This document shows, in pieces, positions 1 through 64,000 of a stretch of DNA of 64,000 nucleotides (positions are counted from its first letter, which is position 1; the number at the start of each line of letters is the position of its first letter). The stretch lies in contig LM994626.1 in NCBI GenBank assembly GCA_000752675.2, positions 13,004 through 77,003 on the forward strand. The letters run 5' to 3'. The translations under genes were made by a program, and so were the position numbers. This DNA comes from a bacterium OL-1 (GTDB lineage: Bacteria > Actinomycetota > Coriobacteriia > Coriobacteriales > Atopobiaceae). Below the pieces are notes generated by a model that made no database searches, was not told the DNA's origin, and saw only the letters and a list, made by a program, of their open reading frames with translations.

Positions 1-167
1 GCGTCCAGGAACCTCGCCACGTCTATCAGCATGCCCTCCGTCGTGGAGACCAGCGCGTCAGCGTCCCTGGCGAAGCCGTACACCAAGCGCACGGTCTGGG
101 CCTCGCGCCGCGCGCGGTAGAATTCGCCGCTGCGCATCCTCGCGTGCCTCGTCCTGTCCTTTGCCAT
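1..167 (-). CDS. Phage protein, N-terminal part only (runs off the window)
   Basis: The frame opens at an ATG at 167 and stays open for 55 codons to the window edge. The visible start is rich in Arg and Lys. The start codon overlaps the TGA of the gene upstream as ATGA, the coupling used throughout this operon, which supports the start. No family is recognised and the function is unknown. It is the most distal visible gene of the minus-strand prophage early operon. Confidence 0.6.
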   Translation of the reverse strand, partial: MAKDRTRHARMRSGEFYRARREAQTVRLVYGFARDADALVSTTEGMLIDVARFLD

Positions 168-376
168 CAGCGTTCGCCGTCCCTCTTCTCGCCCCAGGCG
201 CAGTAGCCATCGGGCGCGGGCTCGAACGGAATAGCCGGGAGCATGCGCCCAGTTAACATCAGTAGCCAGTCGCAGCGCCCGCGCAGGTAGTACCAGCAGT
301 CCCTGCAACGAACAAGTTCGCCGGTCGTTCGGGCGTTGTAGATGCCGTCCGTGGTGTCCACGATGTACTCGGCCAT
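167..376 (-). CDS. Small cysteine-containing phage protein (69 aa)
   Basis: The start at 376 (MAEYIVDTTDGIYNARTTGE) overlaps the upstream stop as ATGA. A longer in-frame start at 424 would intrude into the neighbour and is not preferred. Cysteines in CRDCWYYLRGRC and DGYCAWG give a C-x2-C ... C ... C pattern, which suggests a small metal-binding knuckle. Such proteins are common in siphophage early operons and have no assigned role. Function is unknown. Confidence 0.6.
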   Translation of the reverse strand: MAEYIVDTTDGIYNARTTGELVRCRDCWYYLRGRCDWLLMLTGRMLPAIPFEPAPDGYCAWGEKRDGER

Positions 377-810
377 CAGCCCTCGCCCCCATTCGTGACC
401 ACCCTCGCGCCGCAGCGCGGGCAAAACGCGAAGGAAGGAAGAAGCATCTCACCGCATTCGGAGCAATCTCCGATGCCCTGGTAGCCACCAGGTTCTGTAT
501 CGATGTTCTCCATATGACACGTGCGTTCCTGCGGCTCTACGAACTCAATGGAGTCGAGCGGGACGTTAAACACCTCTTTCTCGTCCAGCCCGCACGTTAT
601 GACGCTCACGACGTCAACGCATCTGCCTGGGTGGACGTACTCGCCCTCCCCGAACATTAGCGGAACGTCGCGGTAGTAGTTACTCCGATACGACCTGATG
701 CACTTGTGGACGTAGAACTCGTTCGGTGCCCCGAAGCGCTTCATCTCGATTCGGCAATATCGCCCGAACACGTCAGAGCCGGTAAGCTGGAACTCGCTAG
801 TTGTCATCAT
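376..810 (-). CDS. Phage zinc-ribbon protein (144 aa)
   Basis: The C-terminal third carries a zinc ribbon: CSECGEMLL followed by FCPRCGARVV, preceded by an ERTCHM segment. The first 85 residues look like a small beta-rich domain (VFNVPLDSIEFVEP). The same ribbon with the same RTCH lead-in recurs in the next two upstream genes, so the three share a C-terminal module. Either Met1 (810) or Met2 (807) could be the start. The ribbon is seen; DNA, RNA or protein binding is only inferred. Confidence 0.6.
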   Translation of the reverse strand: MMTTSEFQLTGSDVFGRYCRIEMKRFGAPNEFYVHKCIRSYRSNYYRDVPLMFGEGEYVHPGRCVDVVSVITCGLDEKEVFNVPLDSIEFVEPQERTCHMENIDTEPGGYQGIGDCSECGEMLLPSFAFCPRCGARVVTNGGEG

Positions 811-1144
811 GGCTCACCACCCTGCATCCGCAATGCGGGCAGAATCTGGGAGGCTCTGCCGACCCATCGCAGTTGCGCTCGACGATGGCCTCGTGCCCAC
901 ACCTCTTGCATACGAAGCCAGACACGACGCGAACCATGAATTCGTCGTTGTCCGGCACCTCCATGACCTCACACGTCTGGTCTATGAGGTCAGCGAGGAT
1001 GTGCGCGGCCTTGGCTCCCCATGCGCCGTTGACTCCGAGCACGTCGTTGATGATGCGGAAGACAGCGTAGTCGATGCACTCTTCCTCGCCGACCTGCATC
1101 CGCAGCCACGCTGCCACCTCGCGGCGCTCGTCGCTACTCGCCAT
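797..1144 (-). CDS. Phage zinc-ribbon protein, paralogue A (115 aa)
   Basis: The protein opens with MASSDERREVAAWLR, a helical segment nearly identical to the start of the next gene upstream. It ends with a zinc ribbon (CKRCGHEA ... FCPHCGCRVV). The middle contains DLIDQTCEVMEV, the counterpart of the DLIEPQQRTCH stretch in its neighbour. This is a duplicated gene pair in tandem, with a 14-nt overlap downstream and an 11-nt overlap upstream. No catalytic motif is visible and function is unknown. Confidence 0.65.
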   Translation of the reverse strand: MASSDERREVAAWLRMQVGEEECIDYAVFRIINDVLGVNGAWGAKAAHILADLIDQTCEVMEVPDNDEFMVRVVSGFVCKRCGHEAIVERNCDGSAEPPRFCPHCGCRVVSHDDN

Positions 1145-1481
1145 TGTTCGTCACCACCCTTGAGCCGCAGTACGGGCAGTAATTCAAGTTGTTATGACCA
1201 CTCTTGTATCCAATCTCGACTCTGTAAGAATTGGGCACTTCGGTGTACGCATGACAGTTTGAGCATAAGAACTCAACATCGTTCTTGCTCGCATCATGGC
1301 ATGTGCGCTGCTGCGGCTCAATGAGGTCGGCTAGCCCTTCGAAAGTTAAGCTATGATTACCAAGGCATCTGCTGATTCGGTTGTAGTACGAATCTGGGTC
1401 TTGCCAAGAGCTATTCCAGATTTCTCCCTCTTCCCGCAGTCTCTCCGCCACCTCGCGGCGCTCGTCGCTAGTCGGTGCCAT
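1134..1481 (-). CDS. Phage zinc-ribbon protein, paralogue B (115 aa)
   Basis: It starts MAPTSDERREVAERLREEGE and ends with a zinc ribbon (CSNCHAYTEV ... YCPYCGSRVV), with EGLADLIEPQQRTCH between. It has the same length and layout as the 797-1144 product and is clearly a paralogue. It overlaps both neighbours by 11-14 nt. A role in nucleic-acid binding is possible from the ribbon but unproven. Confidence 0.65.
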   Translation of the reverse strand: MAPTSDERREVAERLREEGEIWNSSWQDPDSYYNRISRCLGNHSLTFEGLADLIEPQQRTCHDASKNDVEFLCSNCHAYTEVPNSYRVEIGYKSGHNNLNYCPYCGSRVVTNNGE

Positions 1482-1671
1482 CCAGGCTCACCGTCCTATA
1501 GCCGTCATTGCCTACCATCCCAAGCCTTATCGCGTCCTGTGGCTGCTCCTTGACGTAGAACGCATCGCCGAGCATCGCGCGTCCGGTCTCGGCGCACCAC
1601 ATGCCCACCAGGCGACCGTACTTGTCGTAGAGCGCGACAGGTGCCCCTCCGACATTGCTAGTCGTTGCCAT
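1468..1671 (-). CDS. Small phage protein (67 aa), unknown
   Basis: A 67-residue protein (MATTSNVGGAPVALYDKYGR...) with no recognised motif. The N-terminal APVALYDKYGRLVGMW stretch looks like a short beta hairpin. It overlaps both neighbours by 14 nt, as do its operon partners, which is the main support for it being translated. Confidence 0.5.
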   Translation of the reverse strand: MATTSNVGGAPVALYDKYGRLVGMWCAETGRAMLGDAFYVKEQPQDAIRLGMVGNDGYRTVSLDGTD

Positions 1672-1942
1672 TTGCGTCCTCCTTGTGGAACGAGATTCTC
1701 GCGATGCAGCTGACGCCCACGAAGTCCGTCTCGCTGACTTGGATGATTCCTTCCTCGTGCATGATTCTGTCGAGAATAAAATCTGCCGGCGTGTATGTCA
1801 GCGTGAGTCGCAGCTTGCGCGAGTACCGCTCTCCGCCCTTAGTAATGGTCTCCATCTCGTACACGACCTCATCGTCCACAGGCGTCACCCCCGAACGGCT
1901 CTGGAAGCTCGTGCCACGCGATGGCTGAACGGTATCAGTCAC
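1658..1942 (-). CDS. Small phage protein (about 94 aa), unknown
   Basis: The body contains DEVVYEMETITKGGERYSRK and a strand-rich C-terminus. The start is uncertain. GTG at 1942 overlaps the upstream stop, fitting the operon style, while GTG at 1972 would overlap the neighbour by 38 nt. Neither has a strong ribosome binding site. No family is recognised. Confidence 0.45.
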   Translation of the reverse strand: MTDTVQPSRGTSFQSRSGVTPVDDEVVYEMETITKGGERYSRKLRLTLTYTPADFILDRIMHEEGIIQVSETDFVGVSCIARISFHKEDANGND

Positions 1943-2213
1943 GGTAGTTGGGCACGTAGAAGTCCATGCCACCCCCGTTCGTCTTGTGGTATCTACCCAC
2001 GAAGAGGCCCCCGAGCTTTCCCAGGCACAGAACCAGGCGGTCGTCTATCGGCGGCTCGGTGTGCCACCCGTCGCGTGCGTGTTCCCTTGCCATGAGCGCG
2101 GTGGGGTCATCGTCACCAGTCCAGATGCGAGACCCGACTAGATGGCCGCAGAACTCGACGTTGCACGGCGCGTCGCACCCATCGAACATCCTGTAGATTG
2201 CGTACTTACTCAT
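1935..2213 (-). CDS. Small phage protein (92 aa), unknown
   Basis: The start ATG at 2213 (MSKYAIYRMFDGCD) is preceded by AAGGAGG at good spacing, so the longer in-frame start at 2312 is rejected. The sequence has a Cys-containing N-terminus and a KLGGLFVGRYHK stretch. Function is unknown. It overlaps its upstream neighbour by 8 nt. Confidence 0.55.
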   Translation of the reverse strand: MSKYAIYRMFDGCDAPCNVEFCGHLVGSRIWTGDDDPTALMAREHARDGWHTEPPIDDRLVLCLGKLGGLFVGRYHKTNGGGMDFYVPNYRD

Positions 2214-2511
2214 CGCTCGCCTCCTTGTGGTGGTAGACGCATCCATCAAAGTCCACCAACCTCTCTCCCAGACTGTCGCCGCGATACAGGAACACTTGGT
2301 CAATTCGCCCATACGCGTTGTACGAGACTCCGCGAAGCTCTCCCGTGAACACGTAGTTGTGGATGTTGAGGTCGAATCCCAGTGCGTCGGCGCACACGTC
2401 TACCACGTCACCCATGCGGACAAATTCGTGCTTCTCGTCCTCGTATCTGAGCCAACTGCCGCCATCGATCGTGACGCGAATGCGCGCCCGAGCCCACTTA
2501 TTCGTGCTCAT
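2206..2511 (-). CDS. Small phage protein (101 aa), YopX-like fold possible
   Basis: Start ATG at 2511 (MSTNKWARARIRVTIDGG) has an upstream GGAG. The body contains phrases such as FTGELRGVS, YRGDSLGERLVD and a terminal DFDGCVYHHKEA. These loosely recall YopX-type phage proteins, which are small, beta-rich and of unknown function. That resemblance is my impression only, and no definite family can be assigned without a search. Confidence 0.5.
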   Translation of the reverse strand: MSTNKWARARIRVTIDGGSWLRYEDEKHEFVRMGDVVDVCADALGFDLNIHNYVFTGELRGVSYNAYGRIDQVFLYRGDSLGERLVDFDGCVYHHKEASDE

Positions 2512-2938
2512 GCCCGCGCTCCTTTGCCAGCCTGCGAATGCGGTCGGCAAACAGGCTCATGTCGTTCAAACCGTCAGCTTCGAGGTCGCGCATGTGCTCG
2601 AATCGCCATTCGTCCAGCTCGTCCGCGATGCGCGACCAGCTGTCCGGGCACTCGTGGGTGAGCCACTCGGGCTTGAGGTAGCGCAGCTGTTCCGCGTCGC
2701 TCGTAGCGCGGATGACGTGTTCGGGATGTGCAATCGACTTCTCGCCGATGGTTACGCCGCGCACGTGCCACGCCCTGCCGTCCTCGCCGTACACGGTCTC
2801 ACCTGCGAGGATGGGCCTTCCGTCCTTTCCGCGCGGCAGCTCGGCCATCTCCGCGTCGATGCGGTCTGCGAGGGCGTAGAGCGGAGTCACGTCCCACTCG
2901 TCGGCCACCTTGCGCAGCTCGTCTCCGATTTCGCTCAT
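2498..2938 (-). CDS. Phage protein (146 aa), two helical ends around a beta core
   Basis: Start ATG at 2938 follows GAGGAGG and overlaps the upstream stop as ATGA. The N-terminus (MSEIGDELRKVADEW) and the C-terminus (DMSLFADRIRRLAKER) are amphipathic helices. Between them is a beta-rich block with GETVYGEDGRAWHV. The first helix resembles the leading helices of the zinc-ribbon genes downstream. Function is unknown. Confidence 0.55.
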   Translation of the reverse strand: MSEIGDELRKVADEWDVTPLYALADRIDAEMAELPRGKDGRPILAGETVYGEDGRAWHVRGVTIGEKSIAHPEHVIRATSDAEQLRYLKPEWLTHECPDSWSRIADELDEWRFEHMRDLEADGLNDMSLFADRIRRLAKERGHEHE

Positions 2939-3429
2939 CTCTTCCTCCTCCGCTCGTCCGCCACCAGCTGCGGCAGCACGAGCCTCATCATCTGCGGCGT
3001 GCACCCAGCAGCCTCGGCGCACGCCTCCAACGCCCTGTTCGCGGGAACCCCTTGCGTCGCGCACCAGTGCGCTACCACGGCAACCGCCTTCCTGCGCGAG
3101 TCGTTCCGTGGGGGCTTGTGGCCACTGCCGGGAATCCGGCGCACCTTCTCGAAGTTGGCGCGCGACGAGACCTGCCTCGGCGAGTGGCCGCAGATCGGGG
3201 CGCACGCGTTGCCTATGAGCGGGTACGTGGCTCGCAGGATCTCAAGCTCGTCCTGGAACCAGTCACCGCTCGTGCCGTACGACGCGGCTGTAAGCCCCAT
3301 TCTCCTTGCCTTGGCCCACAGCGCGGTATCGGAGACCCCAAGCTCCGCAGCAAGCTCGCTCGTCGGCTTGACCCCGTACCAGTGGCGCAGGGCGGCCTCC
3401 ATACGAGGCGTCCAGCTACGCCTCCCCAT
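2935..3429 (-). CDS. Phage HTH DNA-binding protein (about 164 aa)
   Basis: The N-terminal segment (RRSWTPRMEAALRHWY then TSELAAELGVSDTALWAKA) reads as a helix-turn-helix or SANT-like unit. The C-terminal part is very basic (ends ADERRRKR). This suggests a DNA-binding regulatory or late-control protein of the element, which is inference. The start could be 3429 or 3441. It overlaps the neighbour by 14 nt. Confidence 0.5.
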   Translation of the reverse strand: MGRRSWTPRMEAALRHWYGVKPTSELAAELGVSDTALWAKARRMGLTAASYGTSGDWFQDELEILRATYPLIGNACAPICGHSPRQVSSRANFEKVRRIPGSGHKPPRNDSRRKAVAVVAHWCATQGVPANRALEACAEAAGCTPQMMRLVLPQLVADERRRKR

Positions 3430-3724
3430 CGCCCGCGCCACCGTCTATCGAGTCGGCGAGGGCGCGGAGCCTGCCCGCGATCACCGGCGCGTACTCGCCC
3501 ATGGCGGCGTCCGCCAGGGCCGCCCGCGCGGCGCGGTCCATGAGGTCGAGGGCCACGCGCTCCATGGCCGTGTCGTCGCTGCCCCTCTGCACCCCGCGCT
3601 CCCTCAGGTAGTCGTGCGCCCTGTCCTGCGGCCTGCGCTCCGGGTCCCAACCGAAGACCCTGCGGGCGTCCGCCGACACGGCCTCCGACGAGTCGCCCGA
3701 GCCCGCGAATCCCAAACCGTCCAT
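3416..3724 (-). CDS. Phage protein (102 aa), helical, unknown
   Basis: Start ATG at 3724 has an AAGGGAG upstream. The product is acidic at the start (MDGLGFAGSGDSSEAV), then strongly helical with many Ala, Arg and Asp residues. No motif is recognised. It is the first gene after a 138-nt non-coding gap within the early operon. Confidence 0.5.
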   Translation of the reverse strand: MDGLGFAGSGDSSEAVSADARRVFGWDPERRPQDRAHDYLRERGVQRGSDDTAMERVALDLMDRAARAALADAAMGEYAPVIAGRLRALADSIDGGAGDGEA

Positions 3725-3862
3725 CGCATCTCCCTTGTGCGTACACGCACCTGGTAGGTAATGCCTCAAGGTACGTATTTATGTAGGTAAGTAGGTAGGT
3801 AAGTAAGTAGGTGTTCAACACCAGTTCGAACACATGCTCGAACACAGTTCGATGCACCGTAC
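3725..3862. repeat. Non-coding gap with GTAR tetranucleotide tract and CGAACACA repeats
   Basis: The largest gap in the early operon. Seven tandem GTAR units occupy 3783-3810. CGAACACA follows twice at 3827 and 3839, exactly 12 bp apart, with further TTCGA half-copies and a GTGTTC/GAACAC inverted pair at 3811-3833. It lies directly downstream of the replication-initiator-like gene, so an iteron-type origin is a reasonable but unproven reading. Confidence 0.45.
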
Positions 3863-4276
3863 TCAGCACTGCTTGGGGCCATCCGCCCCGCCATCCGCCT
3901 CCCTGCGCCTGCGCCTCGCCTCGCCGGACGCCCGGCCCGCCGCACGCCTCTTCTCGCTTATCTCGTCACGCGCCGCTAGGCTCTCGGAGACCAGCGGCGA
4001 GTACACGTAGCCGTCGCCCCGTGCGAGCGCCCCGTAGCGCTCCATGAGCGCCACCAGCTCCCCCGTGGCCGCGCCATCAAGCCCCACGCGATTCGCCAGG
4101 TCGTCCCACTCCTCCGGGAGGGAGAGCGGGAGGCGCCCTCCCTCCTCGTTGAGGAGCAGGCACAGCAGGCGCACGTAGGCGTGGAATCCCGCGTCCCCGA
4201 GCCTGCGGGTCACCTGGCGCGCCACGGTCGTGTCGCAGAAGCCGGCGTTGGCCGGGAAGTACGCCCCGCCCGTCAT
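3863..4276 (-). CDS. Replication-initiator-like phage protein (137 aa)
   Basis: The start at 4276 (MTGGAYFPANAGFCDTT) overlaps the upstream stop. The segment about residues 5-75 (FPANAGFCDTT, LRLLCLLLNEEGG-like, DDLANRVGLD) has the layout of the DUF4373/Lin1244-type N-terminal domain. That winged-helix-like module is found in phage replication-initiation proteins. The C-terminus is very basic (RRAAGRASGEARRRRREADG), fitting DNA contact. The assignment rests on pattern recognition. Its neighbours (SSB, RecT, the repeat-bearing gap) support a replication role. Confidence 0.5.
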   Translation of the reverse strand: MTGGAYFPANAGFCDTTVARQVTRRLGDAGFHAYVRLLCLLLNEEGGRLPLSLPEEWDDLANRVGLDGAATGELVALMERYGALARGDGYVYSPLVSESLAARDEISEKRRAAGRASGEARRRRREADGGADGPKQC

Positions 4277-4575
4277 GACGCCTCGCCCCCGTCCACCAGC
4301 TCGCGCTCGGCCCGCGCCGTCCAGCCCCGGCTCTCCAGCAGCCTGGACATGGTGCGCGCCACGCCGTCCGCGTCCTCCGGCTCGCACACGGCCACCAGGC
4401 GCACCGGGGGCGGCACGAGGCCGCCCGGGTTGACCCTGTAGGTCAGGCGCACGAGCTGGTGGCGCGGCACGCCGGTCCAGGCGGCCAGCTCTTCGGGCGT
4501 CACCACCGAGCGGGTGCGGCGCCCGAGGCGGTAGGAGTCGCGCACGAAGGCGGGCATGTCACCCGTGCCGGCCAT
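4273..4575 (-). CDS. Phage protein (100 aa), unknown, next to SSB
   Basis: Start ATG at 4575 (MAGTGDMPAFVRDSYRLGRR) overlaps the SSB stop as ATGA. The middle (TPEELAAWTGVPRHQLVRLTYR) looks like a helix-turn-helix-type pair, and the C-terminal half is a small alpha/beta segment. Function is unknown. A much longer frame upstream of this start is only the antisense-free shadow of ssb. Confidence 0.5.
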   Translation of the reverse strand: MAGTGDMPAFVRDSYRLGRRTRSVVTPEELAAWTGVPRHQLVRLTYRVNPGGLVPPPVRLVAVCEPEDADGVARTMSRLLESRGWTARAERELVDGGEAS

Positions 4576-5123
4576 CAGAAGGGGATGTCCGCGTCGTACA
4601 GGTCGGCGGCCGCGGGCGCGGCCACGGGCGCCTGTCCCAGGGGCGGCTGGTACGGCTGCGGGGCGGGTGCCGGCGCCGCGTAGGGAGGGACGGCAGCGGC
4701 GTGGGCCGCCTGCTGCGCCACCTGGAGCGGTGCGGACGCCGCGTAGGCCGCCTGCCGGGCCGCTGGCTGGTACGCCTGCTGCGCAGCCTGGCGCGGGCGC
4801 TGCATCAGCTCCACCTCCTCGGCCACCACCTCCAGCTTGGAGCGGCGCGTGCCGTCCTTCGCCTCCCACGAGCTGTAGCGGAGGCGCCCGTCTATCGCCA
4901 CCTTGTCCCCCTTGTGCAGGATCGCGGCCAGCGCCTCGGCTCGGTTGCCGAAGACCACGCAGTCCACGAAGTTGGGCACGTCCTCCCACTGGCCCGTCTG
5001 CTGGTTCTTGCGCCTGTCGTTTACCGCCACGCCCACGCCGAGCACCTGCGAGCCGCCCGCCGTCTGGCGCAGCTCCGGGTCCCGCGTGAGGTTGCCCGAT
5101 ATGCAAACGCGATTGATTGCCAT
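4575..5123 (-). CDS. ssb: Single-stranded DNA-binding protein
   Basis: A 182-residue SSB. The OB fold spans about residues 1-110 (MAINRVCISGNLTRDPELRQ, then NFVDCVVFGNRAE and KVAIDGRLRYSSWE). A low-complexity Ala/Pro/Gln linker follows, and the acidic tip DADIPF matches the conserved SSB tail that recruits repair and replication partners. It coats single strands during element replication and RecT-driven annealing. It sits directly before recT in transcription-linked order, a standard phage recombination cassette. Confidence 0.93.
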   Translation of the reverse strand: MAINRVCISGNLTRDPELRQTAGGSQVLGVGVAVNDRRKNQQTGQWEDVPNFVDCVVFGNRAEALAAILHKGDKVAIDGRLRYSSWEAKDGTRRSKLEVVAEEVELMQRPRQAAQQAYQPAARQAAYAASAPLQVAQQAAHAAAVPPYAAPAPAPQPYQPPLGQAPVAAPAAADLYDADIPF

Positions 5124-5134
5124 CTCGTACCCCC

Positions 5135-5989
5135 CTAGAAGTTGAAGTCCTCGTCAGCGACCGCCGGCTGCGCGGGCTCCTCGTACTCGGGCTCGGGCTC
5201 CGGCGCGGCCTGCTCGGGCTGCGGGGCGTCCGGCACCATGTGCGCGGAGAGCCACGCCGTGGCCTGGTCAGCCTGCGCCTGCGTCATGGAGCGCATGTCC
5301 GTGGCCCCGACCGCCGCGCACACCGCGTGCACCGCCTCCTCGTTCGTGGCGCCCGTGGCGCGCCTGTAGGCCGCGTACGCCGCGCGCAGCGCGCAGAGGT
5401 CCGCCTGCACGCCCTGGGCCGGCTGCGGGGCCGACGCGGCGTCCTGCGCCGGCTGCGGGTCCATGTCGTGCATCTCGTCCGGCGTGTACGCCACGCCGTA
5501 GAGCGCCTCCGGGCACGCCACGCGCGCGGCCGCCGTGATGGCGCGCCAAGTGAGCATGGTCATCGGCTGCTTCCGGTAGTTGTCCTTCGAGGCCAGCCCC
5601 ATGCGCTGCGCCCAGGCCGCATCCCTCGTCTCGCTGAACGGGTGGTCCGGGTCGTCGCAGCGCACGATGGTGGCCGTCACGCTCTGGCGCGCCTCGTCCT
5701 TGTCGATGCGCAGCTTGTGGCCCGCCTTGCGCACCTGGGCCGCTATCAGCTCGGCCGATGCCGTGGGCTTGCCCTGGATGACGTTTATCCGGTAGAGGCT
5801 CTCCGCCGGGGACAGCCCCATGGACTGCCCGAGGTTCACCGCGATGATGACGTTCGCGGGGTTGTGCTGGTAGTCGCGCGGGAGCAGCGAGCCGCCCGCC
5901 ACGCTGCTCGCGAAGTTGATCGTGTCCTGCATCGTGAGCCGCGCGGGCTCCCGTGCCGCCAGCTCCGTCGTCGCCTGTGCCTGTGCCAT
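5135..5989 (-). CDS. recT: RecT-family single-strand annealing protein
   Basis: 284 residues. The stretch from about residue 20 to 190 carries the RecT/Bet-type core: LPRDYQHNPANVIIAVNLGQ, LSPAESLYRINVIQGKP, then MGLASKDNYRKQP and MLTWRAITAAAR. These proteins anneal complementary single strands during phage recombination. The tail is Gln/Ala-rich and acidic. A matching RecE/YqaJ nuclease is not seen in the window, although the adjacent DUF1351 gene occupies the place often taken in such cassettes. Confidence 0.85.
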   Translation of the reverse strand: MAQAQATTELAAREPARLTMQDTINFASSVAGGSLLPRDYQHNPANVIIAVNLGQSMGLSPAESLYRINVIQGKPTASAELIAAQVRKAGHKLRIDKDEARQSVTATIVRCDDPDHPFSETRDAAWAQRMGLASKDNYRKQPMTMLTWRAITAAARVACPEALYGVAYTPDEMHDMDPQPAQDAASAPQPAQGVQADLCALRAAYAAYRRATGATNEEAVHAVCAAVGATDMRSMTQAQADQATAWLSAHMVPDAPQPEQAAPEPEPEYEEPAQPAVADEDFNF

Positions 5990-5991
5990 TC

Positions 5992-6969
5992 CTACTCACT
6001 CGTCCTCTCGTCGTGCCATGGGCCGCCGTGGACCCCCGGTATCCCCCTCATCGCCGCCACGAACTCGCGCGCCCTCTCCTCGGGCACCGTCACGCGGAAG
6101 ACCATCACCCTGCCGGGCGCGGCCACGGCCGCCATGGGCCGCGCTGCGGCCGCCTGCGGCACCGAATCCGCCGCCGTGGGCGCTTGCCCGGGGGCCGGCT
6201 CCTCCGGGGCGCTCGGGGCCTCCTGCGGCCCCTCGGGGGCATCCGTGGCTGACCTGGGCCCCGCCTCCGACGCCATGCGCTCGCGCCTCGCGCGCTCGGC
6301 CTCGGCCATCCGGTCGCGCTGCTCGCGCAGCGCCTGGATGCGCCGGCACGAGCCGTCGAAGTCGAGCGTCCGCAGGTACTCGGCGCGCAGGGCCTCGGCG
6401 TCCTGCGGCTCGTAGCCCATGCCGGCTATCATGTCCAGGTAGTGCGGGATGACGTGCTCCGCGATCTCGGCAACCTCGCCCTCGATGGCCACGAGGTTGG
6501 AGCCGTAGAGGTCCCACTTCTCCTGGTGCGCGTAGCGCGCCCAGACGGCCTCGAACGGCACCATCGCCGCCACGTCGCCCTGCGTCTCCGCGTACCAGGC
6601 CGCGACCTCCTGCGTGCGGCTGTCCACGCACGTGCGCTCCCACTCGGCGAGCGCCTGCTTGTACGCGTCGTCCACGCCCGCGAGCGGGGCCAGCAGGCCG
6701 CGCACCTGCGCCTCGAAGTCGCGCACGGCGTCCTTGATGGCGCCCACCTGCGTGCGCCTGGCGTCCTCCACCTCCTTTATTGCCTTGCGCGCCTGAGTGC
6801 GCGCCCGCTTGCTCTCGCGGTAGTCCTCCGCGCTGGTGATCTCGTGCGGCACGTACTCCGCCGCCGCCTCGGCCACCCTCGCGCGCTGCTCGGCCAGCCA
6901 CCTGTCCGCGCCGCCTATGACCTCCGGCACGTCGATGACCTCCGGCGTTACCTCCTGCACCTCCGCCAT
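5992..6969 (-). CDS. DUF1351 phage protein
   Basis: 325 residues from ATG 6969 (MAEVQEVTPEVIDVPEVIGG); a start at 7023 would overlap rusA. Central residues about 40-230 are a long charged helical region (EDYRESKRARTQARKAIKEV ... RRTQVGAIKDAVRDFE). This is the layout of DUF1351 proteins found next to RecT in siphophage recombination operons. A Pro/Ala-rich linker and a short beta-rich C-terminal domain (RVMVFRVTVPEERAREFV) follow. Its biochemical role is not established; a helper role in recombination or replication is inferred from context. Confidence 0.75.
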   Translation of the reverse strand: MAEVQEVTPEVIDVPEVIGGADRWLAEQRARVAEAAAEYVPHEITSAEDYRESKRARTQARKAIKEVEDARRTQVGAIKDAVRDFEAQVRGLLAPLAGVDDAYKQALAEWERTCVDSRTQEVAAWYAETQGDVAAMVPFEAVWARYAHQEKWDLYGSNLVAIEGEVAEIAEHVIPHYLDMIAGMGYEPQDAEALRAEYLRTLDFDGSCRRIQALREQRDRMAEAERARRERMASEAGPRSATDAPEGPQEAPSAPEEPAPGQAPTAADSVPQAAAARPMAAVAAPGRVMVFRVTVPEERAREFVAAMRGIPGVHGGPWHDERTSE

Positions 6970-6971
6970 GC

Positions 6972-7418
6972 TCAGACCTCCATCCGCGTCTGGCGCGGCC
7001 CATCGCCGCGCGCCTCGTCCCATCCGACCCTCACCACGGTCCGCTCGCCGTCGCGCCTGGTCCGGTCACGCTTGACCACCGAGAGGGCCGTCACCTGCGT
7101 GTCGTCCTCCCACGCGACGCCGTTGAGCGCGTCCAGGACGAGCTTGGCCACGTTGTCCGCGTCCGGCTTGACCACGTCCGGCTCGCGCTCCACCCTCCTC
7201 GGGCGGCTCGCCGGCAGCCTCCGCTCGGTCTCGACGGACACCGCCACCGGCACGCCCCTCGGGGCCCTGGGCGCCCCGGTCGCCAGGAAGGCGGCCTGCA
7301 CCCGTGCCATGGCGTCCGTGGTGGCCGTGGGCGTGTAAACGCGGCCCGTGGCGCGCACGAACCTGGCGCGGCCCTTGCCGCGAACCAGCGGCACCTCGAA
7401 CTCGACGCGCACCGTCAT
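6972..7418 (-). CDS. rusA: RusA-family Holliday junction resolvase
   Basis: 148 residues from ATG 7418 (MTVRVEFEVPLVRGKGRARF). The RusA signature KPDADNVAKLVLDALNG followed by WEDDTQV holds the acidic metal-binding residues that cut four-way junctions. The C-terminus (ALSVVKRDRTR) fits the family. It resolves recombination or replication intermediates of the element. It overlaps the 79-aa gene upstream as ATGA. Confidence 0.9.
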   Translation of the reverse strand: MTVRVEFEVPLVRGKGRARFVRATGRVYTPTATTDAMARVQAAFLATGAPRAPRGVPVAVSVETERRLPASRPRRVEREPDVVKPDADNVAKLVLDALNGVAWEDDTQVTALSVVKRDRTRRDGERTVVRVGWDEARGDGPRQTRMEV

Positions 7419-7654
7419 GCCGCCACCCCCCTGAAGGGGCACGCGCCGCAGGCGTGGCCGTCCGTGAGCACCTCGTCCACGGCCATGCCGTCCGGGTCGT
7501 CCTCGCCGCAGCGGTCGGCCACGTACCAGGCAAGCCACGTGCAGAGCTCTGCGTGCGGGCACGTCGCGCTGATCGCGGTCGCCCACGGGTCGTAGTCATC
7601 CCCCGGGCACGGCTCCGCGCCGTAGAAGTCGGGGACCACCGTCTCGTCTGCCAT
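7415..7654 (-). CDS. Small cysteine-rich phage protein (79 aa)
   Basis: Start ATG at 7654 (MADETVVPDFYGAEPCPGDD) follows GGAGG. Cysteines occur in pairs: EPCPG, ATCPHAELC, DRCGED and HACGACPF, enough for one or two metal sites. It lies between rusA and a tiny membrane protein. No known function. Confidence 0.55.
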   Translation of the reverse strand: MADETVVPDFYGAEPCPGDDYDPWATAISATCPHAELCTWLAWYVADRCGEDDPDGMAVDEVLTDGHACGACPFRGVAA

Positions 7655-7667
7655 CTCCTCCACCTCC

Positions 7668-7769
7668 CTATCCGACCAGCCCGGCCAGGAACACGAGCAC
7701 CCAAAGGGCGCCACCGAGCGCGAGCGCGTCCAGGACGTCGTCCCGCGTCAGCCCGAGGAGCCTACGCAT
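7668..7769 (-). CDS. Tiny predicted membrane protein (33 aa)
   Basis: ATG at 7769 overlaps the stop of the excisionase-like gene by 8 nt, and the frame ends with TAG at 7668. It begins MRRLLGLTRDDVLDALALGG and continues with a hydrophobic stretch (ALWVLVFLAGLVG), giving one plausible membrane helix after an Arg-rich start. The overlap and the lack of any other reading of the gap support it. Function is unknown. Confidence 0.45.
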   Translation of the reverse strand: MRRLLGLTRDDVLDALALGGALWVLVFLAGLVG

Positions 7770-8040
7770 GGAGCAGCGCCCCCTTCGGCTTGTACGTGGG
7801 CCAGCACCTGCGCACCCACTCGTCCACGTCCGCCAGGCTCACGTAGAGACGCCCGGACGGCTCCCCCGTGTCGCGCCTGGTGCACGGCTTGGCGTACGCG
7901 GGCAGCTCCCCGCGCTCGATGCCGCCGCGCACCAGCTCCGGCGCCACGTGCAGGTAGCACCGCGCCGCCGTGCCGTACGGGAGCCAGCCCGGCCCCACCG
8001 GGTCCGGCCTCCTCCGCTGCTGTACAATCCCATCTGACAT
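7762..8040 (-). CDS. Excisionase-like HTH protein (92 aa)
   Basis: Start ATG at 8040 is preceded by GGGAGG. The product has a MerR/Xis-type layout: LPYGTAARCYLHVAPELVRG (first helices), then a turn, RRDTGEPSGRLYVSLADVDE (the strand and wing typical of excisionase or AlpA-like proteins) and a terminal WVRRCW helix. Small proteins of this type steer phage integrases towards excision, or act as regulators. The assignment is by layout, not by a diagnostic motif. Confidence 0.6.
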   Translation of the reverse strand: MSDGIVQQRRRPDPVGPGWLPYGTAARCYLHVAPELVRGGIERGELPAYAKPCTRRDTGEPSGRLYVSLADVDEWVRRCWPTYKPKGALLHA

Positions 8041-8098
8041 GTGGACCTCCCGAGTCCGTGTCGCCGCCCTCGCGCCTAGGCCACGCGGGGGCGCTTTC

Positions 8099-8362
8099 CT
8101 ATGCGAACGTATCCGCCGTGGCCAGCAGGTGCGGGGCGAGCTCGACGGCTCCAGCGCTCTTCGCGTGGAGGAGGCTGTGCGTGTTGACGGTCATCATCCG
8201 TGACGCGGACAGGCAGAAGCCCATCTCCGGCCCGTGCTCCGCGTAGAGCGCCCTCGCGAACGCCTGGGCCTCCTCGAACGTGCAGAAGCCGCGCTCGTGC
8301 CAGGCGCCGCCATCCGTGGTCCATGTGACCCTCCAGCTCGGTACGGGTGAATCGGTGACCAT
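8099..8362 (-). CDS. Small phage protein (87 aa), unknown
   Basis: Starts MVTDSPVPSWRVTWTTDGGA with AGGAG upstream. The sequence WHERGFCTFEEAQAFARALY suggests a small alpha/beta protein. It is the second gene of the leftward operon after the cro-like gene. A 21-bp palindrome (8387-8407) sits just upstream of its ribosome binding site. Confidence 0.5.
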   Translation of the reverse strand: MVTDSPVPSWRVTWTTDGGAWHERGFCTFEEAQAFARALYAEHGPEMGFCLSASRMMTVNTHSLLHAKSAGAVELAPHLLATADTFA

Positions 8363-8386
8363 GTCGTGCTCCTTTCCTTGTTCTCC

Positions 8387-8407
8387 GACTTGAATTTAAT
8401 TCAAGTC
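8387..8407. promoter_or_regulatory. Palindromic operator (phage switch)
   Basis: A 21-bp palindrome with arms GACTTGAATT and AATTCAAGTC around a single T. It overlaps the end of the cro-like gene and precedes the 87-aa gene. It shares the TTGAA/TTCAA core with the sites at 8645-8698, so the same repressor or Cro-like protein probably binds both places. Confidence 0.6.
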
Positions 8408-8596
8408 CCTAGGCAAAAAAATCTCGTCCCGGCGCACGTGGAGGAAGCGGCAGACCTTGTCCAGGTCAGCCACCCTCATGCATCCGGGGTCCCGCTCGTA
8501 CCGCTGGTACGTGGGATAGGAGACTTCAAGCAGGTTGACCATCGCCCCCTTGGTGACCCCACGCGAGCGCCTTATCTCCGCCAGCGTCTGCTTCAT
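8396..8596 (-). CDS. Cro-like XRE-family HTH protein (66 aa)
   Basis: A single-domain helix-turn-helix protein: TLAEIRRSRGVTKGAMVNLL then VSYPTYQRYERDPG, the recognition helix region of XRE/Cro proteins. The start at 8596 has GAGGAGG upstream. It is transcribed leftward, head to head with the CI-like repressor, so by position it is the lytic-side regulator of the switch. Confidence 0.8.
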   Translation of the reverse strand: MKQTLAEIRRSRGVTKGAMVNLLEVSYPTYQRYERDPGCMRVADLDKVCRFLHVRRDEIFLPRDLN

Positions 8597-8644
8597 CCTC
8601 TCACCTCCTCGTGTCTTGAATCATATTACACCAAATTACAATCC

Positions 8645-8698
8645 ATTCAATACTTACTTTGAATATATTTGAACTGCATTTCAAATAAATTTGAAATG
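8645..8698. promoter_or_regulatory. Divergent switch region with TTTGAA-type operators
   Basis: The gap between the cro-like and repressor genes is AT-rich against a GC-rich background. A perfect inverted repeat lies at 8677-8698 (CATTTCAAA, TAAA spacer, TTTGAAATG). Further half-sites occur at 8645 (ATTCAA), 8659 (TTTGAA) and 8669 (TTTGAA). This is the expected layout of a lysogeny switch bound by the two regulators. A TATATT-like element sits within it. Confidence 0.65.
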
Positions 8699-8707
8699 GG
8701 GTGTGTC

Positions 8708-9349
8708 ATGGGATTCGCGCGCAACGTCAGGGCGAACCGCGAGCGGCTCGGCCTCTCGCAGGAGGAGCTGGGCAGGAAGGTCGGCCTCACCAACTCGGCG
8801 GTGAGCCAGTGGGAGTCCGGGAGGGCAAAGCCCCGCATCGGTGTCATGAAGGACCTTTCGGAGATCTTCGGCATGTCCGTCTCCGAGCTCCTCGGGGAGG
8901 ACGCACCCGGCCCTGGCCTGCGTGCCCCAGTGGGAAGCTCAGCCATGGTGCCGATGCGCAGGCTTGGGAGGACGCACGCCGGTGAAGCCGTCGAGGAGAT
9001 ACCCGACGACGGCGTGGTGGAGGTCCCAGCTGGCGTGGCTGGGAGGCACCCGCACGCATTCATGCTCGACGTCGACGGAGACTGCATGGACAGGGCGTAC
9101 CCGCCGGGATGCGTCGTGATGGTCGACCCGGATATGGAGCCATGGAACGGCTGCGCCGTCGTCGCAGAGACGGCGCCCGGGGAGTCGGTCATGCGCCGGT
9201 ACATGCGTGGCGCGGCGACCCTCATGCTCTCCCCCGACAGCTTCGAGGACCACGAGGACATGGTGTTCTCAGGCGATTCAAGCGCCGAGGTGCGATTGGT
9301 TGGCGTGGTGGTTTGGTTCCAAGCCGCCGAGGACGAGACTGTGAGGTGA
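8708..9349 (+). CDS. CI-like repressor with a variant S24 domain
   Basis: 213 residues from ATG 8708. Residues 1-65 are an XRE HTH (RERLGLSQEELGRKVG, NSAVSQWESGRAKP). Residues about 115-213 form an S24/LexA-type domain. The nucleophile motif normally reads GDSM, but here it is GDCM, and the region that normally carries the catalytic lysine (VKR) reads VMRRYM. Both residues needed for LexA-type self-cleavage therefore look replaced (Ser to Cys, Lys to Arg or Met). It keeps the element lysogenic by repressing the divergent operon. Loss of SOS self-cleavage is inferred. Confidence 0.85.
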   Translation: MGFARNVRANRERLGLSQEELGRKVGLTNSAVSQWESGRAKPRIGVMKDLSEIFGMSVSELLGEDAPGPGLRAPVGSSAMVPMRRLGRTHAGEAVEEIPDDGVVEVPAGVAGRHPHAFMLDVDGDCMDRAYPPGCVVMVDPDMEPWNGCAVVAETAPGESVMRRYMRGAATLMLSPDSFEDHEDMVFSGDSSAEVRLVGVVVWFQAAEDETVR

Positions 9350-9353
9350 CGCA

Positions 9354-10079
9354 ATGGGGCTGCTCGGGATGATCATGCACCGCGGCAAGGGGAAAGACGG
9401 CAAGGGGCTCGGCGAGCGGGACCTGCATACCACGGTCAGGCGCCTCATGGCCGAGCAGGCCGAGCGCGACGAGGAGTGGCGCCGGCGCTCGGAGCTGCTC
9501 AAGAGGGACGACCGCCCCTTGTCGGTCGACAGCCTCGAGACTGGGGTTCCCGCGCTGCCGGTGAAGGACGGCCCGCACCTCGCCAAGCGCGTTCTCATTG
9601 CCGACGTGGACGCCGGGACCACGTACGTCTCGCGCGTGGACTGGTATGCATGGCCGGACGAGATCGGGAGGTTCGCCGCGCAGCTGGGTGCCCTGGAGGG
9701 CGAACTTGACGGCCTTGCTGGCGTCCCAAGGCTGCGCTCAGACATGTCGCACCCGACCAAGCAGCGCGAGGGCGATGAGCCGGCTGGCGGCACGTCGGCA
9801 TGCCTCGTAGTGAACCCGCCCACGAGGACGGGACGCGCCCCGAAGTACCCGGTGGACATCGTCTTCGGGGCCGACGGCGGCTCTGGATGCACTGACTCCC
9901 ATGGAAGGGTCTGCTACCTGAAGGACGGACGTCCTGGGAAGGCCGACGTGATGTACTGCGGTAGGTCGGTCTCCTACGAGGTGGCGTGGAGAATGTCCGG
10001 TGACAGGCTGCTGCCGTCCTCCGTCTATGCGCACGACCTCGCGACGGGAGCCGGCTCGCAAGTCTGGAGGGCCGAGTAG
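9354..10079 (+). CDS. Unknown protein between repressor and integrase (241 aa)
   Basis: Translation starts 4 nt after the repressor stop with GAGGTGA upstream, so the two genes form one lysogenic transcript. Residues about 20-60 are a charged helix (ERDEEWRRRSELLKRDDR). The rest is a mixed alpha/beta domain with no known motif (ADVDAGTTYVSRVDWYAW, PVDIVFGADGGSG). No membrane segment or signal peptide. Genes at this position in prophages are often lysogenic-conversion or superinfection-exclusion functions. That is context only. Confidence 0.65.
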   Translation: MGLLGMIMHRGKGKDGKGLGERDLHTTVRRLMAEQAERDEEWRRRSELLKRDDRPLSVDSLETGVPALPVKDGPHLAKRVLIADVDAGTTYVSRVDWYAWPDEIGRFAAQLGALEGELDGLAGVPRLRSDMSHPTKQREGDEPAGGTSACLVVNPPTRTGRAPKYPVDIVFGADGGSGCTDSHGRVCYLKDGRPGKADVMYCGRSVSYEVAWRMSGDRLLPSSVYAHDLATGAGSQVWRAE

Positions 10080-10091
10080 GGACAGGGAGGC

Positions 10092-11261
10092 ATGACCGTG
10101 GGCACGGAGGGCCGGAGCCCGCTCGGGCACAAGGAGGAGGTCCGCCCCGGCGTGTGGCGCGTGGCGGTCTCCTGCGGCCACAGGGCGGACGGGGCGCAGC
10201 GCCGCGTGTGGCGCACGGTGCGTGGGACCGCCAGGGACGCGGACGTGGAGATTGCGCGCATCGCCGGCGAGATGGGCGCGGAGCCGTGGCTCGGCGACCG
10301 GATGACGCTGGACGAGTACTACTGGGGGCGGTTCTCCCCGGAGCGCCACGCGACCACGACGAGGGCAAACGCGGCGAGCCACGACTCCAACTACCGCACG
10401 CACATATCGCCGGACCTCGGCGGCCTTGACGTGGGCTCCATCACCAACACGCGCATAGCGCGCTGGGTGTCCTCCCTGCCGCCCCAGAGCGCGCCGAACT
10501 ACGTGCGGACGCTCAGGGCCGTCATGGCCCAGGCGAAGTTCGACCACGTGATCTCGGAGAGCCCGATGGAGGGCTACCGCTTCCGCATGCCGCGCGGGCG
10601 CTCCACGGCGCCGCTGCCGGTCTGGGGCGTCGCCGAGGTGGCGGAGGCGCTGTCCCGCCCCGCCTTCCGCTCCTCCCAGCTCTTCGCGCTTTGGCTCGTG
10701 ATGGCGGGCGGCGGCCTCTCGCGCTCGGAGGCCCTGGCACTCGACTGGGAGGGCGTTGCGTGGTCCGAGGCCGCCGGCGGGCACTGGGCGGCCGTGGTGA
10801 CCATCGCCGGCGCCTGCACCATGCGCGACGGGATGAAGGAGCCCAAGAACGACCGGCGCTACAGGCGCGTGCCCCTCGCGCCGCCGTTCTCGGACGCGCT
10901 CCGCGAGGTCGCGGGCTCCGGGCCCATCTGCCAGAGCATGCGGCACGCCACGGACGGGCCGGTGCCCACGGGACACCGCCTCAGCCCCGGCTACGTCCCC
11001 AAGCGCTGGAAGGCGCTCTTCGCCCCCGGTGCGCCCCTGGATGGCCTCCCGTTCGTCCCGCTCGGGCGGATGCGCGCCACGTACGCCACGATGGCGCAGG
11101 CGGCGGGGCTCGACTCCACGATCATCAACCGCATCCAGGGCCGCTCCCCCGGCTCCCAGGTGCTCGAGGGGCACTACCTCAACCCCGAGCTGGGCACGCT
11201 GGCCCGCGCGCAGGACGCCGTGGCGCGCGGCCTTGCTGGGGGATTTGCATCAACTATCTAA
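10092..11261 (+). CDS. int: Tyrosine-family integrase
   Basis: 389 residues with GGGAGG before the ATG. About residues 70-160 match a core-binding domain (LDEYYWGRFSP ... YVRTLRAVMAQAKF). The catalytic domain has the first Arg in GGGLSRSEALALDW, a candidate Lys in KNDRRYRRVPL, box II as GRMRATYATMAQAAG and the nucleophile Tyr in LEGHYLNPE. The usual HxLR of box II is replaced by GRMR, so the conserved His is missing. It is transcribed towards the tRNA-Pro attachment scar about 110 bp downstream and should catalyse integration and excision there. Confidence 0.88.
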   Translation: MTVGTEGRSPLGHKEEVRPGVWRVAVSCGHRADGAQRRVWRTVRGTARDADVEIARIAGEMGAEPWLGDRMTLDEYYWGRFSPERHATTTRANAASHDSNYRTHISPDLGGLDVGSITNTRIARWVSSLPPQSAPNYVRTLRAVMAQAKFDHVISESPMEGYRFRMPRGRSTAPLPVWGVAEVAEALSRPAFRSSQLFALWLVMAGGGLSRSEALALDWEGVAWSEAAGGHWAAVVTIAGACTMRDGMKEPKNDRRYRRVPLAPPFSDALREVAGSGPICQSMRHATDGPVPTGHRLSPGYVPKRWKALFAPGAPLDGLPFVPLGRMRATYATMAQAAGLDSTIINRIQGRSPGSQVLEGHYLNPELGTLARAQDAVARGLAGGFASTI

Positions 11262-11372
11262 CCACTACGGACCACTAGCGCGTGTGATTTTATGTGGTAC
11301 GGTGTGGCGCATGCGATGGGCTGGCACTACGTTTGCGCAGGTAGACTGTGGTGTACCAGGGCCATTCATTGA
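11262..11372. other. Phage arm next to the attachment site, no gene seen
   Basis: A short non-coding stretch between the integrase stop and the tRNA fragment. It is expected to hold integrase arm-binding sites. No clear repeat unit can be read by eye. Confidence 0.3.
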
Positions 11373-11417
11373 TTTGGGAGCAGAGGGTCGCTGGTTCGAA
11401 TCCAGTCGCCCCGACCA
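11373..11417 (+). other. attR: Attachment scar: 3' part of tRNA-Pro(UGG)
   Basis: The 45 nt run from the anticodon loop (TTTGGGAGCAG) through the T arm (GCTGGTTCGAATCCAGT) and 3' acceptor strand (CGCCCCG) to ACCA. The matching 5' half (D arm and 5' acceptor strand) is absent upstream, so this is not a functional tRNA. It is what remains of a tRNA-Pro(UGG) 3' end after site-specific integration. An intact, phage-restored copy should lie at the far left end of the element, outside the window. Confidence 0.8.
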
Positions 11418-11430
11418 TAGAAACGCAGGT

Positions 11431-11462
11431 GGGGCGGGGTAAAACCCGTCCCATTTTTATTT
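11431..11462 (+). terminator. Terminator behind the tRNA-Pro fragment
   Basis: An imperfect GC-rich hairpin (GGGGCGGGG, AAA-type loop, ACCCGTCCC) is followed by ATTTTTATTT on the plus strand. It fits the original terminator of the tRNA-Pro gene on the chromosomal side of the scar. Confidence 0.55.
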
Positions 11463-11484
11463 CAACTACCGAGAGAAGCGCCGG

Positions 11485-11685
11485 CTATCTGTCAGGCGAC
11501 CTGACGCTGCTGTCCGGCTGCGCCTGGGTTATGGAGTTGCGCAGGCGGCCCGTGTCCACGGGGCACTTGGCCTTCGCCTGGCCCTCTGCGGCCGGGCCCA
11601 CCTGCTCCAGGCCGCGCGAGAGCGCCGGCGCGAGCGCCGAGAGCCACTCCTGCGTATGGTCGCCTACATCCACGTTGTTCGCCAT
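11485..11685 (-). pseudogene. HK97 gp10-like phage gene, 3'-truncated
   Basis: 66 residues with a good ribosome binding site (GAGGTGAT). The motif KAKCPVDTGRLRNSIT is the hallmark of the HK97 gp10-type head-tail joining family, whose members are usually about 110-150 residues. Here the frame stops just after the motif, next to the attachment scar, so the C-terminal half is lost. It belongs to a phage other than the one ending at 11417, or to an older integration at the same site. Confidence 0.65.
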
Positions 11686-11731
11686 CCCGCATCACCTCGC
11701 GGCCATGGTCGCCTGGTGGTCACGCGGCATG

Positions 11732-11762
11732 AAAAAGGCCCCCGCCGTGGTGGCGGGGGCCT
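11732..11762 (-). terminator. Strong terminator of the MuF-remnant cassette
   Basis: An 11-bp perfect stem (AGGCCCCCGCC/GGCGGGGGCCT, 5-nt loop) followed on the minus strand by TTTTTC. It closes the three-gene minus-strand unit 12939-11788 and separates it from the gp10 fragment. Confidence 0.85.
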
Positions 11763-11787
11763 GAGCCATGCCTGGGCTTGGGTTGGG

Positions 11788-11904
11788 CTACAGCATCGAA
11801 CAGAGCGTGGCGGCCGTGGCGGAGACCGCCGCCACGTCGAACGGTCGCGCCTCGCACGAGCGGATGGCGCCAAGGATGCAGGCTATTGTCTTGAAGTCGC
11901 TCAT
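11788..11904 (-). CDS. Tiny phage-remnant protein (38 aa)
   Basis: ATG at 11904 overlaps the upstream stop as ATGA, and the frame ends at TAG 11788, shortly before a strong terminator. The sequence (MSDFKTIACILGAIRSCEAR...) is helical. It may be a short accessory gene or a truncated remnant. No family can be named. The translational coupling is the evidence for it. Confidence 0.4.
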   Translation of the reverse strand: MSDFKTIACILGAIRSCEARPFDVAAVSATAATLCSML

Positions 11905-12098
11905 GCGAACGTGACGTCCTTGCCGGTGAAGTCATGAATGCCATCGATGGCTATGCTGTTGTCCCCCATGTCCATCACTGGAATCGCCGCGTACTTGGTG
12001 CCATCAACGATAAGATCACGCCATCCGGCGCTAGGGAGGTCGTGGTCTAGCACCATCAGCGTCTTACCGTTGATTTCGATGCAATCCTGTATTCTCAT
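11901..12098 (-). CDS. Small protein (65 aa), immunity-sized, after MuF remnant
   Basis: MRIQDCIEINGKTLMVLDHD opens a compact, acidic beta-rich protein (IPVMDMGDNSIAIDGIHDF). It overlaps the end of the MuF-type gene by 35 nt, which implies tight co-expression. Its size, charge and position directly after a head protein with a C-terminal enzyme-like domain match immunity genes of phage polymorphic toxins. It could equally be an ordinary small phage protein. No family is recognised. Confidence 0.5.
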   Translation of the reverse strand: MRIQDCIEINGKTLMVLDHDLPSAGWRDLIVDGTKYAAIPVMDMGDNSIAIDGIHDFTGKDVTFA

Positions 12099-12939
12099 CG
12101 ACCCCAGACCTCCTTAGCTTGCCTAGGTAATAGTCGAGCGCCTTCCTTGTTTGCTCGGTCTCCTCTTTGGGGATATTGTACTGCTTCTCCGAATCCAAGA
12201 GGTACATCTGAGCATCGCGTTTCCGCAGGTTGCGCATGGTTTCTGCATCAAACTCCGAGTAGTCGCCACGCTGTGACTGTCTGAAGTGAAAGACCTCCTC
12301 AAGAACCTCCGATGTCGTTGCGTCGTTCCTCAGGATGATGGTGTCTCCGACTGCGGAGGCTCCCGCGCCCATCTTGTCCAGATGGTCCTCCCACTCCTTG
12401 TCTCCTCGTATTACCTTCCCGCCATGCCTCTCGACGTAATTCTTCTGCGAGTTGTACAGGGCATCGTTGACGACCTGCACGTTGCGACGTGGCTTGTCCT
12501 GCTTCCTTGTAAGCTCTACTGCTTCCCTAAGCGCCTCCTGCTGCTCGGCACGACTCATCGACGGGAAGTCGCGGCCCGTCTTCCCGTCGGCGCCGAGCCT
12601 AGCAACGATGCGCCTTCGCAGCTGCGCCCTGCTCACCCCGGCCCTGCTCGCGGCCTTGCCGACGGCAGGCGTGTCCATGAACTCCTTCAGGCTTCGCCCG
12701 CTTGGCTTGGGCCTCTTCGGGTCCCTCCCCGCCTTCCAGTCCTCGTAGCTCGTCTCAAGCTTGCTCGCGTTGCGGTCCTCGAAGGCGTCGTAGCCTGGCA
12801 CGGAGGCCACCAGGGTGCAGCGGCAGTTCCACACCTCGGAGGCCGGACCCGTGGGGTCGCCGGGGTAGCGCAGGCCGTTCGAGAACCGGCCGTCATCGCC
12901 CACAAGGAGGCACAGATTGCCTCTTACCCGAAACATCAC
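12064..12939 (-). pseudogene. 3' part of a MuF-type phage head protein with metallopeptidase-like C-terminal domain
   Basis: The open frame encodes 291 residues, but the N-terminal bulk of a MuF/SPP1 gp7 minor head protein is missing. The visible part begins near the end of that domain (LRYPGDPTGPASEVWNCRCT, the typical MuF tail). A linker (KPSGRSLKEFMDTPAVGKAA) and a C-terminal domain of about 140 residues follow. That domain has EVLEEVFHFRQ, an EExxH variant of the zincin HExxH motif, then a helical IPKEETEQTRKALDYY segment. Similar C-terminal domains occur on minor head proteins of Firmicutes phages. Upstream sequence is replaced by an inverted-repeat element at 12931. Confidence 0.7.
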
Positions 12940-13026
12940 ACGTGTTGTTTCTTATTTGATTTTGTCAGCAGACTAACAGGGATTTTCTCGCAACAGATAA
13001 GAATAGAAACAACACGTGTGAGGTTT
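12931..13026. repeat. 96-bp element bounded by 22-bp inverted repeats
   Basis: AAAC-x-TCACACGTGTTGTTTCT at 12931-12952 is matched by its reverse complement at 13005-13026. The central 17 bp are perfect and one base in the outer part differs. The core ACACGTGT is itself palindromic. It sits exactly where the MuF gene is cut, so it may be a small mobile remnant or a recombination site. No coding capacity. Confidence 0.65.
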
Positions 13027-13065
13027 AGGCGAGGCCGCAGCAACACAAAAGGCGCATTCGATAAG

Positions 13066-13101
13066 AAAAAAAGGGGCCGGGCGACAATTCGCCTGGCCCC
13101 T
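13066..13101 (-). terminator. Terminator of hcp
   Basis: A GC-rich hairpin (GGGGCCgGGCGA, CAATT loop, TCGCCtGGCCCC in outline). On the minus strand it is followed by eight T residues. It lies 30 nt after the hcp stop. Confidence 0.85.
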
Positions 13102-13131
13102 CTCGCCTAACGCCGCAACGGCTCACTCCCC

Positions 13132-14724
13132 CTATGAGAGAAGCGCGGTGAGGTCCTCCTCGGGCGTCGAGATGGGAGAAATGCCAAACTCGCGCACCAG
13201 AATGTCAAGGACGTTGGGGCTCACGAAAGCAGGAAGCGTAGGCCCAAGCTTGATGTCCTTGATGCCCAGGTAGAGAAGGGCAAGCAGGTCTGCAACAGCC
13301 TTCTGCTCGTACCAGGAAAGCACAATCGAGAGCGGCAGGTCGTTCACACCGCAGTCAAAGGCGTCCGCAAGAGCCAGGGCAATCTCGACGGCGCTGTAGG
13401 CGTCATTGCACTGGCCGATGTCGAGAAGCCTGGGGATACCGTCAATGTCGCCCAGGTCAAGGTCGTTGAAGCGGTACTTGCCGCACGCAAGGGTGAGGAT
13501 GACCGTGTCCTTGGGAGCCTGCTTGACGAGCTCGGTGTAGTAGTTACGGCCAGGCTTGGCGCCGTCGCAGCCGCCAACGAGGAAGAAGTGCTTGATCTTG
13601 CCAGCCTTGACGGCGTCGACAACCTTGTCGGCAACCGAGAGCACCGCCGCGCGAGCAAAGCCAGTCACGACCTTGGTGCCGCCGTTAATGCCCGTAAGCT
13701 GCACGTCCTCGTCGTAGCCACCAAGCTCCTTGGCCTTCTCGATGACCGGGGTGAAGTCCTTCGAGCCATCGGCAGCCGCGGGGATGTGCACGAGCTCAGG
13801 ATAGGAGACAACCTCAGTCGTGAAGACGCGATCTGCGTAGCTGGGGCGAGGAGGCATGAGGCAGTTCGTGGTGAACACAAAGGCAGCGGGGACGTTGGCG
13901 AACTCCTTCTGCTGATTCTGCCATGCGGTGCCAAAGTTGCCCTTGAGCTGCGGATAGCGCTTGAGCTCGGGATAGGCGTTGGCGGGCAGCATCTCGCCGT
14001 GCGTATAGACGTTGACGCCTGTGCCCTCGGTCTGCTCGAGGAGCAGCTTGAGGTCGTGGAGGTCATGGCCGGAAATGACGATGAAGGGGCCCTTCTCGAT
14101 CTTGAGCGAGACCTCGGTGGGCTCGGGCATGCCGTAGGCGCCAGTGTTGGCTGCGTCGAGCAGGCCCATCACGTCGTGGCTGAGCTTGCCCACCTGCATT
14201 GAGACAGCGAGAAGCTTGTTGAGGTCGCTCTCGGCGGCGAGGGTGGCAAGGCAATCGACAAAGGCCTGCTGGGCCTCGTCACTCACGGAGCCGAGCATGC
14301 GGGCGTGGTACGCGTAGGCAGCCGCTCCACGAAGCCCAAAGAGAATGAGCGACTTCAGCGAGCGCACATCCTCGTTGTCAGACCAAACGTGGCCGAGGAG
14401 CAGGTCCTGGGCAGCCTCGATTCCAGCGGCGGCAGCGATGCGCTCCTTCTCGGCACGTACGTCTGCCGTGATGGCGTCGACGGTTTCCTTGGAGAAGTTG
14501 ACGTTGGTGATGCAGGTAAAGAGCCCGCTCACGATGAGCTTGTCGGCAAGCTCGCTGCGAGTGCCGGCCTGCTTGCAGGTGCAGGCGAGGCCCACGAGCG
14601 CACCCGTGAGCTCATCCTGTGCAAGCGCAACGTCGAACGGCTTGCCGCAGACGCCGGCGCGCCCGGTGCATGCCGTGCACTTTGCGGTTTGCTCGCACTG
14701 GAAGCAGAACATCTTCTCGTCCAT
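13132..14724 (-). CDS. hcp: Hydroxylamine reductase / hybrid-cluster protein
   Basis: 530 residues from ATG 14724 with GAGGG upstream; a TTG one codon earlier is less likely. The N-terminal cysteines (MFCFQCEQTAKC ... CTGRAGVCGK) bind the first Fe-S cluster. Later conserved pieces include VISGHDLHDLKLLLEQTEG, GVNVYTHGEMLPA, PFI-type clusters, GGCDGAKPGRNYYTE, LACGKYRFND and IGQCNDAYSAV, which ligate the hybrid 4Fe-2S-2O cluster. The enzyme handles NO and hydroxylamine stress in anaerobes and acts in the cytoplasm. The divergent Crp/Fnr gene and a shared palindrome point to co-regulation. Confidence 0.96.
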   Translation of the reverse strand: MDEKMFCFQCEQTAKCTACTGRAGVCGKPFDVALAQDELTGALVGLACTCKQAGTRSELADKLIVSGLFTCITNVNFSKETVDAITADVRAEKERIAAAAGIEAAQDLLLGHVWSDNEDVRSLKSLILFGLRGAAAYAYHARMLGSVSDEAQQAFVDCLATLAAESDLNKLLAVSMQVGKLSHDVMGLLDAANTGAYGMPEPTEVSLKIEKGPFIVISGHDLHDLKLLLEQTEGTGVNVYTHGEMLPANAYPELKRYPQLKGNFGTAWQNQQKEFANVPAAFVFTTNCLMPPRPSYADRVFTTEVVSYPELVHIPAAADGSKDFTPVIEKAKELGGYDEDVQLTGINGGTKVVTGFARAAVLSVADKVVDAVKAGKIKHFFLVGGCDGAKPGRNYYTELVKQAPKDTVILTLACGKYRFNDLDLGDIDGIPRLLDIGQCNDAYSAVEIALALADAFDCGVNDLPLSIVLSWYEQKAVADLLALLYLGIKDIKLGPTLPAFVSPNVLDILVREFGISPISTPEEDLTALLS

Positions 14725-14788
14725 CAATTCCCTCTCTCTTTGGGTGGTTCGTTGTGTACTAGTCTGCTCGCGTCCGGAGATGTGCTAA

Positions 14789-14802
14789 GTTGTGTTCACA
14801 AC
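14789..14802. promoter_or_regulatory. Crp/Fnr-type operator between hcp and its regulator
   Basis: GTTGTG-TT-CACAAC, 6-bp arms around 2 bp, in the 105-nt divergent gap. It is centred about 35 nt upstream of the regulator ATG and 70 nt from hcp. HcpR-type regulators bind TTGTGA-like palindromes, so this is the likely binding site for the adjacent gene product. Confidence 0.7.
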
Positions 14803-14829
14803 ATTCCTCGATTTTTTTGGCGGTGCGAC

Positions 14830-15513
14830 ATGCGTGGTGTAGATGCCGAGTTCCTGTCCAAGACCCCCCTCTTTAGGGGCGTGACGCCTCAGGAGGTTAA
14901 CGAGATGCTGGGGTGCCTTGCGGCACGGCCCCAGACGTACGAGAAGGGCGATTTGGTCTGGGTGGAGGGAAGCCCCGTCAAAAGCGTGGGCATCGTCCTT
15001 GAGGGCGGCGTGCGCGTGGAGGGCGCGGACGTCTGGGGCAACGCCAGCGTGATGGGGAGCTTCTCGGCTGGCGAGCTTTTTGGAGAAGCGTTTGCCGCCC
15101 TCCAGGACGAGCCACTGCTCACCAATGTGGTTGCCACAAAGACTCCCACGCGGGTGCTCTTCGTCGACGTGACCCACATCATGCACAGCTGTCCTAGGGC
15201 CTGCGCCTACCACGCACGGGTTGCCGAGAACCTCCTGGCATCCGTTGCGCGCAAGAACGTGCGCCTTACCCGAAGGATTCGCGACGCTGCCCCAAAGTCA
15301 ATCAAGGGCAAACTGCTCGCGTACCTCTCAACACAATCGAAGCTTGCGGGGTCGAGCGAGTTTGACATTCCGTTCACGCGCCAGCAGCTTGCTGACTATC
15401 TGGGAGTTGACAGGTGCGCGCTCTGCACTGTGATCGGCGAGCTTGAGCGAGAAGGTAAGCTCACGGCAAGCCGCCGTCACTTCTCGCTTCCCGTGGTGGC
15501 AGCCAGGCGATAG
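14830..15513 (+). CDS. Crp/Fnr-family regulator (HcpR-like)
   Basis: 227 residues from ATG 14830. Residues about 8-125 are a cyclic-nucleotide-binding-type sensor fold (FLSKTPLFRGVTPQEVNEML ... GSFSAGELFGEAFA). A dimerisation helix follows, then a Crp-type HTH (FTRQQLADYLGVDRCALCTV). No N-terminal Fe-S cysteine cluster as in Fnr is seen. In HcpR proteins the sensor binds heme and detects NO, and whether this one does cannot be told from sequence alone. Its position opposite hcp and the palindrome support control of hcp and of itself. Confidence 0.85.
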   Translation: MRGVDAEFLSKTPLFRGVTPQEVNEMLGCLAARPQTYEKGDLVWVEGSPVKSVGIVLEGGVRVEGADVWGNASVMGSFSAGELFGEAFAALQDEPLLTNVVATKTPTRVLFVDVTHIMHSCPRACAYHARVAENLLASVARKNVRLTRRIRDAAPKSIKGKLLAYLSTQSKLAGSSEFDIPFTRQQLADYLGVDRCALCTVIGELEREGKLTASRRHFSLPVVAARR

Positions 15514-15527
15514 CGGGGCCCTCTCCC

Positions 15528-16124
15528 CTATCCGCGCAGCGCCGATGCGACCTCGCTACGAAGGCGCGGCAGCACGTCCGTCTCGAACCAGGGGTTCCGG
15601 CTCATCCAGAGCTGATTTCTGGGAGAAGGATGCGCAAGCGGGAAGAAGCGCGGCAGATAGTCGGCATAGTTGCGGACTACATCGGTGAGCTTTGCTGACG
15701 AGGAGAGCTCGAGGTAGCGCCGGGTGGCGTAGGAGCCCACCAGCACGGTGAGCCGCACCTGGGGCATCATGCCGAGAAGCACGGGGTGCCACTTCTCCGC
15801 AAACCCACGACGAGGCGGAAGATCGCCGGACTTGCCCTTGCCGGGGTAGTAGAAGTCCATGGGGAGAAGGGCGACGGCGGAGGGGTCGTAGAACGTGGCG
15901 CGGTCGATGCCAAGCCAGTCGCGCAGACGGTCGCCGCTCTTGTCGTTCCAGGGGATGCGCGTCTCCTGCGCAACCCTGCCGGGAGCCTGGCCGATAATCA
16001 CCAACCGAGAAGTTGCAGACGCCGTGTAGAGGGGGTCAATCCCCTGCCGCGTGAACTCCCCGTTCTGCTCGTCTGCGCGAATTGCCTGGAAGACGCTATC
16101 GAAGTCTGCTTGAGTACCTGTCAT
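15528..16124 (-). CDS. Uracil-DNA glycosylase family protein
   Basis: 198 residues from ATG 16124, chosen for its AGGAGG; a longer frame to 16259 lacks support. The motif LVIIGQAPGRVAQETRIPWN is the active-site loop of the UDG superfamily (GQAPG), and the second motif is HPSPRNQ. Some members remove uracil from DNA, while others in this branch have unclear substrates. It likely acts in base-excision repair. It ends convergently with the Crp/Fnr gene, 14 nt apart. Confidence 0.8.
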   Translation of the reverse strand: MTGTQADFDSVFQAIRADEQNGEFTRQGIDPLYTASATSRLVIIGQAPGRVAQETRIPWNDKSGDRLRDWLGIDRATFYDPSAVALLPMDFYYPGKGKSGDLPPRRGFAEKWHPVLLGMMPQVRLTVLVGSYATRRYLELSSSAKLTDVVRNYADYLPRFFPLAHPSPRNQLWMSRNPWFETDVLPRLRSEVASALRG

Positions 16125-16284
16125 GGAAGGGCCTCCTGCCTCAATGTTGCTGGCTCCACTGTGGCACGCGCGGCAAGACGTGTGTGTTGCAATTGCAACG
16201 AATAGAGAAGTGCTGTAGGCGGTGCAGGCCTTTTGACCCCGCTTCCCACCATCACCCATCTTGTTGTATACTTCCCCATGCTCT

Positions 16285-16360
16285 GCGGCGGTAGTTCAAT
16301 TGGTAGAGCGTCAGCCTTCCAAGCTGATTGTTGCGGGTTCGAGTCCCGTCCGCCGCTCCA
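16285..16360 (+). tRNA. tRNA-Gly(UCC)
   Basis: A full cloverleaf with acceptor GCGGCGG/CCGCCGC, D arm GTTCAATTGGTAGAGC, anticodon loop CTTCCAA (anticodon TCC at 16318-16320), T arm GCGGGTTCGAGTCCCGT and an encoded CCA. 76 nt. Confidence 0.97.
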
Positions 16361-16370
16361 TGTAATTGCA

Positions 16371-16402
16371 GCCCAGGGCCTCCGTGGCCTTGGGCTTTTT
16401 TC
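16371..16402 (+). terminator. Terminator after tRNA-Gly
   Basis: The hairpin GCCCAGGGCC/GGCCTTGGGC, with one G-T pair, is followed by TTTTTTCATTTTT, starting 11 nt behind the tRNA. Confidence 0.85.
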
Positions 16403-16509
16403 ATTTTTCTCGCATTCAACGTGGACATCCATCACGGTCGGGACCCCACCAATCCTGACCGCATCTCATACCGTACAATGATGCTGCAACGCGATTTGGG
16501 AGGTATTGG

Positions 16510-17439
16510 ATGGGCACGTCTCCGCTCGGCCGCACGCTTGTCATTGCAAACCCCGCCGCCAACCGGGGCGAGGGTGCAGAGGGCGCCGCATTTGTGCAGC
16601 GGTTCCTTGACTCCTATCGTGGCGCAACCACGTCGCACAAGGTCATTCTTACCAAGGCGGCGGGCGACGCGCAGAACCTCGCTCGCGAGGCCCGGGACTT
16701 CGACTCCGTCATTGCCCTTGGTGGCGATGGCGTTATCCACGAGGTAGTGAACGGCCTCATGGATCGCGACGAGAACGACCAGCCTCAGCTGGGCATCGTT
16801 CCCATGGGGTCCGGCAACGACTACGCGCGGACCCTGGGGATGGCAATCAACGATCCATCTCGTGCCTTGGCTCAGCTTGTCCGTGGCCACGTCACGCCGC
16901 TAGAGGTTGGCCGCGTAAATGGCGTGCACTTCATGGAGACGCTCTCGTTTGGCATGGACGCGGCAATCGCGCTCGACACTGTGAGGCGCCGCCAAGAAGA
17001 AACGACATCCCAACACGGCGAGGGGCTCTTCATTACGTCTGGCATCCGCATCTTCTCCGAGGGCTCCAATGGCTGGCCCTGCAGAGCGCGCTTTGACAAG
17101 AGGCCCGAGGTAACGCTACCAACCGTGATCTTTGCGGTGCAGGTTGGTCCCACCTATGGCGGCGGCTTTGCCATTTGCCCCGACGCCGACCCATCCGACG
17201 GCCTTCTCGACGTGTGCTACAACGTCAAGATTCCTAGCCGCCCATGGCTGCTCTCGCTTCTCGGCCTTGCGAGGTTTGGCCGTCACACGGGCTCAAGCTG
17301 CGTGAACCTGCTTAAGTTCACCCATGCAACCATGGACTTCGAGACGCAGCCTCCCTGCCAGGTCGACGGCGAGGAGCTCTGCGGAACGCACTTCGAGGTA
17401 GACGTGATACCCAAGGCGCTCCGCGTCATCGTGCCGTAG
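16510..17439 (+). CDS. Diacylglycerol/lipid kinase family protein
   Basis: 309 residues with GGGAGG before the start. The DAGK catalytic motifs are clear: LVIANPAANRGEG near the N-terminus, the ATP-binding ALGGDGVIHEVVNGL (about residues 75-90) and PMGSGNDYARTLG (about 97-110). The C-terminal half has the beta-sandwich typical of YegS/DgkB enzymes, ending CQVDGEELCG. It phosphorylates a lipid such as diacylglycerol at the membrane surface, and the exact substrate cannot be read. It is transcribed alone. Confidence 0.88.
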   Translation: MGTSPLGRTLVIANPAANRGEGAEGAAFVQRFLDSYRGATTSHKVILTKAAGDAQNLAREARDFDSVIALGGDGVIHEVVNGLMDRDENDQPQLGIVPMGSGNDYARTLGMAINDPSRALAQLVRGHVTPLEVGRVNGVHFMETLSFGMDAAIALDTVRRRQEETTSQHGEGLFITSGIRIFSEGSNGWPCRARFDKRPEVTLPTVIFAVQVGPTYGGGFAICPDADPSDGLLDVCYNVKIPSRPWLLSLLGLARFGRHTGSSCVNLLKFTHATMDFETQPPCQVDGEELCGTHFEVDVIPKALRVIVP

Positions 17440-17459
17440 CGCTTTTCCACCACCGGCAA

Positions 17460-17488
17460 TGAGAAAAAGGGAAACTCCCCTTGTCTCA
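17460..17488. repeat. Degenerate copy of the TGAGACAAAGGGA palindrome family
   Basis: TGAGAAAAAGGGA, AACT, CCCCTTGTCTCA. This is a weaker copy of the palindromes at 48317, 51350 and 53707. Unlike those, it begins 21 nt after the stop codon of the lipid-kinase gene rather than on it. Confidence 0.6.
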
Positions 17489-17491
17489 CAA

Positions 17492-17521
17492 AAGGGCCCC
17501 GACGGTAGCGTCGGGGCCCTT
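17492..17521. terminator. Bidirectional terminator between lipid kinase and ptsI
   Basis: A perfect 12-bp stem AAGGGCCCCGAC/GTCGGGGCCCTT with a 6-nt loop. The minus-strand copy ends in TTTTG, so it chiefly serves ptsI. Confidence 0.8.
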
Positions 17522-17556
17522 AGTCTCAAGCTCTAAAGCAGAGAAGTTGCACTCCC

Positions 17557-19260
17557 CTACTTGGCGGCAGCCTGAAGCATGGCCTTGACCTCGGTTGCGG
17601 TCTTGAGAGCCATGACCTTCTCAGCCAGGGCGTCGGCCTCCTCCTTGGTCCAGAGGGAGAGAATCCTCCTCGTGCGCAGGATGGAGGGAGCGGAGACGGA
17701 GTACTCGTCCAGGCCAAAGGACATGAGGATGGGGATGAGCAGCGGGTCTGCCGCGGCCTCGCCGCACATGCCGACCATGATGCCAGCCTTGTTGCCCTCG
17801 CCGATGATGCGCTTAAGAGAGCGCAGAACCGCCGGCTGGTACACCTGGTAGAGGTAGCTCACGCGATCGTTGCCGCGGTCGGCGCACATGGTGTAGCCGA
17901 TAAGGTCGTTGGTGCCAATGGAGAAGAAGTCGCACTCGGCGGCGAGGTCGTCGGCGATGAGCGAGGCGGCAGGCGTCTCGATCATGGTGCCAACCTCGAT
18001 GTCCTTGTTGTAAGCAACACCGCGCTCGTCAAGGTCGTGCTTGCACTCCTCGATGAGGGCCTTGGCCTGGCGCACCTCGTCGATGGTGGTGACGAGCGGC
18101 AGCATAATCTTGATGTCACCAAAGGCGGAGGCGCGGAGCAGCGCCGTGAGCTGGACCTTGTACTGGTCCGGGTTATTCAGGCAGTAGCGCACGGCGCGGA
18201 AGCCCATGAAGGGGTTCTCCTCCTTCTGCAGGTGCAGATAGGGGATCTCCTTGTCGCCGCCCACATCCAGCGTACGGATGATGACCGGCTTGTCCTTCAT
18301 GCGAAGGGCGACCTTCTGGTACGCGGCAAACTGCTCGTCCTCGCTGGGGAGCTCCTTGGCGTCCATGAACAGGAACTCAGAGCGAAAGAGGCCCACGCCC
18401 TCGGCGTCGTGCTCGAGTGCGGCGTTGGCGTCATCGGGGTTACCAATGTTGGCAACCAGCAGCTTCTTATCGCCGTCACCGGTCACGGTCTCCTTGCCGC
18501 GGTACGCCTCGAGGGCGGCCTTCTCCTCGGCGAACGCCTTGGCCTTGGCACGGTAGTGCTCGAGGTCGTGGTCGGAAGGCTGAGAAATGACCTTGCCGTT
18601 GGTGCCGTCAACCACAACCATGTCACCGGTCTTGATGTTGACCGTAGCATCCGCAACGGAGAGAACCGCAGGAATTTCCAGCGCGCGGGCAATGATTGCG
18701 GAGTGGGACGTGCGGCCACCGGTCTCGGTAACGATGCCCGCGACGTTCTCCTTGTCGATGTCGGCAGTCATGGACGGCGTGAGCTCGTGCACCACGACGA
18801 TGGAATTTTCGGGCAACGTGGAGAGGTCAACGACCTCCTTGCCCAGCAGGTCCGCGAGAAGGCCGGTCTTGACGTCCGCGACGTCGGCGGCGCGCTCGCG
18901 GAAGAGCTCGTCGTCCATGTTGGCGTACATGGTGTAGAAGGTGCCGTAGGCCTCGCTCACAGCCTGCTCGGCGCACATGCCAGAGTCGATGGAGCCCGTG
19001 ACCATCTCGCGGATGCCCTCGTCCTCGGCAAACTCGATGTGGGCGCCCATGATAGCGGCGGCATCCTCGCCCACCGTCTGCTTCATGCGCTCAATCTGCG
19101 CATTGGTCTGCTCGACGAATTTCTCGACGGCAGCGGCGTAGCGGGCCTTCTCGGCCTCCGGATCCTCCGGCGCATGCGGCGTGAACGAGAGGTCAGGCTC
19201 GACGGCTACACGGGCCACGCCAATGCCGATGCCATCAGATGCGTTTACTCCCTCATACAT
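17557..19260 (-). CDS. ptsI: PTS enzyme I (phosphoenolpyruvate-protein phosphotransferase)
   Basis: 567 residues from ATG 19260 with GAGGGGG upstream; longer in-frame starts lack support. The phospho-accepting His lies in GGRTSHSAIIARALEIP (about residue 190). The PEP-binding C-terminal barrel shows GFRAVRYCLNNPDQYK, MIETPAASLIADDLA, FFSIGTNDLIGYT and the catalytic Cys in VGMCGEAAADP. It passes phosphate from PEP to HPr for sugar uptake. HPr is not in the window. The gene lies downstream of a sugar-phosphate kinase in the same direction. Confidence 0.97.
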   Translation of the reverse strand: MYEGVNASDGIGIGVARVAVEPDLSFTPHAPEDPEAEKARYAAAVEKFVEQTNAQIERMKQTVGEDAAAIMGAHIEFAEDEGIREMVTGSIDSGMCAEQAVSEAYGTFYTMYANMDDELFRERAADVADVKTGLLADLLGKEVVDLSTLPENSIVVVHELTPSMTADIDKENVAGIVTETGGRTSHSAIIARALEIPAVLSVADATVNIKTGDMVVVDGTNGKVISQPSDHDLEHYRAKAKAFAEEKAALEAYRGKETVTGDGDKKLLVANIGNPDDANAALEHDAEGVGLFRSEFLFMDAKELPSEDEQFAAYQKVALRMKDKPVIIRTLDVGGDKEIPYLHLQKEENPFMGFRAVRYCLNNPDQYKVQLTALLRASAFGDIKIMLPLVTTIDEVRQAKALIEECKHDLDERGVAYNKDIEVGTMIETPAASLIADDLAAECDFFSIGTNDLIGYTMCADRGNDRVSYLYQVYQPAVLRSLKRIIGEGNKAGIMVGMCGEAAADPLLIPILMSFGLDEYSVSAPSILRTRRILSLWTKEEADALAEKVMALKTATEVKAMLQAAAK

Positions 19261-19355
19261 TGCAATCCCCCTCATAACCGGCCGCTGTGCGGCCACCTCC
19301 CAGAATGCCAAGTGCCCCGGGTGGGGCGCTAAAGAGCCGAACACAGTCTAGCGCG

Positions 19356-20393
19356 CTATTCACCCTCTGGAGACTGCTTCTCCTCATCGTTTCCCTCGGC
19401 GGCAAGAGCCTGAGCCTCAGCGCGTGCCTTTTCGTTTTTGATATCGTCCGCGATGCTCGCCGGCATCTCGCGACCCATCTTCTTGTAGAGGGCCGTGACC
19501 ACGCGGTCGATGGTCGAGCGCTTGGCGATGCCCTTGCTGGCAGCGGTTGCCGTGCCACAGGCAGAGGCGTAGATGAGGGCGTTCTCGTAGTCCAAGCCAC
19601 GCGTGACCTTTGCGAGGAAGCCCGCGACCATGGAGTCACCGGCGCCGGTTGCGTTCACGAGGCGCACGCGAGCCGTGGGCACAATGTGCTCAGTACCATA
19701 CTCGTCGAGCAGGAGCGAGCCGTTGCCACCGCAGGAGACAATGACGTTGCGGGCGCCACCCTCCTGGAGCTTTTGCGCATAGGGCAGGCAGTCCTCGGGC
19801 GTCTCGGGCATGGGGTCCGCCTTGAAGATGCGGCCGACCTCGTGGTTGTTGGGCTTAATGAGGAAGGGATGAGCCTTGATGGACTCCATGAGGAGCTGGC
19901 CGGGCGCATCGACCACAAACTGGATGCCACGACCGGCGAGACGGGCCATGATCTGGTTGTACATGTCCTCGGGCAGGGAATTGGGAATGGAGCCCGTAAG
20001 GACGAGGGTGTCACCGGACTGCAGGACGTCCATGCGGTCGAGAAGCTCGTCGACCTTCTTCTGCGGAATCTTGGGGCCCATGCCGTTGACCATGGTCATG
20101 ACGATGCCGTTGAGCTTGACGTTGATGCGCGTGTAGCCACGATCCAGCTTCACGAAGTTGCTGGCAATGCCCGCATCCTGGAGCTCGTTGATGAGGTACT
20201 CGCCAGTGAAGCCCGCGACAATGCCCATTGCCACATTGACTACGTCAAGCTCGTTGAGAAGCGTGGAGATGTTAATGCCGTTGCCACCGCAGTAGAGCTC
20301 CTCACTCGAAGAACGGTTGGTGTAGCCCATATCCAGCGTGAGGGGGTGCATCACGTAGTCGAGCGCGGGGTTCAGGGTCATGGTGTAAATCAA
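19356..20393 (-). CDS. fruK: 1-phosphofructokinase-type sugar kinase (PfkB family)
   Basis: 345 residues from TTG 20393, chosen because AAGGAG lies 6 nt upstream and because LIYTMTLNPALD is the normal FruK N-terminus. PfkB motifs: GGNGINISTLLNEL (substrate side), and VNATGAGDSMVAGFLA (anion hole and catalytic Asp) about residue 255. It phosphorylates fructose-1-phosphate, or a related hexose phosphate such as tagatose-6-phosphate; sequence alone does not settle which. It lies just before ptsI, with no fructose PTS permease visible. The C-terminal tail (about 40 residues) is unusually rich in Glu, Lys and Ala. Confidence 0.85.
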   Translation of the reverse strand: MIYTMTLNPALDYVMHPLTLDMGYTNRSSSEELYCGGNGINISTLLNELDVVNVAMGIVAGFTGEYLINELQDAGIASNFVKLDRGYTRINVKLNGIVMTMVNGMGPKIPQKKVDELLDRMDVLQSGDTLVLTGSIPNSLPEDMYNQIMARLAGRGIQFVVDAPGQLLMESIKAHPFLIKPNNHEVGRIFKADPMPETPEDCLPYAQKLQEGGARNVIVSCGGNGSLLLDEYGTEHIVPTARVRLVNATGAGDSMVAGFLAKVTRGLDYENALIYASACGTATAASKGIAKRSTIDRVVTALYKKMGREMPASIADDIKNEKARAEAQALAAEGNDEEKQSPEGE

Positions 20394-20643
20394 CGCAAGC
20401 TCCTTCCAGCGGGTTACCTCGGCAAGGTACAGTATGCCGCAATTGGGCAACGAGGGAGGTGGAATCGTTCTCACCCCGCAAACCCCACGCAGCGCCTGCG
20501 CCGGCGTAATTTAACACCAAGTGTACCGTATCGAAACCTCACACCCACCTACAAAACGCGGTCATGACCAACGGCTTTCAAAAGTGTGTGAGCAAGAGCC
20601 AATCGAAAGCGAGAAGAAGCTGGCCGGACGATCTTACTCCACG

Positions 20644-20674
20644 AAAAAAGCCCAGGGCGACATATGCCCTGGGC
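20644..20674 (-). terminator. Terminator of the tRNA-His/tRNA-Lys unit
   Basis: GCCCAGGGC and GCCCTGGGC arms flank a 7-nt loop. The minus strand reads into TTTTTTCGT. It lies 11 nt after the tRNA-Lys 3' end. Confidence 0.88.
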
Positions 20675-20684
20675 TGCGGATTCG

Positions 20685-20760
20685 TGGTGGGTCGTGAGGG
20701 GGTCGAACCCTCGACCTTGGGATTAAGAGTCCCCTGCTCTACCAACTGAGCTAACGACCC
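20685..20760 (-). tRNA. tRNA-Lys(CUU)
   Basis: Minus-strand cloverleaf: acceptor GGGTCGT/ACGACCC, D arm TAGCTCAGTTGGTAGAGC, anticodon loop CTCTTAA (anticodon CTT), T loop TTCGACC, encoded CCA. 76 nt. It is cotranscribed with tRNA-His 16 nt upstream. Confidence 0.96.
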
Positions 20761-20776
20761 ATATTCAGCTTTCAGA

Positions 20777-20853
20777 TGGGGTGGGTGAAGGGGTTCGAAC
20801 CCTCGACCTACGGAGCCACGGTCCGTCGCTCTTCCAACTGAGCTACACCCACC
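20777..20853 (-). tRNA. tRNA-His(GUG) with C at position 33
   Basis: Acceptor GTGGGTG/CACCCAC, discriminator C and a templated extra G at -1 (20853), the identity set of bacterial tRNA-His. The anticodon loop reads CCGTGGC between ACGGA and TCCGT, so the anticodon is GTG, but position 33 is C instead of the near-universal U. Variable loop AGGTC, T arm GAGGGTTCGAACCCCTT, encoded CCA. Confidence 0.93.
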
Positions 20854-21030
20854 ATTTGGCCCACCTCGTGAAGCGCTCGTTTATTATGACAAAGAATCAG
20901 ACGGATGCAAGCACTTTCTTGAAGAACTTTTTCGAGAATCACATTCGAATGGCACCAATTTCGCAAAACACCAGGTCACACGCCCACTGCCTCAACACAG
21001 GACCTTCAAAAAGAGATTCCGGACCTACTT

Positions 21031-21873
21031 CTAGTCCTCCGCCGTGGCCAGGAACTCCCGCACGCGGGCGTCCGTGGGGTTGTCCATGACCTCCTCGGCA
21101 GGCCCCTCCTCAACAATCCGCCCGTCGAGGAGAAACGCCACGCGGTCCGAGACGTCACGAGCAAAGCCCATCTCGTGGGTCACGATGCCTATAGCCATGC
21201 CGTCGGCGGCAAGCTCACGGATGATGCGGCGCATGTCTGCCGTGAGCCTGGGGTCAAGCGCCGAGGTTGCCTCGTCGAAATAGAGCACCTTGGGGTGCAT
21301 GGCAAGCGCTCGCGCAATCGCCACACGCTGCTGCTGGCCTCCTGAGAGCTGGTTGGGTACCTTCTCGGCATGCTCCGCAAGGCCCAAGCGCTCAAGGATC
21401 TGCTTGGCCTCTGCCTTGACCTTGTCGGGGTCTCTCCCCTGCACCGCTATGGGGGCGTCGCAGACGTTGCGCATAACGGTGAAGTGCGGAAAGAGGTTGT
21501 AGTTCTGGAACACGATGCCAAACTGCATGCGGGCCTTGGCGCTTGCCTCCTTGGAGTAGCTTGCCCGGCCGTTCTCGTCCTGCTCGGTCACGCGGAGGCT
21601 GCCGTAGTAGAGCTCGCCAGCGTCAAAGGTGTCGAGTAGCGTGAGGCACCGCAAGAGGGTCGACTTGCCGGCGCCGGAGGGGCCAATGACAGAGACGACC
21701 TCGCCACGCGCGATAGAGAGCGAGACGTCGTGGAGCACCTCTCGACCCGAGAAGGACTTGCGTGCGCCCTTCACATAGACGGCAGGCAGGCCCAGAATCT
21801 GCGAGACGGAGGCGTCGGGCACGGGAATCTGGTGACGAGACGCGCGGGCGTCGTGCTTCTCGGCGTTAGTCAT
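21031..21873 (-). CDS. Polar amino acid ABC transporter, ATP-binding protein
   Basis: 280 residues. Walker [15 protein letters not shown], signature [15 protein letters not shown], Walker [14 protein letters not shown] and the switch region IVTHEMGF match the GlnQ/HisP group. About 30 extra residues precede the usual N-terminus. It overlaps the permease gene by 8 nt and energises uptake by the three-gene system 21031-23466. Confidence 0.93.
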
Positions 21874-22519
21874 GGTAGTAGTCCAGCTTCTTCTCGATGC
21901 GCCTCATGATGTACTCGATGATGAGGCAGGTAACCCAGTAGATAAGCGCGGCCACGGCGAAGGCAGCCATAGTGCGCTGGCTCGTGACAATGGCGCGCGC
22001 CTGCGTGAACATCTCGAGAACGCCCAGCGAGAAGGCCAGCGAGGTGTCCTTGACGAGCGTGACTACCTCGTTGCCCATGGCGGGGAGCACGCGCTTGATC
22101 ACCTGCGGAAGCACGATGCGCTGGAAGGTCTGGCGGCTGGAGTAGCCAAGGACCTCGGCGGCCTCATACTGGCCACGCGGGATGGACTGGATGCCCGAGC
22201 GGTAAATCTCGGCGAAGTACGCCGCGTAGTTGATCACAAACGAGATGAGCACCGCAATCATGGGGAAGTCCGCACCGGTCTTGAGGCCAAACACGTAGTA
22301 CGGCATGAAGGAGACGGCGAACATCTGAAGCATCAGGGGCGTGCCGCGCAGCAACGAAATGAAGAGCTGCATGAGCAGTGAGAGCGGCTTGAACTTGGAG
22401 AGCCGTCCCAGCGCCACCAGCATGCCCAGGGGGATAGACCCCACGAGCGTCACCGCAAAAATGATCATCGATATGCGATACCCCGAGAGGAGCATCCCCA
22501 TCATCGTTCCAAAGTCCAC
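21866..22519 (-). CDS. Polar amino acid ABC transporter, permease
   Basis: 217 residues from GTG 22519 (AAGGGAG 8 nt upstream); a longer frame to 22600 runs into the binding-protein gene. Several hydrophobic segments and the permease signature about EAAEVLGYSSRQTFQRIVLP (EAA loop that docks on the ATPase) are visible. It belongs to the HisMQ/GlnP type, which dimerises in the membrane. Confidence 0.92.
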   Translation of the reverse strand: MDFGTMMGMLLSGYRISMIIFAVTLVGSIPLGMLVALGRLSKFKPLSLLMQLFISLLRGTPLMLQMFAVSFMPYYVFGLKTGADFPMIAVLISFVINYAAYFAEIYRSGIQSIPRGQYEAAEVLGYSSRQTFQRIVLPQVIKRVLPAMGNEVVTLVKDTSLAFSLGVLEMFTQARAIVTSQRTMAAFAVAALIYWVTCLIIEYIMRRIEKKLDYYHD

Positions 22520-22581
22520 CTTACCAGCTCCCTTGTCGCACCGTTGCGTGCGCTGTTGTTGTCGTGATTGCGCAGTTGCGC

Positions 22582-23466
22582 CTACGCCTTGGGCAGGCAC
22601 CAGAGGTCGTAGGAGACGCCCTGGTCAGCGTACTTCTCGCAGAGCTCCTTGACAGTGCCCTCGGAGTCGAGCGCCTGGAGGTCAGCCTCGACAGTCTTGG
22701 CGAGCTGGGCGCCGTCGTCCGTCTTGGCAAAGCCAACGCCAAAGTGCTCGGAGTTGAGGTTCTCGTCGAGGATGCGGAACTCAGAGGTCTTGTCGCCAAT
22801 GTTGAAGATGGCCACGGGATAGTCGATGGCGATGGCGTCCACCTGGCCGCTCTCGAGCATCATGAAGGCAGTGTTGTAGTTGTCGATGGTCTGGAGGTTG
22901 CCAAAGCTCTTGCCAAGCTCCTCCTGCGAGCCACCCTCCGAGAGTACGTCAAGCGCCGCGGAGTCCGCCTGGGTGATGACGTTCTTGCCAGCAAGGTCCG
23001 AGAGCTGCTGCACGTCGGAGGAAGCGGGCACAACGACAACCTGACGGTTCTCCATGTAGGGGTCGGTGAAGGCGTAGCCGTCTTCGCGGCCCTCGATGGT
23101 GAAGCCGTTCCAGATGCAGGTGATCTGGCCGGAGTTGAGCAGCGTGTCCTTGGCGTCCCAGGAGATGGGCGTGGGCACGAGCTTCCAGCCCTCGCGGTCG
23201 CAGACGGCCTGGGCGAGGTCGATGTCGAAGCCGGTGTAGGAACCGTCGTCACCCACGTAGCCGTAGGGCGGGAAGTCCTGGTCAAAGCCCAGAACAAAGT
23301 TGCCATCAAAAGAGGACGTGGAGGCCGAGGAGGAGCCGGCCGAGCTGGAGGTGGCTCCGGAGTTGCCGGCGGTTGCGGAAGAGCCGCAGGCGGCAAGGCC
23401 AAGGGCACCCGTGATTCCCAGAGCGGCGGTGATGAACTGGCGGCGGTTGAGCGTGGCGTTGGACAT
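22582..23466 (-). CDS. Amino acid ABC transporter, substrate-binding lipoprotein
   Basis: 294 residues from ATG 23466 with GGGAG 5 nt upstream. The start MSNATLNRRQFITAALGITG and the lipobox LAAC show a lipoprotein signal, with a twin-Arg-like NRRQF. The mature domain (FVLGFDQDFPPYGYVGDDG, YTGFDIDLAQAVCDREGW) is SBP_bac_3. Its ligand is a polar amino acid, which one being undeterminable here. It is the first gene of the transporter operon, followed by permease and ATPase. Confidence 0.93.
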   Translation of the reverse strand: MSNATLNRRQFITAALGITGALGLAACGSSATAGNSGATSSSAGSSSASTSSFDGNFVLGFDQDFPPYGYVGDDGSYTGFDIDLAQAVCDREGWKLVPTPISWDAKDTLLNSGQITCIWNGFTIEGREDGYAFTDPYMENRQVVVVPASSDVQQLSDLAGKNVITQADSAALDVLSEGGSQEELGKSFGNLQTIDNYNTAFMMLESGQVDAIAIDYPVAIFNIGDKTSEFRILDENLNSEHFGVGFAKTDDGAQLAKTVEADLQALDSEGTVKELCEKYADQGVSYDLWCLPKA

Positions 23467-24111
23467 GGTTACTCCCATCTGCGGTGTGTGACGCGAGAAG
23501 TGACGTTTGACGCTTTAGTACGATGGAGTACAGGTGTACAGAATAGCCACGACATGGCCCACGTTCAACACTTTCAGCTGCCGTGCATTCTTTGCTTAAC
23601 AATCGAGTGCGCGACCGCTGACGCTATTGAGAAAAACCGGACAGAATTTCTGACCACCGCTCAAGAAATGTCGATATTCTTCTCTATTGCGCATGAGGAG
23701 GTCGCCACGCGCCGGGCGAGGCAGACAGACTTCCGGTTGGCAGCAGTTTTGGTAAGACTCTTTATATGCCATCAGCGCGATAGCGATTCTCTGACCTGCG
23801 GTTTATCAGACTTCGAATCTGTTTGTACTTGGGGTACCCCCGAAATGCAGTTGCCCAACCGTCGATTCCTGCCAGGGCGGGTCTGGCGAGCGTCCAGCCG
23901 CCGCCAAATAAGATCGACCAGAATCGCGCGCTGGCGCTGTCGGGCAGTTTCCGGACGGAATTTCCCCCGAGCAAACCCCGAAGCGTCAGGTTTTATCCCG
24001 ACAGCGACGATGGGGTTGAACGCAAGGGGACAGCGCTTCGATGACATCTGACCCACCGAGAAAAGAGGCTATGGTAGAGGCCAAACGAGGCAGTCGGACC
24101 AGGAGGAACGC
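23467..24111. other. 645-bp intergenic stretch without a recognised gene
   Basis: It separates the divergent binding-protein and NUDIX genes and must hold both promoters. Short open frames exist but none has a ribosome binding site with protein-like sequence. The segment 23810-24010 is locally rich in short GC inverted pairs. No tRNA or clear riboswitch is seen. Confidence 0.4.
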
Positions 24112-24741
24112 ATGAATAGCACGGCCCAGGGACTAGGCGAGAATGGCGCATGCCTTGACGAGGTTCGCAGGGCACTCGAACCAGAGCCCTCGCTTCTTGA
24201 GCGTGTGACCGGGGACGAGCAGGTCTGGCAAGGCAAGATCTTCTCCGTGGACCACCTCGAGGTAGAACTCGCGGACGGCTCGCATGCGTGGCGCGAGGTC
24301 GTGCACCACCACGGCGGCGCGGGAGTCGTTGCCATACAAGGCGGCAAGGTGTGCCTGGTGCGTCAGTACCGGGTGGTCCTCGGCCGCGTGACGCTCGAGA
24401 TCCCGGCGGGAAAGCTCGAGGAAGGCGAGCGGGGCGAAAGCTGCGCGGCGCGAGAGCTTGCCGAGGAGACCGGCCTTCGTGCCGAGAAGCTCATACACCT
24501 GGCAACGGTGCTGGGGTCTCCCGGCTTCACGGATGAGCACACCGAGGTGTTTCTCGCCCAGGGACTCTCACAGGACACGGCCCACCCTGACGAGGGCGAG
24601 GTCGTATGCACGGTTTGGATCCCGTTGGACGAGGTCATGCACGCAATCTCTGCCGGACTCATCCAAGACGGGAAGACCGTCGCGGGGGTTCTTGCCGCGC
24701 GAGCGCTTCTCGGCGATGAGCCAGCGGGCGACTTGCGCTAG
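24112..24741 (+). CDS. NUDIX hydrolase (ADP-ribose pyrophosphatase type)
   Basis: 209 residues with GAGGAA upstream of the ATG. The NUDIX box is complete: GKLEEGERGESCAARELAEE followed by TGL (about residues 100-122), with the metal-binding RELAEE. The preceding VRQYRVVLGRVTLEIPAGKLE matches the ADP-ribose/ADP-sugar pyrophosphatase subgroup (EIPAGK). An N-terminal strand (KIFSVDHLEVELADGS) is typical as well. It hydrolyses nucleoside-diphosphate-linked compounds. Transcribed just before tRNA-Arg. Confidence 0.92.
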   Translation: MNSTAQGLGENGACLDEVRRALEPEPSLLERVTGDEQVWQGKIFSVDHLEVELADGSHAWREVVHHHGGAGVVAIQGGKVCLVRQYRVVLGRVTLEIPAGKLEEGERGESCAARELAEETGLRAEKLIHLATVLGSPGFTDEHTEVFLAQGLSQDTAHPDEGEVVCTVWIPLDEVMHAISAGLIQDGKTVAGVLAARALLGDEPAGDLR

Positions 24742-24764
24742 AATGTCAGAGCCGCACAGGCAAC

Positions 24765-24841
24765 GCTCCCTTAACTCAGCTGGATAGAGTAGCGGACTTC
24801 TAATCCGAATGTCGAGGGTTCGAATCCCCCAGGGAGCACCA
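24765..24841 (+). tRNA. tRNA-Arg(UCU)
   Basis: Acceptor GCTCCCT/AGGGAGC, D arm ACTCAGCTGGATAGAGT, anticodon loop CTTCTAA (anticodon TCT), T arm GAGGGTTCGAATCCCCC, encoded CCA. 77 nt. Confidence 0.96.
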
Positions 24842-24850
24842 GAAAAGACA

Positions 24851-24888
24851 AGCCCAGAGCACGAAAAGTGCCCTGGGCTATTTCTTTG
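24851..24888 (+). terminator. Terminator after tRNA-Arg
   Basis: Stem AGCCCAG/CTGGGCT with an inner GCAC/GTGC pair and AAAA loop, followed by ATTTCTTT. Confidence 0.82.
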
Positions 24889-24933
24889 AAGCGCCGTGAC
24901 GGCCCCACCGCAGGAGTGCCGAGAAGCTCTCCC

Positions 24934-26406
24934 CTACTTCACGCCAGCCAAGTCGCCGCGGTTGAACGCCTCCTCGTAGAGGTGCTTGAAGACCACGCTG
25001 CCATGTAGGCCGTCGTGCTCGAACTCGTTGGTCACCCAAGCGTGGCTCGCGCCCACGCGAGAAAGCGTGTCCAGCTGAAGGCCCGAGTCCACGTAGGCAT
25101 CGTCGTAGTAGACGGCCGCCTGGAGCGGAACCTCGTTTCTCGCCAGCTGGTCCTGGTCGTAGAGGTGGCCAAACTCGGTGTCGGCCATGAGGACGTCCAT
25201 CGCGGGGGCAAACGGCTTGAGCGACGGATCCTCCTTGAACATCCAGGGGAACATCGCCTCGGCAAAGAGCATGAGGGGACGCGCGCCCTCGGAGAACTCC
25301 GACCTGCCCGCTGCCTCGCGCGCGGCCGCCCACCCAATGGGCTCATCAAGCGTGCCGTCCGCGTAGATGAACTCCTGAAGCGTCCAATAGAGCGGGCTTG
25401 CGTACGAGGAGGTCATCGACTGCACCTGATCGAGGAAGCCGCCAAAGAGGCGCACGTGGGAGGCGTCTCCACCCGCCGCGGCAAGGGCATCGTCACAAGA
25501 GCCGTCGCCATCGGCAAAGGCAACGTCAAAGAGGGCGTGCAGGCGCTCCGGCGCGGGCTTCATGCCAAGACCGCCACCCACCAGCTGCAGACGCCTTACC
25601 GAGAAGGGCGAGCCATCAGGCAGGAGCACGTCACCTGCGGCGAGACGGTCTGCCACAAGGGAGACGCGCGTCTCGTCCTCGGGGTAGCGCTCGTAGTAGG
25701 CCCGAGTCTTGGCGGCCATGCGCGGAAACGTGTGCGCGTAGACCTCGGCGGCACTTGCCGGCACATGGGGGATACCACCGCAGGTGAAGCTCGCGGCAAC
25801 TCCCCCCGGGAAGGCGGAGAGATTTGCCAGGGTGAGAAATCCACCGTAGCTTTGGCCCAGCGTCACCCACTTGCGACCGCCAAACTCCGTAAGCCGCAAG
25901 TACTCGAAATCCCTGATGATTGAGTCCGCAAGGAATCGCTTGAGGTATTCCGCCTGGCGACGCGCCGGGTCCGCGCCCTGCGCGGCAGCCTCGGCCCCCA
26001 CGGCGGCAATGCGCGCACCGTCAACGCGAGAGGAGCGACCGCAGCCGCGCTGGTCGGGCAAGACCACGCGAAAGTGGCGCAGCGCCTCCTCGATCCACCC
26101 GTCGCTCTGGGGCGAGAGCGGACGCGGGCACGCGCCGCCGGGGCCACCCTGGAAAAACACAATAAGTGGCAGGTCACGGCCAACGTTCTCTGGCGAGCAG
26201 AGCACGCGGTAGAAGAGCTTGATGCTCTTGCCGACAAAGGCAGAGTCTGGCCTCTCGGCGGCACCCTCCATGGCGAGGGCGGAAGGCTCATCCTGCTCCG
26301 CGCCGGCAAGGGCTGCGGGGCTGGTGCCCCGCCAGTCTAGCGGCACGTCGATGGAGTGGTCCTCGGCGTAGATACCGGGAAGGTAGCAGCTGGAAAGCAG
26401 TGGCAT
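24934..26406 (-). CDS. Alpha/beta-hydrolase, proline iminopeptidase-like (S33)
   Basis: 490 residues from ATG 26406 with GGGGGAG upstream. The oxyanion-hole segment VFFQGGPGGACPRP (about residue 85) and the nucleophile elbow TLGQSYGGFLTL (about residue 190) define the S33 peptidase group, which releases N-terminal proline or other residues from peptides. Candidate Asp and His of the triad lie near SRVGASHAWVTNEFEHDGLHG. No signal peptide is seen, so it is probably cytoplasmic. It starts 14 nt after asd and may be the last gene of the hom-lysC-asd operon. Confidence 0.85.
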   Translation of the reverse strand: MPLLSSCYLPGIYAEDHSIDVPLDWRGTSPAALAGAEQDEPSALAMEGAAERPDSAFVGKSIKLFYRVLCSPENVGRDLPLIVFFQGGPGGACPRPLSPQSDGWIEEALRHFRVVLPDQRGCGRSSRVDGARIAAVGAEAAAQGADPARRQAEYLKRFLADSIIRDFEYLRLTEFGGRKWVTLGQSYGGFLTLANLSAFPGGVAASFTCGGIPHVPASAAEVYAHTFPRMAAKTRAYYERYPEDETRVSLVADRLAAGDVLLPDGSPFSVRRLQLVGGGLGMKPAPERLHALFDVAFADGDGSCDDALAAAGGDASHVRLFGGFLDQVQSMTSSYASPLYWTLQEFIYADGTLDEPIGWAAAREAAGRSEFSEGARPLMLFAEAMFPWMFKEDPSLKPFAPAMDVLMADTEFGHLYDQDQLARNEVPLQAAVYYDDAYVDSGLQLDTLSRVGASHAWVTNEFEHDGLHGSVVFKHLYEEAFNRGDLAGVK

Positions 26407-26420
26407 GGCACTCCCCCGCC

Positions 26421-27434
26421 CTAGAGCAGGTACTCTGCGATCTGGACGGCGTTGGTGGCGGCACCCTTGCGGATCTGGTCGCCGCAGCACCAGAACGTGA
26501 GCGAGTTGACACCATCCGGGGCCGAGAGGTCGCGGCGAATGCGGCCCACGTATACGAGGTCCTGGTCAGAGGTGTCAAGCGGCATGGGGTAGCGCAGGTT
26601 GGCCGGGTCGTCCACAACCCTGACGCCGGGCGCAGCGGCAAGCGCCTCGCGCGCCTCGTCGGGCGAGATGGGACGGTCGAACTCGGCCGTGATGGACTCG
26701 GAGTGAGAGCGCATGACGGGGACGCGTACGCAGGTGCAGTTCACGCGGACCTCGGGAAGGTGCATGATCTTGCGACCCTCGTTCTGCATCTTCCACTCCT
26801 CCGAGGTGTAGCCCTCGTCCTTGAAGGAGCCAATCTGCGGAATGAGGTTGGCGGCCAGCTGGTAGGCAAACGGGCTGGTGTCGCCCATCTCGCCGCCGTT
26901 GGCAACGACCCTCATCTCTCGCTGGAGCTCGGTGAGTCCGGGCATGCCTGCGCCAGAGGCAGCCTGGTAGGTCGAGACAATCAGGCGGCGCAGGCCGGCG
27001 AGCTTGTGGAGCGGCCAGGTGGGAACGAGCCCGATGATCGTGGCGCAATTGGGGTTCGCGATGATGTTGCGCGGGTGGTTGGCGATGTCTGCCGCGTTGA
27101 TCTCGGGGATGACCAGCGGCACGTCGGGCTCCAGGCGGAAGGCGTGAGAGTTGTCCACGCACACGGCGCCGCGCTTTGCCGCCTCGGGGAGCAGCGCCTT
27201 TGCGGTTGCGTCGCCGGCAGCGCCCAGGACGATGTCTGCGCCCTCGAAGGCCTCCGGCGTGGCCTCGACCACGGGTACGTTCTCGCCGTTAAAGGAGACG
27301 GTCTTGCCAACGGAGCGGGCGCTCGCCAGCGGCACGAGCTTGCCCACGGGGAAGTTCCTCTCCTCGAGGCACTGAATCATCTGCGTACCAACGACGCCCG
27401 TGGCGCCGAGAATGGCGACGGTCTTGCCTGCCAT
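26421..27434 (-). CDS. asd: Aspartate-semialdehyde dehydrogenase
   Basis: 337 residues. The NADP-binding start is AILGATGVVGTQMIQCLEER, the catalytic Cys lies in IANPNCATIIG (about residue 129) and the active-site His in REMR-to-VRVPVMRSHSESI. It converts aspartyl phosphate to aspartate semialdehyde, the branch point to lysine, methionine and threonine. It follows lysC by 48 nt on the same strand. Confidence 0.96.
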   Translation of the reverse strand: MAGKTVAILGATGVVGTQMIQCLEERNFPVGKLVPLASARSVGKTVSFNGENVPVVEATPEAFEGADIVLGAAGDATAKALLPEAAKRGAVCVDNSHAFRLEPDVPLVIPEINAADIANHPRNIIANPNCATIIGLVPTWPLHKLAGLRRLIVSTYQAASGAGMPGLTELQREMRVVANGGEMGDTSPFAYQLAANLIPQIGSFKDEGYTSEEWKMQNEGRKIMHLPEVRVNCTCVRVPVMRSHSESITAEFDRPISPDEAREALAAAPGVRVVDDPANLRYPMPLDTSDQDLVYVGRIRRDLSAPDGVNSLTFWCCGDQIRKGAATNAVQIAEYLL

Positions 27435-27482
27435 GGTATTGGTTTCCTCTCTCTATGCCCGTGCGGGCGGGTGTTAGGGAAG

Positions 27483-28820
27483 CTAGGCCTTCTCGGCCGA
27501 GACCATCTCGTTGCGAACAAAGCGCTCGTAGATGACCTTGATTGCGCAATCGAAGTCGGTGTTGTCAACACCCACGATGATGGAGATCTCCTCCGAGCTC
27601 TGGGTAATCATGCGAATGTTGATGCCAGCGTCACCCAGTGCGCCAAAGATCTTGCCCGAGGTGCCGGAGCGCCTGGACATGTTGCGACCAACGACGGATA
27701 TGAGGGCCAGCTTGTCCACCATCACGATGTCGTCGGGCTTAATCTCGCGACGGATGTCGTTGACGATCGAGTAGATCTTGTCCTTGACATCGGCCGCGGC
27801 CACCACGACGCCAAATGAGTCGACGCCCGTGGGGATGTGCTCGATGGAGACGCCATAGCGCTCGAAGATCGAGAGCGCACGAGAGATGACGCCAACCTCG
27901 TTGGACATGTGGGCCTTCTTGACGTGCACGGCCATGAAGTCCTTGCGACCGGCAATGCCCGTGATGAGGTGCTCGTCTGCGCCGGCCTCGGCGGTCTCGC
28001 GGATTGTGGTGCCCGCGTCCTGGGGCCGGTTGGTGTTCATGATCTTGATGGGGATGTTGACCTCGCGCACCGGGAAGATGGCCTCCTCCTGGAGCACCGA
28101 GGCACCCATGTAGGAGAGCTCGCGCATCTCATCAAAGGTGATGCGGCGGATGGAACGGGGGTTCTCGACGATCCTGGGGTCAGCAGAGAGGAAGCCCGAG
28201 ACGTCCGTCCAGTTCTCGTAGACGTCGGCGTCAAGGCAGCGCGCCGCGATGGCGCCCGTGATGTCGCCGCCGCCGCGCTGGAAAAGCTTGATGGCTCCGT
28301 CGACGGTGGCTCCGTAGAAGCCGGGGAGCACAAAGGCGCCATTCCTGTGCGCAAAGTCCTTAAGACGCGCGGCGGTGCGCTCCATGTCCACGTTCCCGTC
28401 GTGGTGGAACACGATCACGTCAGCAGCGTCCACAAAGGGAAGGCCAAGGTACTCGGCCATGATGTTGGCGGTGAACCACTCGCCTCGCGAGACCACGTAC
28501 TCGGGCGAGTGCTTCTTGATGTTGGCGGCGAAGGTCTCGAACTTCTCGGCCACGGGCCACTTGACGCCCAGCTCGTCCGCAATGTCGACAAAGCGCTGCT
28601 CAATGTCGGCGAGAAGCGAGGTGCAGTCCACGTGGTACTCGATGTGCGCGTTCACCAGAAGGAGGAGGTCCGTGATTTTGTTGTCCCCCGAGAAGCGCTT
28701 GCCCACGGCAGAGACCACCACAAAGCGGCGGTCGGGGTCTGCCTCGACGATGGACTTGACCTTGCGGAACTGGTCAGCGGTAGCGACGCTGGAGCCCCCG
28801 AACTTGCAGATCTTGATCAT
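27483..28820 (-). CDS. lysC: Aspartokinase
   Basis: 445 residues with KFGGSSVATADQFRKVKSIV at the N-terminus (kinase motif), FYGATVDGAIKLFQRGGGDI in the catalytic core, and two ACT domains from about residue 305 to the end (MAVHVKKAHMSNEVGVISR; LALISVVGRNMSRRSGTSGK). Those ACT domains normally bind lysine or threonine for feedback control. It makes aspartyl phosphate, the first step of the pathway. It lies 11 nt downstream of hom, so both are cotranscribed. Confidence 0.96.
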   Translation of the reverse strand: MIKICKFGGSSVATADQFRKVKSIVEADPDRRFVVVSAVGKRFSGDNKITDLLLLVNAHIEYHVDCTSLLADIEQRFVDIADELGVKWPVAEKFETFAANIKKHSPEYVVSRGEWFTANIMAEYLGLPFVDAADVIVFHHDGNVDMERTAARLKDFAHRNGAFVLPGFYGATVDGAIKLFQRGGGDITGAIAARCLDADVYENWTDVSGFLSADPRIVENPRSIRRITFDEMRELSYMGASVLQEEAIFPVREVNIPIKIMNTNRPQDAGTTIRETAEAGADEHLITGIAGRKDFMAVHVKKAHMSNEVGVISRALSIFERYGVSIEHIPTGVDSFGVVVAAADVKDKIYSIVNDIRREIKPDDIVMVDKLALISVVGRNMSRRSGTSGKIFGALGDAGINIRMITQSSEEISIIVGVDNTDFDCAIKVIYERFVRNEMVSAEKA

Positions 28821-28831
28821 GTGATCCTCTC

Positions 28832-29962
28832 CTAGCTGTTCGCGGACACGGCCGCCATGAATGTGGTTGGGTCAGACTTCAGGGCATCGTCGAGAAGGGC
28901 GCGCGCCTGAGTTGCGGTGAGGTCGTCCACGATGACGGCACCGGGCTCGTAGAACGTGGCGCCAGGGATGGTGGCCTCGGTGCGGAAGACGTAGGGCCCA
29001 TGGAGCATAGCGGGGTCGTACGTGAGGCCGCGCGAGAAGTCATAGGTGGGGCGCCTGCCTGCCACGCAGTCGAGAATGTCCTGGACGATGGCATTGCCCG
29101 TAGGAAGGCTTCCCGCGCCCTGGCCGTAGAACTTGAGCTCGCCAATGGAGGGCGCGTCGAGCGTCACGAGGTTGAAGTTGGTGGGCACGTTGGCCTCGAG
29201 CGTCGAGGTGCTCACGGCCACCGGCTCGACCGAGACGGCGTAGCGACCGTCCGCCTGGACGCCGCGGCCAATAAGCTTGACCGTGAGTCCGCGGCTACCA
29301 AAGAGGCTGAGGTCGTACTTGGTGAGGTTCCTGATGCCCAAGACGGGAAGATCCTGCGTGCAGGCGACATCAAACGCCACGGATGCCGAGATGATGGTCT
29401 TGTTGCGCACGTCGATGCCATCGATGTCGGCGGTGGGGTCCCTCTCGGCAAAGCCCAGCTCCTGGGCCTTGCTCAGGACCTCGGCAAAGTCCGCGCCGTC
29501 CTTGAGCATGGAGTAGACAATGTAGTTGGTGGTCCCGTTCATGATGCCCGAGAAGGACTGGACGTCCTCGATGCGGCGCACCTTCTCAATGCTCGCGATC
29601 CAGGGGATGCCGCCGCCCACCGACGCCTCGATGAGAAGGCCAACACCTGCCTTTGAGGCGGCCTCGGCGAACTCGGCGAAGTGGGCCGCAACAACGGCCT
29701 TGTTCGACGTCACCACGTGCTTTCCGGCATTGAGTGCCTGCAGGATGAAGGTGTGGGCGGGCTCGATGCCGCCCATGCACTCTACCACGAGCTCGATGGC
29801 AGGGTCATCGACAATGTCCTGATAGTTGGGGGTCATGCGCGGGTCGGTGAGACGGTCGGGCAGCTCGAGAATGCGGGCGACCTCGACCTCGGGCACGCGC
29901 TCCTCGATGATCTGCGCAACGCCACGGCCAACGGTGCCGTATCCCAGGATGGCTATCTTCAT
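28832..29962 (-). CDS. hom: Homoserine dehydrogenase, no C-terminal ACT domain
   Basis: 376 residues from ATG 29962 (MKIAILGYGTVGRGVAQIIE), the Rossmann start. Conserved segments: KHVVTSNKAVVAAHFAEFAE, the GGGIPWI region, SGIMNGTTNYI, and AERDPTADIDGIDVRNK (active site). Many bacterial enzymes of about 430 residues carry a C-terminal ACT regulatory domain. Here the protein ends with a short VIDDLTATQARALLDDALKS tail and lacks a full ACT unit. It reduces aspartate semialdehyde to homoserine. First gene of the hom-lysC-asd unit. Confidence 0.94.
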   Translation of the reverse strand: MKIAILGYGTVGRGVAQIIEERVPEVEVARILELPDRLTDPRMTPNYQDIVDDPAIELVVECMGGIEPAHTFILQALNAGKHVVTSNKAVVAAHFAEFAEAASKAGVGLLIEASVGGGIPWIASIEKVRRIEDVQSFSGIMNGTTNYIVYSMLKDGADFAEVLSKAQELGFAERDPTADIDGIDVRNKTIISASVAFDVACTQDLPVLGIRNLTKYDLSLFGSRGLTVKLIGRGVQADGRYAVSVEPVAVSTSTLEANVPTNFNLVTLDAPSIGELKFYGQGAGSLPTGNAIVQDILDCVAGRRPTYDFSRGLTYDPAMLHGPYVFRTEATIPGATFYEPGAVIVDDLTATQARALLDDALKSDPTTFMAAVSANS

Positions 29963-30082
29963 CGGCTTCCAATCTCTTTCAACTGTGTGTCGGCGCTTGC
30001 CGTGCGACGCACTGCCATGCACGGTACCAGCTATCATACGTGCTGGACACGATACAAGGCCTAACGACGCAAGGAGCCGACC

Positions 30083-31567
30083 GTGGAAACGTTCTACCAC
30101 AGCACCCGTTCGCGCGGGGAATTGGTAACAAGCAAGCAAGCAATTCTCGCCGGCCTAGCGCCTGACGGAGGCCTCTACGTCTCCGACGCGCTTGGTGCGG
30201 AAAAGCTCGATCTTGCCCAGGTGTGCGTCAGCAGCTTCACCCAGACTGCCGAGTGTGTGCTTGGGACGCTCCTGCCCGACTACACTGCCGAGGAGCTTGC
30301 CGGCTGCGTGCGCGCGGCCTACGGCGCCCAGTGGGACACCCCGGCCATTTGCCCCGTCACGCCTTTGGGCACCGACTGGCTCCTCGAGCTCTTCCATGGC
30401 CCCACCTGCGCCTTCAAGGACGTTGCCCTGCAGATGCTGCCGCAGCTCATGGGCGTTGCGCGCGAGGGCGACGGCCATGACGTGATGATTGTGACGGCCA
30501 CCTCAGGCGACACCGGCAAGGCAGCGCTCGATGGCTTCTCGGGCGTGCCCCACACGGGCGTCTGCGTCTTCTATCCCTGGGGCAAGGTCTCTGACATCCA
30601 GCGCCTCCAGATGGTCACGCAGATTGGTGGCAACGTTGCCGTATGCGCCATCCGCGGCAACTTCGACGACGCGCAGTCCGAGGTCAAGCGCATCTTCTCG
30701 GACCGCAGCCTCGCGGAGCGCCTCTCTGCGCGCAACGTGGTGCTCTCGAGCGCCAACTCCATCAACGTTGGTCGCCTTGCGCCGCAGGTAACGTACTACT
30801 TCGACTCGTACGCGCAGCTCGTTCGCGCTGGCGCCATTGCGCAGGGCGACAAGGTTACCTACGTTGTCCCCACGGGCAACTTTGGCGACGTCTTGGCCGG
30901 TTACTACGCCAAGCGCATGGGGCTGCCCGTGCGCAGGCTGGTCGTGGCCTCGAACGCCAACGACGTCCTCACGGACTTCCTCACCACGGGCACGTACGAC
31001 AAGCGCCGACCGTTTGTGAAGACCATCTCGCCTTCCATGGACATCCTGGTTTCCTCCAACCTGGAGCGCCTGCTTTACTTTGCCTCCAACGGCGATGTAG
31101 AGCTTGTCTCGTCCCTCATGGCAGATCTCGCCGAGAAGGGCGCCTACACCGTGCCGCCGGCACTTCTCGCTAGCATCCAAGAGACCTTTGGCTGCGGCCG
31201 CGCGGACGACGAGATGGCCCGCGAGACAATCCGCACCACCTGGGAGGAGAGCCACAAACTCATCGACCCGCACACTGCCGTGGCAAAGCACGTCATGGAC
31301 GCGCTGCCCCAGGACGGCTCGACGCGGGTGTGCCTCTCCACGGCAAGCCCCTACAAGTTCCCGGCAGACGTGCTGGGGGCGCTTGGCGTTGACGCCTCGG
31401 GCATGAACGGCTTTGCGAGCATGGACTCGCTCGAGCACATCACCGGCACCACGGCGCCTGTGCAGCTCTCGAGCCTGCGCGATGCCGAGAGCCTTCACGA
31501 CGACGTGTGCGACCGGGACAAGATGGGCGCCTTCGTGGAGTCCGCGTGCGCAAGGATCTTCCTGTGA
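30083..31567 (+). CDS. thrC: Threonine synthase
   Basis: 494 residues from GTG 30083 with AAGGAG upstream. N-terminal STRSRGELVTSKQAILAGLA and the PLP lysine in GPTCAFKDVALQMLPQL are diagnostic. VTATSGDTGKAALDGFSG binds the cofactor phosphate. It converts O-phosphohomoserine to threonine. It is divergent from hom, with a 120-nt shared promoter region, and overlaps thrB by 4 nt. Confidence 0.96.
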   Translation: METFYHSTRSRGELVTSKQAILAGLAPDGGLYVSDALGAEKLDLAQVCVSSFTQTAECVLGTLLPDYTAEELAGCVRAAYGAQWDTPAICPVTPLGTDWLLELFHGPTCAFKDVALQMLPQLMGVAREGDGHDVMIVTATSGDTGKAALDGFSGVPHTGVCVFYPWGKVSDIQRLQMVTQIGGNVAVCAIRGNFDDAQSEVKRIFSDRSLAERLSARNVVLSSANSINVGRLAPQVTYYFDSYAQLVRAGAIAQGDKVTYVVPTGNFGDVLAGYYAKRMGLPVRRLVVASNANDVLTDFLTTGTYDKRRPFVKTISPSMDILVSSNLERLLYFASNGDVELVSSLMADLAEKGAYTVPPALLASIQETFGCGRADDEMARETIRTTWEESHKLIDPHTAVAKHVMDALPQDGSTRVCLSTASPYKFPADVLGALGVDASGMNGFASMDSLEHITGTTAPVQLSSLRDAESLHDDVCDRDKMGAFVESACARIFL

Positions 31568-32484
31568 GCGCGGCCGAGAAGGAGCAGGCCGCCGCAGCCG
31601 GCACCGTGCGCGTGAGCGTGCCAGCGACCTCGGCAAACCTGGGCGTGGGCTTTGACGTGCTGGGGCTTGCGCTTGACCTCTCTGCCGAGTTCACCTTCGA
31701 GCCCGCAGACGCACTGAAGATCGACGGTTGCGCGCCGGAGCTTGTGGGCGAGGACAACCTTGTGTGGACCTCCTACCTCTGCGGCTGCAGGGAGTTTGGC
31801 CTTGAGGCGCAGCCCCTCCACATTACAGAGTCCTGCACCATTCCCGCGTCCGGCGGGCTTGGCTCCAGCTCCACATGCGTGGTTGCGGGCATTGCGGCAG
31901 CTCAAGCGCTTGCGGGCCTGTCGCTCGACCGCGAGCGCACGCTTTCTCTCGCCACCGCCATCGAGGGTCACCCCGACAACGTTGCCCCCGCCGTGATGGG
32001 CGGGCTCGTGAGCTCCTACGTCGAGGGGCCAACGACGGTCACCACGCGCTGGGTTGTTGCCGACAACCTGCGCTTTGTCTGCATGGCTCCCCCCTACCGC
32101 GTTCTCACGCGCGACGCGCGGCGAGCGCTGCCCGCCATGGTCCCCACCAGCACCGTCTCCTGGCAGGTGGGTCGCTGCCTTGCCATGGTGAGCGCCATGG
32201 CCAAGGGTGACCCCGACGCCATTCGCGCCTGCTGCCACGACCGCATCCACGAGCCGTACCGTGCGCCGCTCATCCCCGACTACCAGATGCTGCACGACGT
32301 GGCGCATGAGAACGGCGCATGTACGTTTCTCATCTCGGGCTCGGGTGCCACGATGATGGCGATTGCCGACGGCGACGAGCGCGCGGCAAGCGTTGCTCGC
32401 GCGGTGAGCGAGGCCATGCCAACGCTTTGGGTTCGCACGCTGCGCGCGAGCGAGCACGGCACAATGGTGCGCGTCACGCAGTGA
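31564..32484 (+). CDS. thrB: Homoserine kinase
   Basis: 306 residues from GTG 31564, which overlaps the thrC stop as GTGA and has AAGGA upstream. GHMP-kinase motifs: VPATSANLGVGFDVLGLAL, the ATP loop IPASGGLGSSSTCVVAG (about residue 97-113) and the C-terminal ISGSGATMMAIADG. It phosphorylates homoserine for ThrC. Its TGA is the first three bases of a palindromic element at 32482. Confidence 0.96.
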   Translation: MSAAEKEQAAAAGTVRVSVPATSANLGVGFDVLGLALDLSAEFTFEPADALKIDGCAPELVGEDNLVWTSYLCGCREFGLEAQPLHITESCTIPASGGLGSSSTCVVAGIAAAQALAGLSLDRERTLSLATAIEGHPDNVAPAVMGGLVSSYVEGPTTVTTRWVVADNLRFVCMAPPYRVLTRDARRALPAMVPTSTVSWQVGRCLAMVSAMAKGDPDAIRACCHDRIHEPYRAPLIPDYQMLHDVAHENGACTFLISGSGATMMAIADGDERAASVARAVSEAMPTLWVRTLRASEHGTMVRVTQ

Positions 32485-32509
32485 GACAAAGGAAGTTTCC
32501 TTTTTCTCG
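32482..32509. repeat. TGAGACAAAGG palindrome at the end of thrB
   Basis: TGAGACAAAGGAA, GT, TTCCTTTTTCTCG: an imperfect copy of the dispersed palindrome family. The opening TGA is the thrB stop codon. The right arm is T-rich and could act as the thrB terminator. Confidence 0.65.
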
Positions 32510-32706
32510 TCGACTTTGCCTCATCGTTGGAAGTCGCCGGAAGGCTACTTTTGGCGCAGATTGCAACAATACGGCCCTTCCGGCGACAAAACGGCGCCGG
32601 AGGGGCATTCTCGTCACTCTGGTTGGAAAAAATCGAGTCTCGGCGAGGATTTGACGCCTTAGCAGCGACTTTATACGTGATGGATGCTGAAACGTGCCTC
32701 CGGGCG
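32510..32706. repeat. Intergenic stretch with GCCGGARGG-type inverted repeats
   Basis: GTCGCCGGAAGG at about 32531 pairs with CCTTCCGGCGAC at about 32577, and GGCGCCGGAGGGGC follows at about 32592. Related GCGCCGGAGGGGC units occur at 44.8 kb. The region separates the convergent thrB and phoR genes. No gene is seen. Confidence 0.45.
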
Positions 32707-34116
32707 TCACTGCGCCGGGAACGTCACCGTAATCTGCGTCCCCTTACCAAGCACGCTCTTGAGGTCGATTGTCGCGTCGTGGAAGGCGGCAGCGTGCTTC
32801 ACGATGGCAAGCCCCAGGCCGGTGCCGCCCTTCTCGCGGCTGCGACCCTTGTCAACGCGATAAAAGCGCTCGAAGACCTTAGCCTGGTCCTCCTGCGGAA
32901 TGCCTATGCCCGTGTCGCTCACACGCACGCAGGGCCGGCCGTTTTGCGGCAGCACCCACACAAAGACACTCCCTCCGCGACGGTTGTACCTAATGGCATT
33001 GGAAACAAGGTTGCCAATCATTTCGTCAAGCAAGCGCGCGTTTCCCCGAATGGTGGTGGAGACGCCATCCAGCTTGAGCTTCACGCCCGCGTCGCGAGCG
33101 CGCTGCTCGTAGCGCTGGCAGACGTCGGAGGCAACGGAGAGCAGGTCGATGGGCTCAACGCTGCCAAAGAGCTGCCGGTCCTGGGAGCGCTCCGTCTCAT
33201 CCAACTTGGATAGTGTGAGAATGTCGCTTACCAGGGCCGAGAGACGCTGCGCATCATCGTAGATGCGGCTCGCAAAGTTTGGAATGTCCTCCGGACGCAC
33301 GATGCCGTCACGGATGAGCTCGGAGGCGCCGGAGATGGCGGCGATGGGAGTCTTAAGCTCGTGCGTGACGTTGGCGGTGAACTCGCGGCGCATGTCGTCG
33401 GCGCTCTGGACCTGGTCCATGCGCTCGACAAGGTCATGGTGCTGTTCGTTAAGGCGCGAGACCAAAGGCTCAAGCTCCACGTAGGGGGCCTGCGCGTTCT
33501 CTGCCTCGGGGTCAATCTCAAGAATGGGCTGCACCAGCCGGTTGGCAATGATGCGCGAGATAAACCACGCGACCACAACCAGGCATCCAACGACGATGAC
33601 CATGATGAACAGGTCCTGGCTCACGATGCGCCCGACGCTGCTCCTGTCAAGGCCCAGACGCAAGACATCGCCCGAGGGCAGGAGCCTTGCGTGATAGAAG
33701 CTCACGTACCCCAGCGTGTCAGAGTCGCGGTCAGACTCCCCTTCGCCACTCCGGAGGGCATCGGCTATCTCTGGGCGATCGGCGTGGTTCTCGAGCGTGG
33801 CGGCATCCACCCGGGAGTCATAGAGCACGGTGCCATCAGGCGCCACTAACGTCGCTCGCTCTTCGCCAAAGTCTATGGAGGAGAGAAGGCCGATCTCCTC
33901 CCCGGCAGTGCCTCCGTCGTCGATTGCCGTGGCAAGGGTGTCGCACTCGCGCGCGAGCATCCCCTTGGCGTCGTTCAATACGGATGACTGGTAAAACAGC
34001 GAGAGCGCAAGGAGCAGCACGACCGCCACGACCGAGCACGAGACGGCAAACGACACAAATACGCTCCTGCGGAGCGAATGGGTTCCGCTCACGCCTCCCT
34101 CGGTCCTTTCCACCAC
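32707..34116 (-). CDS. phoR: Phosphate-type sensor histidine kinase
   Basis: 469 residues. Two membrane helices (about residues 20-45 and 170-190) flank an extracytoplasmic sensing region. HisKA motif FTANVTHELKTPIAAISGAS with the phospho-His, N box EMIGNLVSNAIRYNRR, G boxes VRVSDTGIGIPQEDQAKVFE and GGTGLGLAIVKH. It is downstream of the response regulator in the pst-pho operon and so is PhoR by context. The start (GTG 34116) is not firmly fixed. Confidence 0.92.
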   Translation of the reverse strand: MVERTEGGVSGTHSLRRSVFVSFAVSCSVVAVVLLLALSLFYQSSVLNDAKGMLARECDTLATAIDDGGTAGEEIGLLSSIDFGEERATLVAPDGTVLYDSRVDAATLENHADRPEIADALRSGEGESDRDSDTLGYVSFYHARLLPSGDVLRLGLDRSSVGRIVSQDLFIMVIVVGCLVVVAWFISRIIANRLVQPILEIDPEAENAQAPYVELEPLVSRLNEQHHDLVERMDQVQSADDMRREFTANVTHELKTPIAAISGASELIRDGIVRPEDIPNFASRIYDDAQRLSALVSDILTLSKLDETERSQDRQLFGSVEPIDLLSVASDVCQRYEQRARDAGVKLKLDGVSTTIRGNARLLDEMIGNLVSNAIRYNRRGGSVFVWVLPQNGRPCVRVSDTGIGIPQEDQAKVFERFYRVDKGRSREKGGTGLGLAIVKHAAAFHDATIDLKSVLGKGTQITVTFPAQ

Positions 34117-34125
34117 CAGCCTCGC

Positions 34126-34836
34126 CTACCCGCGCATGCGGTAGCCAACACCGCGAACGGTCTCGATGAGGTCGGAAGAGTCACCGAGCTTGGCACGAAT
34201 CTGCTGCACATGCACGTCAACGGTGCGGGAGCCTCCATCAAAGTCCCAACCCCAGACGCGCTGGAGCAGGGTCTCGCGCGAGAAGACCACACCAGGGCTC
34301 CTCATGAGGAACTCGAGCAGGTCGAACTCGCGCATGGTAAGGGATAGGGGCTCGCCGTCGATGGTTGCCTCGCGGCGGTCTGGCCAGAGCGTGAGGTTCT
34401 CGACGGAGAGGGCCTTGCGCTCTGGCATGCTGTCGGATGACCTGCCAGCACGCCTGAGAAGTGCACGGGTGCGGCTTACCAGCTCCATCATGCCAAAGGG
34501 CTTCGAGAGGTAGTCATCGGCACCGCCGTCGAGAGCGCGTACCTTGTCGAGCTCGGAGTCCTTAGCCGTAAGCATCATCACGGGAACGCGCGTGATACCC
34601 GGGGTGTGGCGAATGCGTGCCAGGATGTCTAGACCGTCCGCGTCAGGAAGCATGATGTCGAGAAGAACGGCGTCGGGCCTCCTCTCGGCGCACAGGCGCC
34701 TGAACTCGGAATCGTCATCGCACCCAACCGCATCGAGCCCCGCCTGGCGCAGCGCGTAGACCGTGAGCTCGCGAATGCTCTTGTCGTCCTCGACGTAGTA
34801 CACCACGCCCGAGGCTGGTGCTGTCTTCTCTGGCAT
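34126..34836 (-). CDS. phoP: OmpR/PhoB-family response regulator
   Basis: 236 residues. The receiver domain (residues 10-125) has the phospho-acceptor Asp in RPDAVLLDIMLPDADGLDI and the Lys in VMMLTAKD. The C-terminal winged helix shows LTMREFDLLEFLMRSPGVVF and VDVHVQQIRAKLGDSSD. It lies between phoU and phoR and should activate the pst operon when phosphate is scarce. Confidence 0.93.
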   Translation of the reverse strand: MPEKTAPASGVVYYVEDDKSIRELTVYALRQAGLDAVGCDDDSEFRRLCAERRPDAVLLDIMLPDADGLDILARIRHTPGITRVPVMMLTAKDSELDKVRALDGGADDYLSKPFGMMELVSRTRALLRRAGRSSDSMPERKALSVENLTLWPDRREATIDGEPLSLTMREFDLLEFLMRSPGVVFSRETLLQRVWGWDFDGGSRTVDVHVQQIRAKLGDSSDLIETVRGVGYRMRG

Positions 34837-34878
34837 CGCCTAAACCCATCCCTTCTCTTGCGCTGTCAAACTGAAAGC

Positions 34879-35568
34879 CTAGTCGTCGGTCGGGATGGGA
34901 TCGACGCCCTTCTCGGTCACATGCTCGCCAGTCACGCGGAAGATGGCCCAGGAGGCAATGCGCTTGGCAAGGTCACCAATACGCTCGAAGTACTTGGCCA
35001 CCATAAGGACCTCGGGGAGGTAGCGGGCAGAGGACTTACCCTCGCGAATCTGCACCACGAGCTTGTCCGTCACGTCGCCATAGATGAGGTTAACAGCGGC
35101 GTCGTCCTGGATGACCTCCTGCGCAGCAGCAACGTCGGAGTTGCAGAAGGCGTCGATGGCCTTCTCGACCATCTTTGCCGTGGCGTCGGCCATCTCTGTG
35201 AACTCGCCCGCAACCTTGGACGTGGCCTTCTCGGGGACCTCGGCCACAAGGAAGGCGGCGTCACGCGTCATGCCGTCGATGTGTGAGAGATCCGAGACAA
35301 TCCGGAAGGAACCAGTGACAAAACGCATGTCATCACCAATGAGCGGCTGCTGGAGGAGAAGCACGTCAAGGCAGGAGGACTCGATGGAGGTGCGCAGACG
35401 ATCCTCGGCCTTGCGCCCGCGGGCGAGGCCCTCTTGGGCGCCCTTGTCGCCGGTGGCGGCGAGACCAGCGGCGCGGATATCGGACGCGCACTTGTCCTTG
35501 AAGCGAACGAGCAGCTCCTCGATGTCCTTGAGCTGAGCGGTGAGCTTGGAGCGGGTCTGGATGGTCAT
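34879..35568 (-). CDS. phoU: Phosphate uptake regulator PhoU
   Basis: 229 residues, all helical, with the two PhoU repeats. Typical pieces: LLQQPLIGDDMRFVTGSFRI and KYFERIGDLAKRIASW (the metal-binding ExxxRIxD motif in the second repeat). It starts in a TAATG overlap with pstB1. PhoU couples Pst transport to PhoR signalling and prevents phosphate overload. Confidence 0.94.
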   Translation of the reverse strand: MTIQTRSKLTAQLKDIEELLVRFKDKCASDIRAAGLAATGDKGAQEGLARGRKAEDRLRTSIESSCLDVLLLQQPLIGDDMRFVTGSFRIVSDLSHIDGMTRDAAFLVAEVPEKATSKVAGEFTEMADATAKMVEKAIDAFCNSDVAAAQEVIQDDAAVNLIYGDVTDKLVVQIREGKSSARYLPEVLMVAKYFERIGDLAKRIASWAIFRVTGEHVTEKGVDPIPTDD

Positions 35569-36374
35569 TAGCTGAACCTCCCTGAGAGGTATTCCTGCGT
35601 ACGAGTCTCACGTGGGTTAGAGAAGAGCTCTACCGTTGGGGCCTCCTCGATGAGTTGTCCCAGGTAGAAGAAGGCGGTCTTATCCGCCACGCGCGTTGCC
35701 TGCTGCATATTATGAGTCACAACAACCACAGTGTGGTCGTGGGAGAGCTCCACCATGAGCTCCTCCACCATCGAGGTTGAGATGGGGTCAAGGGCGCTCG
35801 TGGGCTCGTCCATGAGCAGGACGTCCGGGCTTGTCGCCAGGGCGCGCGCAATGCAAAGGCGCTGCTGCTGGCCGCCCGAGAGGCCAAGGCCGCTCTGGTT
35901 GAGCTTGTCCTTGACCTCGTCCCAAAGGGCCGCCCGGGTAAGGCAGCGTTCCACGATCTGATCACCCTCGTCGCGCGAGAGACGCTTCATGCGCGATGGC
36001 CCGTAGAGGATATTCTCGCGGATGCTCATGGGGAACGGATTAGGATGCTGGAACACCATGCCAACGTGCACGCGCAGAGCGTTGGCGTCGGTCTTGAAGA
36101 TGTCCTGGCCCTTGAACTCCACAACTCCCTCGGTCTGCACACCCTCGACAAAGTCGCACATGCGGTTGAAGGTGCGCAGCAGGGTCGACTTGCCGCAGCC
36201 AGAGGGACCAATGAAGGCCGTAGCGCGGTGCTCTGGAATGTCCAGTGAGATGTCCTTGAGCGCTTGGAAATCCGTGTACCAAAGATTGAAGTGCTTCACG
36301 GAGATGACGGGGGACACGTCCGCCACGCTCCTGTGCTGCGTTTGCGTGAACTCTTTCTCCATCATCAGCTCCAT
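35568..36374 (-). CDS. pstB1: Phosphate ABC transporter ATP-binding protein (copy 1)
   Basis: 268 residues. Walker A IGPSGCGKSTLLRTFNRMCD, signature [20 protein letters not shown], Walker B VLLMDEPTSALDPIST, switch VVVTHNMQQATRV. The residues NRM after Walker A are characteristic of PstB. It directly follows a second PstB gene with a TAATG overlap. Confidence 0.95.
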   Translation of the reverse strand: MELMMEKEFTQTQHRSVADVSPVISVKHFNLWYTDFQALKDISLDIPEHRATAFIGPSGCGKSTLLRTFNRMCDFVEGVQTEGVVEFKGQDIFKTDANALRVHVGMVFQHPNPFPMSIRENILYGPSRMKRLSRDEGDQIVERCLTRAALWDEVKDKLNQSGLGLSGGQQQRLCIARALATSPDVLLMDEPTSALDPISTSMVEELMVELSHDHTVVVVTHNMQQATRVADKTAFFYLGQLIEEAPTVELFSNPRETRTQEYLSGRFS

Positions 36375-37159
36375 TAACCAAAGCGTCCGGACAGGTAGTC
36401 GGCAAGCCGCTGGTCATTGGGCGCCGAGAAAATCTGCTTGGTCGTCCCCGTCTCGACCATGTTGCCCACGTAGAAGAAGGCAGTTCGGTCTGAGACGCGC
36501 GTGGCCTGCTCCATGTTGTGCGTCACGATGATGCAGCAGATGCCCGTCGAGGCGATGGACCTGATGGTCTCCTCGATGGAATAGGTGGAGATGGGGTCAA
36601 GCGCCGAGCAGGGCTCGTCGAAGAGGACGACGTCGGGCTTCATGGCAAGCGTGCGCGCAATGCACAGGCGCTGCTGCTGGCCGCCGGAGAGGCCAAAGCC
36701 GCTCTGGTTGAGCTTGTCCTTGACCTCGTCCCAGAGGGCTGCCTGGCGCAGCGACGTCTCCACGAGCTCGTCCGCCTCTGCACGGTTCTTTATGCGGCCG
36801 TGGCGCTTGGGCGCAAAGAGGATGTTCTCGCGGATGGACTTCCTGAACGGCGTGGGCTGCTGGAACACCATTCCGATGGACTTGCGCAGCTCAAAGAGGT
36901 TCTCGTCGGGCGTGTTCACGTCATGGTCGTGGTAGTGGATCCCGCCCTCGACCACGCAGCGGGGAATCTCTCGGTTCATGAGGTTCAGGCAGCGCAGGTA
37001 CGTGGACTTGCCGCAGCCCGAGGGCCCAATGAGCGCCGTGACCGTGCCGGCGTCAAAGGAGAGCGACGTTGGGCGCAGGGCCTCATGCGTGTAGTCGTAC
37101 TTGACCGTGACGTCTTTGGTGTAGAGGAGTGCGCTACCCTCGCCCGAAGTGGGTGTCAT
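36374..37159 (-). CDS. pstB2: Phosphate ABC transporter ATP-binding protein (copy 2)
   Basis: 261 residues from ATG 37159 (GGAGG 8 nt upstream); earlier Met codons at 37174/37177 overlap the pstA stop and have weaker sites. Walker A IGPSGCGKSTYLRCLNLMNR, signature [20 protein letters not shown], Walker B VVLFDEPCSALDPIST. It is clearly paralogous to pstB1 but has NLM in place of NRM and a Cys in Walker B, so the two have diverged. Confidence 0.93.
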   Translation of the reverse strand: MTPTSGEGSALLYTKDVTVKYDYTHEALRPTSLSFDAGTVTALIGPSGCGKSTYLRCLNLMNREIPRCVVEGGIHYHDHDVNTPDENLFELRKSIGMVFQQPTPFRKSIRENILFAPKRHGRIKNRAEADELVETSLRQAALWDEVKDKLNQSGFGLSGGQQQRLCIARTLAMKPDVVLFDEPCSALDPISTYSIEETIRSIASTGICCIIVTHNMEQATRVSDRTAFFYVGNMVETGTTKQIFSAPNDQRLADYLSGRFG

Positions 37160-37173
37160 TTTCTCGTCCTCCA

Positions 37174-38121
37174 TCATTCGCTCGTCATCTTCTTGGCAAG
37201 CGCCTTGCCCAGGACGCGCGCAAGGATGTTGAAGAGCAGCACGCAGATGATAAGGACGGCTGCGGTGCCCCACACGATCTCGTCGTTGCCGGGGGTAGGC
37301 TCCATCTTGAGCTTCCAGATGTGGACGGCCAGGGTCTCGGCAGGCCTGAAGATGTTCCAGGGGTTACGCGGGCTCGAGAGGTTCGCGCTTGCGAAATTGA
37401 TGTTCACAGCGGCGGAGCCGGAGGTGAAGATCAGTGCAGCTGCCTCACCAAACACGCGGCCGGCGGAAATCACGATGCCCGTGACAATGGCAGGCATGGC
37501 AGCCGGAAGCAGCACGTGACGCGTGGTCTCCCAGCGGGTGAGGCCCATGGCAAGCGCAGCGTCACGCTGCGAGCGCGGAACGTCCTGCAGTGCCTGCTGG
37601 ATCACGCGGACAAGGATGGGGATGTTGAACATGGTGAGGGCCATGGCACCCGCGATGATCGAGATGCCCCAGCCAAGCGTAACCACAAAGAAGAGCGAGC
37701 CGAACATGCCCACGACGATGGAGGGAAGGCTCGAGAGGGTCTCGATGGCCGTGCTCGCCGCCTTGGTCACCCAGTTGTCAGGCGCATACTCCACAAGGAA
37801 TATGGCCGCACCAAGCGAGATGGGCACGCTGATGAGCAGCGTGACAATAAGCATGTAGAACGAGTCGAAAATCTCCGATGAGATGCCCGGGTTCTCGTCT
37901 GCCAAAGGCAACGTGGTGAGGAAGCCAGGCGACAACGCCTTGCCCAAGCCCTTGACAAGGATGAATGCCACGATGGAGGCCAGGAGGAGAAGGACGAAGG
38001 CAACGATAACGGTAAGGATGCCCGTTGCCACGCGATCCTGCCTATCAATCCTCTTGACGTGATCGTCGAGGTCGACGCCGAGGTCGTTGCCGCCCTGCTT
38101 TGCGGTAGTTTCGCTAGCCAC
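37174..38121 (-). CDS. pstA: Phosphate ABC transporter permease PstA
   Basis: About 315 residues. GTG at 38121 overlaps the pstC stop and is preferred to a TTG at 38145. Six hydrophobic segments, with EAA-type loop QRDAALAMGLTRWETTRHVL. Conserved LSSLPSIVVGMFGSLFFV and SAGRVFGEAAALIFTSG identify PstA. It pairs with PstC in the membrane. Confidence 0.94.
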   Translation of the reverse strand: MASETTAKQGGNDLGVDLDDHVKRIDRQDRVATGILTVIVAFVLLLLASIVAFILVKGLGKALSPGFLTTLPLADENPGISSEIFDSFYMLIVTLLISVPISLGAAIFLVEYAPDNWVTKAASTAIETLSSLPSIVVGMFGSLFFVVTLGWGISIIAGAMALTMFNIPILVRVIQQALQDVPRSQRDAALAMGLTRWETTRHVLLPAAMPAIVTGIVISAGRVFGEAAALIFTSGSAAVNINFASANLSSPRNPWNIFRPAETLAVHIWKLKMEPTPGNDEIVWGTAAVLIICVLLFNILARVLGKALAKKMTSE

Positions 38122-39016
38122 GGTTCTTCGCCCCCTTTGCGCCAATGAGGTGGATGATCAGGATAAAGACGAGAGACATTGCCATGAGCAGCAGGCCCAG
38201 CGCCCAGAGCGCGTGGTACTGGACGGAGCCGGTGGTTGCGTTCGAGAAGCCCGAGGTGAGAGCCGTGGTGAGCGTTGCCGCAGGAGAAAGGAGACCGGCG
38301 GGCATGACCTTCTCGACGCCGCCGATGACCATCTGGACGGCAAGCGCCTCGCCAAACGCACGCGTCATGCCGAGGATGACGGCAGTCATGAGGGAGGGCA
38401 TGGCGCTCTTGAGCACCACGTGCCAGACCGTCTGCCAGCGAGTGCAGCCCAGGGCATAGGAGCCTTCGCGGTACTCGTTGGGGACGGCCGCCAGGCCATC
38501 GATGGAGAGCGTGGTAACCGTTGGGAGAATCATCACGGCAAGCACAATGCCGCCGGAAAGGATGCCCGCGCCGGTTCCCGCTTCCTCGCCAAAGATCGCA
38601 CGCATCGCCGCGTTGACCACCGTAAGGCCGATGAGGCCGTAGACAACCGACGGAATGCCCATCAGGAGCTCGACCAGAGGCTGGAAGATTCGACGACCAA
38701 AGCCTGGCTGGACCTCGACGACAAAGATGGCACTACCGAGCGCGATGGGCAGCGTGAAGAGCGTTGCCAGGAGCATGACGCCAAAGGAAGTCACGATCAG
38801 CGGGAGCGCTCCATAGACGCCATCGGAGGGGACCCAGCTGGTGCCCGAGATGAACGAGAAGAAGTTGATGCCGTCCACGAAGAAGGCGGATAGGCCCTGC
38901 TGGGCGACCATGAAGATGAGCGTGATAACGACGAGGGCAACGAGGAGCACACACGCGCCGGTGAGGATGAGTCCCACCCCCTCGAGCTGCTTCTTCGGCA
39001 TGAGGCGTTTAGCCAT
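38114..39016 (-). CDS. pstC: Phosphate ABC transporter permease PstC
   Basis: 300 residues from ATG 39016 (GAAAGG upstream). Membrane segments begin at GLILTGACVLLVALVVITLI. Family motifs: LLMGIPSVVYGLIGLTVV and EGSYALGCTRWQTVWHVVL (EAA loop), GMTRAFGEALAVQMVIGG. The longer upstream open frame overlaps pstS and is not real. Confidence 0.94.
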   Translation of the reverse strand: MAKRLMPKKQLEGVGLILTGACVLLVALVVITLIFMVAQQGLSAFFVDGINFFSFISGTSWVPSDGVYGALPLIVTSFGVMLLATLFTLPIALGSAIFVVEVQPGFGRRIFQPLVELLMGIPSVVYGLIGLTVVNAAMRAIFGEEAGTGAGILSGGIVLAVMILPTVTTLSIDGLAAVPNEYREGSYALGCTRWQTVWHVVLKSAMPSLMTAVILGMTRAFGEALAVQMVIGGVEKVMPAGLLSPAATLTTALTSGFSNATTGSVQYHALWALGLLLMAMSLVFILIIHLIGAKGAKNRG

Positions 39017-39043
39017 GTGTAGCCTTTCTACCTGTACAGACAA

Positions 39044-39073
39044 GGGGCATCCGCACCCAAGCACGGACGCCCC
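39044..39073 (-). promoter_or_regulatory. Stem-loop between pstS and pstC
   Basis: GGGGC-A-TCCG and CGGA-C-GCCCC arms form a hairpin in the 74-nt gap, with only a weak T run on the minus strand. Such structures often lower downstream expression or protect the pstS mRNA 3' end, giving more binding protein than permease. That role is inferred. Confidence 0.6.
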
Positions 39074-39090
39074 ACGGTTTTGCTCGGAAG

Positions 39091-40041
39091 TTACGCGTTG
39101 GTGATGGTGCCCGACGCGTCCTTCTTGACCTTCATGTCGTTGGCGGGGATGAAGCCCTGCCCCTCGACCATGCTGCCCTGGACCTCGTCGGACATCATGT
39201 AGTCGATGAAGGCCTGGGTGACCTCGTCGGCGTCCTTGGTGTACATGTGCTCGTACGCCCAGATCTTGAAGGAGCCGTTGCAGACGTTCTCTGCCTTGGC
39301 CTCGACGCCGTCGACCTTCAGAGCCTTGAACTTGGTGTCGTCGAAGTAGGAGAAGGCCAGGTAGGAGATGGCACCCTCGGTCTGCTGGATCTTCTCGACA
39401 ACGGTGCCCGAGGAGTCCTCCTCGGCAACGGGGGCAAAGTCGGCGGGAGCGGACTCGCCACCGAGGACGGCAGCTTCGAAGGTGGCACGGGTGCCGGAGC
39501 CAGCCTTGCGCTCGATGACCTGAATCTTGCCAGCGGTGCCGCCGACCTCGGACCAGTCGGTGATCTGGCCGGTGAAGATGCCCTTGAGCTGGTCGGTGGT
39601 GAGGTCGTCGACGTCGACGTTGGAGTTCACGATGGGGCCCATGCCAACCACGCACACGGTGTTGTCGTTAAGGGCAGCGACATCGAAGGCGTCGAGCTTC
39701 TCCTCGGCAAAGACGTCCGAGCGGCCAATCTGCGCCTTGCCGTCACGAACGTCGGAGAGACCCTGGCCAGAGCCGCCACCGGTGATGGCGATGGTCACGT
39801 CGGGGTTCTCGTCCTCAAACTTCTTGGCGGCAGCCTCGACCAGCGGCTGGAACGAGGTGGCGCCGGAGCAGTTCACAGTGCCGGAGAGGGCCTTGGCGCT
39901 GGAGTCGGAGCTTGCGGAGGAGTCAGAGCTCGTGTCAGAGCTGCTGGAGCCACCGCAGCCGACGAGGCCCAGGCCAGCAAGGGCGACGGCGGTGCCGCCT
40001 GCAAGCGAGATGAAAGAACGACGAGAGAGACTATCGGACAT
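39091..40041 (-). CDS. pstS: Phosphate-binding lipoprotein PstS
   Basis: 316 residues. The signal has RRSFISLAGGTAVALAGLGL and lipobox LVGC, then a Ser/Asp-rich linker. The mature domain has ITGGGSGQGLSDVRDGKAQI (phosphate-binding loop), NLD-to-ALNDNTVCVVGMGPIVN and VIERKAGSGTRATFE. It captures phosphate outside the membrane for PstCAB. First gene of an eight-gene unit. Confidence 0.95.
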   Translation of the reverse strand: MSDSLSRRSFISLAGGTAVALAGLGLVGCGGSSSSDTSSDSSASSDSSAKALSGTVNCSGATSFQPLVEAAAKKFEDENPDVTIAITGGGSGQGLSDVRDGKAQIGRSDVFAEEKLDAFDVAALNDNTVCVVGMGPIVNSNVDVDDLTTDQLKGIFTGQITDWSEVGGTAGKIQVIERKAGSGTRATFEAAVLGGESAPADFAPVAEEDSSGTVVEKIQQTEGAISYLAFSYFDDTKFKALKVDGVEAKAENVCNGSFKIWAYEHMYTKDADEVTQAFIDYMMSDEVQGSMVEGQGFIPANDMKVKKDASGTITNA

Positions 40042-40170
40042 CTTTCTCCTTCCAGAGGGTGTGACCGCGCCGTCCCATTCCCCCGGCGGGCCTTGTCAAC
40101 TTGCATGCTATGGGTTGGTCTGGCTCTCCCCTGCCTCGTTGACAATGCATTACGACACCCTGACCGCACA

Positions 40171-40190
40171 TTACATTTGCCTTACATTTG
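40171..40190. promoter_or_regulatory. Pho-box-like 11-bp direct repeat upstream of pstS
   Basis: TTACATTTG occurs at 40171-40179 and again at 40182-40190, exactly 11 bp apart, and related GCATTTG follows at 40197. Direct repeats with 11-bp spacing are the hallmark of PhoP/PhoB sites. It lies about 130 nt before the pstS start, so it is the probable binding site for the regulator at 34126-34836. Confidence 0.65.
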
Positions 40191-40307
40191 GTGTGAGCAT
40201 TTGTAATGCCACAGTATCGCTGCAGGTAGACGGTACTTCATTTGTGTAAGGTCACCTTGGTTGGCACCGGTTCGGAGCGATTGTGTCTACCAGATATGGT
40301 AATTTGC

Positions 40308-40344
40308 TAAGTACCTTGACACTTTTTTGTTAGGTACCTAATCT
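40308..40344 (+). promoter_or_regulatory. Promoter with MarR operator
   Basis: A -35 TTGACA at 40316-40321 and a -10 TAATCT at 40339-40344 are separated by 17 bp. The perfect palindrome TTAGGTACCTAA (40330-40341) overlaps the -10, and a weaker copy (TAAGTACCTT, 40308-40317) overlaps the -35. This is a clear autorepression arrangement for the MarR gene that follows. Confidence 0.8.
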
Positions 40345-40361
40345 TCTCTCGCCAACATCAA

Positions 40362-40874
40362 GTGGTAAGAGATAAGGGAGAGATCACTACGTCTGAAACA
40401 CAGCAACCCGGGAGGTGCCAGCCGCCCAAGGAGCTCTCTGCCTCGGCGGAGTCTCGTATTATGAGGGACCTGGGCTACTTTGGGCACTTCCTGCATCTCC
40501 ACGCAGGAGGGCGCAGCGGCAAGCAGCGCATGCTCGAGCGCATCCTGCGCGAGGGCGGCACCATAAGCCAGAGAGAGCTTCAGGACACCGTGCCCATAAG
40601 CTCTGCCGCAGTCTCCGAGGTTCTCGCCAAGCTCGAGTTCGAGGGCCTCATCACCCGCACGCGTTCCGAGAGCGACAAGCGCCAACTTGACGTCACCTTG
40701 ACTGAGAACGGACAGGCCGAGGCCAAGGTATGTGCCGAGAAGCACGCAAAGTTCGAGGCAGAGGCGCTCTCGGTGCTCACCGAGGACGAGAAGGGCCAGC
40801 TCCTAAGCATGCTCGACCGCCTCATGGAGCATTGGCAGGACATCGAGGAGAAAGACAGGGCGGTGGAAAAGTGA
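40362..40874 (+). CDS. MarR-family transcriptional regulator
   Basis: 170 residues. The winged-helix core is at about residues 65-120: GGTISQRELQDTVPISSAAV (HTH) and TRTRSESDKRQLDVTLTENG (wing). The C-terminal helix ends in EEKDRAVEK. The start is not certain. GTG 40362 lies only about 10 nt after the expected transcription start and lacks a good ribosome site. It overlaps the first exporter gene as GTGA, so it controls and is cotranscribed with the exporter. Confidence 0.85.
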   Translation: MVRDKGEITTSETQQPGRCQPPKELSASAESRIMRDLGYFGHFLHLHAGGRSGKQRMLERILREGGTISQRELQDTVPISSAAVSEVLAKLEFEGLITRTRSESDKRQLDVTLTENGQAEAKVCAEKHAKFEAEALSVLTEDEKGQLLSMLDRLMEHWQDIEEKDRAVEK

Positions 40875-42745
40875 GCATACGCAAGAAGCTGAAAAAAACA
40901 TTGAATGCAGGCGAGCAATCCTCGCTTCCCCAGTACGGGCTCAAGGAGATCATCTCGACGCTTGCTAGGTCGCTGAGGGAGTTTGGCAAGCCCGCCTGGG
41001 CGACGCCGCTTCTCGTCACCGGGGAGGTTGTGCTTGAGTGCGCAATCCCATTCGTGACGGCACAGCTCATCGATGCCCTCGCGCTTGGGGGTGGCGTCTC
41101 CTCAATCGCCGGGCACGCGGCGATTCTCATCATCATGGCGCTCGCCTCGCTCGCCTTTGGAACCGCAGCCGGCGTCACCTGCTCGATTGCGGCCACTGGC
41201 CTTGCTAGGAACCTCAGGCATGACGTGTTTCACAAGATCCAGGGGTTCTCGTTCTCCAACATTGACCGGTTCTCCACGAGCTCGCTCGTGACCCGACTCA
41301 CGACCGACGTCACCAACGTCCAGCAGGCGTTCATGATGATCATCCGCATGGCAATCCGCTGCCCGCTCATGGCGATCTTCTCCATCGTGATGGCATTCGT
41401 CTCGGGCGGCCCCATGGCCGTGATCTACGTGATCGTTGCCTTTGTCCTCGGCTGGGGCATCTTCAAGATCGCGCTCACCGTGATGCCCATCTTCCGCCGC
41501 ATCTTCAGAAAGTACGACCGTCTGAATGACTCTGTAGAAGAGAACGTCCAGGGCATTCGCGTGGTGAAGTCCTACGTCCGAGAGGACCACGAGAAGGAAA
41601 AGTTCAACGAGGCGTCCGGCACGCTCTACCACGACTTTGTTCACGTCGAGCGCATCCTGGCATGGAACCAGCCCCTCATGACTCTGGCCATCGACGTTAT
41701 CTACACCTTCGTCATCTTCTTTGGGTCCCAGGCAATCGTTTCCAGCCAGGGCCAGCTCATGGGTGTGGGGCAGCTCTCCGCCCTCATCACGTATGGCTTC
41801 TCGATGCTCATCAGCCTCATGATGCTCTCGATGGTCTTCGTGATGATCACGATGGCAGACGAGTCTGCGCGACGCATCTGCCAGGTCCTGCGCGAGGAGC
41901 CCGACCTCAAGAACCCCAAGAACCCCGTCATGGAAGTCCCTGACGGCTCCATCGACTTCGACCACGTGAGCTTTGAGTACTCGGCAAAGGCAGACCGCAT
42001 GGCGCTAGACGACATCGACCTGCACATCAAGAGTGGCGAGGTCATCGGCATCATCGGCGGCACGGGCTCCTCGAAGTCGACGCTCGTTCAGCTCATCTGC
42101 CGACTCTACGACGCAACCAAGGGAACCGTGCGCGTTGGTGGCCGAGACGTGCGCGAGTACGACCTTGACACCCTCCGCAACGAGGTGGCGGTCGTGCTCC
42201 AGCGAAACGTCCTCTTCTCGGGCACCATCAAGGACAACCTCCGTTGGGGCAACCCCAACGCAACCGACGAGCAGATGCTCGAGGCCTGCAAGCTCGCGCA
42301 GGCAGACGAGTTCGTCCAGCAGTTCCCCAAGAAGTACGACACTTACATCGAGCAGGGGGGAACCAACGTCTCGGGCGGCCAGAAGCAGCGTCTCTGCATT
42401 GCGCGCGCCCTTCTCAAGAACCCCAAGATCTTGATTCTCGACGACTCCACGAGCGCCGTGGACACCAAGACCGACCATCTCATCCGCGAGGGGTTCAAGA
42501 GCTTCATCCCCGAGACCACCAAGGTCATAATCGCCCAGCGCACCAGCTCGGTGGAGGACGCTGACCGCATCGTGGTCATGCGCGACGGGCGCATTGACGC
42601 CGTGGGCACGCACGAAGAGCTGCTTCGAACCAACGAGATCTACCGCGAGACGTACACGACACAGAACAAGCAGTCGCACGACGAGGCCATGGAGACCATC
42701 TCCAAGGACGCCGTCGAGCCCAAGAAGGAGGCGAACAATGAGTAA
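40871..42745 (+). CDS. Heterodimeric ABC exporter subunit A (degenerate ATPase site)
   Basis: 624 residues from GTG 40871. Six membrane helices (about 40-330) form an exporter domain. The nucleotide-binding domain has Walker A GGTGSSKSTLVQLI, signature NVSGGQKQRLCIARALL and Walker B ILILDDSTSAVDTKT. The catalytic Glu after Walker B is replaced by Asp, the mark of the non-canonical half in heterodimeric exporters such as TM287/288. It overlaps its partner gene by 8 nt. The substrate is unknown; the MarR link suggests a toxic compound. Confidence 0.92.
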   Translation: MSIRKKLKKTLNAGEQSSLPQYGLKEIISTLARSLREFGKPAWATPLLVTGEVVLECAIPFVTAQLIDALALGGGVSSIAGHAAILIIMALASLAFGTAAGVTCSIAATGLARNLRHDVFHKIQGFSFSNIDRFSTSSLVTRLTTDVTNVQQAFMMIIRMAIRCPLMAIFSIVMAFVSGGPMAVIYVIVAFVLGWGIFKIALTVMPIFRRIFRKYDRLNDSVEENVQGIRVVKSYVREDHEKEKFNEASGTLYHDFVHVERILAWNQPLMTLAIDVIYTFVIFFGSQAIVSSQGQLMGVGQLSALITYGFSMLISLMMLSMVFVMITMADESARRICQVLREEPDLKNPKNPVMEVPDGSIDFDHVSFEYSAKADRMALDDIDLHIKSGEVIGIIGGTGSSKSTLVQLICRLYDATKGTVRVGGRDVREYDLDTLRNEVAVVLQRNVLFSGTIKDNLRWGNPNATDEQMLEACKLAQADEFVQQFPKKYDTYIEQGGTNVSGGQKQRLCIARALLKNPKILILDDSTSAVDTKTDHLIREGFKSFIPETTKVIIAQRTSSVEDADRIVVMRDGRIDAVGTHEELLRTNEIYRETYTTQNKQSHDEAMETISKDAVEPKKEANNE

Positions 42746-44711
42746 AGAGAAAGACCAGGCAATGAAGTCTCCTTCTAAGCAGGCCGCAAAGTCAAAGCAC
42801 ACTGATGGCCCCAGCCGCGGCCATGGGGCTGCAAACCCCGGGAAGACGCTCGGGCGCACGTTGGCGCTCACCTTCCACTACTACCCAGTTCACGTAACCG
42901 CACAGGTGCTCTGCATTCTCACCGCCTCGATCCTCTCGTCGCTGCCTTCCGTCTTCATGCAGCAGGCCATCGCCGTGGTGCAGGATTTCGTGGGCACGGG
43001 AGACTGGGCAGCAGCACAGGTCCAGATCACGCGCATCGTCTTGAGTCTCATTGGCTGCTATGTGATTGCCCTGGGCACGAACATCGCTCAGGCCCAGCTC
43101 ACGGCTGTAATCTGCCAGGGCACCCTCATGAAGGTCCGCAACCAGATGTTCGACCACATGGAGGACCTGCCCATTCGCTACTTTGACACGCACAAGCACG
43201 GCGACATCATGTCGCACTACACCAACGACGTGGACACCCTCCGCCAGCTCATTGGCGTTGCCGTGCCAAACCTCATCACCATGCTCACGGCAATGGTCTC
43301 GGTTCTCGTCATCATGCTCTGGTACTCGTTCCCCCTCACGCTCGTGGTGCTTGCGATGGTCGTCCTGATGGTCGTGATCACGCGTGTCCTGGGCGGACGT
43401 TCGGCGCACTTCTTCCTCGCACAGCAGCGCGCGCTCGCTGCCGAGGAGGGCTTCGCCGAGGAGGCCATGAACGGCCAGAAGGTCATCAAGGTCTTCACGC
43501 ACGAGGCTGCCACCGAGAGGGGCTTCGACGAGGTCAACGACGAGCTCTTCGACGCCTCAAAGCGGGCGAACATCTATGGCAACACGCTTGGCCCCATCCT
43601 CATGAACATGGGCAACCTCTCATATGTGGTGGTTGCGCTGGCTGGCTGCGCCATGCTCGCTGCGGGAACGCCCAACCCCTCCATCGCGGGCGTCGCGCTC
43701 TCCATCGACATCGTGGTGCCGTTCCTCAACCTAACGAAGCGCTTCTCGGGCTCCATTGGCCAGGTCTCCCAGCAGATCAACTTCGTGGTCATGGGCCTTG
43801 CGGGTGCCGAGCGCATCTTCTCGCTCATTGACGAGGAGCCCGAGGAAGACGAGGGCTACGTCACCCTGGTGAACGTACGCAAGAATGCCGCAGGCGAGCT
43901 TGAGGAGTGCGCCGAGCGCACGGAGAGCTGGGCCTGGAAGCACCCCCACCACGACGGCACCGTGACCTACACGCCGCTTGCGGGCGACATGCGTCTCTTC
44001 GACGTGGACTTTGGCTACACGCCCGACCACACCGTTCTCCATGGCATCTCGCTCTACGCCAAGCCCGGACAGAAGGTGGCCTTCGTGGGCGCCACTGGCG
44101 CAGGCAAGACGACAATCACCAACCTGCTCAACCGCTTCTATGACATTGCCGACGGCAAGATCCGCTACGACGGCATCAACATCAACAAGATCAAGAAGGC
44201 GGACCTCCGCCGTTCGCTCGGCATGGTGTTGCAGGACACCAACCTCTTCACCGGCACGGTCATGGACAACATTCGCTATGGCCGCCTCGATGCCACAGAC
44301 GAGGAGTGCATTGGCGCCGCCAAGCTTGCCGGTGCCGACAGCTTCATTCAGCGCCTGCCAGAGGGCTACAACACGATGCTGACCGACAACGCCGCCCAGC
44401 TCTCGCAGGGTCAGCGCCAGTTGCTCTCCATTGCGCGCGCGGCCGTTGCAGACCCGCCGGTCATGATCTTGGACGAGGCAACGTCCTCCATCGACACGCG
44501 CACCGAGCAGATCGTGCAGCGGGGCATGGACGCCCTCATGTACGGGCGTACCACGTTCGTGATTGCGCACCGGCTCTCGACCGTGCGCAACTCCGACGTG
44601 ATCATCGTGCTTGACCACGGCCGCATCATCGAGCGTGGCACGCACGACGAGCTCATCGCCCAGCATGGCACGTACTACCAGCTCTACACCGGAGCGTTCG
44701 AGCTGGAGTAG
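42738..44711 (+). CDS. Heterodimeric ABC exporter subunit B (canonical ATPase site)
   Basis: 657 residues from ATG 42738 after GGAGG. A Lys-rich N-terminal extension of about 40 residues, then six membrane helices. NBD: Walker A GATGAGKTTITNLL, signature AQLSQGQRQLLSIARAA, Walker B VMILDEATSSIDTRT with the normal Glu. About 40 extra residues lie before the NBD (EECAERTESWAWKHPHHDG), as in YheH/YfiC-type partners. Forms the transporter with the preceding gene product. Confidence 0.92.
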   Translation: MSKEKDQAMKSPSKQAAKSKHTDGPSRGHGAANPGKTLGRTLALTFHYYPVHVTAQVLCILTASILSSLPSVFMQQAIAVVQDFVGTGDWAAAQVQITRIVLSLIGCYVIALGTNIAQAQLTAVICQGTLMKVRNQMFDHMEDLPIRYFDTHKHGDIMSHYTNDVDTLRQLIGVAVPNLITMLTAMVSVLVIMLWYSFPLTLVVLAMVVLMVVITRVLGGRSAHFFLAQQRALAAEEGFAEEAMNGQKVIKVFTHEAATERGFDEVNDELFDASKRANIYGNTLGPILMNMGNLSYVVVALAGCAMLAAGTPNPSIAGVALSIDIVVPFLNLTKRFSGSIGQVSQQINFVVMGLAGAERIFSLIDEEPEEDEGYVTLVNVRKNAAGELEECAERTESWAWKHPHHDGTVTYTPLAGDMRLFDVDFGYTPDHTVLHGISLYAKPGQKVAFVGATGAGKTTITNLLNRFYDIADGKIRYDGININKIKKADLRRSLGMVLQDTNLFTGTVMDNIRYGRLDATDEECIGAAKLAGADSFIQRLPEGYNTMLTDNAAQLSQGQRQLLSIARAAVADPPVMILDEATSSIDTRTEQIVQRGMDALMYGRTTFVIAHRLSTVRNSDVIIVLDHGRIIERGTHDELIAQHGTYYQLYTGAFELE

Positions 44712-45008
44712 CGCTTGCTGCCCCGGCAGCAACGGCAGTCTCGCCTTTTGCCCCTTCGGCGCCCCACGACGCCGGAGGGGCTCTATTGTGCGAGAGGGGG
44801 CGCAGAAACCATCGTTCAGACGTCAATCTGGCGCCGGAGGGCGCATCTCGTACGGGATTGCTTCGATAACAGCACCTCTGGCGTCGTTTTCTCGCCGGAA
44901 GCGCAATTTCGACAGCAGCGCCAACGAACTTCTCGCCGCTCTCGCGTCACGCGTGCTGTGGCAGCTACAATAGCTTTCCCGGCATATCGGCAATCACAGA
45001 GGGAGCCC
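44712..45008. repeat. Intergenic stretch with GCGCCGGAGGGGC-type repeats
   Basis: GCCCCTTCGGCG and CGCCGGAGGGGC form an imperfect hairpin at about 44752-44782. A further GGCGCCGGAGGGCGC unit lies at about 44829 and CTCGCCGGAAGCGC at about 44902. Similar units occur at 32.5 kb. It includes the promoter of the MFS gene. No gene is seen. Confidence 0.45.
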
Positions 45009-46190
45009 ATGACCAACGCACTTCTTGGCATCATCTACCTGGCATTTGTGAGCCTAGGGCTCCCAGATGGCCTTCTTGGCGCAGCGTGGCCTGCCATGCA
45101 CGTGACCGTTGGCGCCAACGTCTCACTTGCCGGCGTAGTCTCGATGGTCATCTGCCTAGGGACAATCACCTCCAGCCTGCTGACCGTAGAACTTGTCCGC
45201 GGACTGGGCACCGGCAGACTCACTGCGGTCTCGGTAGCACTCACCGCTGTGGCGCTCTTTGGCTTCTCGACATCCAGTGCATTTTGGCAGCTCATGCTCT
45301 GGGCGATCCCGTACGGGCTGGGGGCAGGGGCGGTTGACGCTGCGCTCAACGCCTATGTGGCAACGCACTTTGCGGCACGCCATATGAACTGGCTACACTG
45401 CTGCTGGGGCCTTGGTGCGGCCGGAGGACCCATAATCATGTCCTGGCAGATGAGTGGCCCCACTGGCTGGCCGGGTGGCTACCGCATTGTTGGCGTTCTC
45501 CAGGTGCTTCTCGTTGCGGCAATCGCGCTGAGCCTCCCGCTGTGGCATGATCGCGCGGACGAAGCAGGCGCTGGCGAGAAGCACGCTGCGCTTTCGCGTC
45601 GAGAGCTTATCGCGCGGCCCGGCGTAAAGCTCGCGATGGCAGGCTTTCTCTGCTATTGCGCACTGGAGTCGTCCTGCGGCCTGTGGGCGTCGACGTTCTT
45701 GGTGTTGGGGCATGGCGTATCTGCCCAGACGGCAGCCCTTCTCGCCAGTCTCTTCTATGCGGGCATCACGGTGGGGAGGTTTCTCTCGGGCATGCTGACG
45801 CTGCGGCTTGACGGAAAGCAGCTCCTCAGGCTTGGCGAGACGGTCATGGCCCTTGGGGTTGTCATTCTGTTTGTTGCCCCAGGGGAAGCTGGGCTTGGCG
45901 CGGGCCTGGCCCTTCTGGGTCTGGGCTGCGCGCCTATCTACCCGCAAATGATCCAGCTCACGCCCGAGCGCTTTGGTGATGAGAACGCGCAGCTGCTCAT
46001 GGGGCTCCAGATGACCTGCGCATACGTGGGCTCGATGGCGTTTCCGCCGCTCATGGGCCTCCTCGTGGAGCAGGTCTCCCCGCTTCTGCTGCCCGTGGCC
46101 ATAGCTGCCCTCCTTGCGATTATGACCACATGCCTTATACGCTGCGATAGCCGCGTGATGGCAACTCGCGCTTCCGCAGCCCAACAGTAA
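45009..46190 (+). CDS. MFS transporter
   Basis: 393 residues from ATG 45009 with GGGAG upstream. About twelve hydrophobic segments, beginning LLGIIYLAFVSLGLPDGLLG. The GLPDGLLGAAWP stretch resembles the FucP/YfkF-like sugar or unknown-substrate branch of the family. No substrate motif can be named. It is followed by a PHP phosphatase gene 14 nt away, so the two may be cotranscribed. Confidence 0.85.
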   Translation: MTNALLGIIYLAFVSLGLPDGLLGAAWPAMHVTVGANVSLAGVVSMVICLGTITSSLLTVELVRGLGTGRLTAVSVALTAVALFGFSTSSAFWQLMLWAIPYGLGAGAVDAALNAYVATHFAARHMNWLHCCWGLGAAGGPIIMSWQMSGPTGWPGGYRIVGVLQVLLVAAIALSLPLWHDRADEAGAGEKHAALSRRELIARPGVKLAMAGFLCYCALESSCGLWASTFLVLGHGVSAQTAALLASLFYAGITVGRFLSGMLTLRLDGKQLLRLGETVMALGVVILFVAPGEAGLGAGLALLGLGCAPIYPQMIQLTPERFGDENAQLLMGLQMTCAYVGSMAFPPLMGLLVEQVSPLLLPVAIAALLAIMTTCLIRCDSRVMATRASAAQQ

Positions 46191-46204
46191 TCGAGGTGAG
46201 CCCC

Positions 46205-47047
46205 ATGCTTGCTGACTACCACGTCCACTCCGCGTACTCGGACGACTCCACCTACCCCATGGAGCAGGTCGTAAGGGATGCTATTCGCACCAACCTCGAC
46301 GAGCTGTGCTTCACGGAACACGTGGACTACGGCGTAAAGCCGGACTGGGACCAGCCGGCCGACGCGCGCTTTGAGAACGGTCGCCCCGTCACCAACTGCC
46401 CCTACCCTGCCTATTTTGAGGAGCTTGACCGCGTTCGCGAGCGCTACGGCGCACAGGTCCGCATTGCACGCGGCCTCGAGCTGGGCGTGCAGACCCACAC
46501 CATTCCCACGTACGAGCGCTTGCTCGAGAGGTACGGCAGCCAGCTTGACTTCACGCTGCTCTCAATCCACCAGGCGGGAGACAGGGAGTTCTGGAACGGT
46601 GCATTCCAGGAGGGTCGCACGCAGGAGCAGTTCACGATGGCGTACTACGAGGAGCTTCTCGGCGTGGTCGAACGGTTCCATGGCTACTCCGTAGTGGCGC
46701 ATCTCGACCTTATACGGCGCTACGACCCTACGCCCGGCGGGCCACTCCCCTTCTCGGAGGTCCGCGACATTGTGGCAGAGATCCTCTCGCGCGTCATTGC
46801 AGGTGGCCACGGCATCGAGGTAAACACATCCGGCTGGCGCTATGGGCTTGATGGGCCACAGCCAACCGATGATGTGCTGTTGCTCTACCGTGACCTGGGC
46901 GGACGTATCCTCACGCTGGGGTCCGACTCGCACAAGCCAGAGCACCTGGGCGCCTACCTGCGGATTGCCCAGGACCGTCTTCGTGCGCTGGGCTTCTCAC
47001 AGGCATGCGCGTACGAGAAGGGCGAGCCCAGGTTCTACGAGCTGTAG
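46205..47047 (+). CDS. Histidinol-phosphatase-like PHP protein (HisJ family)
   Basis: 280 residues from ATG 46205 (GAGGTG upstream). PHP metal motifs: DYHVHSAYSDDSTYPMEQVV (HxH), FTEHVDYG, ARGLELGVQ, LLSIHQAG, VVAHLDLIRRY and TLGSDSHKPEHLG. HisJ enzymes dephosphorylate histidinol phosphate, but no other his genes lie here, so another phosphoester substrate is possible. Confidence 0.88.
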   Translation: MLADYHVHSAYSDDSTYPMEQVVRDAIRTNLDELCFTEHVDYGVKPDWDQPADARFENGRPVTNCPYPAYFEELDRVRERYGAQVRIARGLELGVQTHTIPTYERLLERYGSQLDFTLLSIHQAGDREFWNGAFQEGRTQEQFTMAYYEELLGVVERFHGYSVVAHLDLIRRYDPTPGGPLPFSEVRDIVAEILSRVIAGGHGIEVNTSGWRYGLDGPQPTDDVLLLYRDLGGRILTLGSDSHKPEHLGAYLRIAQDRLRALGFSQACAYEKGEPRFYEL

Positions 47048-47213
47048 CGTGGCGGCACGAGCCACAGTGTGCTGTCGGGCAGAAAATCGACACTTCTCGC
47101 CCCTCAGAGCATCCCAAACGTCCAATTTGAGCCCCACGGAACCGTCCGACAAGGCCGGCTGCGCTATGGTGGTGGACATTCGACATTCGGCAGCACAACT
47201 CCAGGAGGAACCC

Positions 47214-48323
47214 ATGCACTGGCCCACTATCCTCACTACGGCCCATCTCGTCATGCGTCCCTGGCGCGAGGACGACGCCCCCGCGCTCTACCGCTACGCA
47301 AGCGATCCCGAGGTTGGACCGCGCGCGGGCTGGGCTCCGCATCAATCGCAGGACGAGAGCCGTCAGGTCCTGCATGACATCCTCATGGTGCCTGACTCCT
47401 GGGCCATCACGCTTCGAGGCCGAGAGGGTGTGCTGGCAGACGAGCCGGTTGGCGCGATTGCCCTCCAGCACGACCTCACGGGCCTACCCGCAGACGAGGC
47501 CGAGATAGGCTACTGGATCGCGCGTCCCTGGTGGGGCCACGGTTACATGACCGAGGCCGTGCGAGAAGTGCTTCGCCACGCGTTTCTCGTCGAGAACCTT
47601 GTCGCCGTACGTGCAAGCTACTTCGAAGGCAACGAGGGCAGCCGCCGCGTGCAGGAAAAAGTGGGGCTTCGCCCGCACCACCACGTCGATAGCGCCGTTG
47701 ACCGCTGCGGGATCACGCACACCGAGCACGTCCAGCGCATCACGCGCAAGGAGTGGGAGGTCTCGCTTGCAGCAGACCCAACGGACGCAGGGACCATTGC
47801 GCGCCAGCAGTCCGAGGCCGCGGGCATCATCGACCGCCTGCCGCTCATCTCGCTCGTGCGCTCCGGCGGCCAGACCGGCGCGGACCGTGGCGGCCTTGAT
47901 GCGGCACGCGAGCAGAACGTGCCCATCTGCGGCTGGTGCCCACCCGGTGGCCTAGCGGAGGACCTGCCCAACCCGCCAGGTCTTCTCGCCCTGTATCCCG
48001 AGCTTCGCGAGGGTCCCAGCCAGGGCTACGTCGAGCGCACAGCTTGGAACGTGCGCGATAGCCACGCAACGCTCATCGTCTCGCCAGGCGGGTTGGAGCC
48101 ACGAAGCGGCACAGAGATGACTGCCATCTTCGCCGAGCGCATGGGTAGGCCGGTGCTGGTTCTTGAAGGTGTCAACGTGAGCGAGGATGCCGCGGAGGCG
48201 CTTGCTTGGCTCCGCTCGCTTGGCACATGTGCCATGACACTCAACGTTGCGGGTCCGCGCGAGTCAAAGATGCCCGGCGTCTACCAGCTCACGCACGACA
48301 TCGTGGCAAACGTCCTGGGATGA
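47214..48323 (+). CDS. GNAT acetyltransferase fused to a MoCo-carrier-like domain
   Basis: 369 residues from ATG 47214 (GGAGGAA upstream). Residues 1-180 are a RimJ/RimL-type GNAT: LVMRPWREDDAPALYRYASD, IGYWIARPWWGHGYMTEAVR, VENLVAVRASYFEGNEGSRR. Residues about 205-369 are a Rossmann-like domain of the putative molybdenum-carrier family: VRSGGQTGADRGGLDAAREQ, CGWCPPGGLAEDLP, NVRDSHATLIVSPGG. Each half is complete and no stop or frameshift separates them. Its TGA lies in a palindrome shared with the convergent gene. Confidence 0.85.
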   Translation: MHWPTILTTAHLVMRPWREDDAPALYRYASDPEVGPRAGWAPHQSQDESRQVLHDILMVPDSWAITLRGREGVLADEPVGAIALQHDLTGLPADEAEIGYWIARPWWGHGYMTEAVREVLRHAFLVENLVAVRASYFEGNEGSRRVQEKVGLRPHHHVDSAVDRCGITHTEHVQRITRKEWEVSLAADPTDAGTIARQQSEAAGIIDRLPLISLVRSGGQTGADRGGLDAAREQNVPICGWCPPGGLAEDLPNPPGLLALYPELREGPSQGYVERTAWNVRDSHATLIVSPGGLEPRSGTEMTAIFAERMGRPVLVLEGVNVSEDAAEALAWLRSLGTCAMTLNVAGPRESKMPGVYQLTHDIVANVLG

Positions 48324-48353
48324 GACAAAGGGACTGTCCCTTTGTCTCATCCC
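48317..48353. repeat. 37-bp perfect palindrome at convergent gene ends
   Basis: Arms GGGATGAGACAAAGGGAC and its reverse complement flank one T. The stop codons of both convergent genes (TGA at 48321-48323 on plus; TGA at 48349-48347 on minus) are inside the arms, and the last Gly codon of each protein is too. As RNA it forms a long hairpin ending in a TTTGTCTC run in either direction, so it may terminate both genes. Confidence 0.9.
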
Positions 48354-49933
48354 AACGCGCGCGAGAAGAGAGCGCGTTGGTCGGCGTCCCACAGCGACAT
48401 GTCGTCCGAGGTAAAGAGCACGCCGCCTAGCGTAGAGTCTGCCTCGAGGAGCTCTGCGCGCTGTTCGTCGGTTAGACGAACGTCTGGCCGCAGGAAGAAG
48501 ACGTCCGGGTCGCACCTAAACGCCCTGCCGTCGAGATGCGCGCGCCCTCGCGTGTTGGCCAGGCTGTTCTTGGTGCTCACGCGCTCGCGGCCGGTGCCGC
48601 GCATGTAGGCGGCACCGTCCCAGTCGAGGCCCACGTCGCAACCAATACGGCAGAACTCCGTGCGGCCCAAGGCAGAGCCAATGGGAACGCCGCACAGGTC
48701 AAACCACGTGCCAGACGCCGCACTCTGGCGCAGGAGGCCGATGGCGTCGGCCATGAGCTGGCCTCGGTTCATGCCGCCATGCGGGAGCATGCACGCCGCA
48801 TAGAGGAAGTCGCACTTGAGAAGCGTGAATCCCCACTCGCCGGTGAGCGTTGCCATGACGCGTGCCACGTAGTCACGCACCTCAGGATTCAGCGTATCGA
48901 GCGCAACGTGGCCGGACCAGTGCGAGCCGGTCACCACAAGCTCGCCCTTCTCATCACGAAGCAGCCAGTCCGGATGCGCCGAGAAGAGCTGGGACTCGCG
49001 CTCGCACACGAAGGGCGCAACCCAGATGCCCGGCATGAGCCCGCGCTCACGAGCAGCAGCGGCCACGGCGGCAAGGCCATGCGGGAACTTCTCGGCATCC
49101 GGGTGGAGCCAGTCACCCACACGCGTGTAGCCGTCATCCATCTGGAAGGTTGGGCGGCGCGTACCCAGGTCGTAGTCCTCAAGGCAGTTCGCAAGCGCAT
49201 CCAAGTCGTGCAGCAGGCACTGCTCCGATATGTTCGTGTAGTGCCGGTACCAGCTGGTATAACCCACAAGCGGCGAGCAGGGCGGAACAGCGATGCCACA
49301 GAGCGCAAGCCAGCGCGCAGCTGCCTCATCAACGTTCTCTGCGCGAACCACGGCAAGTCCCAAAAGGCAGCACTTCTCGCCAGCCTTTACGGGAACGGCT
49401 GGCGGCTCCTTGCTCACAAGGAGCGCCTCTGCAGGCAGGTCTTCGCGAATGAGCGTCATTCCCGTGTCCTCGCCAAGCGAGCCCACCAGGGCAACCTCAC
49501 CATCCCGCCGCAGGTAGCCATAGGTAAAGCCATGCTGGTGACCGGGTCTCTCGTCCGCCTTCACAAAGCGGTAGTCGCCTGAGGCGTCAAGCACCCAATG
49601 GCGTATGGCCACGCGCGGCACGCGGAAGTTGCGCATGCGGTCGCGCGGACTGCGCTCCACGGAGTCTGTCCAGGAGTTATAGCCGTTCAGGTAGAGCGCC
49701 GTTGCCTCACCCAGCGCTGCGGGAAGCGTTGTCTCCACAGCGTCGATCACAACCTCACGCCGGGGCTTCACGCACAGCTGCCAGCACTCGCCCTCGCGCA
49801 CGAGCGAGACACCAAGCGTGACCACGTCCGCACCCGTCACCAGGCCAGACGGCTGTACATGGGCAACGCGCCCCTGGTCAGACGCCACATGCCAGCGCAC
49901 ACAGAAGGCAGGTTCGCCGAGAAGCGCCGTCAC
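48347..49933 (-). CDS. GH36-type alpha-galactosidase
   Basis: 528 residues from GTG 49933, which overlaps the symporter stop as GTGA. The (beta/alpha)8 domain is clear: VGYTSWYRHYTNISEQCLLH, TFQMDDGYTRVGDWL, GIWVAPFVCERESQL, then LLKCDFLYAACMLPHGG with the nucleophile Asp and RIGCDVGLDWDG with the acid/base Asp. It is shorter than the usual 700-residue GH36 enzyme because the N-terminal beta domain is reduced. It hydrolyses alpha-galactosides; no signal peptide is seen, so it acts in the cytoplasm on sugar brought in by the adjacent symporter. Confidence 0.88.
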   Translation of the reverse strand: MTALLGEPAFCVRWHVASDQGRVAHVQPSGLVTGADVVTLGVSLVREGECWQLCVKPRREVVIDAVETTLPAALGEATALYLNGYNSWTDSVERSPRDRMRNFRVPRVAIRHWVLDASGDYRFVKADERPGHQHGFTYGYLRRDGEVALVGSLGEDTGMTLIREDLPAEALLVSKEPPAVPVKAGEKCCLLGLAVVRAENVDEAAARWLALCGIAVPPCSPLVGYTSWYRHYTNISEQCLLHDLDALANCLEDYDLGTRRPTFQMDDGYTRVGDWLHPDAEKFPHGLAAVAAAARERGLMPGIWVAPFVCERESQLFSAHPDWLLRDEKGELVVTGSHWSGHVALDTLNPEVRDYVARVMATLTGEWGFTLLKCDFLYAACMLPHGGMNRGQLMADAIGLLRQSAASGTWFDLCGVPIGSALGRTEFCRIGCDVGLDWDGAAYMRGTGRERVSTKNSLANTRGRAHLDGRAFRCDPDVFFLRPDVRLTDEQRAELLEADSTLGGVLFTSDDMSLWDADQRALFSRALG

Positions 49934-51330
49934 GCCCTGTCGCCCCCCTTGGCCTCGCCAGAGGCGCCGCCGATGGTCCCAAGGACGCGCCGCTCGTTGT
50001 AGCGCGTGAAGACAAGGCCGCCTATGAGGCAGAACGCCGTGGCAACAATCGCGGTGGCCCGGTAGCCCATGCCGTTCTCGCCAAGGATGGAAATGGAGGT
50101 GAAGAGGATCATCGCGAGCGTCTGACCCAAGGTCATCGAGAAGGTGCGAGCCGCGTAGAACATGCCCTCGCGCCTCTCGCCCGTCTCCAAGGCGTCGCAC
50201 TCCGCGATGTCGGCAAGCACCGCCTGGGGAAGGATACCCAGGATGGCCATGGGCACGGCCGCAAGCACTGCCACAAGCATGCCCCAGACCATACCCGGGA
50301 TGCCAAACATGCCGCACACCGAGGTGACGGCAAACGCCGCGCAGAAGAAGAAAAAGCCAAACGCAACAATACGCTTCTTGCCGTGGCGTTTGGCCAGCAT
50401 GTTCACGGGCGCGTAGAACAACAGCGAGATGAGCGTCATGGCGGCGAAGAACACAAACGAAAGCGAATCCGGCAGGCCCATGAGCTCGGTGATGTAGTAG
50501 GTCATGCCGGTCTGGAACATGGTGATGGCAACCCAATAGAGCACGTCGGAGAGCTCGAAGACCTGGAAGTCATGGTTCTTGAACGTCTTGGCAACAGACT
50601 GGAACATGGGCGTGGAGGAGGGCTCTGCCTTGGCATAGAGGGTCTCGTCGATGCCAAACGCGGGCACAAGCATGCAGGCAACGGCAACGGCGGCAAGCAC
50701 GGCGACCGTGATCCTGAAGGCACCGGCGATCCCCATGGCAGGCTCGAGGTAGGCAGCCACCGTGGTAACGAGGTACGCAAGCGCCGTGCCTAGAAAGTAG
50801 GTGACCGAGATGTGCGTGGAGAGATCGATTCTCAGCTCCTGCGTACGCCCAAGCTCGGGGATGAGCGCATTGAAGGGCGTGCAGTAGAGCGAGAGCGTGA
50901 TGTAGAAGAGCATGAGGCAGCAGAAGAGCAGCACGTTATTCAGGGTCTCGCTGCCCGTACCCGGCAGCACAAAGACGAGGACCGTCATCACGCCAAAGGG
51001 GATGGCGGCACCGCGCATGAACGGGATTCGGCGGCCAAGAGGGCTGTTCAGCCGATCAGACTGGGAGGCAATGAACGGGTCGACGAAGCCGTCGAGGAGC
51101 CTGCCACATCCCGTGATGATACCGATGACCGTGAGCCCCGCAAACACGGCGCCCTGGGTGATGAAGACCGCCATGCCACGCGAGAGCATGGTGTCGGAGG
51201 GCATGTAGAAGTAGACGAGCCAGTTGCTGACGATGCCCGAGAGTATCGCCCAACCCAGCTGCCCTATCGCAAAGAGTCTGATGACTCGCTTGTCCGCAAG
51301 CCTGGTCCCCGAAGCCTTCTCCCCTGCCAT
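49930..51330 (-). CDS. GPH-family sugar:cation symporter (MelB-like)
   Basis: 466 residues from ATG 51330 (GGGGAG upstream). Twelve hydrophobic segments; GPH hallmarks include GRLLDGFVDPFIASQSDRLN near helix 2 and GRRIPFMRGAAIPFG after helix 2. It should import a glycoside such as an alpha-galactoside with a cation. Overlap with the GH36 gene gives a compact uptake-hydrolysis pair. A TetR gene lies upstream in the same direction. Confidence 0.9.
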   Translation of the reverse strand: MAGEKASGTRLADKRVIRLFAIGQLGWAILSGIVSNWLVYFYMPSDTMLSRGMAVFITQGAVFAGLTVIGIITGCGRLLDGFVDPFIASQSDRLNSPLGRRIPFMRGAAIPFGVMTVLVFVLPGTGSETLNNVLLFCCLMLFYITLSLYCTPFNALIPELGRTQELRIDLSTHISVTYFLGTALAYLVTTVAAYLEPAMGIAGAFRITVAVLAAVAVACMLVPAFGIDETLYAKAEPSSTPMFQSVAKTFKNHDFQVFELSDVLYWVAITMFQTGMTYYITELMGLPDSLSFVFFAAMTLISLLFYAPVNMLAKRHGKKRIVAFGFFFFCAAFAVTSVCGMFGIPGMVWGMLVAVLAAVPMAILGILPQAVLADIAECDALETGERREGMFYAARTFSMTLGQTLAMILFTSISILGENGMGYRATAIVATAFCLIGGLVFTRYNERRVLGTIGGASGEAKGGDRA

Positions 51331-51349
51331 CCCTACTCCCCTCTCTCCG

Positions 51350-51378
51350 TGAGACAAAGGGAAACTCCCTTTGTCTCA
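51350..51378. repeat. TGAGACAAAGGGA palindrome between tetR and symporter
   Basis: TGAGACAAAGGGA, AAC, TCCCTTTGTCTCA: 13-bp perfect arms. The TetR stop codon (TGA read leftward at 51378-51376) is the first three bases of the right arm. It lies in the 45-nt gap ahead of the symporter and may limit read-through from tetR. Confidence 0.9.
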
Positions 51379-52050
51379 TCTCAATGCGCGTACTGCCATG
51401 TCAACGATGCACTCAAGCTCCTGGGCCCCCGTGGAGAAGTCGTCCGAGGGGATGACCTCTCCGCGCGCGAGCTTCTGCGCCACACCCATGAGCGCATGCG
51501 CGACGCTTCTGTAGAAGACCGGAAAGTCCACCTCGCGCGCGACGGAGCCATCCTGGAGCCCCAGCTGGTATGCGTCAGCAAAGATGAGGTAGAACGAGTC
51601 GACCTCGCGCCCGTAGGCGGCAACCGCGTCAAGCGGCACCCCCTCGGTAACGAGAAGCCCATCGAGGTCATCAATGAAGAGCACAAAGCCGGCGTTCTCC
51701 ACGTAGCCTTCGGCATAGAGACGCAACATGCGCTCGAGCCTGTCCGCACCGCTCATGCCGAGAAACGCGTCCGACTCGACAAGCCCCACAATGCGCTCGT
51801 TGAAGCGCCGCCACAGGAGCGTGCCTGCCGTGAGGGCAAGGCGCGTCTTGGTCGAGAAGCGTCGGTAGAGCGTGGCCACTCCAACGTCCGCCGCATCCGC
51901 AACGTCGGTCATGCGCACGTCCGCGATGCGTCGCTTAAGGAAGAGGCCGGCTGCGCACTCGATGGCGCGGTCCATGCGCGCATCGCCCGTGAGGCTCCTC
52001 TCCTGTGGCGCAGCAGACACTAAGCCCGCCGTGACGTCATCCTGTGCCAT
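51376..52050 (-). CDS. TetR-family transcriptional regulator
   Basis: 224 residues. The N-terminal HTH (ADVRMTDVADAADVGVATLY then RRFSTKTRLALTAG) is typical of TetR. The C-terminal ligand domain is helical. It is divergent from the 52142-53701 gene, with two palindromes in the shared 91-nt gap, so it probably represses that gene and itself. Whether it also controls the downstream symporter and galactosidase is open. Confidence 0.9.
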   Translation of the reverse strand: MAQDDVTAGLVSAAPQERSLTGDARMDRAIECAAGLFLKRRIADVRMTDVADAADVGVATLYRRFSTKTRLALTAGTLLWRRFNERIVGLVESDAFLGMSGADRLERMLRLYAEGYVENAGFVLFIDDLDGLLVTEGVPLDAVAAYGREVDSFYLIFADAYQLGLQDGSVAREVDFPVFYRSVAHALMGVAQKLARGEVIPSDDFSTGAQELECIVDMAVRALR

Positions 52051-52073
52051 CCTTGACGCTCCATTCCCGTGGG

Positions 52074-52110
52074 TGATAGTCTTACTATCAACTTGATAGC
52101 GAGGCTATCA
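52074..52110. promoter_or_regulatory. Twin TetR operators
   Basis: TGATAG-TCTTA-CTATCA (52074-52090) and TGATAG-CGAGG-CTATCA (52094-52110). Both have identical arms around unrelated 5-bp spacers, and their centres lie 20 bp apart, so they face the same side of the helix. Located between the divergent tetR and 52142 genes. Confidence 0.85.
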
Positions 52111-52141
52111 CCTCTGTCCACATAGGGTCAAGGAGGATTCG

Positions 52142-53701
52142 ATGGAAGCGTCGACAGACCGGGCGAGAAGCGTCTTTGGCAACGAGCAGGACGACGCAAC
52201 GTACCAGAAGGCCGTCCAATCGAAGGAGCGCTACCTCCGTCGCTTTGGCGATGACTCCAAGACCATCTATCACCTCTCGGCAGCTCCCACGCCCGTGATT
52301 GGCGATATGCTCGGCGTGAGGAACCTCGTAATCTCCCCTGACAGCACGCCCCTCGACATCCGTGCAGATGCCGCCCAGGCCCCCAAGCCACCCGCCACCA
52401 ATCGTGCCGTAGAAGGCGCAAACGGCACGCCGGTCATAGTGGGAAACATCCGCATGGGGTTTGGGCACTACCGCATCTCGATGGCCATGGCATCGGCAGC
52501 GCATGCCATGGGCTACACGCCCTACTGGCTTGACCTTGCCTCCTTCGAGGATGCTACGGGATCCAAGGTCATCCGCTACCAGAACGACCTCTACTCCAAG
52601 GGGTCGAGAATCTCTCAGCGTGTTGGGGCCTTCAATAAGCTCGTGTGGGAACCGCTCAACTCCGAGGGCTTCCGCAAGCTCTCGTACAACGCGGCAGACC
52701 AAAAGAACGCCGAGCTCTGCGTGCCCTTCTTCCACGACATCGACAAGGACATCCCCTACGTGGGCACCCACGTCTGGCCCTCGCAGGCAGCTGTTCATGC
52801 GGGCATGACCCACGTGGTGAACGCCATCCCCGACAACTGGCCCATGGCGCTCCACCTTGCGGAGGGCTCCATCCACACGGTCCAGACGCCCAGCGCCTAC
52901 CTGGGGTACCACCAGCTACGCGGCATGGACCCTGCGCGCCAGCTCAAGCCCATGCCCGAGGGGTCCATCTACTACACCGGCCACTACGTTGACCACGAGC
53001 TTGTCTCCAACATCCCCACAGACTGCGCACGACGCAGGAACCGTGTCATGGGAGGCGGCCCCGTGCGCTACCTGCTCTCCGTTGGCGGCGCAGGCGCGCA
53101 GCAGGAGCTCTTCGCGGCAATCGTGGAGCACCTCCTCCCCTATGTGAGGCGCGGGGAGGCCGTGGTCTTTGTTAACGTTGGCGATCACAAGAAGGTGTGG
53201 GATGCGCTGCTCAAAAGCGTGGACGGCCTTCGCAGCGAGGCACTCCCCCACTTCGAGGGTATCGACGAGGTCGCGCGGTTTGCAACGGCGGCACTCGACG
53301 GTGACGCGAGCGGCGTGCACGCCTTCTGCGACAAGGACATCTTTACGGCGGTCTACTCGTCCAACCTGCTCATGCGCTGCTCGGACGTGCTGGTTACCAA
53401 GCCGAGCGAGTTCTCGTTCTACCCCGTGCCCAAGCTCATGATCCACCGGGTGGGCGGCCACGAGGCCTGGGGCGCCATCCGCGCAGCGGAGGTTGGCGAC
53501 GGCACCTACGAAATGGACGACACCGCAGAGGTACTCTCGATGATCGACTCGTTCCAGCACGAGCGCGGGCTTCTCGGCTTCATGTGCGACCGCATCGAGG
53601 ACGCCGCCAAGGCGGGCATCTACGACGGGGCCTATCGCGTCATCGACCTTGCGGTGAACGGTGCGCCAACGCTTCCGGGGCCTTTCGACGGAGCACGCTA
53701 G
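52142..53701 (+). CDS. GT-B-like protein of unknown function (519 aa)
   Basis: AAGGAGG precedes the ATG. Residues about 95-125 read GTPVIVGNIRMGFGHYRISM, recalling the GHGHxR loop of MGDG-synthase/MurG-type glycosyltransferases. The C-terminal half has YLLSVGGAGAQQELFAAIVE and VLVTKPSEFSFYPVPKLMIH, which match the second Rossmann domain and donor-sugar loop of GT-B folds. No membrane segment is seen. It could glycosylate a lipid or other acceptor, but the family is not one I can name with certainty. Regulated by the adjacent TetR through twin operators. Confidence 0.75.
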   Translation: MEASTDRARSVFGNEQDDATYQKAVQSKERYLRRFGDDSKTIYHLSAAPTPVIGDMLGVRNLVISPDSTPLDIRADAAQAPKPPATNRAVEGANGTPVIVGNIRMGFGHYRISMAMASAAHAMGYTPYWLDLASFEDATGSKVIRYQNDLYSKGSRISQRVGAFNKLVWEPLNSEGFRKLSYNAADQKNAELCVPFFHDIDKDIPYVGTHVWPSQAAVHAGMTHVVNAIPDNWPMALHLAEGSIHTVQTPSAYLGYHQLRGMDPARQLKPMPEGSIYYTGHYVDHELVSNIPTDCARRRNRVMGGGPVRYLLSVGGAGAQQELFAAIVEHLLPYVRRGEAVVFVNVGDHKKVWDALLKSVDGLRSEALPHFEGIDEVARFATAALDGDASGVHAFCDKDIFTAVYSSNLLMRCSDVLVTKPSEFSFYPVPKLMIHRVGGHEAWGAIRAAEVGDGTYEMDDTAEVLSMIDSFQHERGLLGFMCDRIEDAAKAGIYDGAYRVIDLAVNGAPTLPGPFDGAR

Positions 53702-53706
53702 CGCCT

Positions 53707-53743
53707 GCGATGAGACAAAGGGAAGCCCCCTTTGTCTCATCGC
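53707..53743. repeat. TGAGACAAAGGG palindrome at convergent gene ends
   Basis: GCGATGAGACAAAGGG, AAGCC, CCCTTTGTCTCATCGC: 16-bp perfect arms. The right arm holds the TGA of the AarF gene (53739-53737 on minus), and the preceding gene ends 6 nt before the left arm. Confidence 0.9.
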
Positions 53744-55500
53744 CTGCGGCGCCGGTCGTCCTTGATGATGCTCCGGGCAACCCATATGCCCAGGATGAAG
53801 GCAGCAAGGTAGCCCACAAAGCCAATGATGGGAATGCCAAAGATAACGGGCTGGATGCGCGCATAGTAGACCACCGACGAGCCAATGAAGAGGCCCGCCA
53901 CCATGACGCTCATCGAGAGCCTGTTGGCGATGTGGGCGAAGTCGTTGATGGGGTCCTCGGTTCCCGCCACGTCCAGGTTAAGCCGCAGCTGGCCGCGGGT
54001 GAGCATCTTCATGGCAAGGTCCGCCTGCGAAGCCGCGCCGAGAAGCCCGTGCGCAGCACGCGTTCCTTCGCGCGTGAACCCCTTGACCTCGTGCTTGATG
54101 AGGTCCTCGGGCGTGGTGTGCGCCTTGATGTGGGCCGTGATGATCTCGATGATCGAGACACCGGGGAGAAACTCGTCAACCACGCCCTCGAGCGTCACGA
54201 GGGAGCGCGCAAGCATGGTGACCGAGCCGGGGAGCTCGACGCCGTTCTTCCTCGCCATCGAGATGAGCGAGTTCACGAAGGAGCCAACGTCAAGGTCTGA
54301 GAGGTCAGCCTCGCCGTAGTCGGCAATGATCATGTCGAGGTCGTCCAAGAGATGCGCATGGTCGACGGCGGACGTATCGGATATCGAGAAGCGCAGGAGC
54401 CCGTCGGCAAGCCCGGCGGAGTCCCTCAGCGCAACGGCCTTCACCATGTCCGACATGGCCTTGCGATCATGCGAGGAGAGACGCCCCATGATTCCCAAGT
54501 CGATGTAGACGATCTGCCCGCCGCGGACGATGAGGTTACCGGGGTGGGGGTCGGCATGGAAGAAGCCGTCGTCGATCATCTGGCGCGTGTAGTTGTCGAC
54601 GAGCTTGGTGCCAATCTCTTCGAGGTCATAGTCAGCAGCAACCAGCTTGGCCGTCTTGTCGATGGGAATACCCTCGATGTAGTCCATGACCACGACGTGC
54701 TTGGTGCAGAGCTTGGGATAGGGCTTGGGACAGTCGACAAACTTGCAGTCCGCGTTGTTGCGCCTAAACTCCTCCAGGTTTCTGGCCTCCACCAGGAAGT
54801 CCGTCTCGTCGCGGAAGGACTGCCAAAGCTCGTCCACCACCGACTGCATGTCGAGGAACTGGCTCCCCGACATGAAGCGGTCCATGAACCCCACAAGCGA
54901 GCGCATGATGGCAATGTCTTGTGTCATGGTCTCCTGGACGTGTGGGCGCTGCACCTTGATGGCAACCATCTCGCCCGTGACGAGACGGGCCTTGTGCACC
55001 TGGGCCACGGAGGCGGAGCCCAAAGGAACATCGTCGATGGCGTCGAAGATGTCTTCGATGGGGGTGTCGTACTCGTCACGCAGCGCCTGTAGCACCGTGT
55101 CGCGGTCCATGGGCTCGACATCCGAGCGGAGCTTGGTGAGCTCGCGGCAGAAGCTCTCGGGCAGTATCTCCGAGCGCATGGAGAGTATCTGGCCAGCCTT
55201 CACGAAAGTGGGGCCAAGCTCCTCGAGCATGTGGCGCAGGCTCTTGGGCGTGAGGCCGTGGAAGATGTCATAGCGGCGAACGATAGAGAGAATCTCGCGG
55301 ACGCGCTTGAGCCGTGAGCTGCGCGACGACTCGTACCCGTCAGACGTCTTGCTGCGACCGCCAAACAGGCCGATGGTCTGCGCGTCGTCATCCTCGAAGC
55401 CGTCCTCGCTCACGCTCCTGTACCACGCGTCAAGGAGCTCGTCACTTGTTCGTGGCGAGCTCCCCTTCGTGGCATCACTTGTGTCGCGAACCTCTGGCAC
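53737..55500 (-). CDS. AarF/UbiB-type (ABC1) atypical kinase
   Basis: 587 residues. The family motifs are in order: FVKAGQILSMRSEILPESFC (KxGQ), LGSASVAQVHKARLVTGEMV with VAIKVQRP (ATP-binding Lys), VVMDYIEGIPIDKT, FFHADPHPGNLIVRGG (catalytic loop) and VYIDLGIMGRLSS (metal Asp). Two membrane helices end the protein (MSVMVAGLFIGSSVVYYARI; GIPIIGFVGYLAAFILGIWV). UbiB-type proteins support isoprenoid-quinone or lipid metabolism. A phasin-like gene precedes it in the operon. Confidence 0.9.
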   Translation of the reverse strand: MPEVRDTSDATKGSSPRTSDELLDAWYRSVSEDGFEDDDAQTIGLFGGRSKTSDGYESSRSSRLKRVREILSIVRRYDIFHGLTPKSLRHMLEELGPTFVKAGQILSMRSEILPESFCRELTKLRSDVEPMDRDTVLQALRDEYDTPIEDIFDAIDDVPLGSASVAQVHKARLVTGEMVAIKVQRPHVQETMTQDIAIMRSLVGFMDRFMSGSQFLDMQSVVDELWQSFRDETDFLVEARNLEEFRRNNADCKFVDCPKPYPKLCTKHVVVMDYIEGIPIDKTAKLVAADYDLEEIGTKLVDNYTRQMIDDGFFHADPHPGNLIVRGGQIVYIDLGIMGRLSSHDRKAMSDMVKAVALRDSAGLADGLLRFSISDTSAVDHAHLLDDLDMIIADYGEADLSDLDVGSFVNSLISMARKNGVELPGSVTMLARSLVTLEGVVDEFLPGVSIIEIITAHIKAHTTPEDLIKHEVKGFTREGTRAAHGLLGAASQADLAMKMLTRGQLRLNLDVAGTEDPINDFAHIANRLSMSVMVAGLFIGSSVVYYARIQPVIFGIPIIGFVGYLAAFILGIWVARSIIKDDRRRRR

Positions 55501-55505
55501 AGGTT

Positions 55506-55859
55506 CTACTCCTTGGCGTCACCATCATCAACGGGGGCGTCCTCGACGGAATCCGGCTCGACGACGTCTGCGTCGATGTCGGATGCCATGGAGGCAACCT
55601 TCTTGGCAAAGTCCGCACGCTCCTCGGGGGTCATTGCCTCCATCTTGGCGCGCAGAGCGGCGTCGGACGTGTCGCCAACGACCTCCTTCGCCTTGCGGGT
55701 AAGCTCCTCGTTGATGGCCTTGCCCTGGGCAACGGTAAGCTCGCCCTTCTTGACGAAGCCGTCGATGACCTCCTGGGACTTCTCGGCGGTGGTGGCGACT
55801 GCACCCACGCTTGCCAGGAAGACCTTGCGGAAGCCGTCCGTGATATCGAAGTCTGCCAT
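55506..55859 (-). CDS. Phasin-like / PHA-granule-associated family protein (117 aa)
   Basis: Starts MADFDITDGFRKVFLASVGA and contains ATTAEKSQEVIDGFVKKGEL and TVAQGKAINEELTRKAKE, the helical layout of short phasin-like proteins (PhaI/DUF1712-like proteins found next to AarF kinases). It ends in a Glu/Asp/Val-rich acidic tail. It is 5 nt before the AarF gene, so both are probably cotranscribed. A true PHA role is unlikely in the absence of pha genes. Confidence 0.75.
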   Translation of the reverse strand: MADFDITDGFRKVFLASVGAVATTAEKSQEVIDGFVKKGELTVAQGKAINEELTRKAKEVVGDTSDAALRAKMEAMTPEERADFAKKVASMASDIDADVVEPDSVEDAPVDDGDAKE

Positions 55860-55976
55860 GATGTCTCCCTTCAGAAGCGGGACGAGCCCGTCCCGCGGCC
55901 GTGATGCTCTCTGTTCTACCCCACATCAGCTGGTTGGATGCGCTGGGAACCCAAAAATCGGCAGGCGCCCGATGCA

Positions 55977-56672
55977 TCACCCCAGAAGTATGTTGCCAAG
56001 CTCCTCAACGGTCTCCGCAACGGCAACCGCTCCGGCGTCCCAAAGCTCCGCCATCTCGCAGGTGTGCGCGTAGTGAACGCCAACGCAGGGAATGCCCACC
56101 TCTGTTGCGGCGTCAACGTCGTAGAACCGGTCTCCCACCATCACCGCGTCCTGGGGCCCCACCTCCGTGCGGTCCATCACGCGGCGGATGGTCTGCGGCT
56201 TGGTATCGGTCCCGTCGTCAAGTTTGCCCAGGTAGACATCAAAGCGTGGCGCAAGGCCAGACTCGCGCATGCCGCGCTCGAGCAGAGCCGCGCGTTTCGA
56301 CGAGGCGACGGCGAGCACCTTGCCGGCTGCATGGAGCGAATCGGCAAGCCCCGCCATGCCCGGGATGGCGGGAAACGCCTCGGCGCCCAGCTTGTTGTAG
56401 ATGGCGCGGTACTCCTCGGTAATCTGGGCGGCCTCCTCCGCCGAGAAGCCATAGACCATAGAGAATGCCTCAGGGAAGGGCGGCCCCACAAGGCGTCTGA
56501 GGTCTCCCATGTCTTCGTCGCTCAGACCGTGTTCGCGGAGGACGGTGCGGGCCGTGGCGATAATGCCCGCTATGGTGTCTGAGAGCGTGCCGTCAAAGTC
56601 AAACACCACAAGCCTGCGACTGCTCACGTCCATCCCACGCGAGAACCGCCTTGTTACTCCTCCGGATGCCAT
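55977..56672 (-). CDS. HAD phosphatase (Gph/PpaX-like)
   Basis: 231 residues; the start at 56672 has GGGGGAG. HAD motifs: VVFDFDGTLSDT (nucleophile Asp), VASSKRAAL (motif II), and VMVGDRFYDVDAATEVGIPC (motif IV). Cap domain of the phosphoglycolate type (IIATARTVLREHGL ... FSAEEAAQITEEYRA). The substrate may be phosphoglycolate or pyrophosphate. Confidence 0.88.
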   Translation of the reverse strand: MASGGVTRRFSRGMDVSSRRLVVFDFDGTLSDTIAGIIATARTVLREHGLSDEDMGDLRRLVGPPFPEAFSMVYGFSAEEAAQITEEYRAIYNKLGAEAFPAIPGMAGLADSLHAAGKVLAVASSKRAALLERGMRESGLAPRFDVYLGKLDDGTDTKPQTIRRVMDRTEVGPQDAVMVGDRFYDVDAATEVGIPCVGVHYAHTCEMAELWDAGAVAVAETVEELGNILLG

Positions 56673-56819
56673 CGATGCTCTCCCCCGCCCTCGTCCTGCC
56701 TGTCACATACGGGTTTCCAAGCGTCTACGGTACCTGAAGCCGCGCGTGCCACGCGCTAGAATCTGCTCGTGGAGCTACCAGGACTCCATCCCGTATCAAG
56801 ACCGCAACGAAGGAGCGAC

Positions 56820-58085
56820 ATGCGCGCAGAGCCGTTCGTGTGCTACAGGCCTCAGCCCGAGAAGGCCAAGGACTTCGCGTCACTGCCCTATGACGTCTTC
56901 ACGAGGGAGGAGGCCCGCGAGGCCGTGGCCAAGCGCCCGCACTCGTTCCTCGCCATCGACCGTCCCGAGACCGCGTTTGACCCCTCGCACGACATGCATG
57001 CCCCGGACGTCTACGAGAAGGCCGCGAGCCTCCTAGCCGACCGTGTGGCGGACGGCACCCTCGTGCGCGACGGGGACCCCTGCTACTACCTGTACCGTCT
57101 GAGCGGCAACGGCCACGAGCAGACGGGCATTGTGGCGGCCTTCTCGGTGGACGACTACGAGTCTGGCACCATCCGCCGCCACGAGTTCACGCGCCCGGTT
57201 GACGAGAAGGACCGTGCGGACCACATTGCCACCACCGGCTGCCAGACCGGCCCCGTGCTTCTCGCCTACCGCGACGACCCCACGCTCTCGACCATCGTCG
57301 CCGCCGCGACGACGGCAACCCCGCTCTACGACTTCACCGACGCCGAGGGTCTGCGCGAGACCGTGTGGCGCGTCAACAGGCCGGCAGCCGTAGACGCCCT
57401 GCGCACGATGCTCACGCTTGTCCCGCGCGCCTACATCGCCGATGGCCACCACCGTGCGGCTGCGGCCGCGCGCGTGCGCAAGTCTCTCCGCGAAGAGCAC
57501 GGTGACACGATGGGTGCCCCCGGCACCGAGCCCTGTGATTACCTCCTGGCAGTGCTCTTCCCAGAAAGCCAGCTCATGACCCTCCCCTACGACCGCGTGG
57601 TGGCAGACACCGCGGGCCTTTCCGCCGATGAGCTTCTCGCACGCCTCGCTGAGCAGGGCTTTTCCGTGGGCGAGCCCGTCGAGGGTCCCGTGCGCCCCAC
57701 GGATGCCCTCCACTACGGGCTCTTCCTGGGCGGTACGTGGCGCGAGCTTGCCTGGCGGGGTGATGTCCCCCAAACGGCCGTGGGCAAGCTTGACGTCTCG
57801 GTCCTGCAGGACCAAGCCCTTGGCCCCATCCTGGGCATCACCGACCCTGGTCGTGACGCACGCATCCGCTTTGTAGGCGGCCTGGCAGACGCCGGCGCCC
57901 TCGAGCCGCTTGTGGGCGAGGGCGGCCTAGCCTTTGCGCTGAGGGCAACGCCAGTAGCCGACATGATGGCCGTGGCGGACGAGGAGGGTATCATGCCTCC
58001 CAAGTCCACCTGGTTCGAGCCCAAGCTGAGAAGTGGCCTCTTTATTAGGCCCATCCTGGGAAGCACCGCAAAGCGCCAGGCATAG
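56820..58085 (+). CDS. DUF1015 protein (SerK-like candidate)
   Basis: 421 residues from ATG 56820 (AAGGAG upstream). Start MRAEPFVCYRPQPEKAKDFA and the PYDVFTREEAREAVAKRPHS stretch, then YIADGHHRAAAAARVRKSL (the DGHHR motif) identify DUF1015. Some members act as free-serine kinases; that function is inferred here and not specific to this sequence. Transcribed alone. Confidence 0.85.
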   Translation: MRAEPFVCYRPQPEKAKDFASLPYDVFTREEAREAVAKRPHSFLAIDRPETAFDPSHDMHAPDVYEKAASLLADRVADGTLVRDGDPCYYLYRLSGNGHEQTGIVAAFSVDDYESGTIRRHEFTRPVDEKDRADHIATTGCQTGPVLLAYRDDPTLSTIVAAATTATPLYDFTDAEGLRETVWRVNRPAAVDALRTMLTLVPRAYIADGHHRAAAAARVRKSLREEHGDTMGAPGTEPCDYLLAVLFPESQLMTLPYDRVVADTAGLSADELLARLAEQGFSVGEPVEGPVRPTDALHYGLFLGGTWRELAWRGDVPQTAVGKLDVSVLQDQALGPILGITDPGRDARIRFVGGLADAGALEPLVGEGGLAFALRATPVADMMAVADEEGIMPPKSTWFEPKLRSGLFIRPILGSTAKRQA

Positions 58086-58098
58086 GAGCGCACACCAG

Positions 58099-58135
58099 CA
58101 CCCCAGGGGCCATTGCGCTCTCTGGGGTGTCTTTT
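58099..58135 (+). terminator. Terminator of the DUF1015 gene
   Basis: Stem CACCCCAG/CTGGGGTG (8 bp) with a 15-nt loop, then TCTTTT. It lies 14 nt after the stop. Confidence 0.8.
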
Positions 58136-58209
58136 CCACGCCATGGGTATAAGGTGAGTTCGGAGACGCAACCGGAACCGCCGGTTTGCAGGCAATGAGG
58201 AGGTGCCGC

Positions 58210-60564
58210 ATGGAGGAGACAGACGACAAGCGTTGGCCGCACTGGGCACGCGACTTCACGCAGGCGCTTTCGCATGCCTTTGGGCGGCAGACCCCCTCGC
58301 AGGACCACGATGTCGCGGGCCAGGCCACCCTTGAGGGGCAGTCAGGACAGTCAGCGGCGCCCAGGCTTGGTGCCCGCTTTGCTGCGGCCGTCGACGCCGC
58401 CCGTCCTCGGGTCACGACGACGCTCGACATCGACGTGCTGTCCCAGCGACTCATGGCGTCCGACGATCCCCTCTCGGACCTTGGCCTTGTCGTAGCGGAC
58501 ATCCGCTCGCGGCAACGCGACGGCGAAGGTGGCGGCGAGGGTCAGATCATCGTACCCTCCTCTGCCCAAGACGCCCTTCCGCCTTCGAACCTCGAGGTGT
58601 TTCTCGCTGACGCGCTGGACGATGCAGGGCTTCTTGCCCCGGATGTTGCCATGCCCTCGGTGGGCGTCGTGCGCCCACACACCTCGCATCTCTTCTATCT
58701 GCGCGTGAACGACCCAGAGCTGAGCTATGCGGCAAAGCTCAAGGTACTTCGCATTGAGGCGGCACTCAACGCGGCACTTCTCGCCTCGACGTTCTTCGAT
58801 GACGCAGATGACGTGCCGGCAGGCGAGCTTGTGAGGTTTAGACAGCGCATCGCCGCGTCCGTCACGTCACAGATCCCCACCATTGCAGACGGCCTCCCCA
58901 CGCGCGAGGAGGAGCGTCCCAACGGCGAGTGGGCCGTGCGCAAGGGCATCTCGACGGGCATCGAGCACTTCCAGGTGCCTTATCGCCTCCAGGCAAGCTT
59001 CCGGACAAACGTAGCAGACGGCAACGTGGCTATCGTAATCGACCTCACGCAGCCCTCCGTCATGCCCGCCCACGTGTGGGTCGATGGCATGGGCATTGTC
59101 CCGGCAACCCCCGAGATGCGCCGCCGCGCCGCCACCGACTACAACCTCCGCATTGGCATCCTGCTGGCTGCCTGCGCGTTTCGCTGCAGCTCGCTCATAC
59201 AGCACGTGTGGGTGGCAGGCACTATTGACACCCCGCAGTCGCACGACTGCTACTACTCAGTGTGCTTTGACCGCGAGGGCTTCTCGAAGATTCCCCTCAC
59301 GGGAACCTTTGATCCCGTGGCAACCTATCGAGACTTTGATACCTCGCTCGATGAGAAGGACGGCCAGCTTTCGCCCGTAAGGCAGGGCTTCTCGCTTGAG
59401 GGCGAGCAGTTCTGCCCCACCAGGCGCTACGAGACCGTTGAGCTCTCAACGCGTGTGCTTGCAGACCCCTTTGCCGCGGCGCTGGGGGCAAGTCGCGTGA
59501 ACCAGCTTGGCATTGTCGAAGAGAGCAAGCGTGTCGAGGTTGCCTCGCAAATCGCACGGCGCCTCTCGTCCTCGACCGAGGAGAACGTCCGCGCCATCAT
59601 GGAGCTTGCGGGCAAGGACGACGACGCAACCGTCAGGGAGGCCGCCCGCCGCTGCGTGGGCAAGCTCATAGACGGCACGCTCCCCGAGAACGACCCCCAG
59701 ACCATCCAAGACGAGTTCGTAAACGGCGACGCGCTCTTCGAAGCCGTCGAGAAGTCCAAGGAGCTGCTTGCCCAGAAGGACACCGCAGGCGCGCTCTCGT
59801 GTGTGCTCGGCGCCCTCGAACCCGTGGAGCAGGCTCACACTTACGAGGACACCCCCATGGTGGAGTGGCGCGCGTTTGGCAGCTATGTCGACCGCGTGCT
59901 TTACAACCGCCTGCTGTGGGATGGCTCCCACGAGACGCGCATTGCGCCTGACGCCTACCTAGAGGCCCAGCTCGTGGCCTCCGTGGCAGCGCTCGCCGAA
60001 GGCCGTCTACCTCAGGCCACAGAGCGAGCCCGCCGTGCCGTGGAGCTGGCACCCCTGAGTATCCACTCGCGGCTGCAACTGGCACAGTGCCTTGATGCCG
60101 ATGGCCGAACGGACGATGCCATGGTGGAGGTGGGACACCTCCTTGAGCTTGCCCACGACCCCGAGGGCGTGGGGCTTGGCTACTTCCGCATGGCTAGCTA
60201 CGAGTGGAACCGCCAGGACATACGAGCTGCCCGCGCCTGTTACCAGCGGGCACTCTCGTTCATGCCTGGCATCGCCACCCAGATGGCCTCGCAGCTCTCG
60301 GCCATAGTCTTGCAGCTGCAGGGCACCGCCACCTCGAGCGAGCCTCTCAGCGAGGAGCAGGTGCGCGCGGCGCTTGCGGCCCGCGACATCGCGATAGCGC
60401 CCACCGAGAAGGTCACCGACGCCTTCTTCGAAGGCATGCGTGCCTCCCTCGATGCCGAGATATTCCCTGTGGCCCGGGAGTTCATGACCATTCTGGGGCT
60501 CATGACGCACGATGACGTGTACTACGGCATGCTCCGCTCCATCGAGGACGAGCCAGACCGCTAG
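58210..60564 (+). CDS. Large unknown protein with C-terminal TPR-like repeats (784 aa)
   Basis: ATG 58210 has AGGAGG upstream. Residues about 1-470 contain a long mixed domain with no recognised motif (MPAHVWVDGMGIVPATPEMR; SHDCYYSVCFDREGFSKIPL). From about residue 560 the helices resemble TPR units: LPQATERARRAVELAPLSIH, LQLAQCLDADGRTDDAMVEV, ASYEWNRQDIRAARACYQRA. No signal peptide or membrane segment is seen, so it is likely cytoplasmic and may be a scaffold. Followed by a HAD gene 47 nt on. Confidence 0.75.
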   Translation: MEETDDKRWPHWARDFTQALSHAFGRQTPSQDHDVAGQATLEGQSGQSAAPRLGARFAAAVDAARPRVTTTLDIDVLSQRLMASDDPLSDLGLVVADIRSRQRDGEGGGEGQIIVPSSAQDALPPSNLEVFLADALDDAGLLAPDVAMPSVGVVRPHTSHLFYLRVNDPELSYAAKLKVLRIEAALNAALLASTFFDDADDVPAGELVRFRQRIAASVTSQIPTIADGLPTREEERPNGEWAVRKGISTGIEHFQVPYRLQASFRTNVADGNVAIVIDLTQPSVMPAHVWVDGMGIVPATPEMRRRAATDYNLRIGILLAACAFRCSSLIQHVWVAGTIDTPQSHDCYYSVCFDREGFSKIPLTGTFDPVATYRDFDTSLDEKDGQLSPVRQGFSLEGEQFCPTRRYETVELSTRVLADPFAAALGASRVNQLGIVEESKRVEVASQIARRLSSSTEENVRAIMELAGKDDDATVREAARRCVGKLIDGTLPENDPQTIQDEFVNGDALFEAVEKSKELLAQKDTAGALSCVLGALEPVEQAHTYEDTPMVEWRAFGSYVDRVLYNRLLWDGSHETRIAPDAYLEAQLVASVAALAEGRLPQATERARRAVELAPLSIHSRLQLAQCLDADGRTDDAMVEVGHLLELAHDPEGVGLGYFRMASYEWNRQDIRAARACYQRALSFMPGIATQMASQLSAIVLQLQGTATSSEPLSEEQVRAALAARDIAIAPTEKVTDAFFEGMRASLDAEIFPVAREFMTILGLMTHDDVYYGMLRSIEDEPDR

Positions 60565-60611
60565 CGCAGGCAGCGCGAAGCCCAGCCAGAAACCTAGGAG
60601 ACAGCACACAC

Positions 60612-61298
60612 ATGCACGAGCAGACCACCGCGAACCCACTGTGGCCACCGAGCTTCTCGGCAGCCATCTTTGACTTTGACGACACCCTCGCCCTGACGCA
60701 CGACCTCTGGAAACAGGTGGACATCGCCTTCTTGAGGTCGCGTGGCATCAGCTACACGCCAGATGTTGGCCGCACGCTCACAATGCTTGGCTTTGCGGGC
60801 GGCGCGCGCTGGTGCATCGAGCGCTACGGCCTCAAGGACACGGTCGAGGAGATCTGCGATGAGTGGAACTCCATGGGCCGTGCGCTCTACGCCACCCAGG
60901 TACGCCTGCGGCCAGGCGCGAGGGAGTACTTTGCAGCGCTGAGAAGCGAAGGCGTGCCCCTGGCGCTCGCGACCACCAACGACCCCGACGTACTTGGCGC
61001 CATGAAGGCGAACGTGGACGTCTACGACCTCTTTGATGCCGTGGTATGCGCTAAGGAGGTTGGGTGCGGCAAGGATCACCCCGACATCTACCTCGAAGCG
61101 GCCCGTCGCATCTCGGCCAAGCCAGAGAGCTGTATGGTCTTCGAGGACCTCCTCCAGGGGATCTGCTCCGCAAAGCGAGCCGGAATGCGCACCTGTGCAG
61201 TACTGAGCAACAACCCCCTCCAGAACGAACGTGAGGTCGTTGCTGCAGCGGACTGCTCCATCTCAAACTGGCGAGAAGCGCTTGCGAACGAGAGGTAG
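60612..61298 (+). CDS. HAD phosphatase (beta-phosphoglucomutase/Gph-like)
   Basis: 228 residues. HAD motifs: AAIFDFDDTLALTHDLWKQV (nucleophile DFDDT), LALATTNDPDVLG (motif II), VGCGKDHPDIYLEAARRI (motif III Lys) and CMVFEDLLQGICSAKRAGM (motif IV). The tail has the AGM-type loop of the GPP/PGM branch. The substrate is unknown. Confidence 0.85.
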   Translation: MHEQTTANPLWPPSFSAAIFDFDDTLALTHDLWKQVDIAFLRSRGISYTPDVGRTLTMLGFAGGARWCIERYGLKDTVEEICDEWNSMGRALYATQVRLRPGAREYFAALRSEGVPLALATTNDPDVLGAMKANVDVYDLFDAVVCAKEVGCGKDHPDIYLEAARRISAKPESCMVFEDLLQGICSAKRAGMRTCAVLSNNPLQNEREVVAAADCSISNWREALANER

Positions 61299-61479
61299 CA
61301 ACTACTATTTTGCGAGCGGCGTGCATGGGACCGGAAGTGGCCATTGATTACCACTTGGGGATTTATGGGCTATCCCCAGAACCATTGGGGTAATATAGCA
61401 CCCGTGGCTGTTGGGGCCACAAGGTATCGCGCGAGAGCGCAGCTTTTTGTCCTGCGGGGCAAAGAAAGAAAGGCACGAC
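61299..61479. promoter_or_regulatory. Leader region of the cold-shock gene
   Basis: 180 nt without a gene. Hairpin GGGGAT/ATCCCC at 61357-61376 and a TAATAT-like -10 at 61391-61396 are visible. It also holds the first copy of TTGGGGATTTATGGG (61355-61369), repeated after the gene. Confidence 0.5.
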
Positions 61480-61683
61480 ATGGCAAAGGGTACTGTTAAG
61501 TGGTTCAACCCCGACAAGGGCTATGGCTTCATCTCTCGTGAGGATGGCGACGACCTGTTCGTCCACTACTCCGAGATTCAGATGGACGGCTTCAAGACCC
61601 TGGACGAGGGCCAGGCTGTCGAGTTTGACATCACCACCGGCCAGAACGGCAAGCTCCAGGCTTCCAACGTTCGCAAGCTCTAG
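61480..61683 (+). CDS. csp: Cold-shock protein (CspA family)
   Basis: 67 residues. RNP1-type KGYGFISRE and RNP2-type DLFVHYSEI in a five-stranded OB fold ([20 protein letters not shown]) identify it. It binds single-stranded RNA or DNA to relieve secondary structure. GAAAGAAAGG precedes the ATG. Confidence 0.96.
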
Positions 61684-61727
61684 TTCATAGCCCAACTCAT
61701 ACCCCTTTGGGGATTTGTGGGACTTGG

Positions 61728-61757
61728 CTCCCCCACCGTATGGTGGGGGAGTTTTTT
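61728..61757 (+). terminator. Terminator of csp
   Basis: Perfect stem CTCCCCCACC/GGTGGGGGAG with a GTAT loop, followed by six T residues; 45 nt after the stop. Confidence 0.93.
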
Positions 61758-61847
61758 GTGCATCGTGGGGCTTTCCATGACACGGGCGCATGCTGCGATA
61801 CCATGGACGGGCACCTGCTTTGGGAAAAGACGAGAGGGAACGGAATC

Positions 61848-62528
61848 GTGAGAGTCCTTGCAATCGTGCCCGCGTACAACGAGGAAGAGTGTCTCGCAAA
61901 CACCGTACGAGAGCTGACTAGCACCTGCCCAGACGTTGACTACCTCGTCGTCAACGACGGCTCGAGCGACGCAACGCCACGCATCTGCGACGAGCTGGCG
62001 CTCAACCACATCGATCTCCCCGTGAACTGCGGCCTTACCTCCGCCGTGAAGGCGGGCATGAAGTATGCCCTGCGCCATGGCTATGACGCCGCCGTTCAGA
62101 TTGACTCCGACGGTCAGCACATACCCGAGTACATTCCCACCATGGCAAAGACCCTCGAAGATGAGGGTGCAGACATCGTGATTGCCTCGCGCAACCTCGC
62201 AGGTGGCGGCGCAGTGGGTGCGCGCGGCGCAGGGGCCAAGCTCATCACCGCGATCATCCACCAGACGACGGGCGCCACCATCACCGATCCAACGTCAGGC
62301 ATGCGCATGTACAACCGGGCCATGATCGAGCGGCTCGCTCGCGGGTTCGACCTGGCGCCCGAGCCAGATACCATTGCGCTTCTCATCCGCAGGGGCGCAA
62401 AGGTCATCGAGGTACCCGCAGAGATGCGAGAAAGGCAAGGCGGCACGAGCTACCTGCACTTCATGTCCTCGATTTCCTATATGGCGCGCACGTGCCTCTC
62501 CATCCTGCTCTTCCAGTGGTTTAGATAG
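61848..62528 (+). CDS. Family 2 glycosyltransferase (dolichol-phosphate-mannose-synthase-like)
   Basis: 226 residues from GTG 61848 with GAGGG upstream; an in-frame ATG at 61803 has no ribosome site. LAIVPAYNEEECLANTVREL opens the GT-A fold, then VVNDGSSDATPRI (donor-binding DGSSD), QIDSDGQHIPEYIPTM (DSD metal motif) and GMRMYNRAMIERL. It transfers sugar to polyprenyl phosphate or a nascent glycan on the inner membrane face. Overlaps the start of a cluster with DUF2304, LicD and flippase. Confidence 0.9.
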   Translation: MRVLAIVPAYNEEECLANTVRELTSTCPDVDYLVVNDGSSDATPRICDELALNHIDLPVNCGLTSAVKAGMKYALRHGYDAAVQIDSDGQHIPEYIPTMAKTLEDEGADIVIASRNLAGGGAVGARGAGAKLITAIIHQTTGATITDPTSGMRMYNRAMIERLARGFDLAPEPDTIALLIRRGAKVIEVPAEMRERQGGTSYLHFMSSISYMARTCLSILLFQWFR

Positions 62529-62536
62529 GAACTGCC

Positions 62537-62893
62537 ATGTCCATCGTTCTTCGTATAGCCCTCATCCTTGGGGCACTGTTTGCCCTCTCCATCGTTGTGC
62601 GCAAGGTGAGAAAGTCAAAGATTCGCATCGCCGACTCGGTCTATTGGGTCTGCGCTGCCGTGCTTCTCCTTATCCTGGCGATCTTCCCGGGAATCGCGTA
62701 CTTCTTCTCAGATCTCCTGGGGTTCCTCTCGCCCAGCAACTTCGTGTTCCTCGTGGTCATCGCGCTCATGCTGCTCAAGCTCTTCAACCTCGCCTGTGAA
62801 GTTTCTCGCCTTACCGACAAGGTCGAGCAGCTCTCGCAGGAGGTCGCGCTCAGCAAGAAGGAGTTTGGCGACAACCTCCAGAACAAGCGTTAG
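62537..62893 (+). CDS. DUF2304 membrane protein
   Basis: 118 residues. Three hydrophobic helices (about 5-23, 36-52, 66-85: LRIALILGALFALSIVV; YWVCAAVLLLILAIFPGIAY; FVFLVVIALMLLKLFNL) and a coiled-coil tail (LTDKVEQLSQEVALSK) match DUF2304, usually found right after a GT2 gene in polysaccharide clusters. It begins 8 nt after the glycosyltransferase. Confidence 0.85.
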   Translation: MSIVLRIALILGALFALSIVVRKVRKSKIRIADSVYWVCAAVLLLILAIFPGIAYFFSDLLGFLSPSNFVFLVVIALMLLKLFNLACEVSRLTDKVEQLSQEVALSKKEFGDNLQNKR

Positions 62894-62917
62894 CGCTAAG
62901 CGGAGGCGTCAAGGCCT

Positions 62918-63775
62918 TTACTGCTCCATCACGTTGACCCCATCCCCAAAGTCGAGGATGCGAGGGAGATGGGTGTAGCGGTCCAAAGCGGGCGGGAGCT
63001 GGTGATAATCGCCATAAAGCACGCGTAGATACGCGTCGCAATCATGCGGTGCCCGTAGGGTCATCCCGTCGAAGGCGATGTCTTTCGTGGGGAAGATATC
63101 GGAAGTGTCGTGGAGCCCCTCCAGGGGATAGGTGGCATTGAACCAGCGCTCCAAGGGTTCCTTGGGCTGCGCAGCCTCAATGAGCCGGCATGAGAGCTCC
63201 TGCGGCTTCCACGTCTGAGCGATAGTGTGATGGAGCACGGAACATGCCATTGCCTTAAGGCCACGCATGGAAGTGTCTGCCGGAATCTTGGGGTGCGCGA
63301 TGCCGTGAAGGTAGCTCATGCGCTGGAGCCGGAGGCACGTTGCCTTCTGCGCCCGGGCGCGCGCAGGATTGGCTTCCTGGCGAAAGAAGGGAAAGACGTC
63401 GAGAAAGATCGCCTGGTTGCAGCCGGCCTCCATGGAGACCTCATCGATGAAGTGCGTACCGTCGAGAAAGACCTTGACCCAAAGCGACGTGAAACCCGGT
63501 GTGTTCTGGCACGTTGCCAGTGAGTAGCCCTTGGGCAGTGCCCGCGGGGCCAGCTCGACAAAGCGCCGGTAGTCCTCATAGGCCATGCCAATATCCGTGT
63601 CATCGTCCCAGGGGATGAAGCCTCCATGGCGAACCGCGCCCAGGCAGGTCCCCGAATCGATGAAGTAGTCGATGCCGTTCTCGCGGCAGAGCGCATCCAC
63701 GACACCCAGAATGCTGCGTTCGGCATCTTGCAGTCTCTCGAGAGCGTCCTCGGGATACGGCCGCATCTCATCCAT
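62918..63775 (-). CDS. LicD-family protein
   Basis: 285 residues. The LicD core LGAVRHGGFIPWDDDTDIGM (about residues 47-66) holds the DDD metal-binding motif. The segment AIFLDVFPFFRQEANPARAR follows. LicD proteins transfer phosphocholine or a similar phospho-substituent to cell-surface glycans, the exact donor being unknown. Its Shine-Dalgarno AAAGGGAGG comes from a half copy of the dispersed palindrome. Confidence 0.9.
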   Translation of the reverse strand: MDEMRPYPEDALERLQDAERSILGVVDALCRENGIDYFIDSGTCLGAVRHGGFIPWDDDTDIGMAYEDYRRFVELAPRALPKGYSLATCQNTPGFTSLWVKVFLDGTHFIDEVSMEAGCNQAIFLDVFPFFRQEANPARARAQKATCLRLQRMSYLHGIAHPKIPADTSMRGLKAMACSVLHHTIAQTWKPQELSCRLIEAAQPKEPLERWFNATYPLEGLHDTSDIFPTKDIAFDGMTLRAPHDCDAYLRVLYGDYHQLPPALDRYTHLPRILDFGDGVNVMEQ

Positions 63776-63792
63776 CTTCTTCCTCCCTTTGT

Positions 63793-64000
63793 CTAATCGA
63801 GCCTCTTGCAGTCACGGACAAAAAATGCCACCAGAGAGAGGACTGCCAGGAGGTAGGACCCCACACCAACCCAGCTTACGCCGTTCATGCCAAAGAGGTC
63901 CACTACGGGAATGGTGATGGCAAGCGAGACCACAGTGGCAACCACATTACCGAGGAAGCTTGCCTTGTAGTCCCTGAGCGAAAGAAGCAGGTCGTTCATG
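63793..64000 (-). CDS. Polysaccharide flippase, C-terminal part (runs off window)
   Basis: About 69 C-terminal residues are visible. They contain two hydrophobic segments (FLGNVVATVVSLAITIPVVD; LLAVLSLVAFFVRDC) in the style of Wzx/MATE-like oligosaccharide transporters. The rest lies beyond the right edge. The role fits the adjacent GT2 and LicD genes. Confidence 0.65.
   Translation of the reverse strand, partial: MNDLLLSLRDYKASFLGNVVATVVSLAITIPVVDLFGMNGVSWVGVGSYLLAVLSLVAFFVRDCKRLD

Follow-up and report, generated by a model that had tools for sequence, protein, structure and literature searches.

The melibiose operon joins MelB, a GPH symporter, to an alpha-galactosidase. MGD1/UgtP and MurG are assigned to CAZy family GT28; a glycine loop holds the diphosphate in MurG-type enzymes, and the GT28 C-domain helix G-G/P-x-T-x-x-E binds the ribose and phosphates of the nucleotide. 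MGDG synthase makes a beta-galactosyl bond on diacylglycerol, and H155 is the catalytic base of MGD1, according to PMC7419546. Gram-positive carbohydrate utilisation loci (gpPULs) are characterized, in the available part of PMC5320581, by a degrading enzyme, a transporter and a regulator, and the gpPUL with a TetR regulator in its Table 2 (Ros-8) is an arabinan locus. For glycoside phosphorylases, a 2022 review (PMC8950772, available in part) lists the retaining enzymes of GT families in GT4 and GT35, and the inverting enzymes in six GH families and in GT108.

Here we analyse a locus of the bacterium OL-1 (Atopobiaceae) in a 64,000-nucleotide stretch of DNA, referred to as the window. It comprises the following features:

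48347..49933, minus strand: GH36-type alpha-galactosidase (Melibiase, PF02065, 52 bits; cut-off 27)
49930..51330, minus strand: GPH/MFS_2 sugar:cation symporter (MFS_2, 127.3 bits; cut-off 27)
51376..52050, minus strand: TetR-family regulator of 224 aa, type TetR_a (TetR_N, 29 bits; cut-off 24), presumed repressor of both divergent units
52074..52090, no strand: operator 1, TGATAGTCTTACTATCA, an exact TGATAG-N5-CTATCA, tetR-proximal
52094..52110, no strand: operator 2, TGATAGCGAGGCTATCA, an exact TGATAG-N5-CTATCA, proximal to the DUF6937-DUF6938 gene
52142..53701, plus strand: DUF6937-DUF6938 protein of 519 aa (Pfam; AF2 model), a predicted GT-B enzyme resembling MGDG synthase and MurG

We read this locus as a TetR-controlled module for galactoside breakdown in which the DUF6937-DUF6938 protein acts as a galactosyl enzyme, and give that statement as a whole, covering module, regulation and reaction, a probability of about 0.4. 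That the locus forms a small module for alpha-galactoside utilisation is very probable in its own right, while the reaction, in which the galactosyl enzyme would cleave a galactoside in the catabolic direction, is put forward tentatively.

The initial annotation had described two exact TGATAG-N5-CTATCA sites 20 bp apart between tetR and the 519-aa gene, and both were confirmed. They begin 20 bp from each other, leave 3 bp between them and lie inside the 91-bp intergenic region of the divergent tetR and 519-aa reading frames, and exact copies did not occur in any of 100 dinucleotide-shuffled windows (mean 0.00, largest 0). The annotation had also suggested searching for the pattern elsewhere; the OL-1 genome (2,456,563 bases in 10 contigs, 99.34% complete) holds two exact copies, both at this locus. 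Allowing up to two mismatches gave 18 operator-like places versus 19 with a reversed-pattern control, so the weaker copies are taken as background. The single place with one mismatch (C2:7251) lies inside reading frames of 611 aa on the minus strand and 389 aa on the plus strand, and a wider TetR regulon in this genome is not supported. Across six further whole genomes, eight exact operators were found, all at loci of this kind (positions matched to the loci by arithmetic), versus two for the reversed-pattern control. A promoter scan gave a single match, which overlaps operator 1, against a mean of 0.4 in the background. The terminator scan gave one site, within the DUF6937-DUF6938 gene, against a background of 1.4; no gene end had one. 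A literature search for TGATAG together with TetR and operator found nothing related.

Relatives were collected by a peptide-pattern scan of genome contigs with the 519-aa protein, which yielded 94 confirmed cases; 80 loci were kept, and three more bring the set to 83. In certain loci the greedy ORF caller chose frames on the antisense strand, as it did over the GH2 gene of L076; partner counts were therefore taken from tblastn with one to three reference proteins per family at E 1e-10, a procedure by which distant members may be missed. For the protein alignment, five of 97 DUF matches were excluded for internal stops (L037, L046, L071, L021, L086), the remaining 92 were reduced to 60 by thinning at 88% identity, one partial row (L062) was removed and the window protein was added.

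As the initial annotation would lead one to expect, tetR goes with the operator. The TetR_a type was detected by tblastn in 43 of the 83 loci and an exact operator accompanies it in 43 of 43; 39 loci have neither and one has the operator only, making the two features concordant in 82 of 83. In the operator-only locus (L040) the contig offers 1.5 kb of upstream sequence, in which no tetR was recognised. Some of the 39 loci that lack both have short upstream sequence (50 bases in L080, 256 in L103, about 700 in L107-L109), and with so little of it, absence there is weak evidence. Where relatives have twin operators (n = 37), the start spacing is 20 bp in 30, 19 bp in six and 23 bp in one; a 20-bp spacing corresponds to about two helical turns.

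The combination of TetR_a, operator, symporter and alpha-galactosidase was also found in Bacillota, namely in Ruminococcus flavefaciens, a Ruminococcus MAG, Alkaliphilus and two Erysipelotrichaceae (L067, L071, L087, L098, L105). Their TetR_a proteins share 26-39% identity with the window TetR, and the six-base half-sites are unchanged. Many of the loci are close kin, among them many from Atopobiaceae, and the counts are not independent; the recurrence of the tetR/operator pair across Actinomycetota and Bacillota is the stronger point. It is very improbable that operators and gene linkage are merely coincidental neighbours inside one clade: the tree does place many of the 80 loci in closely related Atopobiaceae genomes, but the whole set recurs in Bacillota with a regulator this divergent, and in loci of Lachnospiraceae and Eubacterium a second regulator type, TetR_b, accompanies the symporter, GH36 or both. 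Judged from these sequences, the tetR/operator pattern looks like that of a dedicated single-target repressor.

TetR_b is present in 16 of 83 loci, those of Lachnospiraceae type, together with a full-length GH36. No exact TGATAG-N5-CTATCA was found in the Lachnospiraceae-type TetR_b loci. By eye, several Lachnospiraceae-type upstream regions contain GGAAAC...GTTTCC. On a tree of the 60 protein rows, the 29 TetR_a and 13 TetR_b rows need a single label change, and with a midpoint root four Bacillota TetR_a rows diverge before the Lachnospiraceae-type rows. The AF2 model of TetR_a (pLDDT 88.4) has TetR-family folds as its Foldseek matches, in which DarR, FadR (acyl-CoA-bound), QacR, EthR and others score alike; the fold is therefore uninformative on the TetR ligand, and naming a ligand from these matches was dropped.

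The symporter and alpha-galactosidase genes follow downstream of tetR on the same strand. The symporter reading frame is listed from a TTG at 51357, and by eye the ATG at 51330 is likelier as its start. Its TIGR00792 score of 111.9 bits is under the cut-off of 231.35, and no sequence relative was found for it in the PDB at E<=0.001. For the alpha-galactosidase, the start was inferred from relatives L028 and L030, the ORF list having a longer frame to 50536. Its PDB relatives are alpha-galactosidases (6lcj, E 1.3e-38; 1zy9, E 1.4e-26), and aspartates D374 (LKCDF) and D432 (RIGCDV), which we take from GH36 GalA to be the catalytic pair, align with 6lcj. The N- and C-terminal Pfam domains of GH36 gave no match in this protein. 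It is the single PF02065 match in the genome, so its adjacency is not a by-product of many GH36 copies.

The same neighbours recur in relatives. In the 80 loci, collected by the DUF protein alone, the fetched flanks contain GH36 in 70, GPH in 76 and both in 68; restricting the count to the 49 loci whose flanks reach 4.5 kb or more on both sides gives 47, 48 and 46. In nine of the 12 loci lacking one or more partners, one flank or both are short. The exceptions with full flanks are L076 and L083, with GH2 and symporter and no GH36 found, and L096, with GH36 and no symporter found. Further partners are GalK (20/80), GalT (16/80) and GH2 (16/80), each partner's identity having been checked by Pfam/NCBIfam on one or two representatives. 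The best NCBIfam matches of GH2 are beta-galactosidase models, all below cut-off, and the symporter of L093, from Lachnospiraceae, reaches 358 bits with the MelB model (cut-off 456). These neighbours point to alpha-galactoside uptake and breakdown, and do not support the lipid or surface-glycan modification first proposed for the locus. Scanning 92 extra neighbour ORFs revealed no further shared partner: among the 25 commonest of 139 families, Voltage_CLC appears in 6 of 92 and the others once or twice, Hydrolase_4 twice. These 92 were hand-picked from a pool of 137 ORFs, to which all of the 40 loci L067-L106 except L090 and L091 contributed; 34 of these 38 loci are from Bacillota and the rest from Actinomycetota. 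The sole lipid-linked hint is an alpha/beta hydrolase in two (L087, L075) of the 34 Bacillota loci. As a small carbohydrate-utilisation locus, the module belongs to a type already known.

We next consider the DUF6937-DUF6938 protein itself. Pfam matches it well over the cut-off of 27 to DUF6937 (374.9 bits, residues 11-257) and DUF6938 (335.3 bits, residues 271-505), both of which matched in all 60 relatives of the alignment; within that alignment, family members from the two phyla are at least 51% identical to the window protein. The suggestion that it has no clear family thus did not hold, while its proposed likeness to MGDG-synthase/MurG folds did. DUF6937 and DUF6938 are families of unknown function, and no match to a known non-transferase family was found. 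No paper naming DUF6937 or DUF6938 was found in a literature search, no solved structure appeared as a sequence relative of the family up to E 10, and NCBIfam and PADLOC gave no match on the window protein up to E 1. The Pfam GT28 models PF06925 and PF04101 likewise gave no match at E<=1; elsewhere in the genome PF04101 matches one other gene, read as MurG, and PF06925 none.

An AF2 model built from the 60-sequence alignment (mean pLDDT 89.9, pTM 0.91) has a GT-B fold. The top Foldseek rows against the PDB were trehalose-6-phosphate synthases, which are retaining enzymes, at TM of about 0.4. Aligning the Foldseek candidates with VIA-align gave as best match the Arabidopsis MGDG synthase MGD1 (4x1t, Z 20.6 over 286 residues, rmsd 4.1), followed by MGD1 4wyi (Z 20.3), Pseudomonas aeruginosa MurG 3s2u (Z 19.6) and other MurG structures (17.1-17.9). 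With a Z gap of 0.7-1.0, MGD1 and MurG 3s2u are about equal as matches to the model. The matches cover residues 92-510, residues 1-91 being barely tested. Lower rows contain UDP-GlcNAc 2-epimerases (5enz, Z 16.9; 7vza, Z 16.6) and other GT-B enzymes down to about 14. Given these good epimerase matches, the protein might be a GT-B enzyme that isomerises a sugar nucleotide or sugar phosphate for galactose metabolism, comparable to non-hydrolysing UDP-GlcNAc 2-epimerase, but MGD1 and MurG rank higher in VIA-align, the histidine of the GT28 G-x-G-H motif is kept, and the genome already has a galE match over cut-off (456 bits), which makes this reading improbable. A role replacing GalE was set aside with the galE match and a galactokinase (GalK) match over cut-off both already in the genome.

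Sequence-profile support for kinship with GT28 is weak: hhalign gave E 2.5e-4 (probability 43%) against three GT28-like proteins, E 0.0063 (probability 6%) against five, and nothing against MurG alone (E 0.31), with a shallow family alignment (Neff 2.3). Since a Pfam GT28 match and the nucleotide motif were both looked for and not found, the protein is filed as DUF6937-DUF6938, GT-B galactosyl enzyme-like, and not as a GT28 member.

Several elements of the GT28 active site can be located in the alignment. H109, in the G-F-G-H of RMGFGHYR, is invariant (60/60) and aligned with the GT28 G-x-G-H histidine. Also invariant in 60 of 60 are the glycine loop G315-G-A-G-A319 (GGAGA) and the pair H440-E441, which falls on the Q-E of GT28-like proteins. 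In the place of the GGxTxxE helix of the GT28-like C-domain, all 60 members have TKPSE(F/L)xxYP, five residues shorter in what are weak alignments, and no member carries an insertion at this gap. The AF2 model shows there only a one-turn helix at 423-426; pLDDT is 88 at 421-430, then 71 and 64 in the following blocks, and 72 at 311-320 (the glycine loop). The apparent loss of the ribose helix is read from this model and the weak alignments, and E423 could replace the ribose Glu. Taken together, the catalytic and phosphate-binding machinery looks intact in sequence and model, and the nucleotide end looks remodelled. Such an end is compatible with phosphate in place of a nucleotide or with another way of holding UDP, and does not decide between them. 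The altered nucleotide site could also be expected of a non-catalytic or accessory protein on an old GT-B fold, such as a substrate sensor or a chaperone of the alpha-galactosidase. However, invariant His, Glu and glycine loops over two phyla resemble an active site under strong selection, and we regard such a role as quite improbable.

The main rival to catabolic cleavage is a biosynthetic galactosyltransferase, similar to MGDG synthase, that would pass imported galactose via UDP-Gal to a lipid or surface glycan. Its nearest folds are indeed MGDG synthase and MurG, the catalytic His and glycine loop are kept, and the genome's GalE and GalK matches mean that UDP-Gal can be made. TetR proteins often sense lipids, which, with acyl-CoA-bound FadR among the fold matches of the regulator, also counts for this reading. 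Weighing against it, the symporter and alpha-galactosidase adjoin the gene in both phyla, the extra neighbours that were scanned show no recurrent lipid or cell-surface family, and all 60 members lack the nucleotide-ribose motif. The distribution also counts against it, being patchy like that of a catabolic accessory: the gene is carried by 21 of the 60 near genomes, by 4 of 396 genomes drawn from the phylum and by 7 of 95 from a single Bacillota family, each count including the own or centre genome. On balance, we consider a biosynthetic role unlikely, though a serious competitor, and proceed with catabolic cleavage.

The mechanism that we propose starts from what was computed (sites, families, fold, linkage and residue conservation), and from these we infer TetR binding, inducer, localisation, reaction and substrate. 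In the repressed state, TetR on both operators would shut its own unit (tetR, symporter and alpha-galactosidase) as well as the DUF6937-DUF6938 gene; a galactoside or a derivative would free TetR from the operators. The GPH symporter would then take up the galactoside, and the GH36 enzyme, assumed to be cytoplasmic, would trim terminal alpha-galactose for the Leloir pathway. What is left after GH36 would be processed by the DUF6937-DUF6938 enzyme, acting as an MGDG-synthase-like, inverting-type GT-B enzyme that converts a beta-galactoside with phosphate to Gal-1-P, or with UDP to UDP-Gal, with H109 as the acid/base. Since the nearest fold makes a beta-galactosyl bond on diacylglycerol, the reverse reaction with phosphate or UDP is an economical proposal. 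Its weakest point is the 16 loci that also carry GH2, which may itself be a beta-galactosidase and, acting by hydrolysis, would make the enzyme redundant there.

A fitting natural substrate would be digalactosylglycerol, the headgroup of the plant lipid DGDG (Gal-alpha-Gal-beta-glycerol). Nothing in the sequence names a substrate, and a galactolipid-derived one is a guess. Egel's proposal that galactosylglycerols are natural substrates of beta-galactosidase is cited in the available part of PMC8333865. More speculatively, the family may represent a new GT-B class from the MGDG-synthase/MurG line, with inverting, phosphate- or UDP-dependent splitting of beta-galactosides, working with an alpha-galactosidase on digalactosylglycerol-like galactolipid headgroups in the gut, and with TetR sensing a galactoside or lysolipid; we doubt this fuller version more than the reaction itself. 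If true, gut bacteria would be running plant galactolipid synthesis backwards, and a pathway for galactolipid headgroups would shed light on the way in which bacteria in herbivore and human guts exploit a nutrient abundant in leaves. The family has an invariant putative active site and no assigned function, and its context narrows DUF6937-DUF6938 to galactoside catabolism. The TetR/operator pair, for its part, would be a compact single-target switch.

How does the locus compare with described systems? Like gpPULs, it has a regulator (TetR), a transporter (GPH-type symporter) and a degrading enzyme (GH36), sometimes with GalK, GalT or GH2, whereas a GT-B DUF6937-DUF6938 gene is not named in the available part of PMC5320581. 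With glycoside phosphorylases it shares the proposed catabolic reaction, and a GT-B fold occurs in the GT35 phosphorylases; the available part of PMC8950772 mentions no MGDG-synthase-like member, and with the GT-family phosphorylases there in GT4, GT35 and GT108, an MGDG-synthase-type GT-B phosphorylase with an inverting mechanism would be new. The melibiose operon provides the same symporter and alpha-galactosidase functions, and differs from the present locus, which adds a TetR with TGATAG-N5-CTATCA (or another TetR) and the DUF6937-DUF6938 enzyme. The regulator resembles TetR repressors of known structure (DarR, FadR, QacR and others) in its HTH and fold and is unlike them in its putative operator TGATAG-N5-CTATCA; in the classic tetO the half-sites stand in the opposite order. 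Compared with MGD1/UgtP and MurG (Pfam PF06925 and PF04101), the DUF6937-DUF6938 protein has in common a GT-B fold over residues 92-510, the G-x-G-H loop, a glycine-rich loop and a (Q/H)-E donor-side pair, but it has no Pfam GT28 match, its counterpart of the GGxTxxE helix is five residues shorter, and it has an additional N-terminus of about 90 residues and a catabolic gene context. To our knowledge, this fold would gain a new activity with either an inverting GT-B phosphorylase or an MGDG-synthase-like enzyme acting in catabolism.

The exact TGATAG-N5-CTATCA operator that lies in two copies between tetR and the 519-aa DUF6937-DUF6938 gene (hereafter the DUF gene) was traced through the relatives' loci collected via the DUF protein, two of which (L050 and L064) carry three exact operators between these genes, not two. 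Further genes were found within such loci, as follows (coordinates within each locus).

L055:4471-5970, TIR-domain-like gene between tetR and the DUF gene, read by eye
L040:78-1460, the same TIR-like gene, adjoining the DUF gene
L087:7457-8389, alpha/beta hydrolase (Hydrolase_4), from a direct scan
L075:9048-9998, alpha/beta hydrolase (Hydrolase_4), assigned by sharing a sequence cluster with the L087 gene

In L055, an exact operator pair flanks the TIR-like gene on each side, while the L040 contig stops short of tetR. The TIR-like gene, in which a single hydrophobic segment was seen by eye, may be under the same TetR switch. The hydrolase gene immediately follows either the DUF gene or the symporter gene.

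In the window, a 27-bp inverted repeat, GAGACAAAGGG-N5-CCCTTTGTCTC, recurs at three gene borders, and the DUF gene is convergent with a UbiB/ABC1-type kinase gene.

48322-48348, repeat at the end of the GH36 (alpha-galactosidase type) gene
51351-51377, repeat at the tetR/symporter junction
53712-53738, repeat at the end of the DUF gene
17461-17487, further repeat copy with 2 mismatches
53737-55500, minus strand, UbiB/ABC1-type kinase gene
55506-55859, minus strand, small ORF beside it

Allowing up to 2 mismatches, the repeat was found at 88 places genome-wide versus 0 for the control. It may represent an element of the terminator or REP type. The kinase is present in 21 of the 83 loci and looks like one clade's neighbour, outside the module.

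Among loci with the other, Lachnospiraceae-type regulator (TetR_b), inspection by eye placed a GGAAAC...GTTTCC motif upstream of the TetR_b gene in L077, L078, L092, L101 and L106, and imperfect forms in several others. As read by eye, the Lachnospiraceae versions with this other TetR have GGAAAC...GTTTCC in place of TGATAG...CTATCA.
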